Below, piece by piece: positions 1 through 64,000 of a stretch of 64,000 nucleotides of DNA. Position 1 is the stretch's first letter. Each line of letters begins with the position of its first letter. Location of the stretch: assembly GCA_017458335.1 (NCBI GenBank), contig JAFTFT010000016.1:1-64000 (forward strand). The letters are read 5' to 3'. The position numbers and the translations under genes were made by a program. Under the pieces are notes generated by a model that saw nothing but the letters and a program-made list of their open reading frames with translations, was not told the DNA's origin and made no database searches. This stretch comes from Oscillospiraceae bacterium. Lineage in GTDB: Bacteria > Bacillota > Clostridia > Oscillospirales > Oscillospiraceae.

Positions 1-6
1 GACCAG

Positions 7-60
7 GTCCAGTGCACACGACTTGACGGGAGGGTGCGCTGGACTTTCTTTTTCCTTTCT
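7..60 (+). terminator. Rho-independent terminator of an upstream gene
   Basis: Arms GTCCAGTGCAC (7-17) and GTGCGCTGGAC (34-44) pair with one mismatch and are followed by a pyrimidine/T-rich tract (45-60). It presumably ends a transcript entering from before the window. Confidence 0.75.
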
Positions 61-83
61 GTATACTCCCTGACAGTATACAG
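59..83. repeat. Perfect inverted repeat upstream of the first gene
   Basis: CTGTATACT (59-67) and AGTATACAG (75-83) are perfect 9-bp inverted arms around a 7-nt centre. It lies between the upstream terminator and the first gene, about 85 bp before its start. It could be an operator or a hairpin; no regulator can be assigned. Confidence 0.45.
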
Positions 84-165
84 AGCAATCCAGCGACACG
101 CAAGTAGAGCATTATTTTGCTATTTCGGCGTAGCTACAACAATAAGGCCTGATGGAGCGTGATTT

Positions 166-687
166 ATGATTGTTGAAGGAGATAAGGTCATCTTAAGGCC
201 GATATCCGCTGAAGATACGGAAAACATTATACGTTGGAGAAATAAAGAAGCGGTACGAAATCATTTCATATACCGTGAAACCCTGACGAGAGAAGAGCAT
301 GAAAAATGGCTGGAAGAAAAGGTCCGGAAAGGAACTGTCTGCCAGTTTATCATAGAAGCGAAAGAAACGGGCGCGGGTGTCGGATCGGTTTATTTAAGAG
401 ACCTTGATTATGGTAACAGAAAATGCGAGTTTGGAATTTTTATCGGGGAAGATTCTTTCCGGGGCAAGGGCCTGGGAACCGAATCCGCACGATTGGCGAC
501 AGGCTTCGCGTTTGAACATCTTAACATGAACAAGGTATATCTGAGAGTACTTGCTGAAAATGAACGTGCGTATAAGAGTTATCTGAGAGCGGGATTTCGG
601 AAAGACGGAACGGCAAGGGAAGATGTCCTGATCGACGGGCGCTTCCATGATGTGATCTTTATGTCGATCATTCGGAGAGAAGTATGA
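166..687 (+). CDS. GNAT-family N-acetyltransferase (RimJ/PseH-like)
   Basis: A 173-residue single-domain GNAT protein. The N-terminal VILRPISAEDTENI segment and the acetyl-CoA loop FRGKGLGTESA (about residues 100-110) are typical, followed by the usual NERAYKSYLRAGF segment. The family acetylates protein N-termini, antibiotics or amino-sugars. The next two genes are glycosyltransferases, and small GNATs of this type (PseH-like) acetylate nucleotide-linked amino-sugars, so a glycan precursor substrate is the best inference. The start has GGAG nine bases upstream. The stop overlaps the start of the following glycosyltransferase by 4 bp, suggesting translational coupling. The exact substrate cannot be read from sequence. 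Confidence 0.85.
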   Translation: MIVEGDKVILRPISAEDTENIIRWRNKEAVRNHFIYRETLTREEHEKWLEEKVRKGTVCQFIIEAKETGAGVGSVYLRDLDYGNRKCEFGIFIGEDSFRGKGLGTESARLATGFAFEHLNMNKVYLRVLAENERAYKSYLRAGFRKDGTAREDVLIDGRFHDVIFMSIIRREV

Positions 688-1649
688 AAGTTTCATTTGT
701 AATACCCTGTTACAGATCATCTCACACGATTTCAGGAGTTGTCGATGAAATACAGGAGACAATGGAGAAAAGTGAGAGAAAAGACTATGAAATCATTTTG
801 GTGAACGATTCGTCTCCGGATGATACATTTGACGCAATACAAAAGCTCTGCGCTTCAAAAACCAATATCATAGGAATCGATCTGTCAAGAAATTTCGGAC
901 AGCACGCCGCAATCATGGCTGGTCTGCATTTCACATCCGGAGATGTTGTTGTGTGTCTGGACGATGATAATCAGACCCCGGCGAACGAAGTCTATAAGCT
1001 TCTGGATAAAATCGACGAAGGCTATGACGTGGTATATGCCCGATATCAGCGGAAACAGCATTCCGGCCTGAGAAATCTCGGAAGCCGCGTCAATGGCATC
1101 ATGACGGAAAGCCTGCTGAACAAGCCGAAGGAATTGTATATCTCCAGCTATTTTGCGGCAAAAAGATTTGTTGTGGATGAAATGCTTCAATATAAGAATG
1201 CATTTCCGTATGTGATCGGACTGGTCCTGAGAACAACAAATAAAATCTGCAATGTGGATGTCAGGCATAGAGCACGTGAGGACGGTAAGTCCGGCTATAC
1301 ATTAAAAAAGCTGATCGGTTTATGGGTGAACGGCTTCACTTCGTTCTCGGTGAAACCTTTGAGAACTGCCACATATTTTGGGTTTGGGATCGCGTTTCTG
1401 GGTCTAATTTATGCGATTATTACTATCATTAAGAAAATTGTAAATCCAATGGTCCCGGTTGGATGGAGTTCAACCATGGCGGCAATGCTGATTCTTGGAG
1501 GAGCACTGCTTCTTGTTCTGGGAATCATCGGAGAGTATATCGGACGAATCTATATCTGCATCAATAATTCGCCGCAATATGTGATAAGGAGCGTCCTGAA
1601 CGCTCAGGAAGAGAAAACCTCCTCTTCAGACGAAAACATGAGCGCGTGA
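684..1649 (+). CDS. Family 2 glycosyltransferase, polyprenyl-phosphate sugar transferase type (GtrB/ArnC/DPM1-like)
   Basis: A 321-residue protein. It has a cytoplasmic GT-A domain (about 1-230), with SFVIPCYRSSHTI at the N-terminus, the LVNDSSPDDT nucleotide-sugar segment and the metal-binding DDD of CLDDDNQTP. Two membrane spans follow (about 230-255 and 265-290). This layout is that of enzymes moving a sugar from UDP/GDP-sugar to undecaprenyl phosphate on the inner leaflet. The lipid-linked sugar is then used outside by GT-C enzymes, and the next gene looks like one. It starts inside the stop of the acetyltransferase. Assignment to the family is firm; the sugar is unknown. Confidence 0.9.
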   Translation: MKVSFVIPCYRSSHTISGVVDEIQETMEKSERKDYEIILVNDSSPDDTFDAIQKLCASKTNIIGIDLSRNFGQHAAIMAGLHFTSGDVVVCLDDDNQTPANEVYKLLDKIDEGYDVVYARYQRKQHSGLRNLGSRVNGIMTESLLNKPKELYISSYFAAKRFVVDEMLQYKNAFPYVIGLVLRTTNKICNVDVRHRAREDGKSGYTLKKLIGLWVNGFTSFSVKPLRTATYFGFGIAFLGLIYAIITIIKKIVNPMVPVGWSSTMAAMLILGGALLLVLGIIGEYIGRIYICINNSPQYVIRSVLNAQEEKTSSSDENMSA

Positions 1650-1701
1650 AACGGAACGTGCGAGATAATATGGTAATAAACGAAGACAGCAGGGAAGAGA
1701 T

Positions 1702-3441
1702 ATGAAAAAAAGCGCTTTAAAATGGAATCCTGTTTTCTGGGGACTGTTTCTGATCTGCGGTATCCTGGTCCTTTATAAATGCAGATACGGATATGCGTAC
1801 AGTGATGAGTGCTTTTATCTTACGATCCCGTATCGGCTTACCCAGGGGGACCGGCTCATTCTGAATGAATGGAATCCGGCTCAGCTGGCAGGCTTTCTGT
1901 TGTATCCGGCTGTTTCCCTGTACCTCCGTATCTTTGGGTCGACAGAGGGGATTGTTCTTGCTTTCCGATATCTCTATGCCGCTCTTCATCTCATTTCAGC
2001 GCTGATGCTGTACGGTAAGCTGAGAAAAAACACGGAAATCGGTGCATGTATTCTGGCGATTCTGTATACGATCTATGCACCGTATGGCGTGATGGCACTT
2101 TCATACAATTCCATGGGCCTCGGAACCATGATGCTGGCACTTGCTTTTCTCTGCTCGCCTCCGCGTGGAAGAGACTGCTATTTGTCGGGAGTGTTCTTCG
2201 CGCTTTCCGTCATGTGCTGCCCGTACCTGGCAGTGCTCTGGCTGATCCTGCTGCTGATGTACGCCATGAAACTCGAACCCTGGACAGACAGAGACGGCGG
2301 GAGGGCGAAAGCGGGGTTCCTGCATTGGAATTCCGGAGTCATGACCGTCGCGGCAGTTTTCTTCGGATACCTGTTCAGCAGAATTGCACCCCGCGATGTG
2401 ATTCGGTTCCTGCCCTTTATTCTGCATAACGCGGAGCACCCTGATCTGCCTTTTCTGACGGTTGTAAGGCTGTATTTTCATTATTTGTTTGAGATCCGAC
2501 TTGTTGCCCTGAGCTGGGGGATTACGGCAGGGCTCTTTGTAATTGAGCTTCTGGACAAAAAAAGACAGGCGCATAAGCTCCTGTACTTTGCCGCCGCGTC
2601 CTGCCTGGCGGTGATTCAGATCTATTATTTTGTCAGGATCGACCGGTATATCAATTATCTGGTACTTCCGCTGAATACGATGTTTCCTCCGGTCTACCTG
2701 CTGTGTGACAACGCGGAAATGCGAAGAGAGCGGAAAAAGATACTACTCGGGTATATGATTCCGGGATTTATCTATTCTTTTTGCTGTCACTTTGCATCCA
2801 ATCAGAGACTGTATACCATCAGCTCGACTTCTTTTATCATGCTGATGGGAACCCTCATGCTTACCGGAATGTTTCTGCAGAATGAGCTGAGAAGAACAGA
2901 TCAAAAAGGACTGTGCGCCAAAGCCGCCGTGGCTGTGGGCTGCCTGGTCTTTGCACTCGAAATCGGATCACTGGCGTATCTGCGTTATACCGGTGTGTTC
3001 TGGGAGAGGTCCATGAAGGAACAGACCATCCTGGTGAATGCCGGACCGGAAAAGGGAATTCTCGTTTCCGAGAGAGCCTTCCTGGAATATGATCGATATA
3101 TGACTGAGGTCGCGAAATATATCGGGAAGGGTAAAACGGTATTTCTGGCAAGAGAGACGGTGCCGTATCTGATTGCCCAGAATGAAATCGCGGCACCGTC
3201 TGCCTGGATGAGCGGAAGCGCAGATGATCAGATCAACAGCCTGAGAGAATACTACGCAATCAATCCTGAGAAAGAACCGGATTACGTCTATTGCTCAGAA
3301 AAGTATCAGGATGTGGCGGCGACCCTCTGGGAGAATGAAGAGTATACAAAAAACGTTACGGAATCCGGGAATATTGTGTTCTGTCGAAAAATGTCAGCGT
3401 CGCAGCTTCCTGCCGCAGAGGACCAGAAGGTAGACGACTAA
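1702..3441 (+). CDS. Polytopic membrane glycosyltransferase (GT-C / ArnT-like)
   Basis: A 579-residue protein with about ten or more hydrophobic spans. An acidic DE pair sits in the first extracytoplasmic loop (YAYSDECFYLTIPYRL, about residues 30-45), as in GT-C enzymes that use polyprenyl-phosphate sugars. The last about 150 residues are soluble, probably an extracytoplasmic domain. It follows a GtrB-like transferase by 52 bp with AGGGAAGAG before the ATG, so the pair probably makes and then uses a lipid-linked sugar to decorate a wall polymer. The sequence is divergent and no symbol is given. Its last 48 bp overlap the 3' end of the convergent acyltransferase gene. Confidence 0.75.
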   Translation: MKKSALKWNPVFWGLFLICGILVLYKCRYGYAYSDECFYLTIPYRLTQGDRLILNEWNPAQLAGFLLYPAVSLYLRIFGSTEGIVLAFRYLYAALHLISALMLYGKLRKNTEIGACILAILYTIYAPYGVMALSYNSMGLGTMMLALAFLCSPPRGRDCYLSGVFFALSVMCCPYLAVLWLILLLMYAMKLEPWTDRDGGRAKAGFLHWNSGVMTVAAVFFGYLFSRIAPRDVIRFLPFILHNAEHPDLPFLTVVRLYFHYLFEIRLVALSWGITAGLFVIELLDKKRQAHKLLYFAAASCLAVIQIYYFVRIDRYINYLVLPLNTMFPPVYLLCDNAEMRRERKKILLGYMIPGFIYSFCCHFASNQRLYTISSTSFIMLMGTLMLTGMFLQNELRRTDQKGLCAKAAVAVGCLVFALEIGSLAYLRYTGVFWERSMKEQTILVNAGPEKGILVSERAFLEYDRYMTEVAKYIGKGKTVFLARETVPYLIAQNEIAAPSAWMSGSADDQINSLREYYAINPEKEPDYVYCSEKYQDVAATLWENEEYTKNVTESGNIVFCRKMSASQLPAAEDQKVDD

Positions 3442-4503
3442 GGACAGAAGCAGAGAGATCAGAATGGTTTTCCCCGCATACGGGACGAAATAGAAGATTC
3501 GGCTCGGGACTTCCGGCACTGCGGCGGCAAGCTGGGGGTATGTGACCTGATCCGGAATCCAGGAGAGAATATACGCGCCGAAGGTGAGATCGGAAATCAG
3601 CGCAATCGTCTTCCGCAGCCATTCGGGAGCGGGCTTATAACGGATGGAATTGATGAAAAGGAAAATCAGCGTTGCATTTATGGCATTCTGAAATCCCCAT
3701 CGTGCACACCAGCTGCCCCAGATAAAACAGACGCTGTAGCTGCGCCAGTAGTTGAACAGACCGGCGAGCAGAAGGGAAGCTGTCATAAGAAGGAAAAGCT
3801 TTCCGGAAGGGAGTTCTTTTACTTTGACATTCCTGCGGATATAGGCTCCGATAAAATAGTAGGTAATGGGATGCAGATCTGTCCACCAGTCAGGGACCAG
3901 ACCGTCAAAGGTATCTGTGACCCAGGGATGGAGAATCGCTCCGTCCACATGCCAGTTCCAGATGTTGAAAACGGTGGGAACCACTGTGAGGACCATAAAG
4001 ATGACAACAATAATGATCTGGGATTCTTTTGTTTCCGCGGAATGCCAGATGTGATTCAACAACGGAATCATAAGATACAGGCCGATATACATGTTGACAT
4101 ACCAGGAATATCCGCCGTAACTGAGCCCAAAGAGCAGAATGTCCCGGAACATCAGATCCTCTTTCAGCCAGAAAACGCGAAACAGAAAGATGATCACGCA
4201 GCACAGAAGATAAGTCGCGATTACTTTGAAAAGCCCGGCATAAAAGGCTTTGAGCGCTTTCCACTGGAGCGGGATCGTTTTCACACTCAGCAAATACCCG
4301 GTGAGCAGCATGAAAAGAGGTACTGTATTCAAAAAGACGGCTCGCAGCATCACCATACAGGCCATGCGCAGACCGATCACGGGAACGGTATAGAAACCCG
4401 CATTAAGAAAAAAATGTGCGGAGGGAACAAACAGAAAGGCGACGATCCTCGTTAAATCCAGACCGATATCTCGATTGCTGCGCTTCGGTGTAATGCTTTC
4501 CAT
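3394..4503 (-). CDS. Acyltransferase family 3 membrane protein (OafA/WecH-like)
   Basis: 369 residues from the chosen ATG; an upstream ATG at 4542 would add 13 residues. I chose 4503 because NRDIGLDLTRIVAFLFVPSAH follows closely, matching the usual acyltransferase-3 start, and a purine-rich GAGAAAG precedes it. About ten membrane spans are visible. The family transfers acetyl or succinyl groups to sugars of surface polysaccharides; the catalytic His is probably the one in VPSAHFFL. It faces the GT-C gene tail-to-tail and lies 57 bp downstream of the sugar dehydrogenase gene on the same strand. The acceptor glycan is not known. Confidence 0.85.
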   Translation of the reverse strand: MESITPKRSNRDIGLDLTRIVAFLFVPSAHFFLNAGFYTVPVIGLRMACMVMLRAVFLNTVPLFMLLTGYLLSVKTIPLQWKALKAFYAGLFKVIATYLLCCVIIFLFRVFWLKEDLMFRDILLFGLSYGGYSWYVNMYIGLYLMIPLLNHIWHSAETKESQIIIVVIFMVLTVVPTVFNIWNWHVDGAILHPWVTDTFDGLVPDWWTDLHPITYYFIGAYIRRNVKVKELPSGKLFLLMTASLLLAGLFNYWRSYSVCFIWGSWCARWGFQNAINATLIFLFINSIRYKPAPEWLRKTIALISDLTFGAYILSWIPDQVTYPQLAAAVPEVPSRIFYFVPYAGKTILISLLLSLVVYLLVLCGRKLRR

Positions 4504-4560
4504 CTTTCTCAGCCTTTCTGATGTTTGGATTACCGCGGCCAACGCTTACCATTGAGCAAC

Positions 4561-6066
4561 TCAGTCTCTGCGGAACAGATCCCGGGTATAGACTTTTTCT
4601 TCCACATCATCCAGCACCGCGTCATAGCGGTTGGCAATGATGCAGCTGCACATGGATTTGAATTTCTCCAGGTCATTCACCACCCGGCTTCCGAAGAAGG
4701 TGCTTCCGTCTTCCAGCGTCGGTTCGTAAATGACAACGGTGGCGCCTTTGGCCTTGATTCGCTTCATGACGCCCTGGATCGAAGACTGGCGGAAATTGTC
4801 ACTGTTGCTTTTCATGGTAAGCCGGTACACCCCGACGGTGACGTCCTTCTGCCGGCTTTCCCTGGCGCTGGAATAGCTTTCGCTGTTGCCGTAGGAGCCG
4901 GCGATCTCCAACACACGGTCGGCGATGAAATCCTTCCGGGTGCGGTTGCTTTCCACGATCGCCTGGATGAGGTTCTCTGGGACATCCTGATAGTTCGCCA
5001 GAAGCTGTTTGGTATCCTTCGGCAGGCAGTACCCGCCGTAGCCGAAGGAGGGATTGTTATAGAACTCTCCGATCCGGGGATCGAGGCAGACACCCTTGAT
5101 GATGGAAGCGGTGTTCAGCCCTTTCAGTTCTGCATAGGTGTCCAGTTCGTTGAAATAGGATACGCGGAGGGCGAGATACGTGTTGGCAAACAGCTTGGTT
5201 GCCTCTGCCTCGGTGGGACCCATGAAAAGCGTGTCAATCGGATTCTTTATGGCGCCCTGCTGCAGCAGGGCCGCAAAAATATGCCCGGCTTCTTCGGTCC
5301 TCTCATCGCAGCCCACAATAATCCGGGAAGGATAAAGGTTGTCGTAGAGCGCTTTGGACTCGCGGAGAAACTCGGGACTGAAGAGAATCTTCTCCTCCGG
5401 AAAGCGGTTGCCGGTCTGGCGAGTGTATCCGACGGGAACGGTGGACTTGATGACGACGGCCGGTTTCTCCGGGCGGCCTTCCGTGACCTTCGCAACAAGC
5501 TGAATCACGGAATCCACGGCCGAACAGTCAAAGTAATTGGTTTTCGGGTCATAGTTTGTCGGCGTGGCAATAATAACGAAATCCGCATCCCGATAGGCGC
5601 TTTCCGCATCCGTCGTGACATGCAGATAGAGACTGCGCTTCCCGGCCCTTGCTTCTTCAAAATATTTTTCGATGTACTCGTCCTGAATCGGGCTGATCAG
5701 CCGGTTCAGGCGTTCTGCTTTTTCGGGGGTTGTGGTGACGGCCGTGACCTCATGGTGCTGGGAGAGAAGAACCGCGAGAGACAGCCCCACATATCCCACC
5801 CCGGCGACCGCAATACGATAGGTCCGGTCGACGGTCACGGCGGAAGAGGGGGCATCTTCTGTCAGAAGATCGGGAATCGAAAAGCCGAGAACACGGGAGA
5901 GAGTCTCCAGTTGTTCGATCGATGGCATATACTGGCCGTTTTCCAGGTTGCTGAGCATCGAGCGGTTGATCCCCGTGCGCTTTGACAGCCCGGCCTGCGA
6001 CAGGCCTGCTTTGATGCGACAGGAGCGAACGGTTTCGGAGAGAAGCTGCTGAGATATTGTTTTCAT
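4561..6066 (-). CDS. XRE helix-turn-helix / UDP-glucose 6-dehydrogenase fusion
   Basis: 501 residues from ATG 6066, preceded by GGGGTGA. Residues about 8-65 form a Cro/C1-type helix-turn-helix ([20 protein letters not shown] followed by [12 protein letters not shown]). From about residue 83 a complete nucleotide-sugar dehydrogenase begins: [10 protein letters not shown] (NAD binding), [17 protein letters not shown], and GGYCLPKD with the catalytic Cys at about 347. The enzyme half should oxidise a UDP-hexose to the uronic acid for the surface glycan genes around it. The HTH half suggests the enzyme also binds DNA. Two near-identical 15-bp sites flank its own promoter, pointing to autoregulation. 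The in-frame fusion is visible; substrate and DNA target are inferred. Confidence 0.88.
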
Positions 6067-6080
6067 GATATCACCCCAGT

Positions 6081-6095
6081 GTTGGAAATAACAAC
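6081..6095. promoter_or_regulatory. Putative operator copy 1 for the XRE-dehydrogenase (leader)
   Basis: Read on the minus strand this is GTTGTTATTTCCAAC, an imperfect dyad in the 5' leader of the XRE fusion gene. It matches the site at 6188-6202 at 13 of 15 positions. Confidence 0.5.
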
Positions 6096-6127
6096 AATAA
6101 CGACGTGAAATTGGCGTGGCAGAGAGG

Positions 6128-6156
6128 ATGATATCATGAAAAAATGGAATTGTCAA
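6128..6156 (-). promoter_or_regulatory. Sigma-A type promoter of the XRE-dehydrogenase gene
   Basis: On the minus strand TTGACA (6156-6151), a 17-bp spacer and TATCAT (6133-6128). The hexamers are near consensus. The predicted start point gives a leader of about 55 nt that contains operator copy 1. Confidence 0.75.
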
Positions 6157-6172
6157 GAAAGCAAGCCGATCT

Positions 6173-6202
6173 GCAACAGAAGATCCTGTTGCTATTTACA
6201 AC
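6173..6202. promoter_or_regulatory. Putative operator copy 2 and adjoining inverted repeat upstream of the -35
   Basis: GTTGCTATTTACAAC at 6188-6202 matches the leader site (reverse complement) at 13/15 positions. Overlapping it, GCAACAG (6173-6179) and CTGTTGC (6186-6192) form a perfect 7-bp inverted repeat with a 6-nt centre. The block sits 17-46 bp upstream of the -35 element, a plausible position for binding by the XRE domain. Confidence 0.5.
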
Positions 6203-6211
6203 AGCTTATTC

Positions 6212-6255
6212 AAAACCCCGTAGAGTTGCCTCTGATGTGAGACCGCTCTGCGGGG
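6212..6255 (-). terminator. Terminator downstream of the CapA-like gene
   Basis: On the minus strand CCCCG-AGAG and CTCT-CGGGG arms (6255-6246 and 6225-6216) close a stem-loop that runs into TTTTG. It lies just past the stop of the CapA-like gene. Confidence 0.6.
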
Positions 6256-6276
6256 CAGGTGTTTTGATGAAGCGGA

Positions 6277-7527
6277 TCAGCCGTAACTGCTGTACCAGTT
6301 GCTGTAATCCGCGCCCTGGCTGGTGGCTTGGTAGCTTCCGTCCAGCTTGCTCATGACACGGTTATAATCTTCCGAGCCCTCTTCATAGGGCGTGGGGCAG
6401 TAGTCGTTGTAGTTGTCCTGGGTATAGCCCTCGTAGACCGGAAGACTGCTGACACAGCAGGGGATCACCTTCCAGCCGTCTACCGAGATCGTTCCGTCCA
6501 GATCGCGCTTCAGCGTAACCTGGAAGATCGCGGTATCGCGGTCCGTGGGAGAGGTGCTGCCGCCGAAGCTGAACTCACCCATGCTGTACAGGATGATGCC
6601 GCCGTTATATTCCTCGATCGGCTGCAGGCAGTGGGTATGGCAGCCGAAGATCAGGTCGGCGCCGGCGTCGATGCAGGCCCGCCCGACATCGATCTGGGTA
6701 CCGTTGGGCTGATAGTAGAGCTCCTGGCCCCAGTGAAACGCACAGATGATATAATCCGCGCCGTCGGCCTTCATCTGCTGGATGGCCGCGCCTGCCTTAT
6801 CCTTATTCGGAATATAGTCATTGTACGCGCAGTAAATCCCGATCCGAAGCCCGTGCTCCGTCGTGACGATCTTGTATTCATCTTCCTTGCCGTATTCCAG
6901 ACCGTATTCTTCCAGCGCTGCATAGGTGGAGAGAAGACCGGCCTGACCGAAATCCAGAGAATGGTTGTTTGCGGTTGTGACGAAATCAACCCCGCCCAGG
7001 GTGAGAATCTGCGCATTGGCTGCGGGAGCGCGGAAATAGAACTGCTGCGGGGAATACATCTGGGTATCGGAGAGCGTGCATTCCAGATTGCTGATGGTGA
7101 ACTCGTCGTCCTTGAAATACTGAACCGTGTTCTTGAACGGATAGCTGTAGTCGCCGTTCATCCGTCCGGCATACGAATACTCCGACTGGTCGCTGAGCAT
7201 CTGGTGGGAGGTGAGGGTCTCATCACCGATGACCGAGATGGTGAAGAGCTCCGGGGTGGGCTCGGGCGTCGGGGTCGGAGTAGGCTCCGGAGTGGCGACG
7301 ACAGGAACCTCGGGAGCGGAGACCACGGGGACGGAGATTCCAGTGCCCGCCGCGACGGAAGAACTGCCGGAATTCAGCGCAGCTGCCGGGCTTTCGGCAG
7401 CCTCGGCGGCGCTGGACTGTGCGGTTACGGCGACCGAGGTCTGCGGCTGCTGGATCCGAAGAATCACAACCCCGGCCAGCAGGATGGAAAGAAGAAGGAG
7501 GAAGAGCACCTGAATCAGCTTTTTCAT
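6277..7527 (-). CDS. CapA-family (poly-gamma-glutamate capsule type) metallophosphatase-like protein
   Basis: 416 residues. An N-terminal membrane anchor (about 5-27) is followed by a Ser/Ala then Pro/Thr/Glu-rich linker (to about 95). The CapA domain then shows ISVIGDETLT, the SNLECTL motif, TTANNHSLDFG, FHWGQELYYQP and FGCHTHCLQP. The family is linked to anionic capsule polymer export or tethering and has a metallophosphoesterase fold, but its chemistry is poorly defined. It has its own promoter and terminator between the sugar dehydrogenase and the O-acylation genes, so a role in the same surface polymer is likely. Start has TTGGAG nine bases upstream. Confidence 0.87.
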   Translation of the reverse strand: MKKLIQVLFLLLLSILLAGVVILRIQQPQTSVAVTAQSSAAEAAESPAAALNSGSSSVAAGTGISVPVVSAPEVPVVATPEPTPTPTPEPTPELFTISVIGDETLTSHQMLSDQSEYSYAGRMNGDYSYPFKNTVQYFKDDEFTISNLECTLSDTQMYSPQQFYFRAPAANAQILTLGGVDFVTTANNHSLDFGQAGLLSTYAALEEYGLEYGKEDEYKIVTTEHGLRIGIYCAYNDYIPNKDKAGAAIQQMKADGADYIICAFHWGQELYYQPNGTQIDVGRACIDAGADLIFGCHTHCLQPIEEYNGGIILYSMGEFSFGGSTSPTDRDTAIFQVTLKRDLDGTISVDGWKVIPCCVSSLPVYEGYTQDNYNDYCPTPYEEGSEDYNRVMSKLDGSYQATSQGADYSNWYSSYG

Positions 7528-7562
7528 GAATGAACTCCAATATAATAATGTATGATGCCAGC

Positions 7563-7591
7563 ATTATAGCGTATTCGAGGAGGGAAAACAA
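7563..7591 (-). promoter_or_regulatory. Promoter of the CapA-like gene
   Basis: Minus-strand TTGTTT (7591-7586), 17-bp spacer, perfect TATAAT (7568-7563), about 35 bp upstream of the start codon. Confidence 0.6.
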
Positions 7592-7623
7592 GATCAGTCA
7601 ATGAAAAAAAGGCTGTGAAGCAC

Positions 7624-8802
7624 TCAGGCTTTGTCCTCTGTTACAGCATCTGCATCGGACGCCTGCCTGATCCCGCTCAACTCCTCATGGAGAAACGCTG
7701 CGGCAAGAGAATCATCTGTATAGTCCGGCTGACCATTCAGATCCGAATACGGATAGGAAGCATAATAATCATATTCCGCCAGCAGGGTTTCTTCATAGTT
7801 TTCTTCCGTCAGGCGGTATGTTCTGTCATGCATCCATTTTAAAATCAGGCTGCTGATCCACTCTCCGTAATGTGTTTCATCTTTATAGTTGTTCAGATCG
7901 GTTGTAAGATCTGTCCGGCTGAAAAAGGAAAACAGCTTGATATTATGATAAGGAATACTCTGTTCGGCAATATATCTCTGTGCTTCCGCGTATTTCCACG
8001 CGCTGCCGTCATCCAGCCTGTCCCGCCACCAGACAGCGCTGTATGGAGGGAAAAAATAATAGAATGAGACATCTGGATACGCGGCAGCAAGAGAAATCAC
8101 GTTTTCCTGCACATTCTGCTCCAATAAGCGGAATTCCTCTTCCGTTAACGCTTCGGGAGTGCGCCGCGCAGGTTCCTCGATTCCATCCGGGCAAACCGTA
8201 TGGATGCCAAACTGAAAACTTTTCATCCAGTTTCCGTAGCTGTCAAATGAGGTGATCCCGGCGGCAAAGCCATCTCTTTTTCGCTCCAGTTCCATCTGAT
8301 ACGCCCTGCTGAAAACAACCGAGCGGTTAAACACATATTCCACATCATTAAAGAGATTGTTGTCATACAGATATTCCGGGTATTTTCCCAGATCCTGTCT
8401 CAGGCTGTCCGGAGCGCTGAAGACATGATTCAGATCCAGCCCGCGTACAACAAGTTTCAGTTTGGACTGATATTGCAAAGCTCTGCGGACGATATCATTG
8501 ATTTCTTTAAACGTACCGCCGGATGCGGGAACCTTGACGGCGCGGACACCGAATAAGTCTTCCAATTCGCTCGTCTTAAAGTTCTCGGTCATCGATGTTC
8601 CGGTGACCAGGGCTTCATAATCAAATTGCCTAGTGATCCCGTCGTTTTGGTTTCTCTCACTGTCCAGAACATAGAAATACCGCTCCGTATCCGGCTTGTG
8701 ATAATGAAAAAACGGATCAATTCGAACAATCCAGCATCCAATGGCTGTCAGTGCTCCCAGCACCGCAAACAGCCATATTCCAAACCATTGCCTGCTCTTC
8801 AT
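7624..8802 (-). CDS. SGNH/DltD-like membrane-anchored hydrolase-fold protein
   Basis: 392 residues from ATG 8802, which has AGGTGA five bases upstream; a GTG at 8811 is possible. There is one N-terminal membrane segment (about 10-30), then DPFFHYHKP and a GTSMTENF block at about residues 70-77. This block resembles the nucleophile region of SGNH proteins partnered with MBOAT enzymes. A late DETHYGEW could supply Asp and His. Proteins of this kind (DltD, AlgJ/X, PatB types) accept an acyl group on the outer face and pass it to a polymer. The gene follows the MBOAT gene by about 12 bp, so they form a two-gene O-acylation unit. Substrate unknown. Confidence 0.75.
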   Translation of the reverse strand: MKSRQWFGIWLFAVLGALTAIGCWIVRIDPFFHYHKPDTERYFYVLDSERNQNDGITRQFDYEALVTGTSMTENFKTSELEDLFGVRAVKVPASGGTFKEINDIVRRALQYQSKLKLVVRGLDLNHVFSAPDSLRQDLGKYPEYLYDNNLFNDVEYVFNRSVVFSRAYQMELERKRDGFAAGITSFDSYGNWMKSFQFGIHTVCPDGIEEPARRTPEALTEEEFRLLEQNVQENVISLAAAYPDVSFYYFFPPYSAVWWRDRLDDGSAWKYAEAQRYIAEQSIPYHNIKLFSFFSRTDLTTDLNNYKDETHYGEWISSLILKWMHDRTYRLTEENYEETLLAEYDYYASYPYSDLNGQPDYTDDSLAAAFLHEELSGIRQASDADAVTEDKA

Positions 8803-8814
8803 GCGCTTCACCTG

Positions 8815-10275
8815 TCAGAAATTATAATATACAAAGACGGATTCCGAACTGATACACAGAAAAGCCCAGAGAAAGCATACAATCGCGCCGGACAGCGTCA
8901 GCAGGGAGTTCTTTTCCCGGGTTCTGTAGTTGTTTTCCGGAATCAGGCACAGCAAAAACGCCGCGGCGGTAAAAAGAAGAAGCCAGAATCCCCGGATTGA
9001 ATTTGCCGGCCCTGAAAGGTGGAAAAGATTCTGCAGGAAAGTGCTCTCCGGTAAAACAAAGCAATTGATCAGCCCCCTGCTGATGGAAGTGTTCCTCATA
9101 AAAACCATTGTTTTCAGAATGAATACAAATTGCGCGGCAGATTCCGAACGAAACAGCAGCCATAAAATGTTGACAGTGGAAAAGGTGGCAATCCAGCGAA
9201 CGGTCTCCGGAAGTTTTTTCTGCATCTTTTCAAACACTCGATCCCAGATGCTCAGCAGTCCGTGCAGAATTCCCCACAGGATAAAGGTCCAGTTCGCGCC
9301 GTGCCAGATGCCGCTTACCAGAAATACAATCATGGTATTGACATAGGTTCTTGCCGTTCCTTTTTTACTGCCGCCAAGAGGAATATAAACGTTTTTCGTC
9401 AGAAATCCCGTAAGTGTCATATGCCAGCGCTTCCAGAAATCCCGGATGGAAAGCGCTTTATAGGGAGAATCAAAGTTGATTGGCAGATCGATATTGAACA
9501 TGGCGGAGACTCCCGTTGCCATATCACAGTATCCGCTGAAATCAAAGTATATTTCGAAGGTGTAGAAAAAAGAAATCAGGATCCAGTCCATTGCCGTAGC
9601 TTCCTCAATGTGATGAAAGCCCCAGTTGACGCCGCCTGCGAAGGTGTCGGCTATGATCAGCTTTTTAAAGAGTCCGAAACAGAACAGTTTCAGACCCGCG
9701 GCAATATGATCCCAGTTTACTTTTTTCCTGGCAGGATCGTTGATCTGTCCGATAAAATCGTCGGGCTCCATCAAAGGCCCCATAATCAGTTTGGGGAAAT
9801 ACAGAATGAATGTCAGATAATCCGGAATCCAGTTTCCGGCGGATTTCGTTTCCGGTTTTCGGCTGCAGCTGATCAACCAGGAAATCTGCTGAAAAGTAAA
9901 AAAACTGATTCCGAGCGGGAGCAGAATATTCCTGCTCTCATACTCGGTTCCTTTGTGTAAAATCGCGTGAAAATTGGATGCCGCAAAATTGAAATACTTA
10001 TAATGGAACAGCAGGACGATATTGACTGCAATGGCAATGCCCAGGATCAGATCTTTTTTTCTTCCGTTTCGAATCAGGAATGAAGCTGCCAGATTGAAAA
10101 GAATACTGATTCCGAAGACGGCTGCCGCTTCGCTTCCGGCATAGAGGTAGAAAAGAATCCCGCCGGAAATGATCCAGATTTTTCCCGCCGTATCATGGAT
10201 CCCGGACAGGACATAGTATCCTGTGACGGAAACGGGAAGAAAGAGCAGAATAAAAATATACGAATTAAACAGCAT
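8815..10275 (-). CDS. MBOAT-family O-acyltransferase (AlgI/DltB-like)
   Basis: 486 residues from ATG 10275, chosen because AGGTGG lies eight bases upstream and the family begins MLFNSYIFILLF; a GTG four codons earlier is possible. About eleven membrane spans. It carries the hallmark WKRWHMTLTGF segment and the catalytic GIWHGANWTFILWG segment with the conserved His. Family members move acyl groups across the membrane to polysaccharide or teichoic acid acceptors together with an SGNH partner, which is the next gene here. Base composition is more AT-rich than the downstream housekeeping genes. Confident family call, unknown acceptor. Confidence 0.92.
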   Translation of the reverse strand: MLFNSYIFILLFLPVSVTGYYVLSGIHDTAGKIWIISGGILFYLYAGSEAAAVFGISILFNLAASFLIRNGRKKDLILGIAIAVNIVLLFHYKYFNFAASNFHAILHKGTEYESRNILLPLGISFFTFQQISWLISCSRKPETKSAGNWIPDYLTFILYFPKLIMGPLMEPDDFIGQINDPARKKVNWDHIAAGLKLFCFGLFKKLIIADTFAGGVNWGFHHIEEATAMDWILISFFYTFEIYFDFSGYCDMATGVSAMFNIDLPINFDSPYKALSIRDFWKRWHMTLTGFLTKNVYIPLGGSKKGTARTYVNTMIVFLVSGIWHGANWTFILWGILHGLLSIWDRVFEKMQKKLPETVRWIATFSTVNILWLLFRSESAAQFVFILKTMVFMRNTSISRGLINCFVLPESTFLQNLFHLSGPANSIRGFWLLLFTAAAFLLCLIPENNYRTREKNSLLTLSGAIVCFLWAFLCISSESVFVYYNF

Positions 10276-10490
10276 CCATTTACCCACCTAAATCACTTTT
10301 TATGGGAATCATAAACGGGAGGGAAATCACAATCAGGCGCTTCCCTGAGCGACTGCAGGACAGAATCGTATTCCCTGCGCCTGCCGGATTCAGCCGGCTG
10401 AAAACAGTATACCACAGTATACCATAAACGGGTGCCGGTTTTGTAGTATGAAATCCAGCCGTATCAGAAAAAAGCGTTCTCTTTAATGAA
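10276..10490. other. Gene-free leader region upstream of the MBOAT gene
   Basis: I see no gene. It contains a tandem CAGTATACCA repeat (10405-10424), a CAGCCGGCTG palindrome (10391-10400), and on the minus strand two TATACT hexamers within the repeat that could serve as -10 elements for the MBOAT gene. No good -35 was found. Confidence 0.4.
10405..10424. repeat. Tandem 10-bp direct repeat
   Basis: CAGTATACCA occurs twice back to back. On the minus strand each copy contains TATACT, resembling a -10 element for the MBOAT-SGNH pair. Confidence 0.5.
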
Positions 10491-10534
10491 ATATTATGAG
10501 AAAACCCGAGACTCCGTTGATTCGGAATCTCGGG
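10490..10534 (-). terminator. Terminator of the pyrophosphatase gene
   Basis: On the minus strand, 12-nt arms (10534-10523 and 10516-10505) containing CCCGAGA/TCTCGGG with one mismatch are followed by TTTTCTC. It sits 56 bp past the pyrophosphatase stop. Confidence 0.8.
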
Positions 10535-10590
10535 CATTTAGTTATGCTGGTTTCCGGTCCCGGCTTTCAAGAGGAAGAACGGTCGGAGAC

Positions 10591-12588
10591 TTACAGCAGA
10601 CCGCCGATCTTCACAAAGAGGGGGGCGAACACCAGCGAGACGACCGTCATGAGCTTAATGAGAATGTTCAGGGACGGACCGGAGGTGTCCTTGAACGGGT
10701 CGCCGACGGTATCGCCGACTACCGCGGCCTTGTGGGCGGATGAACCTTTGCCGCCGTGATGGCCTTCCTCGATGTATTTCTTCGCATTGTCCCAGGCGCC
10801 GCCGGAGTTGGACATGAAGATCGCCAGCAGAACGCCGGTGACGAGAGAGCCGGCCAGCAGCCCGCCGAGGGCTTCCGGACCGAGCAGGATGCCCACCAGC
10901 AGAGGAACCACAACGGCCATGATGCCCGGAATGATCATCTCATGGAGAGCCGCGGTGGTGGAGATACCGACGCAGGAGGTGTAGTCGGGCTTTGCGGTGC
11001 CTTCCAGGATGCCGGGAATTTCACGGAACTGACGGCGGACCTCTTCAATCATCTTGTAAGCCGCCTTGGAGACCGAGTCCATCGTCATGGCGGAGAAAGC
11101 GAAGGGGAGCATCCCGCCGATCAGAAGGCCGATGACCACGTTGGGGGAGAGAATGTTGATGCCGGCGGATTCAAGATTGACCTCGTGGGCATAGGAGACA
11201 AACAGGGCGAGGGCGGTGAGCGCGGCAGAGCCGATGGCAAAGCCCTTGCCCATGGCGGCCGTGGTGTTGCCGACGGCGTCGAGCTTGTCCGTGATCTCTC
11301 GCACATGGGGATCCAGGCCGCTCATCTCGGCGATACCGCCGGAGTTGTCGGCAATGGGGCCGTAGGCGTCCACCGCGACCGTGATGCCGGTGGTGGACAG
11401 CATACCGACGGCGGCCAGCGCGATGCCGTAGAGGTTATTGGTAACACGATAGGAGACATAGATCCCGACGCAGATCAGGACGATGGGTACCCAGGTGCTC
11501 ATCATGCCGACCGCGACGCCGCTGATGATGGTGGTGGCGGAGCCGGTTTCGGACTGATCCGCGATGCGTTTGACGGATTTATAATCACCGGAGGTATAGA
11601 CTTCGGTCATATACCCGATGACGAGACCCACGATAATACCCGCGATGATCGGCAGAGAGTAGAAGGCCCCGCCGAAGAACTTCACGCTGAGCGGAATGGA
11701 AACAACCGCCACGATCGCGGCGGAGACATAGGAGCCCATCTTCAGCGCGGCGTGGGGATTGGCGTCATCCTTGCCGCGGACAAAGAAGGTTGCGACAATG
11801 GAAGCGGCGATGCCGACGGCGGCGACCAGCAGGGGATAGAAGGCTCCGGCGCCGGGGAAGGAACCGTTGATCAGAACGCCGAGAGTCAGCGCCGAGATCA
11901 GCGCGCCCACATAGCTCTCAAAGAGGTCGGCGCCCATGCCGGCCACGTCGCCCACGTTGTCGCCGACGTTATCCGCGATGACGGCAGGGTTGCGCGGGTC
12001 GTCTTCCGGAATGCCGGCTTCCACCTTGCCGACCAGGTCGGCGCCAACGTCAGCGGCCTTGGTATAGATACCGCCGCCGACACGGGCGAACAGCGCGATG
12101 GAGGAGGCACCGAGAGAGAAGCCGAAAAGAATATTATAGTTGCCGGTCAGAATGTAGATCAGGCTGCAGCCGAGAAGACCGAGGCCGACGACGCACATCC
12201 CCATAACCGAACCGCCCGCAAAGGCGATGGAAAGCGCCTTGTTCATGCCCGATTCCATGGCGGCATTGGCCGTGCGGACATTGGCCCTGGTGGCGACCTT
12301 CATTCCGAAGAAACCGGCCAGAATGGAGCAGAGCGCGCCGAGTAGGAAGCAGAGCGCGGTCCCCCAGTTAATAAAGAAGCCGATCAGAACAAATAGAACC
12401 GCGACGAAAATCGCGAGAATCCTGTATTCGGACATCAGAAACGCATCCGCGCCTTCCGCGATCGCGGAAGCGATCTCCTGCATCCGGGAAGTCCCCGCCG
12501 CGGCTTTGGAGACGTAGCTCGCCTTGTAGGCGGCAAAGCAAAGGGCACAGACGGCGAGGATCGGAATGATCCATACAAATCCACTCAT
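10591..12588 (-). CDS. hppA: Membrane-bound ion-translocating pyrophosphatase (K+-dependent, probably Na+-pumping)
   Basis: 665 residues with about sixteen membrane spans. The active-site blocks are present: DVGADLVGKVE, the DNVGDNVGDVAG signature and a second aspartate cluster near the C-terminus (SNSGGAWDNAKKYIE, KAAVVGDTVGDPFKDTSGP). It hydrolyses cytoplasmic PPi and pumps cations outward, saving energy in an anaerobe. The GNTTAAMGKG segment has Ala where K+-independent enzymes carry Lys, indicating the K+-dependent class. DLFESYVG carries the glutamate seen in Na+-pumping members. The ion call is family knowledge applied to these residues. It has its own promoter and terminator. The start has AGGAG ten bases upstream. 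Confidence 0.95.
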   Translation of the reverse strand: MSGFVWIIPILAVCALCFAAYKASYVSKAAAGTSRMQEIASAIAEGADAFLMSEYRILAIFVAVLFVLIGFFINWGTALCFLLGALCSILAGFFGMKVATRANVRTANAAMESGMNKALSIAFAGGSVMGMCVVGLGLLGCSLIYILTGNYNILFGFSLGASSIALFARVGGGIYTKAADVGADLVGKVEAGIPEDDPRNPAVIADNVGDNVGDVAGMGADLFESYVGALISALTLGVLINGSFPGAGAFYPLLVAAVGIAASIVATFFVRGKDDANPHAALKMGSYVSAAIVAVVSIPLSVKFFGGAFYSLPIIAGIIVGLVIGYMTEVYTSGDYKSVKRIADQSETGSATTIISGVAVGMMSTWVPIVLICVGIYVSYRVTNNLYGIALAAVGMLSTTGITVAVDAYGPIADNSGGIAEMSGLDPHVREITDKLDAVGNTTAAMGKGFAIGSAALTALALFVSYAHEVNLESAGINILSPNVVIGLLIGGMLPFAFSAMTMDSVSKAAYKMIEEVRRQFREIPGILEGTAKPDYTSCVGISTTAALHEMIIPGIMAVVVPLLVGILLGPEALGGLLAGSLVTGVLLAIFMSNSGGAWDNAKKYIEEGHHGGKGSSAHKAAVVGDTVGDPFKDTSGPSLNILIKLMTVVSLVFAPLFVKIGGLL

Positions 12589-12648
12589 ACCAGAATCGCT
12601 CCTGTCATAAAAGAATAGAGAAATGCATTTCTGCGTTTTCTGTTGTGA

Positions 12649-12677
12649 ATTTTACACTATTTTCGGAGAAATGACAA
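12649..12677 (-). promoter_or_regulatory. Promoter of hppA
   Basis: Minus-strand TTGTCA (12677-12672), 17-bp spacer, TAAAAT (12654-12649), about 60 bp upstream of the hppA start. Confidence 0.65.
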
Positions 12678-12694
12678 GCCTGAAAAGAGGGGCG

Positions 12695-12714
12695 ATTTGT
12701 CAATATCGACAAAT
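12695..12714. repeat. Inverted repeat upstream of hppA
   Basis: ATTTGTC (12695-12701) and GACAAAT (12708-12714) are perfect 7-bp arms with a 6-nt centre, 18 bp upstream of the hppA -35. It could be an operator; the regulator is unknown. Confidence 0.4.
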
Positions 12715-12807
12715 TTATGCAGTTTGCCGGATTCAATCGCGTTTCCGAAAGGAATGACAGCGAATTCACCAAAAGTCTTAATCTTTCTTAGGAATGCCTC
12801 AGACTGG

Positions 12808-12836
12808 TTGAAAACCGTCACAAAATCTTGTATACT
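12808..12836 (+). promoter_or_regulatory. Upstream promoter of the surface-protein gene
   Basis: TTGAAA (12808-12813), 17-bp spacer, TATACT (12831-12836). It would give a leader of about 185 nt. Confidence 0.55.
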
Positions 12837-12911
12837 GCAACAAAAGGTAACCACTATTTTCGAAATTATTACAAATTGGAAAAATTTTTTCTCAAAATTT
12901 CTTAAAAACTC

Positions 12912-12940
12912 TTGCAATTGATTTCAAAAGGTGGTATCTT
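12912..12940 (+). promoter_or_regulatory. Proximal promoter of the surface-protein gene
   Basis: TTGCAA (12912-12917), 17-bp spacer, TATCTT (12935-12940), giving a leader of about 80 nt. Confidence 0.5.
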
Positions 12941-13027
12941 ATATGCACACAGCGGGAGAAAGGCGCAATCTGCCGGTGTGAAGTTTACAATTCGTAAGCA
13001 TTTTTTTACGATAGAAGGAGAACAGAC

Positions 13028-16000
13028 ATGAAAGCAACATCTAAACTCATTTCTGTAGTTCTGATTCTTGCAATGTGCCTGAGCCTGTTTACAGTCTCTG
13101 CCTTTGCAGCACCGGGACAGACCGTGATCATCGGCGGCGGAATGATTGATTCCGAACCGACCGGCGACGTCCCTGGAACCTGGGTAGGCGCAAACAGAGG
13201 CACGGGTGCCGCTGTGATCGAAGGCGACAGCTATCAGGGCAGTGCCGACGCTGAGACGGTAACGGCGGCTGAGGCGGCACCGAGTGCGGCAGATCAGACG
13301 GCGGGAACCGTTCCTGCGGTCGTTGAAGTCAGCACGGCTGCGGAGCTTGCTGCTGCGGCGGCGAGAGGCGGCGAGATCAGGCTCCTGAACGACATTGCCA
13401 TGAGCGAGGGGCTGACGGTCGCGGCCAGTGCGGTCATTGACTTGAACGGAAAAGTTCTTTCCTTTGTGAATGACGCTGCCGCGAAGGGCATGGCGATCAC
13501 CGGTATGGGCGCCACCATTAAAAACGGTACCGTTTCTGCAAAGGGAAGCGTTGTAACGAACAACAACAGCACCATGGAAGTCGGGTTTGGCTCTGTTGCC
13601 AGCGGTGTGACGCTGAACAATGTCAATGTTCGTTTTTATGCTCCGGCCGAGTGGACCATGTTCGGCCAGGGTGTCAGCCTGGTGTACGGTACTTATAACC
13701 GTGACGTCTCCGCACGTTTTGCTGGCAACGACAAGATCGAAGTCGTGGAGCAGAATGGTGTCTACACTGTCAGAGATAAGGTCGAGGCTGCCGAAGCCGA
13801 TCCTGCGGCAACGGAGAATGCCGATGCCACCGTGACTGAGACAGAACAGACTGTCACAGAGACGACGGAAGTGACCGAAACTGAAGCTGAGCAGACCGAA
13901 GGTACTGCCGAAGAGACTTTGACCGAGACCGAAGAGGGCAACGAGGTTTCAGAAGAGGCCAAGACCGAAGAAGGCGAACAGACGGATGCCGAGGACAAGC
14001 AGGCTGAAGTCGAAGTCGAGGGCGAAGAGGCCAAGACGGAAGAAGAGACCGATGCCGAGGGTGAAGAGTCCAAGGCAGAGGGCGACGATGCCGAAACCGG
14101 GGACGAGAATTCCGAGGCAGAGGGCGACGATGCTGCTGAAGGCGAGCAGACGGAAGAAAATGCTCTCCCCGAGTCCAATGAGCAGCAGGCCGCCGAGAAT
14201 CCGGCTGACGATGAACCCGCCGATGAGACTCCGGTAAATATTGTCGAAGAAGAAGAAAAGGTCCTCGAGGAAGAAGTCCGTACTGACATTGATGCGGAAC
14301 AGGACGAGACCGATGTTGTTACCCTGACCGGAACGGATCCGGCAACCGGTGCAGTTGTTATCATTAAGGGTAAGAACCTGCCGGAAGGCTTGACGGTTGT
14401 TGTGAAACCGCTCTCCCTTGACACCATTGACGGTCTCGCGGAGGATGAGCGTGCGGTTCTGGCATTGGATATCAGCCTGGTGGACGCAGAAGGCAACGAG
14501 TATGAGCCGCAGGATGACCCAAATGTTGGCGCTGTTTCCGTACAGATCCAGCATGCTTCACTCGGCAATCTCGAAGAGGACGAGAGCCTGAAGCTCTACC
14601 ACGTGGTGGATGATGTGACTCAGACGGTTGGCTCTGCAGCGCAGACGGCAGAAGGAGTCATGGATTTCGCGACTGGCAGTTTCTCTCCCTTTGTATTCAC
14701 TATTTCTACTGGCCACGGTACTGCCAATACGGGAAGCCTTGGTGAAACTCATAATAAAAGTGTCAAGATCACAAACATGACCGGTGATATCCTGGTGAAG
14801 GGAATTGCCACCAAAAGGCTGATCTTCAAAGTCGAAGGTGGTGTTGTCCCGGAGAGTATATCCGTTGTTGCTCCCGAAAATGTATCAAGCGGAAACGCAA
14901 CAATCTTCAGAGCCGGTGCTCTTCTTTATGATAAGAATGCAGCTGGTGCACTCGAAGGAGATAAACTCGACTACGCACTTACAAAAGAATATGGTGGAAC
15001 GACTCAATTAGAACTGGATAAGCCGATCCCGGACCCGTATTATATTACCATCAGCAACTATGCATTAGAGAATGCACCGACCGGCAAATGGGCTTTTGTG
15101 TTCTGGTTCCGCGACACAACGGACAGTGGTTCCCAGCGCGTTTACATGGTTCAGTATGTGACGATTGTTCCGAATGTAGAGATTAAGCCGGTTCTTGGAG
15201 AAGGCGGTAATGGTATTACGCCAGATGGATTTGGCGGATACTACTTCAACAAGTGCAGCTACAGTCCGATGGAGTTTTATCTGACAGCGGAGCTCAATTA
15301 TCTGTCGATTACGGATCCGATCAGCGGTGCGAAGGCTGCTGAATATACCTGGCCGAACAAATACATTACCGTCTGGGATAAATATGGAAACAGCAAGGAT
15401 TATAATGTCGGTGAGATGCTGAGCCAGACAGACTATGTGACGGAAGATCCGGTCACCCATGAGTTCGTTGCCGGTGTGTCCCTGAAACTGCTTCCGAACC
15501 TGATTCGGAAACTGGACTTCAAAGATTATTACATCTATATTCATCAGATCAATCACAATACCTATGATACCAAAAAATACGATAATGAAAAAAGTTATGG
15601 TATGACTGTTACGCTGCATCCCGGCATCACCGTGGCGGACGGCCTGAACGACTACATCAAGGGCAAGAACGTCTGGATCAAGTTTGAAGCCTGCTGGCCC
15701 ATCGACTATGACGACAACGGCAAGCTCTGCATCTGGATCGGCGGACAGCAGATCAGCAAGGACTACTACTCCATCTCCAATGACCACCAGACCCTGTGGA
15801 TCTACCGGAACCTCCTGGATCAGCTGCGCAGCAACAACAGCTACACACTGACCGCCCGTCTGTGGCGTCTGAGCCCGATCGACGGCACCAAGGAGACCTT
15901 CTACCCGGCAAGCACCTCCTTCAACATCCTGGCGGCAGGCTCCACCTCTTACAAGTCCCCGAAGACCGGCGATAATTCCAACGTTGCCCTGTGGGCGGCG

Positions 16001-16072
16001 GTGGCTGTCCTCTCCGGCGGCGCTGTGGTGGCCCTGATCCCGAAGAAGAAAAAGGTCAAGCTCAGCAAGTAA
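13028..16072 (+). CDS. Large secreted acidic surface protein with C-terminal membrane anchor
   Basis: 1014 residues. A clear signal peptide (1-27, ending SAFA) is followed by a region with beta-helix-like alternation (about 95-235). A very Glu/Ala/Thr-rich, strongly acidic low-complexity stretch spans about 252-425. Beta-rich domains follow (about 430-560 and 570-990). The end has PKTGDNSN, a hydrophobic segment and a Lys-rich tail, which is the layout of a sortase signal although the motif reads SPKTG rather than LPXTG. Two promoters, a strong RBS and a downstream terminator mark it as a single-gene, probably well-expressed unit. Function unknown; a wall-exposed stalk or adhesin is an inference. 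Composition shifts sharply to high GC near 15615. Confidence 0.8.
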   Translation: MKATSKLISVVLILAMCLSLFTVSAFAAPGQTVIIGGGMIDSEPTGDVPGTWVGANRGTGAAVIEGDSYQGSADAETVTAAEAAPSAADQTAGTVPAVVEVSTAAELAAAAARGGEIRLLNDIAMSEGLTVAASAVIDLNGKVLSFVNDAAAKGMAITGMGATIKNGTVSAKGSVVTNNNSTMEVGFGSVASGVTLNNVNVRFYAPAEWTMFGQGVSLVYGTYNRDVSARFAGNDKIEVVEQNGVYTVRDKVEAAEADPAATENADATVTETEQTVTETTEVTETEAEQTEGTAEETLTETEEGNEVSEEAKTEEGEQTDAEDKQAEVEVEGEEAKTEEETDAEGEESKAEGDDAETGDENSEAEGDDAAEGEQTEENALPESNEQQAAENPADDEPADETPVNIVEEEEKVLEEEVRTDIDAEQDETDVVTLTGTDPATGAVVIIKGKNLPEGLTVVVKPLSLDTIDGLAEDERAVLALDISLVDAEGNEYEPQDDPNVGAVSVQIQHASLGNLEEDESLKLYHVVDDVTQTVGSAAQTAEGVMDFATGSFSPFVFTISTGHGTANTGSLGETHNKSVKITNMTGDILVKGIATKRLIFKVEGGVVPESISVVAPENVSSGNATIFRAGALLYDKNAAGALEGDKLDYALTKEYGGTTQLELDKPIPDPYYITISNYALENAPTGKWAFVFWFRDTTDSGSQRVYMVQYVTIVPNVEIKPVLGEGGNGITPDGFGGYYFNKCSYSPMEFYLTAELNYLSITDPISGAKAAEYTWPNKYITVWDKYGNSKDYNVGEMLSQTDYVTEDPVTHEFVAGVSLKLLPNLIRKLDFKDYYIYIHQINHNTYDTKKYDNEKSYGMTVTLHPGITVADGLNDYIKGKNVWIKFEACWPIDYDDNGKLCIWIGGQQISKDYYSISNDHQTLWIYRNLLDQLRSNNSYTLTARLWRLSPIDGTKETFYPASTSFNILAAGSTSYKSPKTGDNSNVALWAAVAVLSGGAVVALIPKKKKVKLSK

Positions 16073-16111
16073 GCCGGACAGGCCCTGGGCACAACAAAAC
16101 AATTCATGAGG

Positions 16112-16142
16112 AACCGCTGCGGTTTTGCCGCAGCGGTTTTTC
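16112..16142 (+). terminator. Terminator of the surface-protein gene
   Basis: Perfect arms AACCGCTGCGG (16112-16122) and CCGCAGCGGTT (16128-16138) with a T run. Confidence 0.9.
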
Positions 16143-16234
16143 ATCGCCGCGAAGAAAAACCGGAGAAAAACCGGTGGAAAAACCGCGGCGGATGTGTTAG
16201 GATAGCGCGAGAGAATCATCAGGAGGCATGAACC

Positions 16235-17494
16235 ATGAGACCGTATAACACCGAAATCATCTGCGTCGGGACAGAGATCCTTCTGGGGCATATCACCAAC
16301 ACCGATGCCAGGGACGTATCGGAGATGCTCTCCCGCATCGGGATCAACGTCAAGTATCACACCGTGGTAGGGGATAACCCCGAGCGGCTCCGCGCCTGTG
16401 TGGAGATCGCCAGATCCCGCGCGGACATCATCATCACGACCGGCGGGCTCGGTCCCACCTGTGACGACCTGACCAAGCAGATCCTGGCGGAGTGCTTCGG
16501 CCTGAAGCTGGTGCAGAATGACGACGAGGTCCGGTTCCTCCGTGAATACATCCGGAACAAGCGGAATTTTACACAGAATAATTTCCAGCAGGCGATGCTG
16601 CCGGAAGGCTGCACCGTGTTCCACAATCTCTGGGGCACGGCGCCCGGCTGTGCGTTTCAGGCGGAGGGAAAGATCGTCATCATGATGCCCGGACCGCCGG
16701 TGGAGTGCGTACCGATGTTCCGCACTTATGGGGTTCCATATCTGCGATCCCTCTCCGATGAGGAGATCGTCTCCCACTCGATCCGGGTCTTCGGAATCGG
16801 CGAGAGCGCGGTGGACGACATGTTCGCCGATGAGATGAATGTTATGGTGAATCCCACCATGGCGCCCTATGCCAAGGAATGCGACTGCCTGCTCCAGGTG
16901 ACGGCAAAGGCCGGAAGCGAGGAAGAGGCCGAAGCCATGATGGAGCCGGTCATCGCGCATGTGAAGGAGCGCCTCGGCGATTTCGTCTATGGCATGGATG
17001 TGGAATGCATCGAAGAGGCGATATTCCCGCTTCTGAAGGAGAAGGGACTGACTTTCGCGACCGCGGAGAGCTGCACCGGCGGAGAGATCGCCAAGCGCTT
17101 CACGGACATCCCCGGCGCGAGCAGCGTCTTCCTCGGCGGCGCGGTGGTGTACACGAATGAAGTAAAGGCAAGGCTCCTTGGGCTCGATCCGGAGATGATC
17201 GAGGAAAAAGGCGCCGTGAGCCGTGAGGTTGCCGTGGCGCTGGCGGAGCAGGTACGCCGCCTGACCGGCGCGGACATCGGCATCGGCGTGACCGGTCTGG
17301 CCGGACCGGACGGAGACGGTGTCCACGAGGTCGGAACGGTCTTCGTGTCGATGGCTGTGGAGGGGAAAACTTTTGTGCGCGCTCTCAGCCTCGGACCCAA
17401 ACGCACCCGAAGCTATATCCGCCGGATGAGCGGGAATCACGCCTATGACATGATGCGCCGCTGGCTGACCGGCCTTTCGGTGGAAGAGATATGA
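16235..17494 (+). CDS. cinA: Competence/damage-inducible protein CinA, nicotinamide-nucleotide amidase type
   Basis: 419 residues. The N-terminal molybdopterin-binding-like (COG1058) domain (about 4-170) shows CVGTEILLGHITNTDA and TTGGLGPTCDDLTKQ. The C-terminal CinA domain (about 260-410) shows TFATAESCTGGEIAKRFTDI, GGAVVYTNEVKARLLG and GVTGLAGPDG. CinA deamidates NMN and, in competent bacteria, is linked to DNA uptake; dprA lies 6 kb downstream in this window. AGGAGG lies eight bases before the ATG, and a strong terminator follows the stop. Full length with both domains. Confidence 0.95.
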   Translation: MRPYNTEIICVGTEILLGHITNTDARDVSEMLSRIGINVKYHTVVGDNPERLRACVEIARSRADIIITTGGLGPTCDDLTKQILAECFGLKLVQNDDEVRFLREYIRNKRNFTQNNFQQAMLPEGCTVFHNLWGTAPGCAFQAEGKIVIMMPGPPVECVPMFRTYGVPYLRSLSDEEIVSHSIRVFGIGESAVDDMFADEMNVMVNPTMAPYAKECDCLLQVTAKAGSEEEAEAMMEPVIAHVKERLGDFVYGMDVECIEEAIFPLLKEKGLTFATAESCTGGEIAKRFTDIPGASSVFLGGAVVYTNEVKARLLGLDPEMIEEKGAVSREVAVALAEQVRRLTGADIGIGVTGLAGPDGDGVHEVGTVFVSMAVEGKTFVRALSLGPKRTRSYIRRMSGNHAYDMMRRWLTGLSVEEI

Positions 17495-17498
17495 ACCG

Positions 17499-17533
17499 TT
17501 TTGCCTTTGTGAAAACAGAGGCAAAATTTTTTT
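17499..17533 (+). terminator. Terminator of cinA
   Basis: Arms TTTTGCCTTTGT (17499-17510) and ACAGAGGCAAAA (17515-17526) around a GAAA loop, followed by seven T. Confidence 0.9.
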
Positions 17534-17542
17534 GATTTTCTA

Positions 17543-17572
17543 TGGACAAAGAAAAAAAGCCTATGCTATAAT
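17543..17572 (+). promoter_or_regulatory. Promoter of the nrdR transcription unit
   Basis: TGGACA (17543-17548), 18-bp spacer, perfect TATAAT (17567-17572), about 70 bp upstream of nrdR. Confidence 0.7.
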
Positions 17573-17643
17573 ATTTGGCTGTGAAAAAAGTTGAAGCATT
17601 TTTTGATATTTATAAATGAAGGACGGAAGGACGGAATACGCAT

Positions 17644-18102
17644 ATGAAATGCCCGTTTTGCGGTTATACCGAGAGCAAGGTGATCGATTCGCGCCCGGCG
17701 GAGGGTTACACCATGATCCGTCGCCGCAGAGAATGCCTCTCCTGCCAGAAACGCTTTACCACCTATGAAAGTATCGAGCGTATGCCCCTGGTGGTTGTCA
17801 AGAGAGACGGCCTGCGCCAGTCGTTTGACCGGGTGAAACTCATCAACGGCATGGTCCGCGCCTGCGAAAAGCGCCCGGTTCCGCTGGAGAAGCTGGAGTC
17901 GATCGCCGATGAGATTGAACAGGAGCTGCAGGGAAAGCTGGACCGGGAAATCAGCACGGTCGAGATCGGCGAGATGGTCATGAAGCGCCTGAAGGAAGTG
18001 GACGAGGTTGCGTATGTCCGCTTTGCTTCCGTATATCGCAGCTTCAAGGATATCAACACCTTCATGGAAGAGCTCAGCAAACTCCTCACGGAAACGAAGT
18101 GA
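17644..18102 (+). CDS. nrdR: Transcriptional repressor NrdR
   Basis: 152 residues, the normal length. A four-cysteine zinc ribbon ([17 protein letters not shown] and [14 protein letters not shown], residues 1-45) is followed by an ATP-cone domain (about 49-139). NrdR senses ATP/dATP and represses ribonucleotide reductase genes. No nrd gene is in the window, so its targets lie elsewhere. It heads a unit with the NagB-like gene 7 bp downstream and is preceded by its own promoter. Confidence 0.97.
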
Positions 18103-18109
18103 GAGAAGC

Positions 18110-18808
18110 ATGAAAACAGTTGTATCGGACAGAGCGTCTGTCTATGATCGGGCCGCGGAGGCCGTCTGCGCCCTGCTGAAGGCGAAACCGGACGCGGCGG
18201 TCACCATGGCGGCGGGGCGGACGATGCTGCCGCTCTGGGAAAGACTGGGTGAACTGGTGCGTCGGGGAGAACTCAGCTTCTCTGAGGTGAGGTTTTTCCA
18301 GACTGCGGAGTTTCTCAATGCGCCGGAAGAGAAGACCTTCCGTCACATGACGGAGGAAAAGCTTCTGGCGGTGACCGATCTGAAGCCGGAGCACTGCTTC
18401 TGGCTCTCAGAGGAGAACCTGAAGGACTGCGACGAGGCGATCGCGAAAGCCGGCGGTCTGGATCTCGCGGTGCTGGGCCTCGGGAACAATGCCCACATTG
18501 GCTTGAACGAACCGGCGACACAGTATGATACCCGCTGCCGGATTCAGAAACTCACGCCCAAAACCCGGGAGCAGTACGGCTGGCTGTTCGGCTTGGCTGA
18601 GGCGGTCCCGGAAAAAGCCTGTACCCTGGGAATCCATACTCTGGTGGAGGCGAAGAAGATCCTGGTGCTTGCCCTTGGAGAAGAGAAGGCGCAGGCGACC
18701 TTCGATATGCTCTATGCCCGGGACGACAGCATCATACCGGCGGCCTTTCTTCAGCTGCCCTTTGACGTGACGGTGTTTGCCGACACGGAAGCGGGAAAGA
18801 AACTCTGA
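18110..18808 (+). CDS. NagB/SugarP-isomerase family protein with altered active site
   Basis: 232 residues from ATG 18110. The fold and many blocks match glucosamine-6-phosphate deaminase, including LGLGNNAHIGLNEP (about 125-140) and TLGIHTLVEAKKILVLALG. Two catalytic aspartates of NagB appear replaced: the FNMDEY region reads FQTAEF (Asp72 to Ala) and GxGxDGHI reads GLGNNAHI (Asp141 to Asn); the following His and Glu are kept. It therefore may not be a standard deaminase. glmM and a GlmU-C-like gene follow, so a hexosamine-phosphate role remains plausible. Its 3' end is partly duplicated about 99 bp downstream. Confidence 0.75.
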   Translation: MKTVVSDRASVYDRAAEAVCALLKAKPDAAVTMAAGRTMLPLWERLGELVRRGELSFSEVRFFQTAEFLNAPEEKTFRHMTEEKLLAVTDLKPEHCFWLSEENLKDCDEAIAKAGGLDLAVLGLGNNAHIGLNEPATQYDTRCRIQKLTPKTREQYGWLFGLAEAVPEKACTLGIHTLVEAKKILVLALGEEKAQATFDMLYARDDSIIPAAFLQLPFDVTVFADTEAGKKL

Positions 18809-18910
18809 TACATATGTCATCCCACCTCCGGCGGGATGGCAGAAATTGTGCATCGGCTCTTTGACGTGACGGAGCGTGCCGTCACGGAAGAGCTGCCTGC
18901 ACGGCATTGG
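18760..18910. repeat. Partial duplication of the NagB-like 3' end flanking a hairpin segment
   Basis: A 14-bp sequence CTTTGACGTGACGG occurs at 18760-18773 inside the gene and again at 18859-18872. Similarity continues to about 18890 (TGCCG-CACGGAAG). Between them lies an imperfect hairpin (18820-18838, CCACCTCCGGCGGG core). The second copy encodes a truncated tail that stops near 18912. It looks like a small insertion or slippage event. Confidence 0.55.
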
Positions 18911-18943
18911 TAAAAAACTCTATCTCAGAAAGAAGGAAACAAA

Positions 18944-20293
18944 ATGGGGAAGTATTTCGGAACGGACGGATTTCGCGGCGAGGCCAACAAGGACCTGACC
19001 GTCGATCACGCCTTCAAGATCGGCCGGTATCTCGGCTGGTACTACGGAAAGGACCATAAGGCCAAGGTCGTGATCGGCAAGGACACGCGCCGCTCCAGCT
19101 ACATGTTTGAATCCGCGCTCTGTGCCGGACTCACGGCTTCGGGCGCGGACGCCTATCTGCTGCACGTCACCAGCACGCCGAGCGTCTCCTACATCACGAG
19201 AGCGGACGACTTTGACTGCGGCATCATGATTTCCGCCAGCCACAATCCCTATTACGACAACGGAATCAAGCTCATCAATTCCGACGGCGACAAGATGGAA
19301 GAGAGCCTCCTGGACGGCATTGAGGCCTATCTGGACAGCAATGAGCAGCTTCCGTATGCCCAGGGCGCCGACATCGGCCAGACCATCGACTACGCTGCCG
19401 GCCGGAACCGCTATCTCGGTTACCTGATCTCCCTCGCGACCCGCTCCTACAAGGGCAAGCGTGTCGGCCTGGACTGCGCCAACGGAAGCACCTGGATGAT
19501 GGCCAAGAGTGTCTTTGACGCCCTGGGCGCCGACACCTATGTGATCTCCAACCACCCGGACGGACTGAACATCAACGTCGACTGCGGCTCCACGCATATC
19601 GAGCAGCTTCAGAAATACGTGCTGGAAAACAAGCTGGACGTCGGCTTTGCCTTTGACGGAGACGCGGACCGCTGCCTGGCGGTGGATGAGAAGGGGAATG
19701 TCTGCAACGGCGACCACATCCTCTATCTCTCCGCCAAGTACCTGCAGGAGCGCGGCATGTTCGGCAATTCCAAGGTCGTCACCACCATCATGTCCAACAT
19801 GGGCCTGTACAAGGCGCTGGATGAGCTGGGCATCGGGTATGAGAAGACCGCGGTCGGGGACAAGTATGTCGCCGAGAACATGAAGAAGAACGGCCACCTG
19901 ATCGGCGGAGAGCAGTCTGGACATATCATTTTCGCACGCTATGCCACGACGGGAGACGGCGTCCTCACGGCCATCAAGGTGATGGAAGCCATGTGTGAGA
20001 CGAAGCTCCCGCTCTCCAAGCTCACCGAAGGCATGAAAATGTATCCGCAGAAGCTCAAGAACGTCGTTGTCGACGACAAGGACGGGACCCTTGCGGACGA
20101 AGCCGTACAGGCGGAAGTGAAAAAGGTGGAAGAAGAGCTCGGCACCGAAGGCCGCGTCGTGCTGCGCAAGTCCGGTACCGAACCGCTGCTGCGCGTGATG
20201 GTGGAAGCCGGCACGCAGGAGCTCTGCGAAGAGAAGGTCGATCAGATCATTGCGGCCATGAAGGATGCCGGGCATCTGATCCGTGTGAAATAA
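18944..20293 (+). CDS. glmM: Phosphoglucosamine mutase
   Basis: 449 residues, typical length. The start KYFGTDGFRGEAN, catalytic phosphoserine loop MISASHNPYYDNGIK, metal loop AFDGDADRC, sugar loop GGEQSGHI and phosphate loop LRKSGTEPLLRVM are all intact. The enzyme converts glucosamine-6-P to glucosamine-1-P for UDP-GlcNAc and so peptidoglycan synthesis. It sits between a NagB-like gene and a hexapeptide acyltransferase that could use GlcN-1-P. Start has AAGGAA seven bases upstream. Confidence 0.95.
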   Translation: MGKYFGTDGFRGEANKDLTVDHAFKIGRYLGWYYGKDHKAKVVIGKDTRRSSYMFESALCAGLTASGADAYLLHVTSTPSVSYITRADDFDCGIMISASHNPYYDNGIKLINSDGDKMEESLLDGIEAYLDSNEQLPYAQGADIGQTIDYAAGRNRYLGYLISLATRSYKGKRVGLDCANGSTWMMAKSVFDALGADTYVISNHPDGLNINVDCGSTHIEQLQKYVLENKLDVGFAFDGDADRCLAVDEKGNVCNGDHILYLSAKYLQERGMFGNSKVVTTIMSNMGLYKALDELGIGYEKTAVGDKYVAENMKKNGHLIGGEQSGHIIFARYATTGDGVLTAIKVMEAMCETKLPLSKLTEGMKMYPQKLKNVVVDDKDGTLADEAVQAEVKKVEEELGTEGRVVLRKSGTEPLLRVMVEAGTQELCEEKVDQIIAAMKDAGHLIRVK

Positions 20294-20318
20294 GCATCCG
20301 GGCAAGGAGGACAAAACT

Positions 20319-20978
20319 ATGGTAACCATCAATGAACTGCTTGATCTGAGCAAAACCATCGCCGCCGATCTGTTTGAAGGCAAGACCTACCCCTGGGAGG
20401 TTCTGGACGGGATCAAGGACTTTATTCTGAAGCTGGGTGAGACCCTGCCGGCCGACGAATATGCCCATCCCGCGGACGGAATCTGGATCGCAAACGACGC
20501 GAAGGTGTTTCCCTCGGCCTACATCGGCGCGCCCTGCATCATTGACCACGGCGCCGAGATCCGGCACTGCGCCTTCATCCGCGGCAGTGCCATCGTCGGG
20601 AAGAACGCGGTGGTCGGCAATTCCTGCGAACTGAAGAACGTGGTTCTGTTCGACAACGTACAGACCCCTCATTATAATTATGTCGGTGACTCGGTGCTCG
20701 GCTATAAGGCCCATATGGGCGCGGGGTCCATCACCAGCAATGTCAAGAGCGACAAGACCCTTGTCGTGGTGAAGCAGCCTGGGGCCTTCATCGAAACCGG
20801 CCGCAAGAAGTTCGGCGCGATTCTCGGCGACTTTGTCGAAGTGGGCTGCAACAGCGTTCTGAACCCGGGGACCGTGGTAGGCCGTAACAGCAACATCTAT
20901 CCGACCTCCTGTGTGCGCGGCGTGATTCCCGCCAACAGCATCTACAAGGACAAGGTCGACATCGTCCTGAAGAACTGA
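20319..20978 (+). CDS. Left-handed beta-helix acyltransferase, GlmU C-terminal-like, without uridylyltransferase domain
   Basis: 219 residues. A short helical N-terminus (1-50) precedes hexapeptide-repeat coils (about 55-210), with blocks such as YIGAPCIIDHGAEIRHCAFI, VVGNSCELKN and GYKAHMGAGSITSN. This resembles the acetyltransferase half of GlmU, but the nucleotidyltransferase domain is absent. The 25-bp spacing to glmM with AAGGAGG before the ATG indicates co-transcription. Acetylation of GlcN-1-P, or a regulatory or nucleotide-sugar role, are possibilities. Whether a full glmU exists elsewhere cannot be seen here. Confidence 0.8.
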   Translation: MVTINELLDLSKTIAADLFEGKTYPWEVLDGIKDFILKLGETLPADEYAHPADGIWIANDAKVFPSAYIGAPCIIDHGAEIRHCAFIRGSAIVGKNAVVGNSCELKNVVLFDNVQTPHYNYVGDSVLGYKAHMGAGSITSNVKSDKTLVVVKQPGAFIETGRKKFGAILGDFVEVGCNSVLNPGTVVGRNSNIYPTSCVRGVIPANSIYKDKVDIVLKN

Positions 20979-20989
20979 AGCTTAAATCC

Positions 20990-21505
20990 ATGGACGAAAT
21001 CGGATATGTATTCAGCCCGCTTGACCTGAAGATCCTGATCCTGTTCATTCTGCGGAGGCTCCCCGGAGAAATCGAGACCGAGCGCCTGATGCAGATCTGC
21101 CAGGAGGACGGTGTGGTCAATTACTTCGACTTCACCATCTGTCTGGATGAACTGAAGGAAAGCGGTCAGCTGACGCTGGAAGACGGTTTCTGCAGCATCA
21201 CGCCCCGCGGACGCCAGACGGCGGAGACGCTGGACACCAGCCTGCCCTACAGCGTGCGGATGCACGCGGAAAAGGCAGCCGAAGCGGAAGCCGCGGCGAT
21301 CAGCCGCAACAACTGCATCACCGTACAGCACAGCTCCAACGAGACCGGCTGTACGGCGGAACTGGTGCTGAATGACGGCGTCAGCGACATCCTGCACCTG
21401 CGGATTCTCTGCGCGGACGAGGAGCAGGCCAAACTCATCGAAAAGAAGTTTCGCCGCAATGCGGAAGAAACCTACCAGAAAATCATCGCTGTTCTCAGCG
21501 AATAA
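20990..21505 (+). CDS. DUF4364 family protein
   Basis: 171 residues matching the DUF4364 layout of Clostridia. An N-terminal winged-helix-like segment (about 5-85, FSPLDLKILILFILRRLPG and ELKESGQLTLEDGFCSITPRG) precedes an alpha/beta C-terminal half. The family is thought to be a transcriptional regulator or nucleic-acid binder, but no function is proven. It lies between the hexosamine genes and asnA, 11 bp after the acyltransferase, with a weak ribosome site. Confidence 0.8.
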   Translation: MDEIGYVFSPLDLKILILFILRRLPGEIETERLMQICQEDGVVNYFDFTICLDELKESGQLTLEDGFCSITPRGRQTAETLDTSLPYSVRMHAEKAAEAEAAAISRNNCITVQHSSNETGCTAELVLNDGVSDILHLRILCADEEQAKLIEKKFRRNAEETYQKIIAVLSE

Positions 21506-21519
21506 AGAAGGAAAACTGC

Positions 21520-22536
21520 ATGAAAGTCTATATTCCCGAGGAATACAAAAGCATTCTCGGCATGTACGACACCCAGAAAGCCATCAGCCTGATTCACCGG
21601 CTCTTTGAAGACCGGCTGGGCGCGCTGCTGAACCTTTACCGGGTATCCGCTCCGCTGTTTGTGGAGGAGAACTCCGGCCTGAACGACAACCTCAACGGCT
21701 ATGAGCGGCCGGTCAGCTTTGACATTCTCCACGCGCCCGAACACAGGGCTCAGGTGGTCCAGTCGCTTGCCAAGTGGAAGCGGCTTGCGCTGAAGCGCTA
21801 CGGTTTCTTCCCCGGAAAGGGACTCTACACCGACATGAACGCCATCCGCCGCGACGAGGATGAGCTCGACAACCTGCACTCGGTCTATGTGGATCAGTGG
21901 GACTGGGAAAAGGTGATCCTGCCGGAAAACCGGAATACCGATTATCTGAAGCTCACTGTCATGGACATCGTGAGTGCCATCTGTGATACCCAGGATACGA
22001 TTGAATCGATCTATCCTCAGCTGCAGGTACTCGGCAAGCTGAAGAGGGACGTCTCCTTTGTCACCACCCAGGAGCTGGAGGATCTCTACCCCGACCTTAC
22101 CCCGAAACAGCGGGAGAACGTCTGGGTTAAGGAGCACCGCACGGCCTTTATCATGGGCATCGGCGGAAAGCTTCGTTCCGGACAGCGCCATGACGGACGT
22201 GCCCCGGATTATGACGACTGGGACCTCAACGGGGACATCTTCTTCTATGACGACGTTCTGGACTGCGCGATGGAGATCTCTTCCATGGGAATCCGTGTGG
22301 ATCCGGAGTCGATGGACCGCCAGCTGCGCCTGGCCGGATGTGACGAGCGCAGAGCGCTTCCGTATCACAAGATGCTTCTGAACGGGGAGCTTCCCCTGAC
22401 CATCGGCGGCGGCATCGGCCAGTCCCGTGTGTCCATGCTCCTGCTGGGCAAAGCTCACATCGGTGAGGTTCAGGCCTCGATCTGGGACAATCAGACCATC
22501 AAGCTCTGCGAAGAGCGCGGCGTGGCGCTGCTCTGA
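21520..22536 (+). CDS. asnA: Aspartate--ammonia ligase
   Basis: 338 residues, normal for AsnA. It makes asparagine from aspartate, ATP and ammonia using a class II tRNA-synthetase-like fold. Visible blocks include RVSAPLFVEENSGLNDNLNG, KRYGFFPGKGLYTDMNAIRRDE, SVYVDQWDWEKVI and the C-terminal GGGIGQSRVSMLLLGKAHIGEVQ motif-3-like segment. GAAGGAAA precedes the ATG. It sits 14 bp after DUF4364 and 4 bp before the methyltransferase gene. Confidence 0.97.
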   Translation: MKVYIPEEYKSILGMYDTQKAISLIHRLFEDRLGALLNLYRVSAPLFVEENSGLNDNLNGYERPVSFDILHAPEHRAQVVQSLAKWKRLALKRYGFFPGKGLYTDMNAIRRDEDELDNLHSVYVDQWDWEKVILPENRNTDYLKLTVMDIVSAICDTQDTIESIYPQLQVLGKLKRDVSFVTTQELEDLYPDLTPKQRENVWVKEHRTAFIMGIGGKLRSGQRHDGRAPDYDDWDLNGDIFFYDDVLDCAMEISSMGIRVDPESMDRQLRLAGCDERRALPYHKMLLNGELPLTIGGGIGQSRVSMLLLGKAHIGEVQASIWDNQTIKLCEERGVALL

Positions 22537-22540
22537 GCGG

Positions 22541-23299
22541 ATGACGGAAGAACTGCGAAGCAGGCAGAGCGCTCAGGTCCGCTTCTTTCGGGAACTGGCA
22601 CGGGAGGCTGAGGCCAGACGGGAAAACGGCCTGTATCTCTGTGACGGCGAAAAGCTTCTTCAGGAAGCTCTGCGTTCGGACGCGGAGGTCTGCCATGTTG
22701 TCTGGAGAGAGAAGAGAACAGACACATACAGTGCGTTTGAAAAAGAATATTCTGCCTCAGCAGATTTGTTTGACTACATCTCGCCGATGAAGAACTCTCC
22801 GGGCCCGCTCTTCAGCGTCCGGATGAAAGCGGATGCGGTACCGGACAAGCCGGAGCGCGTGCTCCTGCTGGAAGAGATCCAGGACCCCGGAAACGTCGGA
22901 ACCATCCTGCGGACGGCGGACGCGTTCCAGGTGGATGCGGTGATCCTGCTGGAGAGCTGTGCGGATGTCTATGCCCCCAAAACCGTACGGGCCAGCATGG
23001 GAGCCGTTTTCCGGCAGAATGTCCTGCGCATGACGCTCCACGAGGCGGTTTCATACTGCCGTGGACAGAATCTGCCGCTTTACGGAGCGGCTCTGAGCCC
23101 GCGGGCGCGGGATCTCCGTGAACTGCGGCTGGATCATGCCGCGGTAGCGATCGGCAGCGAGGGGCACGGACTGAGCGCGGAACTGCTGGGCCAATGCGAC
23201 GGAGAACTGATTATCCCCATGAGCGGGGCGGCGGAATCCCTGAACGCCGGGGTCGCCGCGGCGATCGTGATGTGGGAGATGTGCCGACAGGAGGCATAA
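22541..23299 (+). CDS. TrmH/SpoU-family RNA 2'-O-methyltransferase
   Basis: 252 residues from ATG 22541, four bases after asnA. An N-terminal substrate-recognition domain (about 1-95) is followed by the SPOUT knot. Its three motifs are visible: EEIQDPGNVGTILRTADAF, AVAIGSEGHGLS and IIPMSGAAESLNAGVAAAIVMWE. These enzymes methylate rRNA or tRNA ribose using SAM. The target nucleotide cannot be told from sequence. The gene is tightly packed between asnA and dprA. Confidence 0.9.
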   Translation: MTEELRSRQSAQVRFFRELAREAEARRENGLYLCDGEKLLQEALRSDAEVCHVVWREKRTDTYSAFEKEYSASADLFDYISPMKNSPGPLFSVRMKADAVPDKPERVLLLEEIQDPGNVGTILRTADAFQVDAVILLESCADVYAPKTVRASMGAVFRQNVLRMTLHEAVSYCRGQNLPLYGAALSPRARDLRELRLDHAAVAIGSEGHGLSAELLGQCDGELIIPMSGAAESLNAGVAAAIVMWEMCRQEA

Positions 23300-23303
23300 A
23301 AAG

Positions 23304-24554
23304 ATGGAGAGCATCCGATACTGGGTCTGGCTGTCACAACTGAATATCAGTCCGAAAGCACGTGCCGCGGTGATGCGGATGTTTGAAACACCGGAAGCGG
23401 CCTTTCAATCGAAGGAAGGAAGCTTTCGAAAAAAAAGAGGCATCTCGCCCCAGGAGGCGGAGCTTCTCGAAGCGCGCTCCATGACAGAAGCGGACGAGGT
23501 TCTGGCGCAATGTGAGGAACAGGAGATCGCGGTTCTCCCCTACGATGCGCCGGAATTTCCGGAGCGGCTTCGCCAGATCGCGGCGCCGCCGGCCGCCCTG
23601 TATGTGAAGGGGGTGCTTCCTCCGCTGGATCTGATCCCCGTGATCTCGGTGATCGGAACGCGGAAAGCCAGCCCTTACGGGGTTAAGATGGGAGCGCGCC
23701 TGGCGTATGAGATCTCGCGCTGCGGCGGCACGGTGGTGAGTCTGCTTTCTTCCGGCGTGGACGAAGCGGCGGCCAGGGGCGCGCTGCGCTCCGGCAGGCC
23801 CTGCCTCGGCGTTCTGGGAACTCCGCATGAGCAGTGCCGTCTCGGGATCGCCGGAGAGATTCTTCGCTCCGGCGCGCTGATCAGTGAGTATCCGCCCGGG
23901 AAAGAGTGCAGCAGGCACTTCTTCCGGGAGCGAAACCGCATTGCGGCCGGACTCTCGGACGGCGTCGTGGTGGTGGAGGCTCCGGAAAAGAGCGGGACAC
24001 GTCTTTTTGTGAATGACGCGGTCGAACAGGGGAAGGACGTTTTTGCCATCCCGGGGAATGTCGACGCGGAAAACGCCGCCGGAACCCTGGCGCTCCTGAA
24101 AGACGGAGCCAAGCTGGTGACCTGCGGCGCGGAAGTCATGGAGGAATACCTCCTCCGTTATCCGGACTGCGTCGATCTGAACCCGGAACCGGAAGATGCG
24201 GAAGAAAGCGCCGCGGAAGCAGCCCAAGAGACGACGGAAGCGGACGGAAGCCGGAGCGACGCGGGAGAACGCGGCGCTGCGCCCGATGCGGGGGAGCCGG
24301 CGTCCGCCGGGGAAACCCCGGAAGCGGAAGCGGCAAAGCGGGCGCTGCGGGATAGACTGTCACAGCTCACGGAAGATCAGCTGAAGATCATCTCCTCCAT
24401 CGACCCGGGGTCAACCCATATCGACGACATTACGGACCGGACGGGGCTCAGCACTTCACGGGTGCTGGCCCAGCTGACCGTCCTGGAGATCAAGGGCTTT
24501 GTCCGGCGTGAAGCGGGACGGAGATTTGCCCTGAACATAACAGTAGAAAAGTGA
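23304..24554 (+). CDS. dprA: DNA-processing protein DprA (divergent)
   Basis: 416 residues. An N-terminal helical domain (1-70), Rossmann-like core (about 100-285), acidic Ala/Glu-rich linker (about 290-350) and C-terminal winged helix (about 355-415). Core blocks VISVIGTRKASPYG, LISEYPPG, FFRERNRIAAGLSDGVVVVEA and VFAIPGNVD are good. The usual SGxARGID..AHxGAL block instead reads SLLSSGVDEAAARGAL, losing the arginine and histidine. DprA loads RecA on incoming ssDNA during transformation. The gene lies directly before topA, the order seen in many Firmicutes. Confidence 0.88.
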   Translation: MESIRYWVWLSQLNISPKARAAVMRMFETPEAAFQSKEGSFRKKRGISPQEAELLEARSMTEADEVLAQCEEQEIAVLPYDAPEFPERLRQIAAPPAALYVKGVLPPLDLIPVISVIGTRKASPYGVKMGARLAYEISRCGGTVVSLLSSGVDEAAARGALRSGRPCLGVLGTPHEQCRLGIAGEILRSGALISEYPPGKECSRHFFRERNRIAAGLSDGVVVVEAPEKSGTRLFVNDAVEQGKDVFAIPGNVDAENAAGTLALLKDGAKLVTCGAEVMEEYLLRYPDCVDLNPEPEDAEESAAEAAQETTEADGSRSDAGERGAAPDAGEPASAGETPEAEAAKRALRDRLSQLTEDQLKIISSIDPGSTHIDDITDRTGLSTSRVLAQLTVLEIKGFVRREAGRRFALNITVEK

Positions 24555-24566
24555 GGAATAGAAGGA

Positions 24567-26966
24567 ATGGCGAAAGCAAAGGAGCTGGTGATTGTCGAAT
24601 CACCGTCCAAGGCCAGGACCATTGAGAAATATCTTGGCGGAAATTATAAGGTGACCGCGTCCATGGGACACCTCAGAGATCTGCCGAAGAGCAAGCTGGG
24701 TGTGGATCTGGAGCACGGCTTCCAGCCTGAGTATATCCCGGTCAAGGACAAGAAGGACCTGATCGACGAGCTCAAGACGGAGAGTAAAAAAGCTCCCGTC
24801 GTCTATCTCGCGACGGACCCTGACCGTGAGGGAGAGGCGATTTCCTGGCACCTGAAGGAACTGTTGAACCTGAGCGATGAAAAGGCCAGACGCGTCACCT
24901 TTAACGAGATCACAAAAAAGGTCGTGACCGAGAGCATCCAGCATCCCCGCAGCATCGATCAGGATCTGGTGGACGCCCAGCAGGCGCGTCGTGTGCTCGA
25001 CCGCATCGTGGGGTATCAGATCTCCCCGCTGCTCTGGAAAAAGGTCAAGCGCGGTCTCTCCGCCGGCCGTGTCCAGTCGGTGGCGACGCGCATGGTGGTG
25101 GACCGTGAGGACGAAATCCGTTCCTTTCAGAGCGAGGAATACTGGGTGCTCGACGCCTTCCTGAAGAGAAAGCCGGAGGAGAACAGCTTCCGCGCCCGCT
25201 TCTACGGTACGACCGAAAAAAAGCAGGAGCTTCATAACGAGGACGAAGTCAACGCGATCCGCGCTGCGGTGGAAAAGGCTCCGTTCTCCGTACACAGCGT
25301 CAAGCGCACCGAGAAACAGCGCTCTCCCGCGCCGCCTTTTATCACATCCACGCTGCAGCAGGAGGCTTCCCGCAGGCTGAACATGACCCCGCGGCGCACC
25401 ATGTCGGTGGCGCAGCAGCTCTATGAAGGCGTCGAAATCGCCGGCCGCGGCAGCATCGGCCTGATCAGTTATATGCGTACCGACTCTCTGCGCCTGTCGG
25501 ATGAGGCGGTGGCTTCCGCCCGGAACTACATCCGTGAAACCTACGGCGAGGACTACTGCCCGAAACAGCCGCGTACCTTCAAGACAAAGGCCGGGGCGCA
25601 GGATGCCCACGAGGCCATCCGCCCGACGGATGTAACACTGACGCCGGAACTGGTCCGGAAGGATCTGACCCAGGAACAGTATCGCCTCTACCGGATTATC
25701 TGGGGGCGCTTCACGGCCTGCCAGATGGCCAACGCCGTCTATGACAATCTCGCGATCGAAGTGGAGAGCGGCGGCTGGCTCTTCAAGGCAAACGCCTCCA
25801 CCCTGAAGTTTGCCGGCTATACCGCGGTGTATGAAGAGTCGACCGATGATGAGCAGAAGCAGGCGGAAAGTCTGCTTCCGGATCTGCAGGAGGGAGAGAC
25901 GCTGCTTCTGGACAAGACCGTTCCGGAACAGCAGTTTACCCAGCCGCCCGCCCGGTATACCGAGGCGACGCTGATCCGGGCCATGGAAGAGAAGGGCATC
26001 GGCCGCCCGTCAACCTATGCGCCGACTATCTCTACCATCACCGGCCATGACTATGTCATGAAGGAAGGCAAGTACCTCAAGCCCACACCCCTCGGAGAGG
26101 TGGTTACAGGCCTCATGAAGGACCACTTCAGCGACATCGTCGATCTGAAGTTTACCAATCATATGGAAGCGCGGCTGGACGAGATCGAAAGCGGCAAGAT
26201 CGCCTGGCAGGACGTGCTGAAGGAATTTTATGAGGACTTCGACGCCGAGATGAAGGCGGCGGAAACCGCCATGGACGGTCAGCGCGTCAAGATCCCGGAT
26301 ATCGTCAGCGATGAGGTCTGTGAGGTCTGCGGCAAGCCCATGCTGGTGAAGAAAGGCCGTTTCGGCCAGTTTCTCGGCTGCAGCGGCTTCCCGGAGTGTA
26401 CGTTTACCAAGCCCATCGTGGTGGAAATGCCCGGCAAATGCCCGAAGTGCGGCGGCCGGATCCTGAAACGCACCTCTAAAAAGGGCTATGTCTTCTATGC
26501 CTGCGAGCGCGGCACCGACTGCGGCTTCATTACCTGGGACGTGCCCACGAAGAACGTCTGCCCCCAGTGCGGCAAGACCATGTTCAAGCGCAGCGGGCGC
26601 GGGCCGCTCAAGTCCTTCTGCATCAATGAGGAGTGCCCGGCTTTTGTCCCCGAGGAAAAGCGCCGCTACCCAAAGAAGAAAATCGACGGGAATTTGACGG
26701 CCGAAGAGACCCCGGAGGATGAGACCGAAGCGGAGACGACAAAGGCCGCGTCCGCGAAAGCCGGAAAGGCGGCCGCGAAGAAGACGACGACAAAGGCCGC
26801 GTCCGTGAAGACCGGAAAGACGACCGCGAAAAAGACGGCCGGGACCGCTTCGGCCAAAGCGGATCAATCCGCCGCGACGAAAACCGCAAAGTCCTCGACC
26901 GCGAAAGCTTCAAAGACTTCCGCGGCGAAGAAAACGAAGACCGCGGCGGAGAACGTGAAAGAATGA
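24567..26966 (+). CDS. topA: DNA topoisomerase I with basic C-terminal tail
   Basis: 799 residues. The N-terminal Toprim domain (LVIVESPSKARTIEKYLG, then TDPDREGEAISWHL) is followed by the type IA core with the catalytic Tyr in SIGLISYMRTDSLRLS. Three four-cysteine zinc ribbons follow (about 585-690: CEVCGK, CPKCGG, CPQCGK). A Lys/Ala/Thr-rich repetitive tail of about 90 residues ends the protein, probably binding DNA nonspecifically. It relaxes negative supercoils. ATGA overlap with trmFO indicates translational coupling. Confidence 0.97.
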   Translation: MAKAKELVIVESPSKARTIEKYLGGNYKVTASMGHLRDLPKSKLGVDLEHGFQPEYIPVKDKKDLIDELKTESKKAPVVYLATDPDREGEAISWHLKELLNLSDEKARRVTFNEITKKVVTESIQHPRSIDQDLVDAQQARRVLDRIVGYQISPLLWKKVKRGLSAGRVQSVATRMVVDREDEIRSFQSEEYWVLDAFLKRKPEENSFRARFYGTTEKKQELHNEDEVNAIRAAVEKAPFSVHSVKRTEKQRSPAPPFITSTLQQEASRRLNMTPRRTMSVAQQLYEGVEIAGRGSIGLISYMRTDSLRLSDEAVASARNYIRETYGEDYCPKQPRTFKTKAGAQDAHEAIRPTDVTLTPELVRKDLTQEQYRLYRIIWGRFTACQMANAVYDNLAIEVESGGWLFKANASTLKFAGYTAVYEESTDDEQKQAESLLPDLQEGETLLLDKTVPEQQFTQPPARYTEATLIRAMEEKGIGRPSTYAPTISTITGHDYVMKEGKYLKPTPLGEVVTGLMKDHFSDIVDLKFTNHMEARLDEIESGKIAWQDVLKEFYEDFDAEMKAAETAMDGQRVKIPDIVSDEVCEVCGKPMLVKKGRFGQFLGCSGFPECTFTKPIVVEMPGKCPKCGGRILKRTSKKGYVFYACERGTDCGFITWDVPTKNVCPQCGKTMFKRSGRGPLKSFCINEECPAFVPEEKRRYPKKKIDGNLTAEETPEDETEAETTKAASAKAGKAAAKKTTTKAASVKTGKTTAKKTAGTASAKADQSAATKTAKSSTAKASKTSAAKKTKTAAENVKE

Positions 26967-28336
26967 ACAGGACAATTCTTGCACCGGGCGGAGAGCTACC
27001 GTTTGAAGTCCCCGGCCCCGTGACGGTGGTCGGCGCCGGACTTGCCGGAAGTGAATGCGCCTGGCAGCTTGCCGAGCGGGGAATCCCCGTGACGCTTTAT
27101 GAAATGCGTCCGGAACGATATACACCGGCGCACCATACGCCCCTCTTTGCGGAGCTGGTCTGCTCCAATTCCCTCCGCAGCGACGAACTCTCCAACGCCG
27201 TCGGCCTGCTGAAGGCGGAGATGCGTCAGATGAATTCTCTGGTGATGCGCGCGGCGGATCACAACCGGGTTGCCGCAGGGGGCGCGCTGGCCGTGGACCG
27301 GACCGCCTTCTCCCGGGAGATCACCGAAGCGCTGGAGCAGCACCGAAATGTGACGGTGATCCGGAAGGAAGTCGCGGAAATCCCGGAAGGCACCACCGTG
27401 ATTGCCTCCGGACCGCTCAGCAGCGACGCGATTACGGAGCGGATTACCGCGCTCTGCCCGGAATTCGATCTGCATTTTTATGACGCGGTGGCGCCGATTG
27501 TCACGCTGGAGAGCGTTGACATGGAAAATGCTTATTTTGCCTCCCGTTATGATAAGGGTACGGCGGATTATGTAAACTGCCCGATGACGAAGGACGAATA
27601 CACGGCCTTTGTCCGTGAGCTGGTTTCCGCGGAAGAGGCGGAGATTCACGGCTTCGACGACGCGGGCGTGTTTGAAGGCTGCATGCCGGTGGAGGTCATG
27701 GCGCGCCGCGGGGAGGATACGCTGCGCTACGGACCGCTGAAGCCGGTCGGACTGCGCAATCCTCGCACCGGGAAAGAGGACTATGCCGTGGTTCAACTCC
27801 GGCAGGACAATACCGACGCAACCCTCTTCAATATGGTCGGGTTCCAGACCCATCTCAAGTGGGGAGAGCAGAAGCGGGTCTTCTCCATGATTCCAGCGCT
27901 GCGGAACGCGGAGTTTGTACGCTACGGCGTGATGCACCGCAATACCTACCTGAACAGCCCGGGCCTGCTGGACCGGTATTATCGCCTGAAAACACAGCCC
28001 CGGATCCGCTTTGCCGGCCAGATGACCGGCGTGGAGGGCTATGTGGAGTCCGCCGCCTCCGGCATGCTGGTGGGAATCGAGACCGCGGCTGAGATCCTTG
28101 GATTGGAGCCGGTGGATTTCCCCCAGGAGACGGCCATCGGGGCCCTCGGCCTCTATATCTCACAGGGCAGCATCGGAGATTTTCAGCCGATGAACATCAA
28201 CTTCGGAATTATCAAGAGCCTGGACTACCGGGTAAAGGGAAAACGAAACAAGAATGCCGAGATTTCCCGGCGTTCTCTCGCCATTCTGGAAGAGCTGATG
28301 AAAAAGGAGGTTTTCCATGTTGAGAATACTCGTTGA
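26963..28336 (+). CDS. trmFO: Methylenetetrahydrofolate--tRNA-(uracil-5-)-methyltransferase TrmFO
   Basis: 457 residues. The FAD-binding start VTVVGAGLAGSECAWQLAERG, then YEMRP, FAELVCSNSLRSDELSNAVGLLKAEM, ALAVDRTAFS, and GQMTGVEGYVESAASGMLVG are diagnostic. It forms 5-methyluridine at tRNA position 54 using CH2-THF and FAD. The topA-trmFO order is common in Firmicutes. Start overlaps topA by 4 bp; the end overlaps plsX by 20 bp. Confidence 0.97.
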   Translation: MNRTILAPGGELPFEVPGPVTVVGAGLAGSECAWQLAERGIPVTLYEMRPERYTPAHHTPLFAELVCSNSLRSDELSNAVGLLKAEMRQMNSLVMRAADHNRVAAGGALAVDRTAFSREITEALEQHRNVTVIRKEVAEIPEGTTVIASGPLSSDAITERITALCPEFDLHFYDAVAPIVTLESVDMENAYFASRYDKGTADYVNCPMTKDEYTAFVRELVSAEEAEIHGFDDAGVFEGCMPVEVMARRGEDTLRYGPLKPVGLRNPRTGKEDYAVVQLRQDNTDATLFNMVGFQTHLKWGEQKRVFSMIPALRNAEFVRYGVMHRNTYLNSPGLLDRYYRLKTQPRIRFAGQMTGVEGYVESAASGMLVGIETAAEILGLEPVDFPQETAIGALGLYISQGSIGDFQPMNINFGIIKSLDYRVKGKRNKNAEISRRSLAILEELMKKEVFHVENTR

Positions 28337-29330
28337 CGCGATGGGCGGCGACAATGCCCCGCAGGAAATCGTCAAAGGCGCCATGCGGGCCAAAAGCGAG
28401 CTTGGTCTCGACATCACGCTGGTCGGACAGAAAGAGGCGATTCTCGCCTGCCTGGACGGAAGCGAGAAGGACGCGGTCCGGATCGTGGATGCCCGCGAAG
28501 TGATCACCATGGAGGACGACCCCAGTACGGCGACCCGCCGGAAGAAGGATTCTTCCATGGCGGTGGCGCTGCGCATGCTGAGGGACGGCGAGGGCGATGC
28601 GGTGGTCTCGGCCGGCAGTACCGGCGCGCTGCTCACCGGCGCGACGCTTACGGTCAAGCGGATCCACGGGATTCGCCGGGCGGCGCTGGCTCCCGTGCTC
28701 CCCGCGGGAGAGCACGGCGTTATGCTCATTGACTGCGGCGCCAATGTGGAGTGCACGGCGGAATATCTTCTGCAGTTTGCCTTTATGGGCAGCTTCTATG
28801 CAAAAAAACTGATGAATATCCCCAATCCCCGGGTCGGCCTGCTGAACGTGGGTACCGAGGATACGAAGGGCGGCGAGCTGCAGCATCAGGCCTTTGCCTT
28901 GCTGAAGAAGGCAAACGACGAGGGGCGGATCCGCTTTGTGGGGAACGTGGAAGGAACCGGGGTCTTCACCGGTGAGGCGGACGTGGTGGTGACGGACGGC
29001 TTCACGGGCAACGTCATGCTCAAGACCACCGAAGGCACCATCAAGTATATCATGAGGGAACTGAAGGGCGCCTTTTACAAGAGCACGAAGAACAAGCTGG
29101 CAGCAGCGGTGCTGAAGAATGACCTCGCCGAAATGAAGCGTTCCCTGGATCCCAACGAAGTCGGCGGAACCGCATTGGTCGGCATCTCCAAGCCCGTGAT
29201 CAAGGCCCACGGCTCCTCCAACGCGGAGAGCTTCTTCGCCGCGATCCGGCAGGCAAAGCAATTTGCCGAATCGGGCTTCATCGACGACATCATCGCGAAC
29301 ATTGACTATATGAGACTGAAAACGGAGTAA
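28317..29330 (+). CDS. plsX: Phosphate acyltransferase PlsX
   Basis: 337 residues. ILVDAMGGDNAPQEIVKGA at the start, SAGSTGALLTGA, NVEGTGVFTGEADVVVTDGFTGN and the C-terminal GISKPVIKAHGSSNAESF segment mark PlsX. It makes acyl-phosphate from acyl-ACP for phospholipid synthesis (PlsX/PlsY route). It overlaps trmFO and has AAAAAGGAGG before the ATG. No acpP is found between plsX and rnc, unlike many genomes. Confidence 0.97.
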   Translation: MLRILVDAMGGDNAPQEIVKGAMRAKSELGLDITLVGQKEAILACLDGSEKDAVRIVDAREVITMEDDPSTATRRKKDSSMAVALRMLRDGEGDAVVSAGSTGALLTGATLTVKRIHGIRRAALAPVLPAGEHGVMLIDCGANVECTAEYLLQFAFMGSFYAKKLMNIPNPRVGLLNVGTEDTKGGELQHQAFALLKKANDEGRIRFVGNVEGTGVFTGEADVVVTDGFTGNVMLKTTEGTIKYIMRELKGAFYKSTKNKLAAAVLKNDLAEMKRSLDPNEVGGTALVGISKPVIKAHGSSNAESFFAAIRQAKQFAESGFIDDIIANIDYMRLKTE

Positions 29331-29339
29331 GACAGAACC

Positions 29340-30017
29340 GTGCAACAACTGGAAGAGAGAATCGGATATCGGTTTCACAGCCGCAGACTTCTGGAGACCG
29401 CGCTGACCCACAGCTCCTATGTCAATGAGCACCCGCGGGAAAAACCGGAGTGCTATGAGCGGCTGGAGTTCCTGGGCGATTCCATCCTCGGAATGGTGAC
29501 GGCGGAGCTCCTCTACCGTTGGGAGCCGGCGCTGCCGGAAGGGAAAATGACCCGCATTCGTGCGGAGCTGGTCTGCGAAGAGAGCCTGTACCGGGTCGCG
29601 GCGGAGCTGGGATTCGGGCAATGGATGCGCCTCGGCAAGGGAGAGGAGAAATCCAGAGGCCGTGAACGGCCGAGCATCCTCGCCGATATGGTGGAGGCGG
29701 TCATCGCCGCGATATACCTGGACGGCGGGATGGAAGCCGCGGAGACCTTTATCCGCGACCGGGTTTTAAACCAGGCGGAGGAACACATCCGCAGCCGGAG
29801 CCGCGACAACAAGACCGAGCTCCAGGAGCTGGTACAGCAGGTGACCGGCAGCAGCATCCGCTATGAGATGACCGGCGAAAGCGGTCCGGATCACGATAAG
29901 CGCTTTACCTGTGCGGTCTATGTCAACGGCGTCCTCTCCGGAGAAGGCGAGGGCCATACGAAAAAGGAAGCCGAACAGGCCGCCGCGGGCTCCGCGCTTC
30001 AGAGACTGCAGCCATGA
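29340..30017 (+). CDS. rnc: Ribonuclease III
   Basis: 225 residues with a GTG start. The RNase III signature ERLEFLGDSILGMV (about 40-53) carries the catalytic acidic residues, with a second acidic cluster in ADMVEAVIAAIYLDGG. A dsRNA-binding domain (about 153-222) ends the protein. It processes rRNA precursors and other double-stranded RNAs. The plsX-rnc-smc neighbourhood is conserved in Firmicutes. A radical SAM gene overlaps by 4 bp and splits rnc from smc here. Confidence 0.96.
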   Translation: MQQLEERIGYRFHSRRLLETALTHSSYVNEHPREKPECYERLEFLGDSILGMVTAELLYRWEPALPEGKMTRIRAELVCEESLYRVAAELGFGQWMRLGKGEEKSRGRERPSILADMVEAVIAAIYLDGGMEAAETFIRDRVLNQAEEHIRSRSRDNKTELQELVQQVTGSSIRYEMTGESGPDHDKRFTCAVYVNGVLSGEGEGHTKKEAEQAAAGSALQRLQP

Positions 30018-31063
30018 GCGCGAGAAACCGGATTTATCCCGTCTTCATTCCGCATCTCGGATGCCCGCACGCCTGCGTATTCTGCAACCAGCATGAGATC
30101 ACGGGGGCCGCGGAGGAAGAGGCGCTTGGGCAATTGAACAGCCTGTCGGAAAATCCGCCGCAGGGGGCAGCTTATGAGCTCGCCTTCTACGGCGGAAGCT
30201 TTACGGCGATCCCCGTGGAGCAGCAGCTGCGCTATCTTGAAGCAGCCGGGCGGGCGAGAGACTGCGGTGCGGTTTCTTCTGTTCGTCTCTCCACACGGCC
30301 GGATGCCATCACACCCGAGATCCTGGAACGGCTGAAGCAGTATGGGGTCGAAACCGTGGAACTCGGAGCACAGTCCATGCGGGACACGGTCCTCCGGGCG
30401 TCCGGACGTGGCCACAGCGCGGAGGATGTACGGCGGGCGTCGGCCATGATCCGCGAGGCCGGCCTCTCGCTGGTGTTGCAGATGATGACCGGACTTCCGG
30501 GGGATGATGATGACGGCGCGGTGGACACCGCCCGGCAGCTGATTGCCCTGAAGCCCGACGCGGTGCGGATTTATCCCACGGTAATCGTCCGTGGGACCGA
30601 ACTGGAACGCCGTTGGCGCCGCGGCGATTACCGGGAACATACCGTGGAAGACGCGGTCCGCGTCTGCGCCTTACTTTTGCCGCTGTTTGAAGCGGCTGGA
30701 ATCCCGGTGATCCGCCTCGGCCTGAACCCGACGGACGAACTCTCCGGAGGCGCGGCGCTGGCCGGGGCCTATCACCCCGCACTCGGCGAGCTGGTCCGCA
30801 GCCGTGTTCTCCGCAACCGGGCAGAGCGGCAGCTTGCCCAAATGCACTGCAACGGGGAATACGTGACCATCCTTGTCCCGGAAAAAAAGCTCTCTCAGAT
30901 GTTGGGACAGAAGCGCTGCAATGCCGCCTGGCTGAAGGAACGCTTTCATCTGGCGGCCCTTGAGATCTGTCCGGATCCGGAGATCGCGGATCTCGTGATT
31001 GAAAAGGACCCTTACGGAGCGCTGATCGAGGAGCTCTGGAGCCACTATCCGCCGAAGACGTGA
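30014..31063 (+). CDS. Radical SAM protein, Elp3-related
   Basis: 349 residues. The 4Fe-4S motif CPHACVFCNQ (C-x3-C-x2-C, about residues 18-25) is followed by FYGGSFTAIP, SVRLSTRPDAITPEILERL and VELGAQSMRDTVL. These are shared with the radical SAM domain of Elp3-type proteins. The N-acetyltransferase domain of full Elp3 is absent. It overlaps rnc by 4 bp. In Firmicutes such a protein often sits near rnc and smc; its substrate is not established, though RNA modification is an inference from the family. Confidence 0.82.
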   Translation: MSARNRIYPVFIPHLGCPHACVFCNQHEITGAAEEEALGQLNSLSENPPQGAAYELAFYGGSFTAIPVEQQLRYLEAAGRARDCGAVSSVRLSTRPDAITPEILERLKQYGVETVELGAQSMRDTVLRASGRGHSAEDVRRASAMIREAGLSLVLQMMTGLPGDDDDGAVDTARQLIALKPDAVRIYPTVIVRGTELERRWRRGDYREHTVEDAVRVCALLLPLFEAAGIPVIRLGLNPTDELSGGAALAGAYHPALGELVRSRVLRNRAERQLAQMHCNGEYVTILVPEKKLSQMLGQKRCNAAWLKERFHLAALEICPDPEIADLVIEKDPYGALIEELWSHYPPKT

Positions 31064-31112
31064 AAAACCGCCGGATTCGACTCCAATTCCATGCGAAATC
31101 CGAATGAATTAC

Positions 31113-31141
31113 TTGAAAACAGGGATCAGATATGCTACAAT
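31113..31141 (+). promoter_or_regulatory. Promoter of the smc transcription unit
   Basis: TTGAAA (31113-31118), 17-bp spacer, TACAAT (31136-31141). It places the structured repeat at 31144-31345 in the smc leader. Confidence 0.65.
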
Positions 31142-31143
31142 GC

Positions 31144-31345
31144 TTTGTCTGATTTCTGTTTTCGTTTTTATGCCGCTTAACGGAACTGTCGTCCGGGCGA
31201 TGGACTTCTCCCCCGCCTCCGGCGGGGAGGAATCCGGTTTCTGCTTAACGAAACTGCCGGCAGGGCGATGGTCTTCTCCCCCGCCTCCGGCGGGGAAGAA
31301 TCCGGTCCCCGTATTCCGTTAAGGGGCATCAAACAGACAAGTATG
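31144..31345. repeat. Nested inverted/tandem repeat with two identical hairpins in the smc leader
   Basis: Outer arms ATGCCGCTTAACGGAA (31170-31185) and, inverted, TTCCGTTAAGGGGCAT (31314-31329) match at 15 of 16 positions. Further out TTGTCTG and CAGACAA also pair. Inside are two tandem 68-bp units (31175-31242, 31243-31310), each with the hairpin CCCCGCCTCCGGCGGGG. It could be a palindromic interspersed repeat or a folded leader RNA. A 72-codon ORF across it is not believable as a gene. Confidence 0.65.
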
Positions 31346-31362
31346 ATCTTCAGGAGTTTTTT

Positions 31363-34300
31363 GTGTATCTAAGAGCACTGGAAATACAAGGATTCAAGTC
31401 TTTTGCGGATAAGACACGCCTCACCTTCGAGAAGGACATCACGGCCATCGTCGGCCCCAACGGATCCGGAAAGTCCAACATCTCTGACGCGATTCTCTGG
31501 GTCATGGGCGAACAGCGCACCAAGGCCCTGCGCGGCAACAAGATGGAGGATGTCATCTTCGGCGGAACCGAAGTGCGTTCGCCGATGGGCTTTGCGCAGG
31601 TTTCCCTGATTCTGGACAATTCCGGCCATCTCTTTGAGACGGAAGGCAGTGAGCTGATGCTGACCCGCCGCTATTACCGCAGCGGCGAGAGCGAGTATTA
31701 TATCAACAAGGAACCGGTCCGCCTCAAGGACATCAACGGTCTGCTGATGGACACGGGCCTCGGGCGTGACGGCTATTCCATCATCGGCCAGGGGAAGATC
31801 GCCGATATCATCTCCACCAAGAGCGCAGACCGCCGTGAGGTCTTCGAGGAAGCAGCCGGGATCTCACGCTACCGCTTCCGAAAGGAAGAGGCCGAGCGCA
31901 AGCTGGAGAAGACGGAAGAGAATCTTGTCCGCATCAATGACAAAATCGAAGAGCTCGAACTGCAGGTCGGCCCTCTGAAGGAGCAGTCCGAAAAGGCAAA
32001 GAAATACCTGGTGCTTCGTGACGATCTGCGCATTAAAGAGATTTCCGTATGGCTGGCTACCCTGGATAAGCTGCGCTCTCAGTCCGAGGCGATCCGGCAG
32101 GAATATGAACAGCTCTCCGAAGAGCTGACGCGGGCCAAGGCCGAGCTGGATTCGGTCTATGTTTCGGGCGACAGCCTGACCGAGCGCATGCACCGGAAGG
32201 ATGTGGAGTCCGAAGAGGCGAGAGAACGCCTTTCCGCGGCGGAAGCGAGGCTCTCGTCCTGTGAGGCGGAAGCGGCGGTTCTGAATGCCAACATCGAAAG
32301 CAGCATCGAAAACGTTCAACGGATACAGAAGGACCTGGAACAGCAGCGCAGCCGGGTGGAGGAGATCCGTGCGGAGATTCGCCACGGGCAGGACCGGATT
32401 CGTGAGATCGAAGAAGAGAAACAGAATCTGTCCGGTCAGATCCAGGCGGCGGAAAACGTCCTGAAAGGCTGCCAGATGAAACTGAGCAGCCGGGAAACCA
32501 TGCTGAAGCAGCAGACCGAACAGTTTAACGCCGCGACCGTCGAGCTGAACAGCGCAGATGCACGTATTCGGATTCTGACGGATATGCAGCGGGATTATGA
32601 GGGCTATTCCAAGGCGGTCAGAACCGTCATGAGGGAAGCGAACCGCGGAACCCTGCGGGCAATCCACGGCCCGGTCTCCGGCCTGATCCGGACGGATGCC
32701 GAAGTTGCCCTGGCCATCGAGACTGCGCTTGGCAGCGCCGGGCAGAACATCGTGGTCGATACCCAGAATGACGCCCGCATGGCCATTGAAATGCTGCAGC
32801 GTCAGGATGCCGGCCGCGCGACCTTCCTCCCGCTGGATACCATCCGCGGCAGCAGACTGCAGGAGGTTCCGGAGCGGGATCCCGGCTTTGTCGGACTGGC
32901 TTCGGAGCTCGTGGACTATGACCCCAAATATGAGCAGATTATCCTGAATCTGCTGGGAAAGACCGTGATCGCCGAGCGCCTGCCCGATGCGATCCGCATG
33001 TCGAAGACCAGCGGAAACCGCCTGCGCATCGTCACGCTGGATGGACAGATGATCCACTCCGGCGGTTCCATGACCGGCGGAAGCAGTATCCGCAGCAGCG
33101 GAATTCTTTCCAGGGCGAGCGAACTTGAGCAGCTGAAGCAGGAGCAGGAGCGCCTGCAGCGTAAACAAAAGAACGCTCAGGAGCTGTTGGACAATACCCG
33201 CCGTGCCACAGAGAAGCTGCAGTATGAGCTCTCCATGGCGCAGGAGGATCAAAACTGCCTCCTTCAGAATGTGGCGGCCCTGGATGCCGAGCGGCGTTCC
33301 GTGGAGTCATCAACCCAGCAGTTTACCGTGCTGCTCAACGCCATCGACGGCGACAGCGACGCACGGAGAAACACCATTGCCGCTGCGGAGCGCCAGACGG
33401 AGAGCTTCCGGGAACGCCTGCAGGAAAAGCTGGAACAGAAAAAGCTGATCCAGGCGGATGTGGACCGCGAAAAGAGTGAAATCCGCAGAATCAGCGACGA
33501 AAAGCTGGAACTGGAAGGGAAGCGGACCAAAACAGACAAGCTGGCCCAGCAGCTGAACGCAGATATCAACGACCTGGAACGGCGCGTCTCCCGTGCCGAA
33601 CAGAAAAAGGTCACTGCCGACCTGGAGGAGAAACAGATCATCGACAAGCTCTGGGACAGCTATGAGCTCAGCCACACGGCGGCACAGACCCTGCGGCAGC
33701 CGGTGGAGAATCTTCAAAAGGCCAACAAGGAAATTACCGATCTGCGTCGGCAGATGAACGCCCTCGGCACGCCGAACCTCGGGGCCATCGAAGAATATGA
33801 GCGCGTCAACACCCGTTATGAATTCCTGAAGGAACAGCGGGACGATGTGGAAAAGGCCAAAGCCGAACTTGTCGGCGTGATCCGCGATATCACCCGGGAT
33901 ATGGAGAGCCTCTTCGTCGAGCGGTTTCGCCGGATCGACGAGTGTTTCCGGGATACTTTCCAGGATCTGTTCGGCGGCGGAAAGGCAGCTTTGGTTCTTG
34001 AGGATGAAAACGACGTGCTCAACTGCGGCATTGACATCCGGGTCCAGCCGCCGGGAAAGGCCGTCTCTACCATCAGTCTGCTCTCGGGCGGTGAAAAAGC
34101 CTTCGTCGCGATCGCGCTGTATTTTGCGATCCTGAAGGTGAGACCGACACCCTTCTGTGTCATGGATGAGATCGAAGCGGCACTGGACGAGGAAAATGTC
34201 AGCCGCTATGCCCAGTATATGCGGCGCTTTGCCGATAAGACACAGTTTCTGGTGATCACCCACCGCCGCGGGACGATGGAAGAAGCGGACATGCTTTACG

Positions 34301-34380
34301 GCGTGACCATGCAGGAAAAAGGCGTCTCAACGGTCCTGAGTCTGGACCTCGAGGCCGCAAAGAAGACAATAGAGGAGTAA
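31363..34380 (+). CDS. smc: Chromosome segregation protein SMC (short-armed)
   Basis: 1005 residues with a GTG start and AGGAG seven bases upstream. Walker A GPNGSGKSN (31-39), the hinge (about 410-580, with GRATFLPLDTIRG and GGSMTGGS), and C-terminal LSGGEKAFVAIAL and VMDEIEAALDEENV are all intact. The protein is about 180 residues shorter than the usual bacterial SMC of about 1150-1200. Both coiled-coil arms are shortened by a similar amount, so it looks like a real short-arm variant and not a truncation. It organises chromosomes with ScpA/ScpB, not in the window. ftsY follows by 2 bp. Confidence 0.94.
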   Translation: MYLRALEIQGFKSFADKTRLTFEKDITAIVGPNGSGKSNISDAILWVMGEQRTKALRGNKMEDVIFGGTEVRSPMGFAQVSLILDNSGHLFETEGSELMLTRRYYRSGESEYYINKEPVRLKDINGLLMDTGLGRDGYSIIGQGKIADIISTKSADRREVFEEAAGISRYRFRKEEAERKLEKTEENLVRINDKIEELELQVGPLKEQSEKAKKYLVLRDDLRIKEISVWLATLDKLRSQSEAIRQEYEQLSEELTRAKAELDSVYVSGDSLTERMHRKDVESEEARERLSAAEARLSSCEAEAAVLNANIESSIENVQRIQKDLEQQRSRVEEIRAEIRHGQDRIREIEEEKQNLSGQIQAAENVLKGCQMKLSSRETMLKQQTEQFNAATVELNSADARIRILTDMQRDYEGYSKAVRTVMREANRGTLRAIHGPVSGLIRTDAEVALAIETALGSAGQNIVVDTQNDARMAIEMLQRQDAGRATFLPLDTIRGSRLQEVPERDPGFVGLASELVDYDPKYEQIILNLLGKTVIAERLPDAIRMSKTSGNRLRIVTLDGQMIHSGGSMTGGSSIRSSGILSRASELEQLKQEQERLQRKQKNAQELLDNTRRATEKLQYELSMAQEDQNCLLQNVAALDAERRSVESSTQQFTVLLNAIDGDSDARRNTIAAAERQTESFRERLQEKLEQKKLIQADVDREKSEIRRISDEKLELEGKRTKTDKLAQQLNADINDLERRVSRAEQKKVTADLEEKQIIDKLWDSYELSHTAAQTLRQPVENLQKANKEITDLRRQMNALGTPNLGAIEEYERVNTRYEFLKEQRDDVEKAKAELVGVIRDITRDMESLFVERFRRIDECFRDTFQDLFGGGKAALVLEDENDVLNCGIDIRVQPPGKAVSTISLLSGGEKAFVAIALYFAILKVRPTPFCVMDEIEAALDEENVSRYAQYMRRFADKTQFLVITHRRGTMEEADMLYGVTMQEKGVSTVLSLDLEAAKKTIEE

Positions 34381-34382
34381 CT

Positions 34383-35288
34383 ATGGGACTGTTTGACAAG
34401 CTGTTCGGAGGCCTCGGAAAGACCAGACAGCAGATCGATCTGGAAGAGCTGTTTCAGGGCTATGCCCCCGACAGCGAGGACTTCTACGAGAACCTGGAAG
34501 AAATGCTGATCCTCTCGGACGCGGGGATGGAGACGGCGGAGCGCGTGGACTATCTCATGCGCAGGAAAACCTGGGAGGACCGTTACCGCAAGGGAGAAGA
34601 AGCCCGCGAGGGACTCATCAAGATCCTGACCGGACTCCTGGACGTGGGGGATACGGAGCTGAAGCTGACGACAAAGCCCTCCGTCATCCTGATGGTGGGC
34701 GTCAACGGTGTCGGTAAGACCACCACCATCGGAAAACTTGCGCACCAGCTGATCGATTCCGGGAAGAAGGTCATGCTGTGCGCGGGCGATACCTTCCGTG
34801 CCGCGGCAGCGGAGCAGCTCGGCATCTGGGCGGAGCGCTCGGGCGCGGATTTTGTCCGCCACGAGGAGGGAAGCGACCCCGCGGCCGTCGTCTATGACGG
34901 CATTTGCGCAGCCAAAGCGCGCGGCACCGACGTGGTTTTGATTGACACGGCCGGCCGTCTGCACAACAAGGCCAACCTCATGAACGAACTCAACAAGATC
35001 CGCCGCATCATCGACCGGGAACTTCCGGATGCCGATGTCGAAACCCTGATGGTGCTTGATGCCACCACGGGACAAAACGGCCTTCTGCAGGCCAAGCAGT
35101 TCCTGGAGACCTGCGGCATCACCGGCATTGTCCTGACCAAGCTCGACGGCACCGCCAAGGGCGGCATCGTCTTCGCCATTGCCAACGAATGCCATCTGCC
35201 TGTGAAGTATGTCGGCGTCGGGGAAGGCATTGACGATCTGATCCCCTTCAACGGGAAGAGCTTTGTCGAAGCCCTGTTCAAAAAATAA
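34383..35288 (+). CDS. ftsY: Signal recognition particle receptor FtsY
   Basis: 301 residues, the short NG-domain form without the long acidic A domain. The N domain (1-95) is followed by the G domain with GVNGVGKTTTIGKLA, GDTFRAAAAEQL, DTAGRLHNK and TKLDGTAKGG. It docks ribosome-SRP complexes at the membrane. A GAGGAG ribosome site overlaps the end of smc. The smc-ftsY order is conserved in Firmicutes. Confidence 0.97.
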   Translation: MGLFDKLFGGLGKTRQQIDLEELFQGYAPDSEDFYENLEEMLILSDAGMETAERVDYLMRRKTWEDRYRKGEEAREGLIKILTGLLDVGDTELKLTTKPSVILMVGVNGVGKTTTIGKLAHQLIDSGKKVMLCAGDTFRAAAAEQLGIWAERSGADFVRHEEGSDPAAVVYDGICAAKARGTDVVLIDTAGRLHNKANLMNELNKIRRIIDRELPDADVETLMVLDATTGQNGLLQAKQFLETCGITGIVLTKLDGTAKGGIVFAIANECHLPVKYVGVGEGIDDLIPFNGKSFVEALFKK

Positions 35289-35303
35289 AGAGGAGACTCC
35301 CGT

Positions 35304-35570
35304 ATGACAAGCAAGGAACGCGCAAGGCTGAAAGGCCTTGCTTCAACGGCAGACACCATTGTTCAGATCGGCAAGAGCGGCATCACGGAGAATGTCATTG
35401 CCTCCGTAGACGCCGCCCTGAAGGCACGGGAACTGGTCAAGGGAAAAGTCCTGGAGAGCAGCATGCTGACCGCCCGCGAAGCCTGTGAACAGCTGGCCGA
35501 AGCCCTTGGGGCCGAGGCGGTGCAGGCGATCGGAACCAAGTTCGTGCTGTACCGCAAAAAACCGGAATGA
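35304..35570 (+). CDS. yhbY: YhbY/CRM-domain ribosome-associated RNA-binding protein
   Basis: 88 residues covering a single CRM domain: LKGLASTADTIVQIGKSGIT with the GKxG loop, then ALKARELVKGKVL. It binds precursors of the large ribosomal subunit. Good AGAGGAG site upstream. The order yhbY-nadD-yqeK-rsfS is a common Firmicute block. Confidence 0.93.
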   Translation: MTSKERARLKGLASTADTIVQIGKSGITENVIASVDAALKARELVKGKVLESSMLTAREACEQLAEALGAEAVQAIGTKFVLYRKKPE

Positions 35571-36775
35571 TCGTCGACTCAGAGAACAGAACAGGCATGG
35601 ACATCGCTGTCTACGGCGGAAGCTTCAATCCTCCCCATCTGGGGCACAGGGAAGCGGTGATCACGGCGCTGGAAGCGCTGGAGCCGGATCTTCTGCTGAT
35701 CATACCGGATCATGAACCGCCTCATAAGGAATTGGAAGAGGGAAGCCCGACTCCCGCACAGCGCCTGGAGCTCTGCCGTCTGACCTTCGGCGACCTGGAC
35801 CGTGTGGAGATCTCTTCGCTGGAACTGGAACGAAACGGGAAGAGTTATACCTATGACACAGTGCAGGAGCTGCAGGAGCGCTATCCCGACGCAAGGCTGA
35901 CGCTGATCGTCGGGACGGATATGATCCTTACCTTCGAAGAGTGGTATCACTTTGAGTATCTTTTGGCCCACTGCCGGCTTGCCGCCATGGCGCGGGACTT
36001 TGAAGATGAGGAAAAGCTCCGGGAAGCGGCCGGGCACCTCCGGAGCTGCTATGGCGCGGAGATCATCCTGCTCGACCATGCACCGCTGCCGATGAGCTCG
36101 ACGGAGTTGCGCGGAATGCTGCGCAGCCGGCTTGGGGCCGAGGACATCCATCCGGACGCCTATGCCGCCATCATCCGCTGTCGTTTCTACGATGCGGCAC
36201 CGGAACTGAGCTGGCTGAGAGAACAGGCCTACACCATGCTGGACGAGCGGCGGATTGCCCATGTCGCCGGCTGCGAGAGCGAAGCCATTGAACTGGCGCG
36301 CCGCTGGGGCGAGGATCCTGAGACTGCCGCCGAGGCGGGAATCCTGCACGATATCACGAAGCGACTTTCTCATGAAGAACAGTTGAACTTGTGTGAAAAA
36401 TATGCTATTATTTGCGACAGCGCCGAGCGCGTCACCCCGAAGCTGCTGCACGCAAAGACCGGCGCGGCCGTTGCAAGGGAACGATTCGGTGTCCGCGACG
36501 CGGTATATGAGGCAATCCGCTGGCACACCACCGGAAAGCCGGATATGACGCTGCTGGAGAAGATCATCTATCTTGCGGATTATATCGAACCCACCAGAGA
36601 CTTCCCGGGGGTTGACACGCTGCGGGAACTGGCCTATGAAGATCTCGACCGGGCCCTGCTGCTTGGGCTTCAGATGACCATCGAAGAAGTTCGCTCCCAT
36701 GGAGAAGAACCATATATCGACACCCTGACCGCCTGCGCCTGGTATGAAGAGCGCATCTCAGAAAGGAGAGACTGA
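35567..36775 (+). CDS. nadD: Fused nicotinate-nucleotide adenylyltransferase (NadD) / HD-domain YqeK
   Basis: 402 residues. The N-terminal nucleotidyltransferase (about 11-205) has VYGGSFNPPHLGH and the C-terminal PMSSTELRGMLR (ISSTxIR-like). A full HD phosphohydrolase of the YqeK type follows (about 215-395), with RIAHVAGC, the HD pair in AGILHDITKR and HAKTGAAVARE. NadD makes deamido-NAD; YqeK cleaves symmetric diadenosine polyphosphates. These are usually adjacent separate genes, here joined. The ATGA overlap with yhbY favours the first ATG, but homology begins at the ATG at 35597. Confidence 0.92.
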   Translation: MIVDSENRTGMDIAVYGGSFNPPHLGHREAVITALEALEPDLLLIIPDHEPPHKELEEGSPTPAQRLELCRLTFGDLDRVEISSLELERNGKSYTYDTVQELQERYPDARLTLIVGTDMILTFEEWYHFEYLLAHCRLAAMARDFEDEEKLREAAGHLRSCYGAEIILLDHAPLPMSSTELRGMLRSRLGAEDIHPDAYAAIIRCRFYDAAPELSWLREQAYTMLDERRIAHVAGCESEAIELARRWGEDPETAAEAGILHDITKRLSHEEQLNLCEKYAIICDSAERVTPKLLHAKTGAAVARERFGVRDAVYEAIRWHTTGKPDMTLLEKIIYLADYIEPTRDFPGVDTLRELAYEDLDRALLLGLQMTIEEVRSHGEEPYIDTLTACAWYEERISERRD

Positions 36776-36776
36776 T

Positions 36777-37136
36777 ATGTTGACACCGGAAGAAATCACA
36801 GCTGTCGCCTATCGCGCACTGGAAGACAAGAAAGCAAAAGACGTAAAAATCCTCAAGACGGCGGAGCATACGGTGCTTGCGGATTACTTCGTGATCTGCA
36901 ACGGCAGTTCCTCCACCCACATCAAGGCCCTTGTTGACGAAGTGGACAAGCAACTCTCCGAAGCAGGGGAGCCTCCGATCCGGAGAGAAGGCCTGCGCTC
37001 GGACATCTGGGTCCTGATGGATTTCGGCAGTGTAATCGTCCATATTTTTACCGATGAAGCCAGGAAGTTCTATGATCTGGAGCGGCTGTGGAGTGATGCA
37101 GAGGCGGTGGCGCCCTCATCCCTTCCGAGCCCCTGA
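36777..37136 (+). CDS. rsfS: Ribosome silencing factor RsfS
   Basis: 119 residues from ATG 36777, with AAAGGAGAG upstream, immediately after the yqeK stop. The core LKTAEHTVLADYFVICNGSSSTHIKALVDEV and the DIWVLMDFGSVIVHIFTDEARKFYDLE segment are typical. RsfS binds uL14 and blocks subunit joining in starvation. Last gene of the smc-ftsY-yhbY-nadD unit. Confidence 0.96.
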   Translation: MLTPEEITAVAYRALEDKKAKDVKILKTAEHTVLADYFVICNGSSSTHIKALVDEVDKQLSEAGEPPIRREGLRSDIWVLMDFGSVIVHIFTDEARKFYDLERLWSDAEAVAPSSLPSP

Positions 37137-37201
37137 TAAGGGGCTTCCAATCCGGCGTTTCCGGCAGATTCACGCATAGAGATGTATACAGAAAATCTGA
37201 T

Positions 37202-37306
37202 TACGATTTTGCTGCTTTTACCATAAACCGCCCGCCCTTCGGGCGGGAGGTTTATATCCTTTCATTGTCGAGGTGTATGTATAAAAATGAAGTACGATTT
37301 TGCTGC
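37202..37306. repeat. 14-bp direct repeats bracketing a hairpin before leuS
   Basis: TACGATTTTGCTGC occurs at 37202-37215 and again at 37293-37306 inside the leuS coding start. Between them lies a strong hairpin (arms 37223-37237 and 37241-37255, TTC loop, one mismatch). The arrangement resembles a small inserted cassette with a duplicated target. The hairpin lacks a T run, so a terminator role is uncertain. Confidence 0.55.
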
Positions 37307-39794
37307 CGTTGAGAAGAAATGGCAGGATAAATGGGAAGAAACCAAACCCTATGCCGCGATCACGGGCGATGCCAGACCCAAGTTCTACGGGCTGATTGAG
37401 TTCCCGTATCCCAGCGCCGCCGGCCTCCATGTCGGTCACCCGCGCCCCTTTACCGCGATGGATATCATCACACGCAAAAAGCGCATGGACGGCTACAACG
37501 TCATTTTCCCCATCGGCTACGATGCCTTCGGCCTGCCGACCGAGAACTTCGCCATCAAGAACCACATTCATCCCTCCATCGTCACAAGAGACAACATCGC
37601 AAACTTCACCCGCCAGCTCAAAATGCTGGGCTACGGCTTCGACTGGGACCGTGTCGTCAACACCTCCGATCCCAAGTACTATAAGTGGACCCAGTGGATC
37701 TTCCTGCAGATGTTCAAGCACGGCCTGGCCTACAAGACCACCATGCCCATTAACTGGTGCACCAGCTGCAAGGTCGGCCTGGCAAATGAAGAGGTTGTCG
37801 ACGGCGTATGTGAGCGCTGCGGCGGCGAGGTCGTCCGCAAGGAGAAGAGCCAGTGGATGCTCCGCATCACCGCCTATGCCGACCGCCTGATCGACGATCT
37901 GGACGACCTGGACTATATCGAGCGTGTCAAGATCCAGCAGAAGAACTGGATCGGCCGCTCCACCGGCTGCGAGGTCACCTTCAAAACCAATACACCGGAT
38001 GACGTGACCGTCTACACTACCCGTGCCGACACGCTCTTCGGCGTGACCTATATGGTTATCTCGCCGGAGCATCCGCTTCTTCCGAAGTGGAAGGATCAGA
38101 TCGAGAACTGGGATGAGGTTACGGCCTATCAGGCTGCTGCCGCGAAGAAGTCCGACTTCGAGCGCGGCGAGTTGAACAAGGAAAAGACCGGTGTCCTGCT
38201 GAAGGGCATCGAGGTGACCAACCCGGCCACCGGCAAGGTTGTTCCGATGTTTGTCTCCGATTACGTCCTCATGGGTTACGGTACCGGTATTGTCATGGGC
38301 GTGCCGGGACACGATCAGCGCGACTGGGAGTTTGCGACCAAGTTCGGTCTGCCGATCGTCGAGGTCGTCAGCGGCGGCGATATCACCAAAGAAGCTTTTG
38401 TCGCAAAGGACGACACTGCCGTTATGGTCAATTCTGGCTTCCTCAACGGCATGACCGTCAGAGAGGCCATCCCTGCCATGAAGAAGTATGTTGTGGAGCA
38501 GGGCTACGGCAAGGAAAAGGTCAACTACAAGCTGCGCGACTGGGTCTTCTCCCGTCAGCGCTACTGGGGCGAGCCGATCCCCCTGGTCAACTGCGAAAAG
38601 TGCGGCTGGGTTCCCCTGGATGAGAGCGAGCTGCCCCTGGTTCTGCCCAATGTCGAGAGCTATGAGCCCACCGATGATGGTGAGAGCCCTCTGGCCAAGA
38701 TGACCGACTGGGTCAACACCACCTGCCCGAAGTGCGGCGGTCCCGCCAAGCGCGAAACCGACACCATGCCCAACTGGGCCGGCTCCTGCTGGTATTATCT
38801 GCGCTATATGGATCCGAACAACGACGAAGCCCCCTTCTCGAAGGAAGCCGAGGAATACTGGGGCCCGGTCGACTGGTACAACGGCGGCATGGAGCATACC
38901 ACGCTCCACCTGCTGTACAGCCGCTTCTGGCACAAGTTCCTCTATGACATCGGCGTGGTTCACACCAAGGAGCCCTATGCCAAGCGCACCTCTCACGGAA
39001 TGATCCTCGGCCGCAACCCGCACTATGTCGGCTATGCCGAGACCGAAGAAGAGAAGCAGGCCCTGATTGACCATTACGGCAGCGAGGCGCTGCGCACGTC
39101 GGTCAAGATGTCCAAGTCCCTCGGCAATGTCGTGAATCCCGATGACGTCATCAAGGAATACGGCACCGACACGATGCGTGTGTACATCATGTTCATCGGC
39201 GACTTCGAGAAGACTGCCACCTGGTCGGACGAGGCCGTGAAAGGCTCCAAGCGCTTCCTGGACCGCTGCTGGAACCTGCTGGAGCTGGTGAAGGACGACC
39301 AGAACGTGACGCCGAAGAACGAAGCACTCATCCACAAGACCATCAAAAAAGTCGGCGACGATATCCTTGACCTTAAGATGAACACCGCCATCGCCGCCCT
39401 CATGACCCTGGTCAATGCCTTCTATACCAACGGCTGCACCAAGGGCGACCTCAAGCCGCTGATCCTGATGCTGAGTCCCTTTGCGCCGCACCTCGCCGAA
39501 GAGATGTGGGAGCAGACCGGCTTCGCCGCGGCGGAAGGCAGGATGGCCATGCAGATGTCCTGGCCGGTATATGACGAAAAGAAGACCGTCGACGCCGAGC
39601 ATGAGATGGCCGTCCAGGTCAACGGCAAGCTCCGCAGTACCATCGTGGTGTCCAATGACGCCGATGAGGAGACCGTCATCGCCGCCGCTCTGGCCGACGA
39701 AAAGATTCAGCGCCAGATGACCGGTATGAAACTGGTCAAGACCATCGTGGTAAAGAACCGCATCATCAATCTGATTCTAAAAAAGGAAAACTGA
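37287..39794 (+). CDS. leuS: Leucyl-tRNA synthetase
   Basis: 835 residues. The HIGH-like [15 protein letters not shown], zinc-ribbon cysteines ([23 protein letters not shown]), CP1 editing domain with [14 protein letters not shown], and the KMSKS loop [15 protein letters not shown] are present. It charges tRNA-Leu and edits mischarged tRNA. The leader (37137-37286) has no T-box sequence; it has only the hairpin bracketed by direct repeats. Codon use is strongly biased to C-ending codons, consistent with high expression. Confidence 0.98.
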
Positions 39795-39797
39795 TTG

Positions 39798-39826
39798 TTG
39801 ACAAAAACCGTCCGAGCCGTTATAAT
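39798..39826 (+). promoter_or_regulatory. Consensus promoter of rpsU
   Basis: TTGACA (39798-39803), exactly 17 bp, TATAAT (39821-39826): a full consensus match just after the leuS stop. Confidence 0.9.
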
Positions 39827-39860
39827 ACCCCTGTTGAAGCCAAGTGTTTGGCCCTTGAAA

Positions 39861-39875
39861 CGTCAGGTTCTGACG
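39861..39875 (+). promoter_or_regulatory. Leader hairpin before rpsU
   Basis: CGTCAG, GTT loop, CTGACG, ending about ten bases before the GGAGGGAGG ribosome site. It could tune translation or leader stability. Confidence 0.4.
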
Positions 39876-39895
39876 CGTTGGAGGGAGGGAAATCA

Positions 39896-40081
39896 GTGTC
39901 TGAAATTTACGTGAAGGAGAACGAGTCTCTGGACAATGCGTTGAAGAGATTCAAACGCAGTTGCGCGAAGTCCGGCGTCCTGGCCGACCTGCGCAAGAAG
40001 GAATATTACCAGAGCCCGAGCGTAAAGCGCCGCAAGAAATCCGAAGCTGCGCGCAAGAATAAAAATAAGCGCTACTACTAA
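39896..40081 (+). CDS. rpsU: 30S ribosomal protein S21
   Basis: 61 residues from GTG 39896, chosen because GGAGGGAGG lies just upstream and the family begins [20 protein letters not shown]; a longer upstream reading lacks homology. The Lys/Arg-rich tail ([20 protein letters not shown]) is normal. S21 sits near the anti-Shine-Dalgarno end of 16S rRNA. It is a single-gene unit with a consensus promoter and strong terminator. Confidence 0.96.
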
Positions 40082-40092
40082 TCCTTTCTAAA

Positions 40093-40146
40093 GAAACCCC
40101 GAAGGTTCCGGCTTTCACCGGATTTTCGGGGTTTCTCCATGCGCCT
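40093..40146 (+). terminator. Terminator of rpsU
   Basis: GAAACCCCGAA (40093-40103) and TTCGGGGTTTC (40135-40145) perfect arms with an inner CCGG...CCGG stem. T residues are within the right arm. Confidence 0.85.
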
Positions 40147-40192
40147 TTTTGAGAGAAACCTCATAAAGAATGGGTCATAAACAAAAAACCGC

Positions 40193-40212
40193 CTTTCGGC
40201 GGCAGACAACAG
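40193..40212 (-). terminator. Second minus-strand terminator downstream of the predicted ncRNA
   Basis: On the minus strand CCGCC-GAAA-GGCGG followed by six T. It would stop read-through from the ncRNA towards rpsU. Confidence 0.7.
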
Positions 40213-40300
40213 GCGGCGGATCGCGGGAAGCCGGACAGAACCGGCTCAGCAGAAGAAAGAAACAAAAGTAACAAAGGCAAAAACAGGGAATAGAAAGCAT

Positions 40301-40578
40301 ACAAAAAGAAGTAAGCCCCGACTGCAACATCCATTCGTACAATCAGGGCTTACTTCTCTGAATTTTTCGTATCTAACATCCTGAGACCTCGCTTTCTTTC
40401 GGCAGTCTCCGTTGCGTCATTCCTGCAATCACTTCTCAAACATCTTTCTCTGCGGCTCGCGCATGTCCCGTAAGTGAGACCTTCTTGTGTTGGAACGTCG
40501 CCATCCTGATCCTCAACGGAGCTCACCCAACCCCACTTCGTCGGGTGCTTTCAGAAGTTCTGACTTCTTTGTTTTGTT
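40301..40578 (-). ncRNA. Predicted structured noncoding RNA of about 280 nt, family not assigned
   Basis: No credible protein lies here. On the minus strand a possible promoter (TTGCGC, 17 bp, TATCAT; 40613-40585) precedes a foldable sequence. It contains a small AGAAGT/ACTTCT hairpin and a rod of nested helices closed by CTCCGTTG/CAACGGAG. Inside the rod are CGTTCC/GGAATG and TCACTT/AAGTGA. The RNA ends in a long terminator: GAAGTAAGCCC and GGGCTTACTTC extended by a GATTGTA/TGCAGTC helix that pairs only on this strand because of G-U pairs, then TTTTT. I saw no RNase P, tmRNA, SRP or T-box signature. 6S or raiA-type RNA are candidates I could not test. Confidence 0.6.
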
Positions 40579-40876
40579 GGCATTATGATACACGAAAACA
40601 GCCTTTGGCGCAAGAGGCAGTTTTTGACAAAAATCACAATCCGGTTTTGTACAGAACGTCAAAATTTGTTGGTGATTCATAAAAATGCTTGACCGTATCT
40701 GGATGGTTATAGTATGATACAAAACTGCGGGCGAATTGTCACCCGTTTTTAACTTGCCATTCAAACTCTTTTTTGGTAAAATGATTTACATAATCTATAT
40801 GGTCAGATTGTAGTATTTCATATTTTACTATATAAGAGGCGTTCTGCGTTTACGTAAGAACGTTGGGGGCAAGCAA
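40579..40876. other. AT-rich intergenic region before the lysozyme-domain gene
   Basis: No gene is supported. It holds the plus-strand promoter at 40689-40718, a short hairpin with a T run (40728-40750), and an imperfect hairpin with TTCT/AGAA arms near 40840-40863 ahead of the GGGGGC ribosome site of the next gene. Confidence 0.5.
40689..40718 (+). promoter_or_regulatory. Promoter upstream of the lysozyme-domain gene
   Basis: TTGACC (40689-40694), 18-bp spacer, TATGAT (40713-40718). About 30 nt of transcript later there is CGGG...CCCG followed by five T (40728-40750), a possible early terminator. Confidence 0.5.
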
Positions 40877-41707
40877 TTGAACAGAACATTCCAACTTTTA
40901 TCAAAGGCAGTTGTAATGGGGATCGCCGTGCTGTTGATCCTGGTGCTGTTCTGCGGGTATGCAGACGAAGCGGCCGCAATCCCCGAGGGGGATCCTGCGG
41001 AAGCAGAAGCTTCTGAGGAAGCATTCACGGAAGCGGAATCCGCTTTGCCTGCCGAAAACGAGGAGCCGGCCGGGGTTCCGGAATCGGAAAGTACCGCAGA
41101 TGAAACGGGGGAGAGTCCTCAGCTTGTTTCAGAAACGGCCCCTCTGCCGCAGGAGGACGGGGCCCCGCCGGCACCGGAAGCGATATCGACACCGGCGCCT
41201 GCTCCCATGCCGATGTTTGACATCATCGACGGCCAGACCATCTACCTCAGCATTACGGAAGAAGAATTTGTCGAGATTGCGGAGATTCTGCGTGCCGGTC
41301 TGGGCGTGAATGACGCGGCTATTGCCGGCATCATGGGTAATCTGCAGGGAGAGTCCGGTTTCAATCCTCACAAGATCGGCGACGATGGGGGCGCGTACGG
41401 CATCTGCCAGTGGCGGGGACCGCGACTGGATCAGATGGTGGAATACTGCGAAGATCACGGACTCAATCCCGTCAGCAGGGACGGGCAACTGAGCTTCCTG
41501 ATCTACGACCTGATGAACAACTACATCTATGCTTATGACCAGATCCGTCTTTGCGAGGATTCCGAAAGAGGAGCTCTGCAGGCAACGTATAATTTCTGTG
41601 CCTATTATGAAGTTCCGTCGAATCCGGAAGAAGAAAGCCTGGAACGGGAGGAATGGACAAAACTGCTGATCTTTCCGAAACTGAACGAGCTGAGCGAGGC
41701 GGGCTGA
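40877..41707 (+). CDS. Membrane-anchored protein with phage tail lysozyme-like domain
   Basis: 276 residues from a TTG start with GGGGGC upstream. An N-terminal hydrophobic anchor (about 8-28) precedes a Glu/Ala/Pro-rich linker (about 30-115). The C-terminal domain (about 125-270) has AAIAGIMGNLQGESGFNPHKIG and GAYGICQWRGPRLDQM, matching the phage-tail lysozyme (muramidase-like) family; the Glu of QGESGF is the likely catalytic residue. It probably cuts or binds peptidoglycan from outside. No phage genes surround it, so it is a cellular wall enzyme and not prophage debris. The following zinc-ribbon membrane gene is 37 bp downstream. Confidence 0.8.
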   Translation: MNRTFQLLSKAVVMGIAVLLILVLFCGYADEAAAIPEGDPAEAEASEEAFTEAESALPAENEEPAGVPESESTADETGESPQLVSETAPLPQEDGAPPAPEAISTPAPAPMPMFDIIDGQTIYLSITEEEFVEIAEILRAGLGVNDAAIAGIMGNLQGESGFNPHKIGDDGGAYGICQWRGPRLDQMVEYCEDHGLNPVSRDGQLSFLIYDLMNNYIYAYDQIRLCEDSERGALQATYNFCAYYEVPSNPEEESLEREEWTKLLIFPKLNELSEAG

Positions 41708-41744
41708 TCGGCAATGGGAGATAACATATAGGAGGTTTGACAGA

Positions 41745-42707
41745 ATGGCCATGAGAAGCTGTCCGGAATGTCTGAACCAGATCGACGAAAACGAAAGTGT
41801 CTGTCCTCATTGCGGCCACGTTCTGGTCGGAGATGAGCCGGAGCAGAAGAGCGTCGAAGTCTATCTGGAAGAGCGTAAATGGACCTTCGGAAACACCCTG
41901 ATCGCATTGCTGCTGGTTCTTCTGATCGGCGGCCTGGGCTACCTGCTCTATATTTATGGCTTTAAACTGCCTTATCAGGACGCCACGAACTATTATCAGC
42001 AGGAGAAAGCCGCTTATGAGCAGCAGATCCAGGAGTATCAGGACCTTGCGGAACAGATTGCGGCAGCCAATGCGGGCCTGGATGCAAAGATCGCCTATGT
42101 GCGTTCCATCATCAACTCCGGAGAGGAGCCGATGGATCCTCGCGCGGCTGCGAATGCGGCTCAAATGGTTCAGCAGGCGGAAGCGCTGCGTGTGACGCCG
42201 CCCGTGATCACCGCGGAAGAGGTCCCGGTTCCCGCCCGGGATTCGGTCTTTCATGCCAAGGATGTCCGTGAGACCGCGCGGATTGTCGACCAGCAGCGTT
42301 TCAGCCTTTATCAGCAGTATTCCGATATGAAGGTTCCGGACTACAGCCAGGTGACGGCGGCGCTTGACCAGGCGGCTGACGATCTCAAGGCGAGTATTCA
42401 GCTGAAGAAAGACAGCGCCGCTGCAGCCGATGCCGCTTCACGACAGATCAGGGAACTTCTGGACAATTACCAGTCCTTCATGGATGAGTATATTACCTTC
42501 ATGGTGATTTATGACCGTGGAGACCCGGATCAGATCAGCCGGGCCGATGATCTTCAGACAACCTTCGTGACCTATCTGAAGCAGATCCGGGCGATCGACA
42601 CGAAAAAGCTGACGGAGGCCGATCAGAAGTACTTCCAGATGGTGACCGACAGCATCTCCCAGCAGATGGAGGAGAACAACATCGTGGAACCGGAGTATCT
42701 TCCCTGA
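41745..42707 (+). CDS. Zinc-ribbon membrane protein with coiled-coil domain
   Basis: 320 residues. An N-terminal four-cysteine ribbon (RSCPECLNQIDENESVCPHCGH, residues 3-24) is followed by a linker, one membrane span (about 48-70) and a long, mostly helical Gln/Ala-rich part (about 80-320) likely outside the cell. The ribbon would be cytoplasmic. No function is known to me. TAGGAGG precedes the start. Its position after the lysozyme-domain gene suggests an envelope role. Confidence 0.7.
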   Translation: MAMRSCPECLNQIDENESVCPHCGHVLVGDEPEQKSVEVYLEERKWTFGNTLIALLLVLLIGGLGYLLYIYGFKLPYQDATNYYQQEKAAYEQQIQEYQDLAEQIAAANAGLDAKIAYVRSIINSGEEPMDPRAAANAAQMVQQAEALRVTPPVITAEEVPVPARDSVFHAKDVRETARIVDQQRFSLYQQYSDMKVPDYSQVTAALDQAADDLKASIQLKKDSAAAADAASRQIRELLDNYQSFMDEYITFMVIYDRGDPDQISRADDLQTTFVTYLKQIRAIDTKKLTEADQKYFQMVTDSISQQMEENNIVEPEYLP

Positions 42708-42743
42708 TCCGCAAAGCGAATAACACCAGCATGAATCGTTCGG

Positions 42744-42768
42744 GCGCCGGTATGCTTTATGCCGGCGC
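42744..42768 (+). terminator. GC-rich hairpin after the zinc-ribbon gene
   Basis: GCGCCGGTAT and ATGCCGGCGC arms (one G-U pair) around GCTTT. No T run follows, so it is a weak terminator candidate. Confidence 0.4.
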
Positions 42769-42847
42769 TCAAATACAATTGTGATCCTTCTGTGATGCGG
42801 TGCATGTTACGATAAACGCCAGACAAAATACAGAGAGGAGCTGCAGA

Positions 42848-43078
42848 ATGAAAGATAATAAATCTTTATTGAATTGGATGATTGCGCTCAGTGTTTTTGT
42901 GATATGGGGGAATATCGCCAGTCTTTTCCTCTCGGGAGAACAGTATGACGCGGTCATCAAGCTGATTGATTTCGTCTCGCTGCTGTTCGCGATTGTGGTA
43001 CTGTTCTCGGCTGTCCGGGGGAAAGGGAAGAAGAGCGGAAAAGAAGAGCGCGGAGAGTCAGAAGGACCGAAAGATTGA
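42848..43078 (+). CDS. Small two-span membrane protein
   Basis: 76 residues from ATG 42848, with GAGAGGAG upstream. Two hydrophobic segments (about 7-30 and 38-58) are followed by a Lys/Glu-rich tail. No family recognised. It sits in its own space between the zinc-ribbon gene and the cyclophilin, 72 bp before the latter. The good ribosome site and clean topology support it as real. Confidence 0.6.
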   Translation: MKDNKSLLNWMIALSVFVIWGNIASLFLSGEQYDAVIKLIDFVSLLFAIVVLFSAVRGKGKKSGKEERGESEGPKD

Positions 43079-43150
43079 AAGCAGACCCGCAGACCGGGCG
43101 AATGATTACCGTGTTTCGGCATCAGGCATTCAAAAACGGAGGATGAAGAA

Positions 43151-43813
43151 ATGAAAAAAACAATAATGATCGTACTGACAGGACTGATGATCCTGAGCTT
43201 GTGCGCCTGCGGGAGCAGGGCGGCCGGCAGCGCAGGGGACACCCAGGCGAAGAGCGAGGCCGAGGATCAGGCGGCGCAGACGACCGAACAGAGCGCGGAA
43301 GCGGACGGAACCTTCCAGAAGGTGCGCCACGCGGAGATTACCGTGAAGGACTACGGCACGATCAAGCTGGAGCTGGATGAGGGCACCGCCCCCATCACGG
43401 TGGCGAATTTTGTAAAGCTGGCCAAGGACGGCTTCTATGACGGTCTGACCTTCCACCGGATCATGGACGGATTCATGATCCAGGGCGGGGATCCGCGGGG
43501 CAACGGCACCGGCGGATCGGATGAAAAGATCAAGGGTGAGTTCAAACAGAACGGTGTGGACAATCCCATCAGTCACGTGAAGGGCGTCATTTCCATGGCA
43601 CGCTCCAATCAGCCGGACAGTGCGAGTTCCCAGTTCTTCATCACGGTGGCGGACGCGACTTTCCTGGACGGCGCGTACGCGGCGTTCGGGCGCGTGACCG
43701 AGGGGATGGAAGTTGCCGAGAAGATCGCAAAGGATGCCAGACCCGTGGATAACAACGGCTCCGTGATGCCGGATGAACAGCCGGTGATCGAGAGCATCGT
43801 GATCACCGACTGA
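43151..43813 (+). CDS. Peptidyl-prolyl cis-trans isomerase (cyclophilin), lipoprotein
   Basis: 220 residues. The N-terminal signal ends in a lipobox-like LCAC (about 16-19). A Gln/Glu-rich linker precedes the cyclophilin domain (about 58-218), with [27 protein letters not shown], the catalytic Arg in FHRI, and [18 protein letters not shown]. It should assist protein folding outside the membrane. GGAGG lies nine bases upstream. A perfect palindromic terminator follows. Confidence 0.92.
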
Positions 43814-43848
43814 CCCAGCTTCCGAAAGCAGAACGCACAAACGAAAAC

Positions 43849-43878
43849 GGCTCCCTGCCGCAGCTGCGGCAGGGAGCC
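43849..43878. terminator. Bidirectional terminator between convergent genes
   Basis: A perfect 15+15 palindrome: arm GGCTCCCTGCCGCAG and its exact inverse. It is followed by ATTTTA on the plus side and GTTTTCGTTTG on the minus side, so it serves both the cyclophilin and the reductase genes. Confidence 0.88.
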
Positions 43879-43922
43879 TGATCATTTTAGGAGTTATACT
43901 ACGGAGAATTCCGCTTCCGGAA

Positions 43923-45938
43923 TCACAGATTCTGAGCAGCATGCTCACCGGCGATGAAGCCGAAGGTGACCGCATGGCCGAGGGACAGACCCGGATGGAA
44001 GAACGGATAGTCCGGAGCGCCGTAGAACTGGCCGCCCAGGTTGCCGACGGCATAGAGACCCGGAATCACTTCGCCGTTTTCTTTCACGACCCGGCCAAAC
44101 TCATCGGAGAGCACACCGGCGGTGATGGAGGAGCAGCGGATATGACGGCGGATGCCCCAGAAGGGCGCGGTCACGAACTTGTGCAGGAACTCGGGCTTCT
44201 TACCAAAGTCGAGGTCTTCACCCTTTTCGCACATCTCGTTGTAGCGGTTGAAGGACGCGACGGTTGCTTCGACGGGCAGACCCATCTTTTCGGCCAGCTC
44301 TTCGATGGTGTCGGCACGGAAGGTGTCGATCAGCTCGGGGAAGACGCCGACATGGAGAGAGGGATCCTCTTCCTTCAGGTAGCGCTGCATGACGACCTCG
44401 GGGACACCGGCGGTGGCATACTGCATGTAGTCGTTGTCATAGATCTGGCAGTACCAGCCGAGAGAACCGGTCTCCTGGTGCTCGTGATCCATGTTCTCAC
44501 CGACAAAGCCCGGCTGCCAGCGCAGAACGTTGGAGATGTAGGCCATGTCGACTTCTTCACTGACGAAGCGCTCACCGTTCATGTTGAGATCCAGGAAGGC
44601 GTGCTCGTCCCACATGAGACCGGCGTCAAAGTCATGCATGACACGGCTGTGGGCGACAGGCTCCATGGCGCTGCCGGCTTCGATGGCGAGGATGTTGCCG
44701 TCGCCGGTGCGGTGATAGACCTTCTTGTCGAAGTGCTCGATATCGGGGCAGAAGCGGCGGACCATGGTGGCGTTGTTTTCATAGGCACCGGTGGCAAGAA
44801 TGACGGATTTGGCGTTGAACTTGATGAAGCTGCCGTCCTGGGCCTGGCCGACGCAGCCGATGATGGCGCCGTCGGCGTCCTTGACGAGCTGGACAACCGG
44901 AGTGCTGAAGTGGACTTCGAGGTTGTCATACTGCTCCTGGGCATCGGCAAGAATGCCGGCCACGAGGGTGCCGTAGTTGTTGGGCTTGGGTCCGAACCAG
45001 GGAGCAAAGACCTCAACCTTGTCCTCGCCGAAGTCAAAGCTCTGGGTGCCGTCGTGCATGACACCGGTCATGACGGTGGAGGTATCCTGATACTTGGTAA
45101 CGCCGGTCTTGTCGTTCTTCCACTCGGTCTCTTCGGTGATGCCGCCCTTTTCGCAGACAAACTTCAGGGCTTCTTCCGAACGGTCGATATAGGCCTCAAG
45201 CAGCTTGCGGTTGGGACGCCAGCAGTTGACCGCAGTGGCAAAGGTGAGCCACTTCTTCAGACCGGCCTCGGTGGAGCCGCCCTTGATGATGGCGGAGGAG
45301 CAGTTGCCCTGGGAGACAGCGACGGGCTCCTTCTGCAGAACGGCGACCTTTGCGCCCATCTCGGCGGCCTTGACGGCGGCGATGACACCGGAGGCGCCGG
45401 CACCGCAGACCACGATGTCCACATCGCGCTCTTCGGCAAAGTCGGTAATGGGCTCAAGGATCACCGCGGAGGCGTTGATGTCTTCGGCGGTAATGTCGGT
45501 GAGAACATAGGCACCGTCAGATTCAACCGTGGGCTTGACGAAGCCGGAGTTGACGGCTTCTCCCTTGGCCTGGGCAATGCAGTTCTTCAGGGCGACGCGG
45601 ACGGCTTCGCTGGTCAGGGAGGCACCGGACACGCCGTCGATCTCGGCGCTCTGGGCAGCCATAACCTGCGCGAGCAGGTCGTCATGAGCGGCCTGACCGA
45701 TGGCAGGGGTCTCTTCGGCGAGATCCAGGACCACATCCACGATGGAGTTCTCATCGAAGGTGGCGGTGACGGTGACGGTGCCCATGCCGGTGGCAGTGGC
45801 AGAGTAGGTGCCCGGCGTGTACAGACCGTCAGCGGAGGCCTTGGCGTTCACTGCGCCGAGACCGACACCGGCCATGGCGAGAGAGGCAGCGCCTGCGAGA
45901 GAGCCTTTCAGGAAATCTCTTCTGCTGAGGTTGGACAT
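43923..45938 (-). CDS. Tat-exported FMN-binding/FAD-dependent reductase (fumarate/urocanate-reductase-like)
   Basis: 671 residues. A twin-arginine signal (LSRRDFLKGSLAGAASLAMAG) is followed by an FMN-binding domain (about 38-125) with DGVSGASL, the site where ApbE-type transferases attach FMN through phosphodiester; here a Ser occupies the usual Thr place. The FAD domain starts at about 173 with VDIVVCGAGASGVIAA. This architecture belongs to extracytoplasmic reductases that pass electrons to an organic acceptor in anaerobic respiration. Substrate is unknown. AAGGAAG precedes the start. A MerR gene is divergent, and the promoter has a MerR-type layout. Confidence 0.9.
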   Translation of the reverse strand: MSNLSRRDFLKGSLAGAASLAMAGVGLGAVNAKASADGLYTPGTYSATATGMGTVTVTATFDENSIVDVVLDLAEETPAIGQAAHDDLLAQVMAAQSAEIDGVSGASLTSEAVRVALKNCIAQAKGEAVNSGFVKPTVESDGAYVLTDITAEDINASAVILEPITDFAEERDVDIVVCGAGASGVIAAVKAAEMGAKVAVLQKEPVAVSQGNCSSAIIKGGSTEAGLKKWLTFATAVNCWRPNRKLLEAYIDRSEEALKFVCEKGGITEETEWKNDKTGVTKYQDTSTVMTGVMHDGTQSFDFGEDKVEVFAPWFGPKPNNYGTLVAGILADAQEQYDNLEVHFSTPVVQLVKDADGAIIGCVGQAQDGSFIKFNAKSVILATGAYENNATMVRRFCPDIEHFDKKVYHRTGDGNILAIEAGSAMEPVAHSRVMHDFDAGLMWDEHAFLDLNMNGERFVSEEVDMAYISNVLRWQPGFVGENMDHEHQETGSLGWYCQIYDNDYMQYATAGVPEVVMQRYLKEEDPSLHVGVFPELIDTFRADTIEELAEKMGLPVEATVASFNRYNEMCEKGEDLDFGKKPEFLHKFVTAPFWGIRRHIRCSSITAGVLSDEFGRVVKENGEVIPGLYAVGNLGGQFYGAPDYPFFHPGLSLGHAVTFGFIAGEHAAQNL

Positions 45939-45955
45939 AAGACATTCTTCCTTTC

Positions 45956-45984
45956 TTGTATTATGGTTCCAAATGGATTATAAT
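45956..45984 (+). promoter_or_regulatory. Possible promoter of the merR-type gene
   Basis: TTGTAT (45956-45961), 17 bp, perfect TATAAT (45979-45984). It would give a leader of about 95 nt and overlap the reductase leader. Confidence 0.45.
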
Positions 45985-46009
45985 GTGGCAGAAACCACGA
46001 TGTAATGTC

Positions 46010-46040
46010 AGTATAAACCCTGTCCCCGGTACAGAGTCAA
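46010..46040 (-). promoter_or_regulatory. MerR-type promoter of the reductase gene
   Basis: On the minus strand TTGACT (46040-46035), a 19-bp spacer, TATACT (46015-46010). The spacer contains the dyad CTGT-N7-ACAG centred between the hexamers. Long 19-bp spacers with a central dyad are the hallmark of promoters activated by MerR proteins, and such a gene is adjacent. Confidence 0.78.
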
Positions 46041-46087
46041 CAAAAAAATAACAATCGTTTTTGCGATTGATCAGGCGGGTGGAGCAC

Positions 46088-46891
46088 GTGAAGATCAATG
46101 AACTGGCAAAACTGTCGGGACTGAACTCGGAGACGATCCGGAAGTATCGGGAACGCGGCCTTCTGAAGCCGGTGCGCAACCCGGAAAACGGATATTATGA
46201 ATACAGCTGGCCGGATTTCCTGAACCTGCTGTACATTCGCAAGCTGCGCGGAGCCAGCCTCTCCCTGGACGCCATCGAAGCAACCTGCCGGAGCGGGGAT
46301 GCCGAATCCCTGCTGCAGGGTTACCGGAAGACCATCGCCGATCTGGAAAAGCAGATCCGGGAGCTGAAGCGGCGGGAGATGATGCTGAGCATCACGGCGC
46401 GGCACTATGAGAGGGATGCGCAGGCCACGGATCAGATCCGGGTGATTGAAGCCTTCGACACCAAGTATGACAGCTACTTCGACCAGACCAGGCCGGACGC
46501 GGTCCGCAGACGCTGGATTGAGAATGTCGACCTTTTCACGCTGGTGGTGTGCATCGAACAGAGATACTTCGAAGATGCCGCACTTCCGGAGCGCGTCCCC
46601 ATCCGCATCGGGATCGGAACCTATGAAAACATCATCCGCGAAGAGCACATTCGGATGCCGAAGCAGGTCAGCGTGTTCCCGAAGGCAAAGTATGCTTCGT
46701 TTTTCCTGGAAGTAGCGGACGATCTTCGCTCCGTGCCGGCAGAGCGGCTTGAGCCGATCCGGCAGTTCCTGCGGGAGAAGGACCTGCATGCACTTGATAA
46801 TTCCACGGCGTATCTCTACCGGGTGGATACCTCCGGAACACAGCCGCGTTTCATTTTCTGCGTCCGGGTGATGGTGGAGCCATTGCCATGA
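46088..46891 (+). CDS. MerR-family transcriptional regulator with C-terminal effector domain
   Basis: 267 residues from GTG 46088, chosen because MerR proteins begin KINELAKLSGLNSETIRKY; upstream TTG/GTG starts would add up to nine residues. The winged HTH (1-70) shows YRERGLLKPVRNPENGYYEY. A coiled coil (about 80-105) and an effector-binding-like domain (about 115-265) follow. It is divergent from the Tat reductase and likely activates it from the 19-bp-spacer promoter, perhaps on sensing its substrate. Its stop overlaps the -35 of the cobalamin operon promoter. Confidence 0.9.
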   Translation: MKINELAKLSGLNSETIRKYRERGLLKPVRNPENGYYEYSWPDFLNLLYIRKLRGASLSLDAIEATCRSGDAESLLQGYRKTIADLEKQIRELKRREMMLSITARHYERDAQATDQIRVIEAFDTKYDSYFDQTRPDAVRRRWIENVDLFTLVVCIEQRYFEDAALPERVPIRIGIGTYENIIREEHIRMPKQVSVFPKAKYASFFLEVADDLRSVPAERLEPIRQFLREKDLHALDNSTAYLYRVDTSGTQPRFIFCVRVMVEPLP

Positions 46892-46911
46892 ATGCCGAAA
46901 CGTGATAGAAT
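46883..46911 (+). promoter_or_regulatory. Promoter of the cobalamin operon
   Basis: TTGCCA (46883-46888), 17 bp, TAGAAT (46906-46911). The -35 lies at the very end of the MerR gene. It gives a leader of about 265 nt containing the riboswitch. Confidence 0.6.
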
Positions 46912-46939
46912 AGCAACAGGCTGCCGGAACAGCAGCGGA

Positions 46940-47075
46940 ACAGAAAACAGAATATCGTTCTTTCCGCCTGCGGAATGCGGAACATGGAATCGGGTGAAAG
47001 TCCCGGCGAGTCGGTCACTGTGAAGCCGCCGGAGGTTGAAGGCCTCTGAGCGGATCAGTCAGATACATGGGAAAG
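46940..47075 (+). ncRNA. Cobalamin riboswitch aptamer
   Basis: The conserved core is readable: GGAATC-GGGTGAAAGTCCCGG, then GGTCACTGTGAA (B12 box type, about 47012-47024) and AGTCAGATAC (47057-47066). It sits directly upstream of cobalamin biosynthesis genes and is followed by hairpins and an intrinsic terminator, so bound cobalamin should switch the operon off by early termination. Aptamer ends are approximate. Confidence 0.92.
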
Positions 47076-47079
47076 AGCG

Positions 47080-47132
47080 GTGCTTTTGCCGGAACCGAAA
47101 GCACGTTGGGACAGACGCGAAGAAGGCGTCTG
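47080..47132 (+). promoter_or_regulatory. Expression-platform hairpins of the riboswitch
   Basis: Two stems lie between aptamer and terminator: GTGCTTT/AAAGCAC (47080-47104) and CAGACGC/GCGTCTG (47112-47132). The second shares ACGC/GCGT sequence with the terminator arms and may act as an antiterminator partner. Confidence 0.5.
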
Positions 47133-47137
47133 CCGTT

Positions 47138-47170
47138 GACGTACCCGGGTTTCGGGTGCGTCTTTTTTTT
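47138..47170 (+). terminator. Riboswitch-controlled intrinsic terminator
   Basis: GACGTACCCG (47138-47147) pairs with CGGGTGCGTC (47153-47162), followed by eight T. It ends 13 bp before the first cob gene. Confidence 0.85.
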
Positions 47171-47183
47171 CGGGAGGAACAGG

Positions 47184-47945
47184 ATGGTTCATTTTGTCGG
47201 AGCGGGACCCGGTGCCCCGGAGCTGATCACTCTGCGGGGGGCTGCCCTTCTGGAGACGGCGGATCAGGTGATCTATGCCGGAAGTCTGGTGAATCCCGCA
47301 CTGCTGGAACGGTGCCGGGCGGACTGCCGGATCCTGAACAGCGCCGTGATGACCCTGGAAGAGGTAATTGATGCAATTTGTGCTGCGGAGGCGCAGGGGC
47401 GGACGACCGTACGCCTGCACACCGGGGACCCAAGTGTTTACGGCGCCGTCCGGGAGCAGATGGACCGGTTGGAGGAGCTGAAAATTCCGTATGATGTGAC
47501 CCCCGGTGTCTCCAGCTTCTGCGCTGCGGCTGCGGCGCTGCGGGCGGAATATACCCTGCCGGGGATCAGCCAGACCCTGATCCTGACCCGTATGGAAGGG
47601 CGGACGCCGGTGCCGGAGCGCGAGCAGCTCAGAAGTCTTGCACAGCACGGAAGCTCAATGGCGGTGTTCCTGTCCGTGGGGATGCTGACAGAACTGCAGG
47701 CGGAACTGATGAAAGGCGCGTACACGGCGGAAACGCCGGCCGCTCTGGTATATAAAGCGAGCTGGCCCGAAGAGATGGTCGTCAACTGTACGGTCGGAAC
47801 TCTTGCGGAGAGCGCGGAGAAATACGGAATCCGCCGGACGGCTCTGGTGCTGGTGGGGGAATTCCTCGCAGGAAGCCGGGAGCGCAGCCGTCTGTATGAC
47901 CCGGCGTTTACGACCGGATATCGGAAAGGAACGGACAAGACGTGA
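47184..47945 (+). CDS. cbiF: Cobalt-precorrin-4 C11-methyltransferase
   Basis: 253 residues from ATG 47184 with GGGAGGAAC upstream. MVHFVGAGPGAPELITLRGA and the SAM-binding THTGDPSVYGA-type segment LHTGDPSVYGAVREQMD are typical of CbiF/CobM. It methylates C11 of the corrin precursor using SAM. First gene of the riboswitch-controlled operon. It overlaps cbiET by 4 bp (GTGA). Confidence 0.96.
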   Translation: MVHFVGAGPGAPELITLRGAALLETADQVIYAGSLVNPALLERCRADCRILNSAVMTLEEVIDAICAAEAQGRTTVRLHTGDPSVYGAVREQMDRLEELKIPYDVTPGVSSFCAAAAALRAEYTLPGISQTLILTRMEGRTPVPEREQLRSLAQHGSSMAVFLSVGMLTELQAELMKGAYTAETPAALVYKASWPEEMVVNCTVGTLAESAEKYGIRRTALVLVGEFLAGSRERSRLYDPAFTTGYRKGTDKT

Positions 47946-49126
47946 AGATCAGTTTGATCGGCTGCGGCTGCGGCAGCGGGACCCTGACCGGCGAAGCGGC
48001 GGAAGCAATCAGGTCTGCCGACGCACTCATCGGTGCGCCGCGCCTGTTGGAGCAGTTTCCGGAGGCGGAGAAGAAGATCCCGGCTCAGGCAGCAAAAGAA
48101 ATCGCCGCCGCGCTCTCCTGCCTCAGCTGCGACGAGGTCTGCGTCCTTTTCAGCGGGGACAGCGGCTTCTACTCCGGGGCACGCCTGCTGATTCCGCTGC
48201 TGCCGGAGAACAGTGAGTGGCGGGTTTTTCCGGGAATCTCCAGTCTGCAGCTTCTGGCGGCACGGCTCGGAGAACCCTGGCAGAACTGGAGACTCTGCTC
48301 CGCCCACGGGGTGGACTGTGACCCGGTGTGGGAGGTCTGCCACGGAGAGAAAGTCTTTTTCCTCACCGGCGGAAAGCTCGGACCGGCCGAGCTCTGCGGC
48401 CTGCTCACAGAAGCCGGGCTCGGGTTGCTCTCCGTCGTCGTGGGGGAACTGCTCGGCTGCCCGGAAGAGCAAATCCACCGGGGCACTGCCGAAGCGTTTT
48501 CTCAAATGAAACTCTCTCCGCTCAGCTGCATGCTGGCGGAAGCAGCACCCCGGAGGAAGCGCCGCACACCGGGGCTTCCCGATGCGGAATTTGAGCGTAC
48601 GGAGAAAGTCCCGATGACGAAGCAGGAAGTCCGGGCCACTGCCCTGGCCAAACTCGGGGTGGGACCGGAGGATACCTGCTGGGACATCGGCACCGGAACC
48701 GGCAGCGTCGCGGTTGAGCTGGCCCTGCAGACGAGGGAAGTCTGGGCGGTAGAACGGGACTGGGAAGCGCTTCAAACCGCGGCACGCAACCGTGAAAAGC
48801 ACGGCGCCTGGAACCTGCATCTGAAGAAAGGCGGTGCTCCGGAGGCTCTGGAAGGCCTGCCGAAGCCTGACGCTGTTTTCATCGGAGGCAGCGGGGGACA
48901 GCTGGAGAAAATCATAGAAAAAATATATGATGTAAACCCGAAGGCCCGGATCTGCGTTTCGGTAATTGCACTGGAGACACTTCAGTGCGCCCTCGAATGT
49001 CTGCGGAAGCCCGGATATGAGACGGAAGTCTGCCAGATCGCGGTGTCCAGAAGCCGGCCGGCAGGGGAGCTGACGATGATGCTGGCGCAGAACCCGGTAT
49101 ATCTGATTACAGGGAGACCGGAATGA
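47942..49126 (+). CDS. cobL: Fused cobalt-precorrin-7 C5-methyltransferase / cobalt-precorrin-6B C15-methyltransferase (decarboxylating)
   Basis: 394 residues with a GTG start. The N-terminal CbiE domain (about 1-195) has LIGCGCGSGTLTGEAAEAI and FSGDSGFYSGA. The C-terminal CbiT domain (about 215-390) has CWDIGTGTGSVAVELAL and PDAVFIGGSGG. The fusion carries out methylation at C5 and C15 plus acetate decarboxylation. GTG/ATG overlaps with both neighbours show tight translational coupling. Confidence 0.96.
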   Translation: MKISLIGCGCGSGTLTGEAAEAIRSADALIGAPRLLEQFPEAEKKIPAQAAKEIAAALSCLSCDEVCVLFSGDSGFYSGARLLIPLLPENSEWRVFPGISSLQLLAARLGEPWQNWRLCSAHGVDCDPVWEVCHGEKVFFLTGGKLGPAELCGLLTEAGLGLLSVVVGELLGCPEEQIHRGTAEAFSQMKLSPLSCMLAEAAPRRKRRTPGLPDAEFERTEKVPMTKQEVRATALAKLGVGPEDTCWDIGTGTGSVAVELALQTREVWAVERDWEALQTAARNREKHGAWNLHLKKGGAPEALEGLPKPDAVFIGGSGGQLEKIIEKIYDVNPKARICVSVIALETLQCALECLRKPGYETEVCQIAVSRSRPAGELTMMLAQNPVYLITGRPE

Positions 49127-50532
49127 GTGCGTTCATGATCAGCGCCATGCAGAGCGGCGCGGGGAAAACCGTGATGAGCTGCGCTCTGATGGCGGCATTG
49201 AAACGGCGCGGGCTGCAGGTACAGGCCTTCAAGAGCGGCCCGGACTACATCGACCCGATGTTCCACAGCCGGGTTCTGGGCGTGGAGAGCCGAAACCTTG
49301 ATCTGTTCCTTCAGGGAGAGGCAGGCGTCCGGAGAAGCTTTTCATCCGGCCGGGGTGACGTGGCCCTGGTGGAAGGGGCCATGGGCTACTATGACGGATT
49401 GAACGGCGGCACGGAAGCCAGTGCCTGGGAACTCGCCCGGACCCTTCAGCTCCCGACCGTGCTGGTGCTGCGAGTGAAAGGGACCGGCATTACGCTGGCA
49501 GCGCAGGTCTGCGGGATGCAGCATTTTCGTCCGGAGAGCAGGATTGCAGGCCTGCTGCTCTGTGATTGTTCCGGGCGCCGGGCGGAGTACTTCAAAGAAA
49601 TCCTGGAGCGGGAGTGCGGGCTCCCGGTCCTGGGGTATCTGCCACCGATGGAAGAAGCGCATCTGGAAAGCCGGCATCTCGGCCTGCTGACTGCGGCGGA
49701 GATCGAAGATTTTCAGCTGCGGTTCGACCGCATCGCCCAGCAGGCGGAACGGAGCATAGATCTGAACCGACTGCTGGAACTTTCGGCAGAGATTGAGCCG
49801 GCGGCCGGATACGGGCGACAGGGAAGTATCCCGGAAGAGCGTGTTTCCTCGGAAACCGTCCAGCCCGGAACGGGGAGCCGCGATAAAACCAGGCCCCGCT
49901 GCCGCATTGCGGTGGCGCGGGATGAGGCCTTCTGCTTTCACTATGCGGACAATCTGGACGCCCTGCGTCAGGCGGGAGCGGAGCTTGTGTTCTTCAGCCC
50001 GCTGCATGACACGCATCTTCCGGAAGCGGAAGGGCTCTGGCTCTGCGGCGGTTATCCGGAGCTCCATGCGAAGCAGCTGTCGGAAAACAACCGTGTTCGA
50101 CGTGAAATCCGGGAGCGGGTACTGAACGGATGTCCGACGGTGGCGGAATGCGGCGGGTTCCTCTATCTGCAGGAGAGCCTGGAGGACCCGGAAGGAACGG
50201 CCTGGCCGATGTGCGGTGCATTTCCCGGGCGGGGCTTCAAAACCGGGAGACTGCAGCGCTTCGGATATCTGAAGCTGAGCGTGGAGGGCGATTCACTGCT
50301 GTTTCAGGCCGGAGAGTGGATCCCTGCGCATGAATTCCACTACTGGGACAGCACGGAGAACGGTGCGGATCTCACGGCGGAAAAGGCAGACGGAAGAAGC
50401 TGGCGCTGCGGCTGGGTGACCGGCACACTGTATGCAGGCTTTCCGCACCTGCACTTCGGCGGAGAGCTGCCTCTGGCAGAACGATTTGTAAAGGCGTGCT
50501 CGGCGTATGGTAAGCATGAAAACAATCGATGA
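49123..50532 (+). CDS. cbiA: Cobyrinic acid a,c-diamide synthase
   Basis: 469 residues. The ATP-binding N-terminal half shows SAMQSGAGKTVMSCALMAAL, KSGPDYIDPMFH and VEGAMGYYDGL. The glutamine amidotransferase half (about 260-465) has CGGYPELHAKQL and the catalytic Cys in VAECGGFLYL. It amidates side chains a and c. The linker around residues 225-260 is charged and variable. It overlaps cobT by 17 bp from the chosen start. Confidence 0.96.
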   Translation: MSAFMISAMQSGAGKTVMSCALMAALKRRGLQVQAFKSGPDYIDPMFHSRVLGVESRNLDLFLQGEAGVRRSFSSGRGDVALVEGAMGYYDGLNGGTEASAWELARTLQLPTVLVLRVKGTGITLAAQVCGMQHFRPESRIAGLLLCDCSGRRAEYFKEILERECGLPVLGYLPPMEEAHLESRHLGLLTAAEIEDFQLRFDRIAQQAERSIDLNRLLELSAEIEPAAGYGRQGSIPEERVSSETVQPGTGSRDKTRPRCRIAVARDEAFCFHYADNLDALRQAGAELVFFSPLHDTHLPEAEGLWLCGGYPELHAKQLSENNRVRREIRERVLNGCPTVAECGGFLYLQESLEDPEGTAWPMCGAFPGRGFKTGRLQRFGYLKLSVEGDSLLFQAGEWIPAHEFHYWDSTENGADLTAEKADGRSWRCGWVTGTLYAGFPHLHFGGELPLAERFVKACSAYGKHENNR

Positions 50533-51577
50533 AGTGATCCGGGAGATCCAGACGCCGGATGAGAGCGCCCGAATGCAGGCGGAAGCCCACTGGAACAAAG
50601 TGGCGAAGCCCCTGGGCAGTCTGGGACTCTTCGAGAACATGATCACGCGAATCGCAGCGCTGAAAGGACAGGTGGATTATCGCCTCGATAAGAAGGCTTT
50701 GATCGTCTTATGTGCCGACAACGGGGTAGTGGCCCAAGGAGTCAGCCAGTGCGGCAGCGACGTAACGGGAAAGGTCGCCGTTGCGCTTGCAGAGGGACGC
50801 AGCACGGCCAACACCATGGCGCGGAGAGCAGGCTGCCGCGTGATCCCGGCCGACGTGGGAATCCTGGACTTTCCCGGACATCCCGGAGTACGGAACCTGC
50901 GGGTGCGAAACGGTACGGGAGACATCAGCCGGGAAGCCGCAATGACGAGGGAGGACTGTCTCACCGCCATGGCGGGGGGCGTTGCCCTCACGGAAGAACT
51001 GATCCGGGAGGGAACGGAACTGCTGGCAGTGGGGGAGATGGGCATCGGCAACACCACCACCGCGACGGCGCTTTCCGCGGCGCTTCTGAACCTGGATCCG
51101 GACGGGGTCACCGGCCGCGGCGCCGGGCTCAGCTCCGCGGGACTTGAACGGAAAAAGCGCGTTATCCATTCCGCCCTCGAGCGAATCGATCCGAATGAGA
51201 AGGACCCCGTCTATCTGATGGCAGAGCTGGGCGGACTGGACATCGCCGCCATGTGCGGTGCCTTCCTGGCGGCCGCGGCAAACCGTACTCCCGTGATCAT
51301 TGATGGTGCCGTCAGCTCCATCGCTGCGTACTGTGCCCTGCGGCTGTGCCCGGATGCGGGCGCGGCCATGCTGGCCAGCCATGTCTCGTCTGAACCGCTC
51401 GGAGCGCTGCTGCTGGAGAAACTGGGACAGGAAGCACCGCTGGACGCGGGCATGCATCTCGGCGAGGGGGGCGGAGCGCTGATGCTGATGCCCCTGCTGG
51501 AGATCGCACGGGAAGTCTATAACAGCGGGCAGGACTTTGAAAGACTGGGAATCGAGGCCTATCAGCCTCTGACGTGA
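50516..51577 (+). CDS. cobT: Nicotinate-nucleotide--dimethylbenzimidazole phosphoribosyltransferase
   Basis: 353 residues from ATG 50516, where homology starts; an ATG at 50507 adds three residues. HWNKVAKPLGSLG, VLCADNGVVAQGVSQ, GEMGIGNTTTATAL, GRGAGLS and HLGEGGGALML are diagnostic. It activates the lower-ligand base to its alpha-ribotide. No lower-ligand synthesis gene (bluB or bza) is in the window, so the base may be made or salvaged elsewhere. Confidence 0.96.
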   Translation: MKTIDEVIREIQTPDESARMQAEAHWNKVAKPLGSLGLFENMITRIAALKGQVDYRLDKKALIVLCADNGVVAQGVSQCGSDVTGKVAVALAEGRSTANTMARRAGCRVIPADVGILDFPGHPGVRNLRVRNGTGDISREAAMTREDCLTAMAGGVALTEELIREGTELLAVGEMGIGNTTTATALSAALLNLDPDGVTGRGAGLSSAGLERKKRVIHSALERIDPNEKDPVYLMAELGGLDIAAMCGAFLAAAANRTPVIIDGAVSSIAAYCALRLCPDAGAAMLASHVSSEPLGALLLEKLGQEAPLDAGMHLGEGGGALMLMPLLEIAREVYNSGQDFERLGIEAYQPLT

Positions 51578-51585
51578 GGGAACAC

Positions 51586-52113
51586 ATGCTGAGTATTATC
51601 ATCGGCGGATCGGGCAGCGGGAAAAGTGCCTTTGCGGAAGATCTGGTCTGCCGTCTGCCGGGCCGGCGGATCTATATCGCCACCATGACGGCGCGCGACC
51701 CCGAGAGCCTGCAGCGGATTGCGAAACACCGCCGGGCGCGCGCGGGGCGCGGATTTCAGACGCTGGAGCGGGGATGCGATCTCGCCGGTGCGGCAGAGTC
51801 AGAAAGCGAGTTGCCGGCACGGGCAAACGTTTTGCTGGAGGACCTCTCCAACCTGCTGGCCAACGAGATGTTCCAACCGGAAGGCGGGGAAATTGACGCG
51901 GTCAGAGCGGGCATAATAGTGCTGAAGAACCGGTGTGAAAATCTCACGGTGGTGACGAATGAGATCTTCTCGGACGGGGGGCGGTACGACGGGATGACGG
52001 AGCTGTATCTCCGGAATCTGGCTATGCTGAACAGGGAACTTGCCCGGGAAGCGGATCTGGTGGCTGAGGTCATCTGCGGCCTGCCGAATGTGCTGAAGGG
52101 GAATCTGCCATGA
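51586..52113 (+). CDS. cobU: Adenosylcobinamide kinase / adenosylcobinamide-phosphate guanylyltransferase
   Basis: 175 residues from ATG 51586. P-loop IIIGGSGSGKSAFAE (about 3-17) and the guanylylated-His region RIAKHRRARAGRGFQTLE are present. The usual NEVGxGIVP motif is replaced by VTNEIFSDGG, a variant I associate with Clostridia. It phosphorylates cobinamide and attaches GMP before CobS. Overlaps cobS by 4 bp. A second, mini CobU-like protein follows cobS. Confidence 0.9.
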   Translation: MLSIIIGGSGSGKSAFAEDLVCRLPGRRIYIATMTARDPESLQRIAKHRRARAGRGFQTLERGCDLAGAAESESELPARANVLLEDLSNLLANEMFQPEGGEIDAVRAGIIVLKNRCENLTVVTNEIFSDGGRYDGMTELYLRNLAMLNRELAREADLVAEVICGLPNVLKGNLP

Positions 52114-52871
52114 TGATATGGAAGAGCATTCTGATTGCGTTTTCGATGTTCTCGGCGATCCCGGTCCCGCAGACGGACTGGGAGGAGAAAAGCATGCGCT
52201 ACAGCCTGTGCGCTTTCCCTTTGGTAGGGGTGGTCATCGGGCTTCTGAGTTTCGGCTGGGGGAAGCTGTGTATGACTCTGGCACTGCCGGATCTTCTGCG
52301 GGGCGCGGGATATTGCCTGATTCCGGTCCTGAGCACCGGGGGGATTCATCTTGACGGTTATGCCGACACCTGGGACGCGCTCTCGAGCCACGCGGGGATC
52401 GAAAAGAAGCAGGAGATCCTGAAAGATCCGCATCTCGGCGCCTTCGCCGGGATCCGGCTGTGTATGTATTTTGCGGCGTCACTTGCGCTCTGGTGTGCGC
52501 TGCCGGAGTTGAATGTGTTCTGCCTTCTGGGGCTTTACGGCCTGTCACGCTGTCTGTCGGGAATCGCCCTGATGAGCTTTCCGCTCCGAGCGGGAAGCGG
52601 ACTTGCCAGAAGTTTTGCGGAAGCGGCGGAACAGACAACGGTGCGGCGGATCCTCGTCGGAGCGGCACTGGTTTTTGCCGGCCTGTTTGGCGCCGCTGGA
52701 GCCAGCCTCTGCACGGTGGCGGCGGTGGCGGTGTTCTGGAAGTACAGGCGGCTGTGTGAGAAGGAATTCGGCGGGCTCTCCGGCGATCTGGCGGGCTGGT
52801 TCGTCCAGACGGCGGAGCTCTGGATGCTCGGAATGCTGGTAATAAGCCGGTATGTGGGGGGATGGCTGTGA
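52110..52871 (+). CDS. cobS: Adenosylcobinamide-GDP ribazoletransferase (cobalamin synthase)
   Basis: 253 residues, polytopic. The signature GGIHLDGYADTWDALSSH lies near residues 73-90, followed by KDPHLGAFAG. It joins the nucleotide loop to adenosylcobinamide-GDP in the membrane, the last major step. It overlaps cobU by 4 bp and the mini-CobU by 10 bp. Confidence 0.96.
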   Translation: MMIWKSILIAFSMFSAIPVPQTDWEEKSMRYSLCAFPLVGVVIGLLSFGWGKLCMTLALPDLLRGAGYCLIPVLSTGGIHLDGYADTWDALSSHAGIEKKQEILKDPHLGAFAGIRLCMYFAASLALWCALPELNVFCLLGLYGLSRCLSGIALMSFPLRAGSGLARSFAEAAEQTTVRRILVGAALVFAGLFGAAGASLCTVAAVAVFWKYRRLCEKEFGGLSGDLAGWFVQTAELWMLGMLVISRYVGGWL

Positions 52872-53200
52872 TCTTTGTGACGGGGCCGCTCTATGCGGGG
52901 AAGAAAACCTGGATTCGGAAACAGCTCGGACTGACGGAGGCGGAGCTTGCCGACTGCGCCGTCTGGGATGTGCAGAATCTGGTTCCGGTTGAAAACCTGG
53001 AAACGCTGGCAGACGGACTCGCCGGGCGGCGGATTGTGATCTCCACGGAGATCGGCGGCGGTGTGGTCCCCTTGGATCCCGCGGAGCGGGAAAGACGGGA
53101 AGCTGCCGGGCGGCTTGCCTGTCTTCTGGCAGAGCGGGCAGAGACGGTGGTCCGCGTCTGCTGTGGTCTGCCGCAGCTGCTGAAAGGGGAATGGCCGTGA
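52862..53200 (+). CDS. Mini CobU-like protein
   Basis: 112 residues, about two thirds of a normal CobU. A P-loop-like GPLYAGKKTWI opens the protein. The second half, STEIGGGVVPLDPAERERREAAGRLACLLAE then VVRVCCGLPQLLKG, resembles the CobU C-terminus, including the NEVGxGIVP-type motif that the full CobU here lacks. The middle section with the guanylylation His is missing. It overlaps both neighbours by 10 bp. It may assist or complement CobU, or be a degenerate paralogue; activity is unknown. Confidence 0.7.
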   Translation: MAVIFVTGPLYAGKKTWIRKQLGLTEAELADCAVWDVQNLVPVENLETLADGLAGRRIVISTEIGGGVVPLDPAERERREAAGRLACLLAERAETVVRVCCGLPQLLKGEWP

Positions 53201-53784
53201 AAGTCTGGCTGATCCGGCACGGAATGACCCGGCTCGGGGAAGAAAAACGGTATCAGGGACGCCTGGACGACGGACTATCCCCGGAGGGACGGGCGGCGCT
53301 CAAACAGGCGGACTTCCGGCCAAAGCGGGTGTATGTGTCGCCGGCGCTGCGCGCGCGGGAGACGGCGGAAATCCTCTTTCCGGAGGCGGAGCAGCTGCTC
53401 TGCCCAGATCTGCGGGAAATGGACTTCGGAAGCTTCGAAGGCCGCGGCTGGTGGGAGATGGAAGAAGACGCTGCGTATCGCTCCTGGGTGGATGGCGGCT
53501 GCCGCGGACGCTGCCCCGGGGGTGAAGAAAAGACAGAACTCACCGAGCGGGTCAACAGAGGCTTTGAGCGGATTCTGGAAGCCGAGATCGAAAAGGCGGA
53601 ACCCGGGGAAGACCTCGTGATTGTAGCCCATGGCGGCACACAGATGGCCCTGCTGGAGGAAAAGGGCATCCCGCGGAGAGAATACTACCGCTGGCAGAGA
53701 CCCTGCGGCTGCGGCTGGCTGCTGGACTGGGAGCCGGAGGGCAAAACACTGCATGTGATACGGGAGATATCGTTTTTGAAATGA
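53191..53784 (+). CDS. cobC: Histidine phosphatase, probable alpha-ribazole/adenosylcobalamin phosphatase
   Basis: 197 residues. Catalytic LIRHGMTRLGEEKRYQGRLD at the start and a second His in VIVAHGGTQ mark the phosphoglycerate-mutase-like family. Within a cob operon it most likely removes phosphate from alpha-ribazole-P or cobalamin-P (CobC role). Start ATG 53191 overlaps the mini-CobU; a GTG at 53197 is possible. It overlaps cbiB by 4 bp. Confidence 0.88.
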   Translation: MAVKVWLIRHGMTRLGEEKRYQGRLDDGLSPEGRAALKQADFRPKRVYVSPALRARETAEILFPEAEQLLCPDLREMDFGSFEGRGWWEMEEDAAYRSWVDGGCRGRCPGGEEKTELTERVNRGFERILEAEIEKAEPGEDLVIVAHGGTQMALLEEKGIPRREYYRWQRPCGCGWLLDWEPEGKTLHVIREISFLK

Positions 53785-54761
53785 GAATTCTGCTGGCTGC
53801 GATCTGCGGCTTTGTGCTGGATCTGATTTTGGGAGATCCGGAGCTGCTTACGCCGGTTCATCCGGTGGTTCTGATGGGACACTGTATCACGGCGCTGGAA
53901 ACATGGCTGAGAACGCTCATGCCGAAAAGCCCTCGGGGAGAGCGGCTGGGCGGAATTCTGCTTGCGATGATTCTGCCTCTGGGGACGCTGGTGAGCTGCG
54001 GACTCATGCTCATGCTGCTGAATCGACTCTGGCCTCCGCTGGCCTTTCTGCTTGAGTGCATCTGGAGCTGGCAGGCCCTTGCGGGGAAGAACCTCAAAGA
54101 TGAGGCGATGCGCGTTACCCTTGCCATGAAAGACGGAACGACGGAGGATGCCAGAGCGGCGGTTTCGCGGATTGTCGGGCGGGATACCGAGGCACTGGAC
54201 CGGAGCGGTGTGACGCGGGCCGCGGTTGAGACCGTGGCGGAGAACTTCTCCGACGGAGTCGCGGCGCCGATGCTGTATATGTTTCTCGGCGGAGCACCGC
54301 TGGCTCTGTGCTACAAAGCCGTCAACACCATGGACAGCATGGTGGGGTATCGGAATGAGCGCTATCTCCGGTTCGGGAGAGCGGCGGCCAGACTGGACGA
54401 CGCGGCAAACTATCTTCCCTCCCGGCTGGCGGCGCTGATCCTGATTGCTGCCGCGGGAATTTGCGGGGAGGACAGAAAGGCCGCCGCGGAGATCTGGAAA
54501 CGGGATCGTCGGAAGCATGCCAGCCCCAACTCCGGTCAGTGCGAGGCGGTGATGGCGGGCGCGCTGGGCCTGCGGCTCTGCGGGCCGGCAAGCTATTTCG
54601 GAAAGACTGTTGACAAGCCCTATATCGGGGATGCACGCCGGGAGGCGGAGGCGGAAGACATCTGCCGTGCCTGCCGGATGGAGCAGACCGGAAGCTGGCT
54701 GTGCCTGGTCCTGCTGGGCGTGATCAGACTGGGCATCGTTTTACTGGGGAAGGTATTATGA
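53781..54761 (+). CDS. cbiB: Adenosylcobinamide-phosphate synthase
   Basis: 326 residues, polytopic. LDLILGDPELLTPVHPVVLMG at the start, AVETVAENFSDGVAAPMLYMFLGG, NTMDSMVGYRNERY and the C-terminal SPNSGQCEAVMAGALGLRL region are standard CbiB. It attaches aminopropanol-phosphate to adenosylcobyric acid at the membrane. The substrate is made by the next gene, CobD. Confidence 0.96.
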   Translation: MRILLAAICGFVLDLILGDPELLTPVHPVVLMGHCITALETWLRTLMPKSPRGERLGGILLAMILPLGTLVSCGLMLMLLNRLWPPLAFLLECIWSWQALAGKNLKDEAMRVTLAMKDGTTEDARAAVSRIVGRDTEALDRSGVTRAAVETVAENFSDGVAAPMLYMFLGGAPLALCYKAVNTMDSMVGYRNERYLRFGRAAARLDDAANYLPSRLAALILIAAAGICGEDRKAAAEIWKRDRRKHASPNSGQCEAVMAGALGLRLCGPASYFGKTVDKPYIGDARREAEAEDICRACRMEQTGSWLCLVLLGVIRLGIVLLGKVL

Positions 54762-55810
54762 CGGGGACACACGGCGGCGACTGGGCCGGATATGAAACAG
54801 AATACGGCTTCCTGCCGCTGGATTTCTCGGCAAATATCAGCCCGCTGGGCCTGCCGGACGGTGTACGGGAGGCGGCAGTACAGGCACTGCAGGATGCAGA
54901 GCGGTACCCTGATCCCCTCTGCCGTGGGCTTCGGACCCGGCTGGCCGAACGGCACGGCATCCCGGCGGTACAGATCGTCTGCGGAAACGGCGCCGCGGAT
55001 CTGATCTTCCGAATCTGCCGGGTACTGCGGCCGAAGAAGGCGCTGCTTACGGCGCCGGATTTCGGAGAGTACGAACAGGCACTTCGGGAAGAGAATTGTG
55101 AGATCCGCACCGTGGCCAGGCAGGAGAGAGAGGGCTTTCTCCTGCACTGGGAAGACCTGGCGGAAAACATCCGGAACGCGGAACTGTTCTTCCTCTCCAA
55201 TCCCAACAATCCGACAGGACTGCTGACTGGACGGGAAGAACTGCGAAAGATCCTGAAGCTCTGCAGAGATGAGCACTGTGTGCCTGTGATCGACGAATGC
55301 TTCCTGGATTTTACCGAAGTTTCGGAGACAGAGAGCCTGATCCCGGACCTGAGGCAGAGTCCGAATCTGGTGATCCTCCGGGCCTTCACCAAGACTTATG
55401 CCATGGCGGGGCTGCGCCTCGGCTATGCCATCTGCGGCAGCGCGGCTTTCGCGGAGCGCCTGCAAAGCGCGGGGCAGCCCTGGCCGGTGTCAAACGTGGC
55501 TCAGGCAGCCGGGGCAGCAGCATTGCAGGATGATAATTATGTAAACCGACTGCGAGCCCTGATTTCTGGGGAGCTACCGCGCATGATCCGGGCATTGACA
55601 GCTCTCGGACTGCGCGTTATCCCCGGCGAAGCCAATTATCTGCTGTTTTTCTGTGAGGATGGGGGACTCGGGGAAAAACTTCAAAAGCGGGGCATCCTGA
55701 TCCGGGACTGCCGGAACTATGCAGGCCTCACGGAAGGCTGGTACCGGATCGCGATTCGGTCTAAAGATGAGAACGACAGGCTGATTCATATGCTGGGGGA
55801 GGTGCTGTAG
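54758..55810 (+). CDS. cobD: Threonine-phosphate decarboxylase (PLP aminotransferase fold)
   Basis: 350 residues from ATG 54758. A fold-type I PLP enzyme: LDFSANISPLGLPDGV, GNGAADLIFRI, LSNPNNPTGLL, and the PLP lysine in RAFTKTYAMAGLRLGY. Histidinol-phosphate aminotransferases look similar, but the SANISPLG start and location between cbiB and cbiP support CobD, which makes aminopropanol phosphate. It overlaps cbiB by 4 bp. Confidence 0.92.
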   Translation: MTGTHGGDWAGYETEYGFLPLDFSANISPLGLPDGVREAAVQALQDAERYPDPLCRGLRTRLAERHGIPAVQIVCGNGAADLIFRICRVLRPKKALLTAPDFGEYEQALREENCEIRTVARQEREGFLLHWEDLAENIRNAELFFLSNPNNPTGLLTGREELRKILKLCRDEHCVPVIDECFLDFTEVSETESLIPDLRQSPNLVILRAFTKTYAMAGLRLGYAICGSAAFAERLQSAGQPWPVSNVAQAAGAAALQDDNYVNRLRALISGELPRMIRALTALGLRVIPGEANYLLFFCEDGGLGEKLQKRGILIRDCRNYAGLTEGWYRIAIRSKDENDRLIHMLGEVL

Positions 55811-55811
55811 G

Positions 55812-57311
55812 ATGGCGAAATGCATCATGGTGCAGGGAACCATGTCCGGAGCGGGGAAAAGCCTGCTGGTGACGGCGCTCTGCCGGATCTTCATGCAGGA
55901 CGGCTTCCGCGTGGCTCCCTTCAAGAGCCAGAACATGGCCCTCAACAGCTTTGTCACGGCGGACGGGCTGGAACTGGGACGGGCTCAGGCGGCCCAGGCC
56001 GAGGCGGCGGGAATCCCCTGTGATGTTCGGATGAACCCGATCCTGCTGAAGCCCTCCAGCGACACCGGCAGCCAGCTTATCGTGATGGGTGAGGTACGCG
56101 GCCAGTATGACGCAAAGGACTATTTCAGGATGAAACGAGGGCTGATCCCGGAGATCCTGAAGGCCTACAACAGTCTGGCCGAGGAGAACGACATCATCGT
56201 GATTGAAGGCGCGGGCTCTCCCGCGGAGATCAACCTCCGCCAGGACGACATCGTCAACATGGGCCTTGCGGAGCTGGTGAATGCACCGGTGATCCTGGCC
56301 GGGGACATCGACCGGGGCGGCGTCTTTGCCCAGCTCTACGGTACAGTGGCTCTGCTGCAGCCGGAGGAACGGAAGCGGGTGATCGGGACCGTGATCAACA
56401 AGTTCCGCGGAGACGTGGAACTGCTGCGGCCGGGCCTGAAGCAGCTGGAAGAGCTGACCGGGGTGCCGGTGCTCGGCGTGGTGCCCTGGATGAAGGTGGA
56501 CATCGACGACGAAGACAGCCTCGCGCCCCGGCTGGAGAGAAGCGAAAACGCGGACAGACCGCTGGACATCGCGGTGATCCGGCTGCCGCATGTGTCGAAT
56601 TTCACGGACTTCTCGCCGCTGGAGGAACATCCAGCAATTGGACTGCATTATGTAAACCAAACGGAACAGCTCGGACAGCCGGATCTCGTGATTCTCCCCG
56701 GAACCAAGAACACCATGGGGGATCTCCGCTGGCTTCGGGAGAGGGGACTGGACATGGAGATCCTTGCGCTTCATGAAACGGGAACGGCAATCCTCGGGGT
56801 CTGCGGCGGCTATCAGATGTTGGGCAGGCGTCTGTCGGATCCGGAGGGCGTGGAAGGCGGCGGAAGCGCTGAAGGCCTCGGACTTTTGCCCTGTGAGACG
56901 GTCTTCGCCGGAGTAAAGACCAGAACCAGGAGACGGGCGGTCTGCGCGGAAGGCCCCTTTGCCGGTGTACGGCTGGAGGGGTATGAGATCCACATGGGGA
57001 GAACTCATTCCGCAGCGGCTCCTTTCTGCCGTATGGAAGACGGCACGGAAGACGGCGCGGCGGAAGAAAGTGTGTTCGGAACTTATTTGCACGGCCTGTT
57101 CGACAGCGGGGAACTGGTGAACCGCCTGGCCGAATGGCTCGCGGCGAGAAAAGGAATCCGGATTCCGGAACAGAGAGCGGAAAACAGGGCGGCATACCGG
57201 AACCGGCAGTATGATCTGCTGGCGGATACTGTGCGGAGCAGTCTGGATATGGAAACAATCAAACAGGCGATGGAGGCCTTTCAGCATGATCAGAACACCG
57301 GGACAGATTGA
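55812..57311 (+). CDS. cbiP: Cobyric acid synthase
   Basis: 499 residues. MVQGTMSGAGKSLLVTALCRIF, FKSQNMALNSFVTADG, VIEGAGSPAEINL, VILAGDIDRGGVFAQLYG and the amidotransferase Cys in LGVCGGYQMLGR are all present, with a final HGLF. It amidates side chains b, d, e and g. One base separates it from cobD. Its last 26 bp overlap cbiC. Confidence 0.97.
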   Translation: MAKCIMVQGTMSGAGKSLLVTALCRIFMQDGFRVAPFKSQNMALNSFVTADGLELGRAQAAQAEAAGIPCDVRMNPILLKPSSDTGSQLIVMGEVRGQYDAKDYFRMKRGLIPEILKAYNSLAEENDIIVIEGAGSPAEINLRQDDIVNMGLAELVNAPVILAGDIDRGGVFAQLYGTVALLQPEERKRVIGTVINKFRGDVELLRPGLKQLEELTGVPVLGVVPWMKVDIDDEDSLAPRLERSENADRPLDIAVIRLPHVSNFTDFSPLEEHPAIGLHYVNQTEQLGQPDLVILPGTKNTMGDLRWLRERGLDMEILALHETGTAILGVCGGYQMLGRRLSDPEGVEGGGSAEGLGLLPCETVFAGVKTRTRRRAVCAEGPFAGVRLEGYEIHMGRTHSAAAPFCRMEDGTEDGAAEESVFGTYLHGLFDSGELVNRLAEWLAARKGIRIPEQRAENRAAYRNRQYDLLADTVRSSLDMETIKQAMEAFQHDQNTGTD

Positions 57312-57948
57312 GCGGGCAAGCATGGCGCTGATCCGGGCGGAACTTCGGGAACGGGGCATCGCGCTCCCGACAGAGAACGAGGCCGTAATCCTGCGCTGCA
57401 TCCACGCGAGTGCCGACTTTGACTACGCCGCGAACCTGCGCTTTACCCAAGGGGCAGTGAAGAAAGCCACGGACGCGCTTCACAGCGGCACGGAACTCGT
57501 GACAGATACCAACATGGCGCTGGCCGGGATCAGCAGGCCGGGCCTGCAGAAGCTCGGTGTCTCGGCGTACTGCTACATGGCGGAGACGTTCATCGCAGAT
57601 CGGGCAAAAGCAGAGGGAAGCACCCGCGCCGCGGCGGCAATGGACTGGGCTGCGGAGCAGAATCCCGGCGCAATCCTCGCCGTCGGAAACGCCCCGACAG
57701 CGCTGCTGCGGATCGCGGAGCAGATCCGGGACGGACTGCGCCCGGCGTTGGTGATCGCGGTGCCGGTGGGCTTTGTAAACGTCGTGGAGAGCAAAGAGCT
57801 GATCTTTGCGGTCTGCGAAGAAGCGGATGTCCCCTGCATTGCGGCCATGGGCCGCAAAGGCGGCAGCAGCATCGCCGCGGCGATCTGCAACGCGCTGATC
57901 TATTCCGCGGCGGATCTCCTGGAACCCGATGCGAGAGGCTGGACCTGA
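57286..57948 (+). CDS. cbiC: Cobalt-precorrin-8 methylmutase
   Basis: 220 residues from ATG 57286. PGQIERASMALIRAEL, RCIHASADFDYAANLRF, VTDTNMALAGIS, LAVGNAPTALLRI and GFVNVVESKELIF are the family blocks; the His of CIHASAD is catalytic. It moves the methyl from C11 to C12. It begins inside the end of cbiP. Confidence 0.96.
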   Translation: MIRTPGQIERASMALIRAELRERGIALPTENEAVILRCIHASADFDYAANLRFTQGAVKKATDALHSGTELVTDTNMALAGISRPGLQKLGVSAYCYMAETFIADRAKAEGSTRAAAAMDWAAEQNPGAILAVGNAPTALLRIAEQIRDGLRPALVIAVPVGFVNVVESKELIFAVCEEADVPCIAAMGRKGGSSIAAAICNALIYSAADLLEPDARGWT

Positions 57949-57949
57949 C

Positions 57950-58225
57950 ATGAGTGAAAAACACTACCGTTTTTTTCAGAACCGGGAATGCGAATTCTTC
58001 CCCTGCCATGAAGGCGTGGAGGAAACAGAATTCAACTGCCTGTTCTGCTACTGCCCGCTCTATGCCCTGGGCGAAAAATGCGGAGGCGGCTTTGTCTATA
58101 CGGAGAGCGGTGTGAAGAGCTGCGAGCACTGCCCCTTTCCGCACCGGCGCGAGAACTACGAGGCCATTCTCCGGCGCTTTCCGGAGCTGGCCGTGCTGGC
58201 GGCCAAACGGGAGAAGGCACCATGA
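57950..58225 (+). CDS. Cysteine-rich small domain protein of cobalamin operons
   Basis: 91 residues from ATG 57950. About eight cysteines in a tight pattern: FQNRECEFFPCHEG, FNCLFCYCPLYALGEKCGGG and SCEHCPFPHRRENY. This matches the Cys-rich small domain family (probable metal or Fe-S binding) often found among anaerobic cobalamin genes. Function is not established; metal delivery or redox support for corrin synthesis is an inference. It overlaps cbiD by 4 bp. Confidence 0.85.
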   Translation: MSEKHYRFFQNRECEFFPCHEGVEETEFNCLFCYCPLYALGEKCGGGFVYTESGVKSCEHCPFPHRRENYEAILRRFPELAVLAAKREKAP

Positions 58226-59361
58226 GCTTTGAACACTACATCCGCAGCGGCAGCAGGCGTCTGCGCTGCGGCTATACGACCGGGAGCTGTGCGGCCCTGG
58301 CGGCCGCAGGAGCAGCGGAACTGCTGCTCTCAGGGACTGCCCCGGAGACGCTGGCCCTGCTGACACCCGGCGGACTGCGGGTCGATACGGAACCGGTCTT
58401 CTGCCGCATGGAGGGGAAGCGGGCGCTCTGCGCCGTGCGCAAGGATGCCGGGGACGACCCGGATGTGACGAACGGAATCCTGATTGTCGCGGCGGTCAGC
58501 AAATGCGATGACGGGATCACCATTGACGGCGGAGAGGGGATCGGCCGGATAACGAGGCCGGGCCTGGACCGGGCGGTGGGGGAAGCGGCCATCAACTCCG
58601 TACCGCGCCGGATGATCCGCAGCGCGCTGGAGACCGTCTGCGACGAGCTTGGCTTTGCAGGCGGCCTGAAGGTGGTGATCTCCGCGCCGGAGGGGCGGGA
58701 GATCGCGAAAAAGACCTTCAATCCGATGCTCGGCATCGAGGGGGGCATCTCGATTCTGGGAACATCCGGGATCGTCGAGCCCATGAGCGAGCAGGCCATC
58801 GTCGAAACCATCGCCCTGGAAATCCGGCAGAAAGCGGCTTCCGGCAGCAAACGGCTGATCCTCTGCCCGGGTAACTACGGCCTGGACTTCCTGCGGGAGG
58901 GGCTGCCGGAACTGGAACCGATCCCGCGGGTCAAGTGCTCCAACTACATCGGGGACGCGCTGGATCTGGCTTTGCTGGAGGGAATGAAGGAAGTGCTGCT
59001 GATCGGTCATGTCGGCAAGCTGGTGAAGCTCGCCGGCGGGATCATGAACACACACTCCCGCATGGCCGACTGCCGAAGGGAGCTCTTCTGCGCACACGCG
59101 GCACTCTGCGGCGCGGACCGGGAAACCTGTGAAAGCCTGATGCGGCAGGTGACAAGCGACGGCTGCCTGGAAGTCCTGAATGATTCTGAATTATGTAAAC
59201 CAGTGACGGAGAGCCTGCTGCGGGAGATCCAGAAGGTTCTGGAGCGGCGCAGCGGCGGAGCCTGCCGCATGGGAGCCGTGATGTTCTCCAACGTCTATGG
59301 CCTGCTGGGCAAAACCGCGGAGGCGGAAGCGCTGCTCCGGGAATGGAGAGAGCCGGCATGA
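58222..59361 (+). CDS. cbiD: Cobalt-precorrin-5B C1-methyltransferase
   Basis: 379 residues from ATG 58222. RCGYTTGSCAALAAAGAAELLL, DDPDVTNGILI, GEGIGRITRPGL, LGTSGIVEPMSEQA and HVGKLVKLAGGIMNTHSRMAD are diagnostic of CbiD, which methylates C1 in the anaerobic route. Presence of CbiD with CbiG and CbiK shows the early-cobalt pathway. Confidence 0.97.
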   Translation: MSFEHYIRSGSRRLRCGYTTGSCAALAAAGAAELLLSGTAPETLALLTPGGLRVDTEPVFCRMEGKRALCAVRKDAGDDPDVTNGILIVAAVSKCDDGITIDGGEGIGRITRPGLDRAVGEAAINSVPRRMIRSALETVCDELGFAGGLKVVISAPEGREIAKKTFNPMLGIEGGISILGTSGIVEPMSEQAIVETIALEIRQKAASGSKRLILCPGNYGLDFLREGLPELEPIPRVKCSNYIGDALDLALLEGMKEVLLIGHVGKLVKLAGGIMNTHSRMADCRRELFCAHAALCGADRETCESLMRQVTSDGCLEVLNDSELCKPVTESLLREIQKVLERRSGGACRMGAVMFSNVYGLLGKTAEAEALLREWREPA

Positions 59362-60389
59362 GAGAAGGAATTGCCTTCCTGGCTTTCACCGACCGGGGAG
59401 AAGCTCTGGCAGAGGAGCTCGCCGAAGCGACCGGAGGTGAGACCGCACGGGCCGGGAGAGAGACGGATCTCGGAAGCTGGACGGAAGCGGCCTTCCGGGA
59501 AAAGCGGGCGCTGGTCTACGTCGGCGCGGTCGGGATCGCCGTCCGAGCCGTTGCGCCGTTTCTCAGGCACAAGGCGGAAGATCCGGCGGTTCTGGCGGTG
59601 GATGAAACCGGACATTATGTGATTCCGCTGCTCTCCGGACACCTGGGCGGAGCGAACGCGCTGGCCAGGGAACTGGCCGCCGTCACCGGCGGAGAGGCAG
59701 TCATCACGACGGCGACGGATCTGCACGGGGTGTTTGCCGTCGATCTCTGGGCGAAGAAACAGAACATGACCGTTCGGCAGCCGGAGCGGATCAAGACGGT
59801 TTCGGCGAAGCTTCTGGCGGGGCAGGTAATCCGGCTGGACTGCCGCTGGAAGATTCAGGGAACGGTGCCGGAGAACGTCCGGAGGCTGCAGGATGACAGT
59901 ATTCGGGAGAGAGCTTCTTCGGACATGGAACGCACAGACATCGACGTGCTGGTGGACTTTCGCGATGCCGTGTGCACCGGGCTTCAGCTGGTTCCGCGAA
60001 TTCTGCACCTCGGCATCGGCTGCCGGAGGGGAACGGGCGAAGAAGCGCTTGAAACAGGCCTGGAACACTTCTGCCGGGAAAGGAACATCCTGCCGGAGGC
60101 CATCCGCTCGGCTGCGAGCATCGACCTGAAGCGCGGGGAAGAGGGCCTTCTCCGTTTCTGCCGGGAGCATGATTGGCCGATCCGCTTCTATACGGCGGAC
60201 GAACTGCGCCGCGCGGAAGGACACTTCTCGGGATCGGAGTTTGTACGGTCGGTCGCCGGCGTGGACAACGTCTGTGAGCGCGCCGCGGTTCTGAGGAGCG
60301 GCGGGAAGCTGACAGAGACGAAATATGCGCAGAACGGCATCACCTTTGCCCTGGCAGAAGAAATAGCATGCTTTGACTGGAGTTGGTAA
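59358..60389 (+). CDS. cbiG: Cobalt-precorrin-5A hydrolase
   Basis: 343 residues from ATG 59358. The N-terminal and core blocks VGAVGIAVRAVAPFLRHKAEDPAVLAVDE and PLLSGHLGGANALA are typical. The C-terminal domain has LHLGIGCRRGTGEEALE and IDLKRGEEGL. It opens the delta-lactone with loss of acetaldehyde, specific to the anaerobic pathway. It overlaps cbiD by 4 bp. Confidence 0.96.
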   Translation: MREGIAFLAFTDRGEALAEELAEATGGETARAGRETDLGSWTEAAFREKRALVYVGAVGIAVRAVAPFLRHKAEDPAVLAVDETGHYVIPLLSGHLGGANALARELAAVTGGEAVITTATDLHGVFAVDLWAKKQNMTVRQPERIKTVSAKLLAGQVIRLDCRWKIQGTVPENVRRLQDDSIRERASSDMERTDIDVLVDFRDAVCTGLQLVPRILHLGIGCRRGTGEEALETGLEHFCRERNILPEAIRSAASIDLKRGEEGLLRFCREHDWPIRFYTADELRRAEGHFSGSEFVRSVAGVDNVCERAAVLRSGGKLTETKYAQNGITFALAEEIACFDWSW

Positions 60390-60390
60390 C

Positions 60391-61119
60391 ATGGGGAAAC
60401 TCTATGTGGTCGGGATCGGTCCGGGGGACGGACGATACCTGACCGAGGCCGCCCGCGCGGCGCTGGAAGAGGCGGATGTGCTCTGCGGATATACGCTGTA
60501 TGTGGAGCTGCTGAAACCGTTCTGGCCGGAGAAGGCAACCTACAGTACCGGTATGACCGGGGAGATGGAGCGCTGCCGCTGGTGCCTGGAACAGGCAGCC
60601 GGCGGAAAAACCGTTGCCCTTATCTGCAGCGGAGACGCGGGAATCTACGGCATGGCGGCTCCGGTCCTGGAACTCAGGAAGGAGTACGGAGAGGCGGAAG
60701 TGGAGATTATCCCCGGCATTACCGCGGCGCTTTCCGGCGGCGCACTGCTGGGGGCGCCGCTGGGGCACGACTTCTGTGTGATCTCGCTGTCCGACCGCCT
60801 GACGGACTGGGCGCAGATCGAAGAGCGGCTGCGCTGTGCGGCGAGAGGGGATTTTGCGATCTGCCTGTATAATCCCGCATCCCGGCACCGGCGGGACTAT
60901 CTGCAGCGGGCCTGCGACATCCTGCTCTCGGAAAAGAGCCCGGAAACCGTCTGCGGTCTGGCCCGGTCCATCGGCCGCGAAGGGGAGAGCATCCGGATCC
61001 TTCCGCTTTCCGAGCTGCGCGGTACGGAGGCGGATATGTTCACGACTGTGTTCATCGGTTCCTCCCAGACCAGAGAACTGGACGGACGGATGGTGACCCC
61101 GAGGGGGTACCGCACATGA
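60391..61119 (+). CDS. cbiH: Cobalt-precorrin-3 C17-methyltransferase
   Basis: 242 residues from ATG 60391. LYVVGIGPGDGRYLTEAARAAL, ICSGDAGIYGMA, IIPGITAALSGGALLGAPLGHDF and CLYNPASRHR match CbiH/CobJ. It methylates C17 with ring contraction. One base after cbiG, and 4-bp overlap with cbiJ. Confidence 0.96.
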   Translation: MGKLYVVGIGPGDGRYLTEAARAALEEADVLCGYTLYVELLKPFWPEKATYSTGMTGEMERCRWCLEQAAGGKTVALICSGDAGIYGMAAPVLELRKEYGEAEVEIIPGITAALSGGALLGAPLGHDFCVISLSDRLTDWAQIEERLRCAARGDFAICLYNPASRHRRDYLQRACDILLSEKSPETVCGLARSIGREGESIRILPLSELRGTEADMFTTVFIGSSQTRELDGRMVTPRGYRT

Positions 61120-61868
61120 AATTCGTCATTTTCAGCGGAACCACCGAGGGCAGGAAGCTCTCTGCCCTGTTGGCAGAGGCCGGGGCGGACGTGACGGTCT
61201 GTGTGGCAAGCGACTATGGCAGTGAAGAACAGGGCATCATTCCCGGCGTGAAAGTACGGACGGGGCCTCTGAGCGCGGAGGAAAAGCAGAAGCTGCTGCG
61301 AGGCTGTGCGCTCTGCGTGGATGCGACACACCCCTACGCGACCCATGTCACCGCCTCCGTTCGGGAGGCCTGCCGGGAGACAGGTGTGCCGTATGTCCGC
61401 CTGCTACGCCCGCCCAGCGAGACTGGGGACGCGAGATGCTTTGAGACCGCCGAAGACGCGGCCAACTGGCTCAGCGGGCAGGAAGGGAACATCCTCCTTA
61501 CCACCGGGGTAAAGGAACTCTCCGCCTGTGCGGCCATCGACCCGGAGCGGCTTTATCCGCGAATCCTGCCGAGCCGCCAGAGCCTTGAAGCCTGTGAGCG
61601 CCTCGGCATCCCGCACCGGAACATCATCGCCATGCAGGGACCTTTTTCCGAAGAGCTGAACCGGGCCATCATCCGTCAGTATCGGATCCGGTACCTGGTC
61701 TCGAAGGACGGCGGAGTGCCGGGCGGTTTCCCGGAGAAGGCGGCGGCATGCCGGGAGACCGGAACGGCGATGATTCTGCTGCGCCGTCCGGAGGAAACCG
61801 GCATGAATTTTGAAACGGTATACCAAAGGTGCATAACGCTGCTCAATAGCGGCGATGCAATACAATAA
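61116..61868 (+). CDS. cbiJ: Cobalt-precorrin-6A reductase
   Basis: 250 residues. FVIFSGTTEGRKLSALLAEAG, VDATHPYATHVTASVREAC, LLTTGVKELSAC and IRYLVSKDGGVPGGFPEKAAAC are CbiJ/CobK blocks. It uses NAD(P)H to reduce the macrocycle. Last of the tightly overlapped corrin genes; the exported CbiK follows after 35 bp with its own AAAGGAGAA site. Confidence 0.95.
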   Translation: MKFVIFSGTTEGRKLSALLAEAGADVTVCVASDYGSEEQGIIPGVKVRTGPLSAEEKQKLLRGCALCVDATHPYATHVTASVREACRETGVPYVRLLRPPSETGDARCFETAEDAANWLSGQEGNILLTTGVKELSACAAIDPERLYPRILPSRQSLEACERLGIPHRNIIAMQGPFSEELNRAIIRQYRIRYLVSKDGGVPGGFPEKAAACRETGTAMILLRRPEETGMNFETVYQRCITLLNSGDAIQ

Positions 61869-61903
61869 CGATTCTCACGAATCGGGAAAGAAAAGGAGAA
61901 ACC

Positions 61904-62860
61904 ATGAAAAAACTGTTTGCACTGATCCTGTCCCTGAGCCTGATGCTCAGCTTCTTTGCCGCCTGGGGCGGCAGCGGAACCCCGGCTTTCGCCGAAGAGG
62001 CGGAAGAAGAGGAAGAAAACTATGAAACCGGGGATGCCTCCCTGGATGACCCGCTGAATGCGGACGGGATCGGGGAGAAGGAACTGCTGGTCGTCTCCTT
62101 CGGTACCAGCTTCAATGACAGCCGCCGCCTGACCATCGGCGGGATCGAGCGTGCCCTGCAGAAAGCCTTCCCTGACTGGAGCGTACGCAGAGCCTTTACC
62201 AGCCAGATCATCATCGACCATGTGAAGAGCCGCGACGGTGAGGTCATTGACAACGTTTCCGAGGCGCTGGACCGCGCGGTCGAAAACGGCGTGAAGACCC
62301 TGGTCGTGCAGCCGACTCACCTGATGCACGGCTTCGAGTATACCGACCTGGTGAACGAGCTGGCCGAATATGCCGATGCCTTCGAGAGCATCACCGTAGG
62401 TGAGCCGCTGGTGAACAGTGAGGAAGACTTTGCCCTGACGGCTGCAGTTCTCGCCGATGTTACCGCATCCTATAACGACGGAAAAACCGCCATCGTCTAC
62501 ATGGGTCACGGCACGGAGGCCGAGTCCAACGAGATCTATGCCAAGATGCAGCAGCTCATGAAAGATTCCGGTTATGAGAACTATTTCATCGGCACCGTCG
62601 AAGCGGAGCCCTCTCTGGAGGATGTCCTGGCGCTGGTTCAGGCCGGCAGCTATGAGCGCGTCGTGCTGCGCCCGATGATGATCGTCGCGGGTGACCATGC
62701 CAACAACGACATGGCCGGAGACGAGGAAGACTCCTGGAAGTCCGTCTTCGAAGGCGCGGGTTACGATGTGGAATGCGTCCTGCAGGGCCTGGGGCAGAGC
62801 AGTGTTGTTCAGCAGATGTTTGTCCGGCACACCGCTGAAGCCATGGCGAAGCTCGGATGA
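61904..62860 (+). CDS. cbiK: Exported CbiK-family sirohydrochlorin cobaltochelatase
   Basis: 318 residues. A clear signal peptide (1-30, cleavage after PAFA) is followed by an acidic stretch (31-45) and the full class II chelatase domain. VVSFGTSFNDSRR, VVQPTHLMHGFEY, YMGHGTEAES (His202) and MMIVAGDHANNDMAGDE (His265) carry the metal-binding histidines. CbiK inserts Co2+ into sirohydrochlorin in the cytoplasm in most bacteria; here it should act outside the membrane. A periplasmic CbiK is known in Desulfovibrio. Translationally coupled (ATGA) to a surface binding-protein-like gene. Confidence 0.92.
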   Translation: MKKLFALILSLSLMLSFFAAWGGSGTPAFAEEAEEEEENYETGDASLDDPLNADGIGEKELLVVSFGTSFNDSRRLTIGGIERALQKAFPDWSVRRAFTSQIIIDHVKSRDGEVIDNVSEALDRAVENGVKTLVVQPTHLMHGFEYTDLVNELAEYADAFESITVGEPLVNSEEDFALTAAVLADVTASYNDGKTAIVYMGHGTEAESNEIYAKMQQLMKDSGYENYFIGTVEAEPSLEDVLALVQAGSYERVVLRPMMIVAGDHANNDMAGDEEDSWKSVFEGAGYDVECVLQGLGQSSVVQQMFVRHTAEAMAKLG

Positions 62861-64000
62861 TGAAAGCCTTCAGAAAAGTTGCTTCCCTGTTCCTGAGCGC
62901 GGTGCTGCTGCTTGCACTCTGCGCTCAGGCAGGGGCGGAGAAGGCACCCGCCGCTTCCCGGGAGGTGGCGGATGCTTCCCAGATGACCACCGTAGAGGAC
63001 GTGGTGGAAGAAGGAATGGTGCCCATAGCGGGTGAGATGCTTCTGGACGGGGATTACGCCGTTGCGGTGGACTGCAGCTCCTCCATGTTCCGCATCGTGG
63101 AAGCCGTGCTTCATGTTTCGGACGGGAAACTCACCGCGACGATCACCATGAGCGGGACGAGCTATCTTTATGTTTTCCCCGGAACCGCAGCGGAAGCGGC
63201 GGCAGCTGAGGAGAGCACATGGATCGGCTATACCGAGGACAGCGAGGGCAGATTCTGCTTCAACATTCCGGTGGATGCTCTGGATGCCGGCGTCCCCTGC
63301 GCCGCCTACAGCAGGAACAAGGAACTCTGGTATGACCGTACCCTGCTGTTCCGGGCGGATTCTCTTCCGACGGAGGCATTCCGGGAGGGATTCTTCGTCA
63401 CGGCGGAGAGCCTGGGGCTTGCCGACGGAGACTATCTTGTCGACGTGAGTCTCTCCGGCGGCAGCGGAAAGGCAAAGCTTGCCTCACCTGCGACGCTGCA
63501 TGTGGAAAACGGAAGCTGTACCGCGACCCTCGTCTGGGGCAGCAGAAACTATGACTATATGCGCCTGGGGGAGACAAAGTATCTCCCGCTCCCGGACAGG
63601 GAGACATCCACCTTTGAGATCCCGGTTGAGATCTTTGACCGCAACATGGCCGTGATCGCCGATACGGTTGCCATGAGCGAACCGCATGAAATCGAATACC
63701 GGCTTTTGTTTTCCTCAGCCAGCCTTCAGCTCTTAAACTCCGAGGCAGATTCTGCCTCGGAGGCGGAGCTCTGCGCCGCGGAGCAGTTCCGGGTTGACTT
63801 CCGGGAGGATGGTTCCGCGCTTCTGACTCTGGGGGAAAAGGAGCGGTATCTGCTCCTGGACCGCGAGGCGGAGATTCCGGCGGATGCGGAGGGACTCACG
63901 ATCATCCGCACACCGGTGGAACGGGTCTACGCGGCCAGCTCCTCCGTTCCGGATCTGTTTCTGCGCTGCGGCGCGCTGGATCGGATCCGTTTTACCAGCA
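62857..64000 (+). CDS. Secreted metal/tetrapyrrole ABC substrate-binding-like protein (3' end off window)
   Basis: 381 residues visible; the frame stays open to the window edge. A signal peptide (1-27) is followed by two related beta-sandwich domains. The first begins LLDGDYAVAVD (about 60-170), the second GLADGDYLVDVSLSGGSGKA (about 188-290) and has WGSRNYDYM and PHEIEYRLLF. The last visible residues, IIRTPVERVYAASSSVPDLFLRCGALD, resemble the start of a BtuF/FepB-type periplasmic-binding domain. So it is probably the receptor of an importer for cobalt, cobalamin or haem-like compounds. It overlaps cbiK by 4 bp. Confidence 0.75.
   Translation, partial: MMKAFRKVASLFLSAVLLLALCAQAGAEKAPAASREVADASQMTTVEDVVEEGMVPIAGEMLLDGDYAVAVDCSSSMFRIVEAVLHVSDGKLTATITMSGTSYLYVFPGTAAEAAAAEESTWIGYTEDSEGRFCFNIPVDALDAGVPCAAYSRNKELWYDRTLLFRADSLPTEAFREGFFVTAESLGLADGDYLVDVSLSGGSGKAKLASPATLHVENGSCTATLVWGSRNYDYMRLGETKYLPLPDRETSTFEIPVEIFDRNMAVIADTVAMSEPHEIEYRLLFSSASLQLLNSEADSASEAELCAAEQFRVDFREDGSALLTLGEKERYLLLDREAEIPADAEGLTIIRTPVERVYAASSSVPDLFLRCGALDRIRFTS

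Follow-up and report, generated by a model that had tools for sequence, protein, structure and literature searches.

A putative nine-codon gene of Clostridia whose stop codon lies within a terminator hairpin

Layout of the element

The window analysed here is a stretch of 64,000 nucleotides from an Oscillospiraceae bacterium (contig JAFTFT010000016.1, assembly GCA_017458335.1). Between rpsU and a gene with a Phage_lysozyme2 domain it carries a minus-strand element, the features of which are collected in Table 1. An initial annotation had described at this place an independently transcribed noncoding RNA, equipped with a possible promoter, nested helices, a long 3′ hairpin and a second terminator, in a region without a credible gene. 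The element is real and lies where it had been drawn, and both the 3′ hairpin with its T run (here T1) and the second minus-strand terminator (T2) are present. The supposed lack of a gene is not borne out: the most conserved part of the region, 40390-40350, is a Shine-Dalgarno sequence followed by an open reading frame (ORF) of nine codons.

Table 1. Features of the element and its flanks in the window.
Feature	Position	Strand	Remarks
rpsU (Pfam Ribosomal_S21)		plus	one flank of the element; convergent, next gene after the element
Gene with Phage_lysozyme2 domain			other flank of the element
T-rich block TTGTGATTTTTGTCA	40625..40639	minus	5′ of the −35; similar in close relatives (by eye, 30-relative alignment)
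Promoter-like TTGCGC-N17-TATCAT (−35, 17-nt spacer, −10)	40613-40585	minus
5′ hairpin GAAGTCAGAACTTC	40554..40567	minus	in distant relatives often a Shine-Dalgarno sequence and 2-3-codon ORF at the equivalent place
Hairpin P0	40524..40548	minus	double changes in 5/8 pairs, yet only 61-77% of cells paired
Helix P1, 5′ strand GCTCCGTTG	40514..40522	minus	covaries with 40414-40407
Helix P1, 3′ strand CAACGGAG	40407..40414	minus	covaries with P1 5′ strand
Helix P2, 5′ strand GACGTTCC	40492..40499	minus	68-74% of cells paired, some double changes
Helix P2, partner inside AGGAATGACGC	40424-40414	minus
Conserved hairpin GTCTC-ACTTAC-GGGAC	40465..40480	minus	one pair with U-A/C-G exchange 23:22
Small hairpin TGCGCGAGCCGCAG	40450..40463	minus	86-88% of cells paired (40.7% in another alignment with its pairs placed differently)
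Shine-Dalgarno core GAGG	40387..40390	minus	7 nt 5′ of the start codon; invariant in 50-sequence alignment
Nine-codon ORF ATG TTA GAT ACG AAA AAT TCA GAG AAG TAA (MLDTKNSEK)	40379-40350	minus
Terminator hairpin T1	40357-40307	minus	T run to 40303; 5′ arm holds the ORF stop codon
Second intrinsic terminator T2 (GCCGCCGAAAGGCGG TTTTTTG)	40203-40182	minus

Transcription would start near 40578 on the minus strand. The T-rich block further upstream is possibly an UP element or a regulator site, and its information content is low when all members of the family are included. Folded as a whole, the 278-nt minus strand reaches −92.3 kcal/mol (z −4.6), a value equalled by none of 200 shuffles. The part comprising the ORF and terminator has by itself a z of −5.5 and the 5′ domain one of −2.6, with three of 200 shuffles equally good, so that the advantage over shuffled sequence comes mostly from T1 and less from the 5′ domain. 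The stretch between the 5′ domain and T1 is predicted to be mostly open, except for a weak hairpin of five pairs around the Shine-Dalgarno sequence and start codon, on account of which the Shine-Dalgarno site may be partly closed.

The nine-codon reading frame

The ORF pattern with which relatives were gathered demanded M first, L or F second and D third and left the later residues free; since positions 1-3 were thereby partly fixed, the unforced facts about the ORF are those concerning positions 4-9 and length. The sets counted as n = 192 (n = 187 for the scan for T2) contain three ORFs counted twice, the distinct ORFs numbering 189, while the set of 152 used in the analysis of neighbouring genes represents 151 distinct ORFs. 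Nine codons is the length of 173 of the 189 distinct ORFs. Residue 5 is Lys in 189 of 189, encoded by AAG or AAA; residue 4 is T, I or N, except for F in two; residue 9 is mostly Lys, with Asn at the C-terminus of only three of 192 ORFs; and residue 2, at a position partly fixed by the pattern, is Leu through five different codons.

Across codons 4-7 the ratio pN/pS is 0.27 in frame against 1.06 and 1.34 in the other two frames for the genus set; with every member included the values are 0.40 in frame and 1.57 and 1.13 out of frame. Across codons 2-7, the first two of which the pattern partly fixed, it is 0.21 against 1.56 and 0.52. Gaps within the ORF in a 50-row alignment (in L013, L016, L029, L096 and L153 of the gathered loci) are 3 nt each, and the spacer between Shine-Dalgarno sequence and ATG varies, being 7-11 nt in the relatives and 13 nt in one. 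As far as sequence comparison can tell, then, selection of the coding type acts on the nine-codon ORF. Codons 4, 5 and 6 nearly always begin with A, so conservation of the ORF may in part be owed to initiation or to pairing of the RNA and not to the peptide. The same conserved A explains equally well the prevalence of aspartate-family residues at positions 3-6, and a sensor of aspartate-family tRNAs was accordingly set aside as a candidate.

Matches to a covariance model, obtained without the ORF pattern, include forms with a shifted start (MTLDIKNEQK, MKLDLKSEQK and VKLDFKSEQK) and diverged forms read from the alignments (MIEPKNSGK, MLEPNNFIG and, from a TTG start, AEPKSEEN); MLDxK is therefore not universal. 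The string MLDTKNSEK occurs in no paper of the open-licence PMC literature searched, a result that does not prove the family to be unpublished.

In the window copy the nine-codon ORF is also the tail of a 58-residue open frame beginning with GTG (40350-40526, minus strand). A longer protein was considered and rejected: 132 of 192 relatives have an in-frame stop codon no more than 20 codons upstream and 172 have one no more than 40 codons upstream, and in the nearest relatives, L188 and L189, such stops lie 22 and 23 codons upstream of the ORF.

The stop codon and the terminators

The relation of ORF to hairpin was established by an ORF-only search of the gathered loci for complete frames of 3-15 codons, in which no hairpin was required and stems were sought over a wide range; some of the loci had been gathered with a model that includes the hairpin, those of the genus without it. 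The ORF pattern alone gave 221 complete short ORFs, and a stem of at least 8 bp was found near the stop codon in 219 of them (at least 12 bp in 216). The two ORFs without a stem, in L107 and L176, both look like chance occurrences. The whole stop codon lies within the stem in 211 of the 219, and 208 have 18-24 nt between ATG and stem. What is more, the stop codon changes together with the bases opposite it: among the 189 distinct ORFs, TAA stands opposite TTA in 81 and TGA opposite TCA in 70, and the TAG stops face paired or wobble partners. T1 as a whole shows double-sided changes at 15 of its 18 pairs (50 sequences), and at least three T occur in the 8 nt past the stem in 179 of 189.

Within 120 nt downstream, and mostly 5-35 nt on, a second terminator was found in 109 of 187 relatives, against four of 187 in single shuffles; the scan used found none in the other 78. 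The sequence evidence thus indicates a stop codon that is paired and covaries with its partner, a fixed spacing from start codon to stem, a common tandem of T1 and T2, and a unit that stands alone. Because the ORF is under coding-type selection and its stop codon covaries with the hairpin partner, the proposed reading of the element as noncoding is unsupported, a conserved ORF being among the findings that the initial annotation had named as speaking against it; that it is a separate unit, of about 275 nt, is supported. In L135 and L252 the embedded stop codon has been lost and the ORF continues into the hairpin, to 14 and 15 residues respectively.

The folded 5′ domain

Two of the three helices drawn in the initial annotation, CTCCGTTG/CAACGGAG and CGTTCC/GGAATG, match helices that covary in relatives. 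The third, TCACTT/AAGTGA, belongs to the single-sequence fold only, since in relatives its bases build instead the local covarying hairpin GTCTC-ACTTAC-GGGAC. In 18 relatives similar to the window copy, a structure of 48 pairs spanning the whole unit, T1 included, has 83.3% of cells paired, against 78.3% in shuffles and 32-47% when the structure is slid along the alignment, and 42 double-change cells against 13.9 in shuffles. For the 5′ domain alone the corresponding figures are 77.5% against 71.6% and 30 against 13.9. A model-fitted alignment of 47 rows gives 80.4% against 63.0% paired and 220 against 78.6 double-change cells, figures that need caution because such an alignment leans towards the model. 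The loop CTT of the hairpin GTCTC-ACTTAC-GGGAC may pair with an AAG just upstream to form a pseudoknot: this candidate is 88.4% paired, against 83.2% in shuffles and still 84.8% after a slide of one column, and has a single covarying pair (A-U, G-C, U-A).

Covariation of the domain, the absence of which would have spoken against the initial annotation, is thus seen in relatives, whereas in a more diverse set of 26 5′ domains RNAalifold, applied to a MAFFT alignment, found no common structure. The single-sequence folds of two distant domains, in L008 and L158, are no better than shuffles, and in the short relatives, such as L145, L156 and one copy in L168, not much of the 5′ domain is left. The domain is altogether less conserved than the ORF and T1. 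Within the genus, 34 matches to a model of the 5′ domain were obtained, of which 32 have the ORF after them, one is truncated where its contig stops and one is a false match within a gene; the domain was therefore not found without the ORF in the genus, while the ORF does occur without the domain.

Promoter, genomic context and known RNA families

A promoter had been thought possible on the strength of the window copy, and the relatives support this: 153 of 184 have, in front of the element, a promoter shape that scores above the cut-off, whereas shuffled upstream sequence gives 43-50 of 184. As about a quarter of the shuffled sequences also score, the promoter is supported overall but is undecided for any single copy.

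Analysis of the neighbours of 152 members, made with a simple ORF caller whose output includes spurious ORFs, placed the nearest downstream ORF on the same strand in 66 cases and on the opposite strand in 74, the upstream figures being 65 and 69. No conserved neighbour family was found among the 152 beyond small clusters. Hence, in agreement with the initial annotation, the element is not a leader; and with near-even neighbour strands and no shared neighbour the unit looks like a gene of its own. In L071 the element is followed on its own strand by a Gut-1 sRNA (RF01706; 2186-2262, minus strand) and a tRNA (2527-2600, minus strand), and in L091 by a T-box leader (3686-3940, minus strand).

No RNase P, tmRNA or SRP signature had been recognised in the initial annotation, and a covariance-model search agrees: of 4227 Rfam families, 6S and raiA among them, none matches in the window at the gathering cut-off, and the best of ten sub-threshold matches in a local Rfam search has an E value of 0.066. 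Twenty relative loci gave eight Rfam matches, none overlapping an element. Individual candidates were likewise rejected. The genome has five matches to tmRNA (RF00023), one of them above the cut-off at 161 bits, and all sit on other contigs; its sole match to 6S RNA (RF00013) is on contig C14 (53 bits); and raiA/ModT (RF03072) has no match in the window and none in the genome at E ≤ 0.001, though the built-in controls were equally silent.

Distribution

A second copy, 71% identical, is present in the same genome. Searches with the window sequence matched 29 of 60 genomes, all within the genus, and a search of the genus matched 75 of 102 genomes, with one to three copies detected per genome (own genome included in both counts). 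Covariance model R1, built on the 3′ part, matched 40 of 245 genomes and 24 of 127 genera in the order, and 15 of 245 genomes in the class, with strong matches in families outside the order (own genome again included); in five of the 40 and two of the 15 genomes every match has an E above 1e-4. A pattern scan of a collection of species genomes returned at least 118 stretches, and among the matches listed at least 103 are members by the test of ORF plus stem. The 80 titles among the matches listed are mostly of Clostridia metagenome-assembled genomes, and the clear outsiders, L088, L099, L107 and L112, hold no member. Some genomes have two or three copies, and copies may stand in tandem, as in L065, L126 and L153. 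The element thus looks like a free-standing small gene repeated across many gut Clostridia.

An origin from plasmids or phages was considered and rejected. By blastn there was no match in a plasmid collection of 72,556 records or a phage collection of 50,697 records, and five pattern matches on viral contigs either start longer proteins or lack the hairpin.

Comparison with known systems

The gene mccA, for microcin C, belongs to the smallest class of bacterial gene and has a terminator directly behind its tiny ORF, where the ribosome reportedly affects both termination and RNA stability. It is the first gene of an operon that also encodes its modifying enzyme, and its peptide ends in Asn. The element described here differs in having no conserved neighbour, in that the stop codon itself lies in the hairpin, and in that the last residue is mostly Lys. 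In possible mode of action mccA is perhaps the nearest known thing, but neighbour gene and last residue set the element outside its type. In the trp, thr, erm and CmlA leaders, too, a short ORF immediately precedes a terminator or switching hairpin or lies within it, whereas the element lacks a conserved downstream gene and is often closed by a second terminator. Likewise tmRNA is a structured RNA that holds a short reading frame with its stop codon in a helix, whereas the element is equipped with a Shine-Dalgarno sequence and a start codon of its own and has a terminator at its end.

The dual-function small RNAs SgrS, RNAIII, SR1 and VcdRP are small independent transcripts combining structure with a short ORF; that of VcdRP, at 29 amino acids, compares with nine codons here. 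The element shows selection on its ORF, a promoter-like site and a terminator, and may give an independent transcript with a translated short ORF. The raiA motif or ModT RNA (RF03072) is, according to PMC11706538, likewise an independent structured RNA of Clostridia with a terminator, and has a longer isoform produced by read-through to a further terminator; the main text of that paper contains neither 'open reading frame' nor 'sORF'. Each named family tested differs from the element in a defining feature; should a function be found, the element may prove to be a variant of dual-function small RNA.

Proposed mode of action and alternatives

The reading that we favour, and regard as more probable than not, is that the element is translated, as a micro-gene whose terminator and ribosome influence one another; its transcription, translation, control of T1 and function we infer. 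From its own promoter the unit would give a transcript of about 275 nt, comprising a folded 5′ domain, a Shine-Dalgarno sequence and a nine-codon ORF ending within T1. A ribosome initiating on this ORF would, judged by the size of the ribosome footprint, just fit into the 18-24 nt between start codon and T1, and could get to the stop codon only by melting T1. Such contact could be the working part of the element: a ribosome on the ORF would decide whether T1 closes, and so whether transcription ends at T1 or at T2, and would influence the stability of the RNA, the nonapeptide MLDxKxxxK being made meanwhile. The variable 5′ domain, absent from some relatives, would tune the contact between ribosome and T1, and peptide, RNA or both would act in the cell. 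It is the geometry, and only the geometry, that suggests control of T1 by the ribosome, and a slow ribosome may arrive at T1 only after RNA polymerase has gone by. A wider version of this proposal, possible but on balance doubtful, would see in the family a class-wide set of Clostridia micro-genes in which ORF and terminator form one object, often primed by a mini-ORF: the ribosome would switch the 3′ end or lifetime of the RNA, the RNA would sense or store ribosome activity, and the nonapeptide would be a by-product or a signal.

The alternatives divide over which part of the unit does the work. A structured small RNA acting in trans would owe its activity to the 5′ domain, with the short ORF merely recruiting ribosomes that protect or turn over the RNA. 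Covariation of the 5′ helices (double-change cells against shuffles: 42 against 13.9 for the whole unit, 30 against 13.9 for the 5′ domain alone and 220 against 78.6 in the model-fitted alignment), the company that the domain keeps with the ORF in the genus, and the multiple copies of some genomes (two or three, at times in tandem), known also from other sRNA families, all speak for it; yet the domain is conserved less than the ORF and T1, is slight in L145, L156 and one copy in L168, yields no RNAalifold structure in the 26 diverse domains, and in L008 and L158 folds no better than shuffles. We consider this account unlikely. If instead the unit were a sponge for ribosomes or initiation complexes, strong Shine-Dalgarno sequences and ORFs of three and nine codons would, in certain conditions, hold or cycle ribosomes and the peptide would be irrelevant. 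This would suit the many relatives with two micro-ORFs and the three MFR frames that precede the longer ORF in L263 (both described below), but coding-type selection and the constant Lys at position 5 favour a role for the peptide or its codons, and the window copy has no 5′ mini-ORF; a sponge therefore seems improbable.

Two further readings would make the ORF part of a larger system. A leader-peptide attenuator, in which a ribosome stalled on the ORF would open T1 and allow a downstream gene to be read, shares the geometry of a nine-codon ORF ending in an intrinsic terminator, with the stop codon wholly in the stem in nearly all cases. Even so, the nearest downstream ORFs (140 members) are divided almost equally between the strands, the next gene in the window is the convergent rpsU, and a second terminator follows T1 in more than half of the relatives scanned. 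The ORF has K-N in common with KNAD, which PMC10192921 gives as the chloramphenicol-dependent arrest sequence of the CmlA leader, but its most conserved residues are L-D-x-K and not the KNAD-like part. We rate attenuation as a shade less probable even than the sponge. A precursor gene of the microcin C type, finally, would yield large amounts of a ribosome-protected transcript with a tiny ORF, and enzymes encoded elsewhere would modify the peptide. The tiny ORF, the terminator at its end and the ribosome-sized spacing are all in keeping with this. The modifying enzyme of microcin C, however, needs a C-terminal Asn, which is rare in the family, and the 152 members have no conserved adjacent enzyme gene, so that this reading appears very improbable, the least credible of those weighed here.

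Should the favoured micro-gene be expressed, it would follow that a bacterial gene can be as small as nine codons and free-standing, in one to three detected copies per genome, and that so tiny a gene has been kept across its order, probably Oscillospirales, and in families of other orders of the class. It would also be a natural system in which to study bases that serve ribosome and intrinsic terminator alike, in a unit short enough to be transferred to a laboratory host and dissected codon by codon. A survey of ORFs in small RNAs covered 10-50 amino acids and states (PMC5521070) that ORFs of fewer than ten amino acids were missed; as that survey began at ten residues, nine-codon genes can drop below the floor of such screens.

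The 5′ mini-ORF and other micro-ORFs

In many members outside the subgroup of the window copy, the 5′ end of the transcript takes the form AAAGGGTGATACC-ATG or similar and opens an ORF of two or three codons, most commonly MYR; no such mini-ORF is present in the window copy. A scan of 150 members with a loose pattern returned 47 three-codon and 15 two-codon 5′ ORFs, a few of them false (such as L002 and L023), and nothing in 81. In 18 chosen genomes the mini-ORF pattern occurred seven times, in all seven cases upstream of a member with the nine-codon ORF. In L263 (upstream of 1615, minus strand) a longer micro-ORF is preceded by three copies of the three-codon ORF MFR, and every copy has a Shine-Dalgarno sequence to itself.

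Micro-ORF transcripts with other sequences probably occur in the order as well, to judge by a different tandem unit at about 1450-1640 in L286 and L287 (G130:C6 and G066:C5), on the strand of the match. Its two ORFs, MNVLALRYKN of ten codons and MF of two, are each placed behind GGAGGTACGRTCCAATG, and a hairpin with a short T run comes after them.
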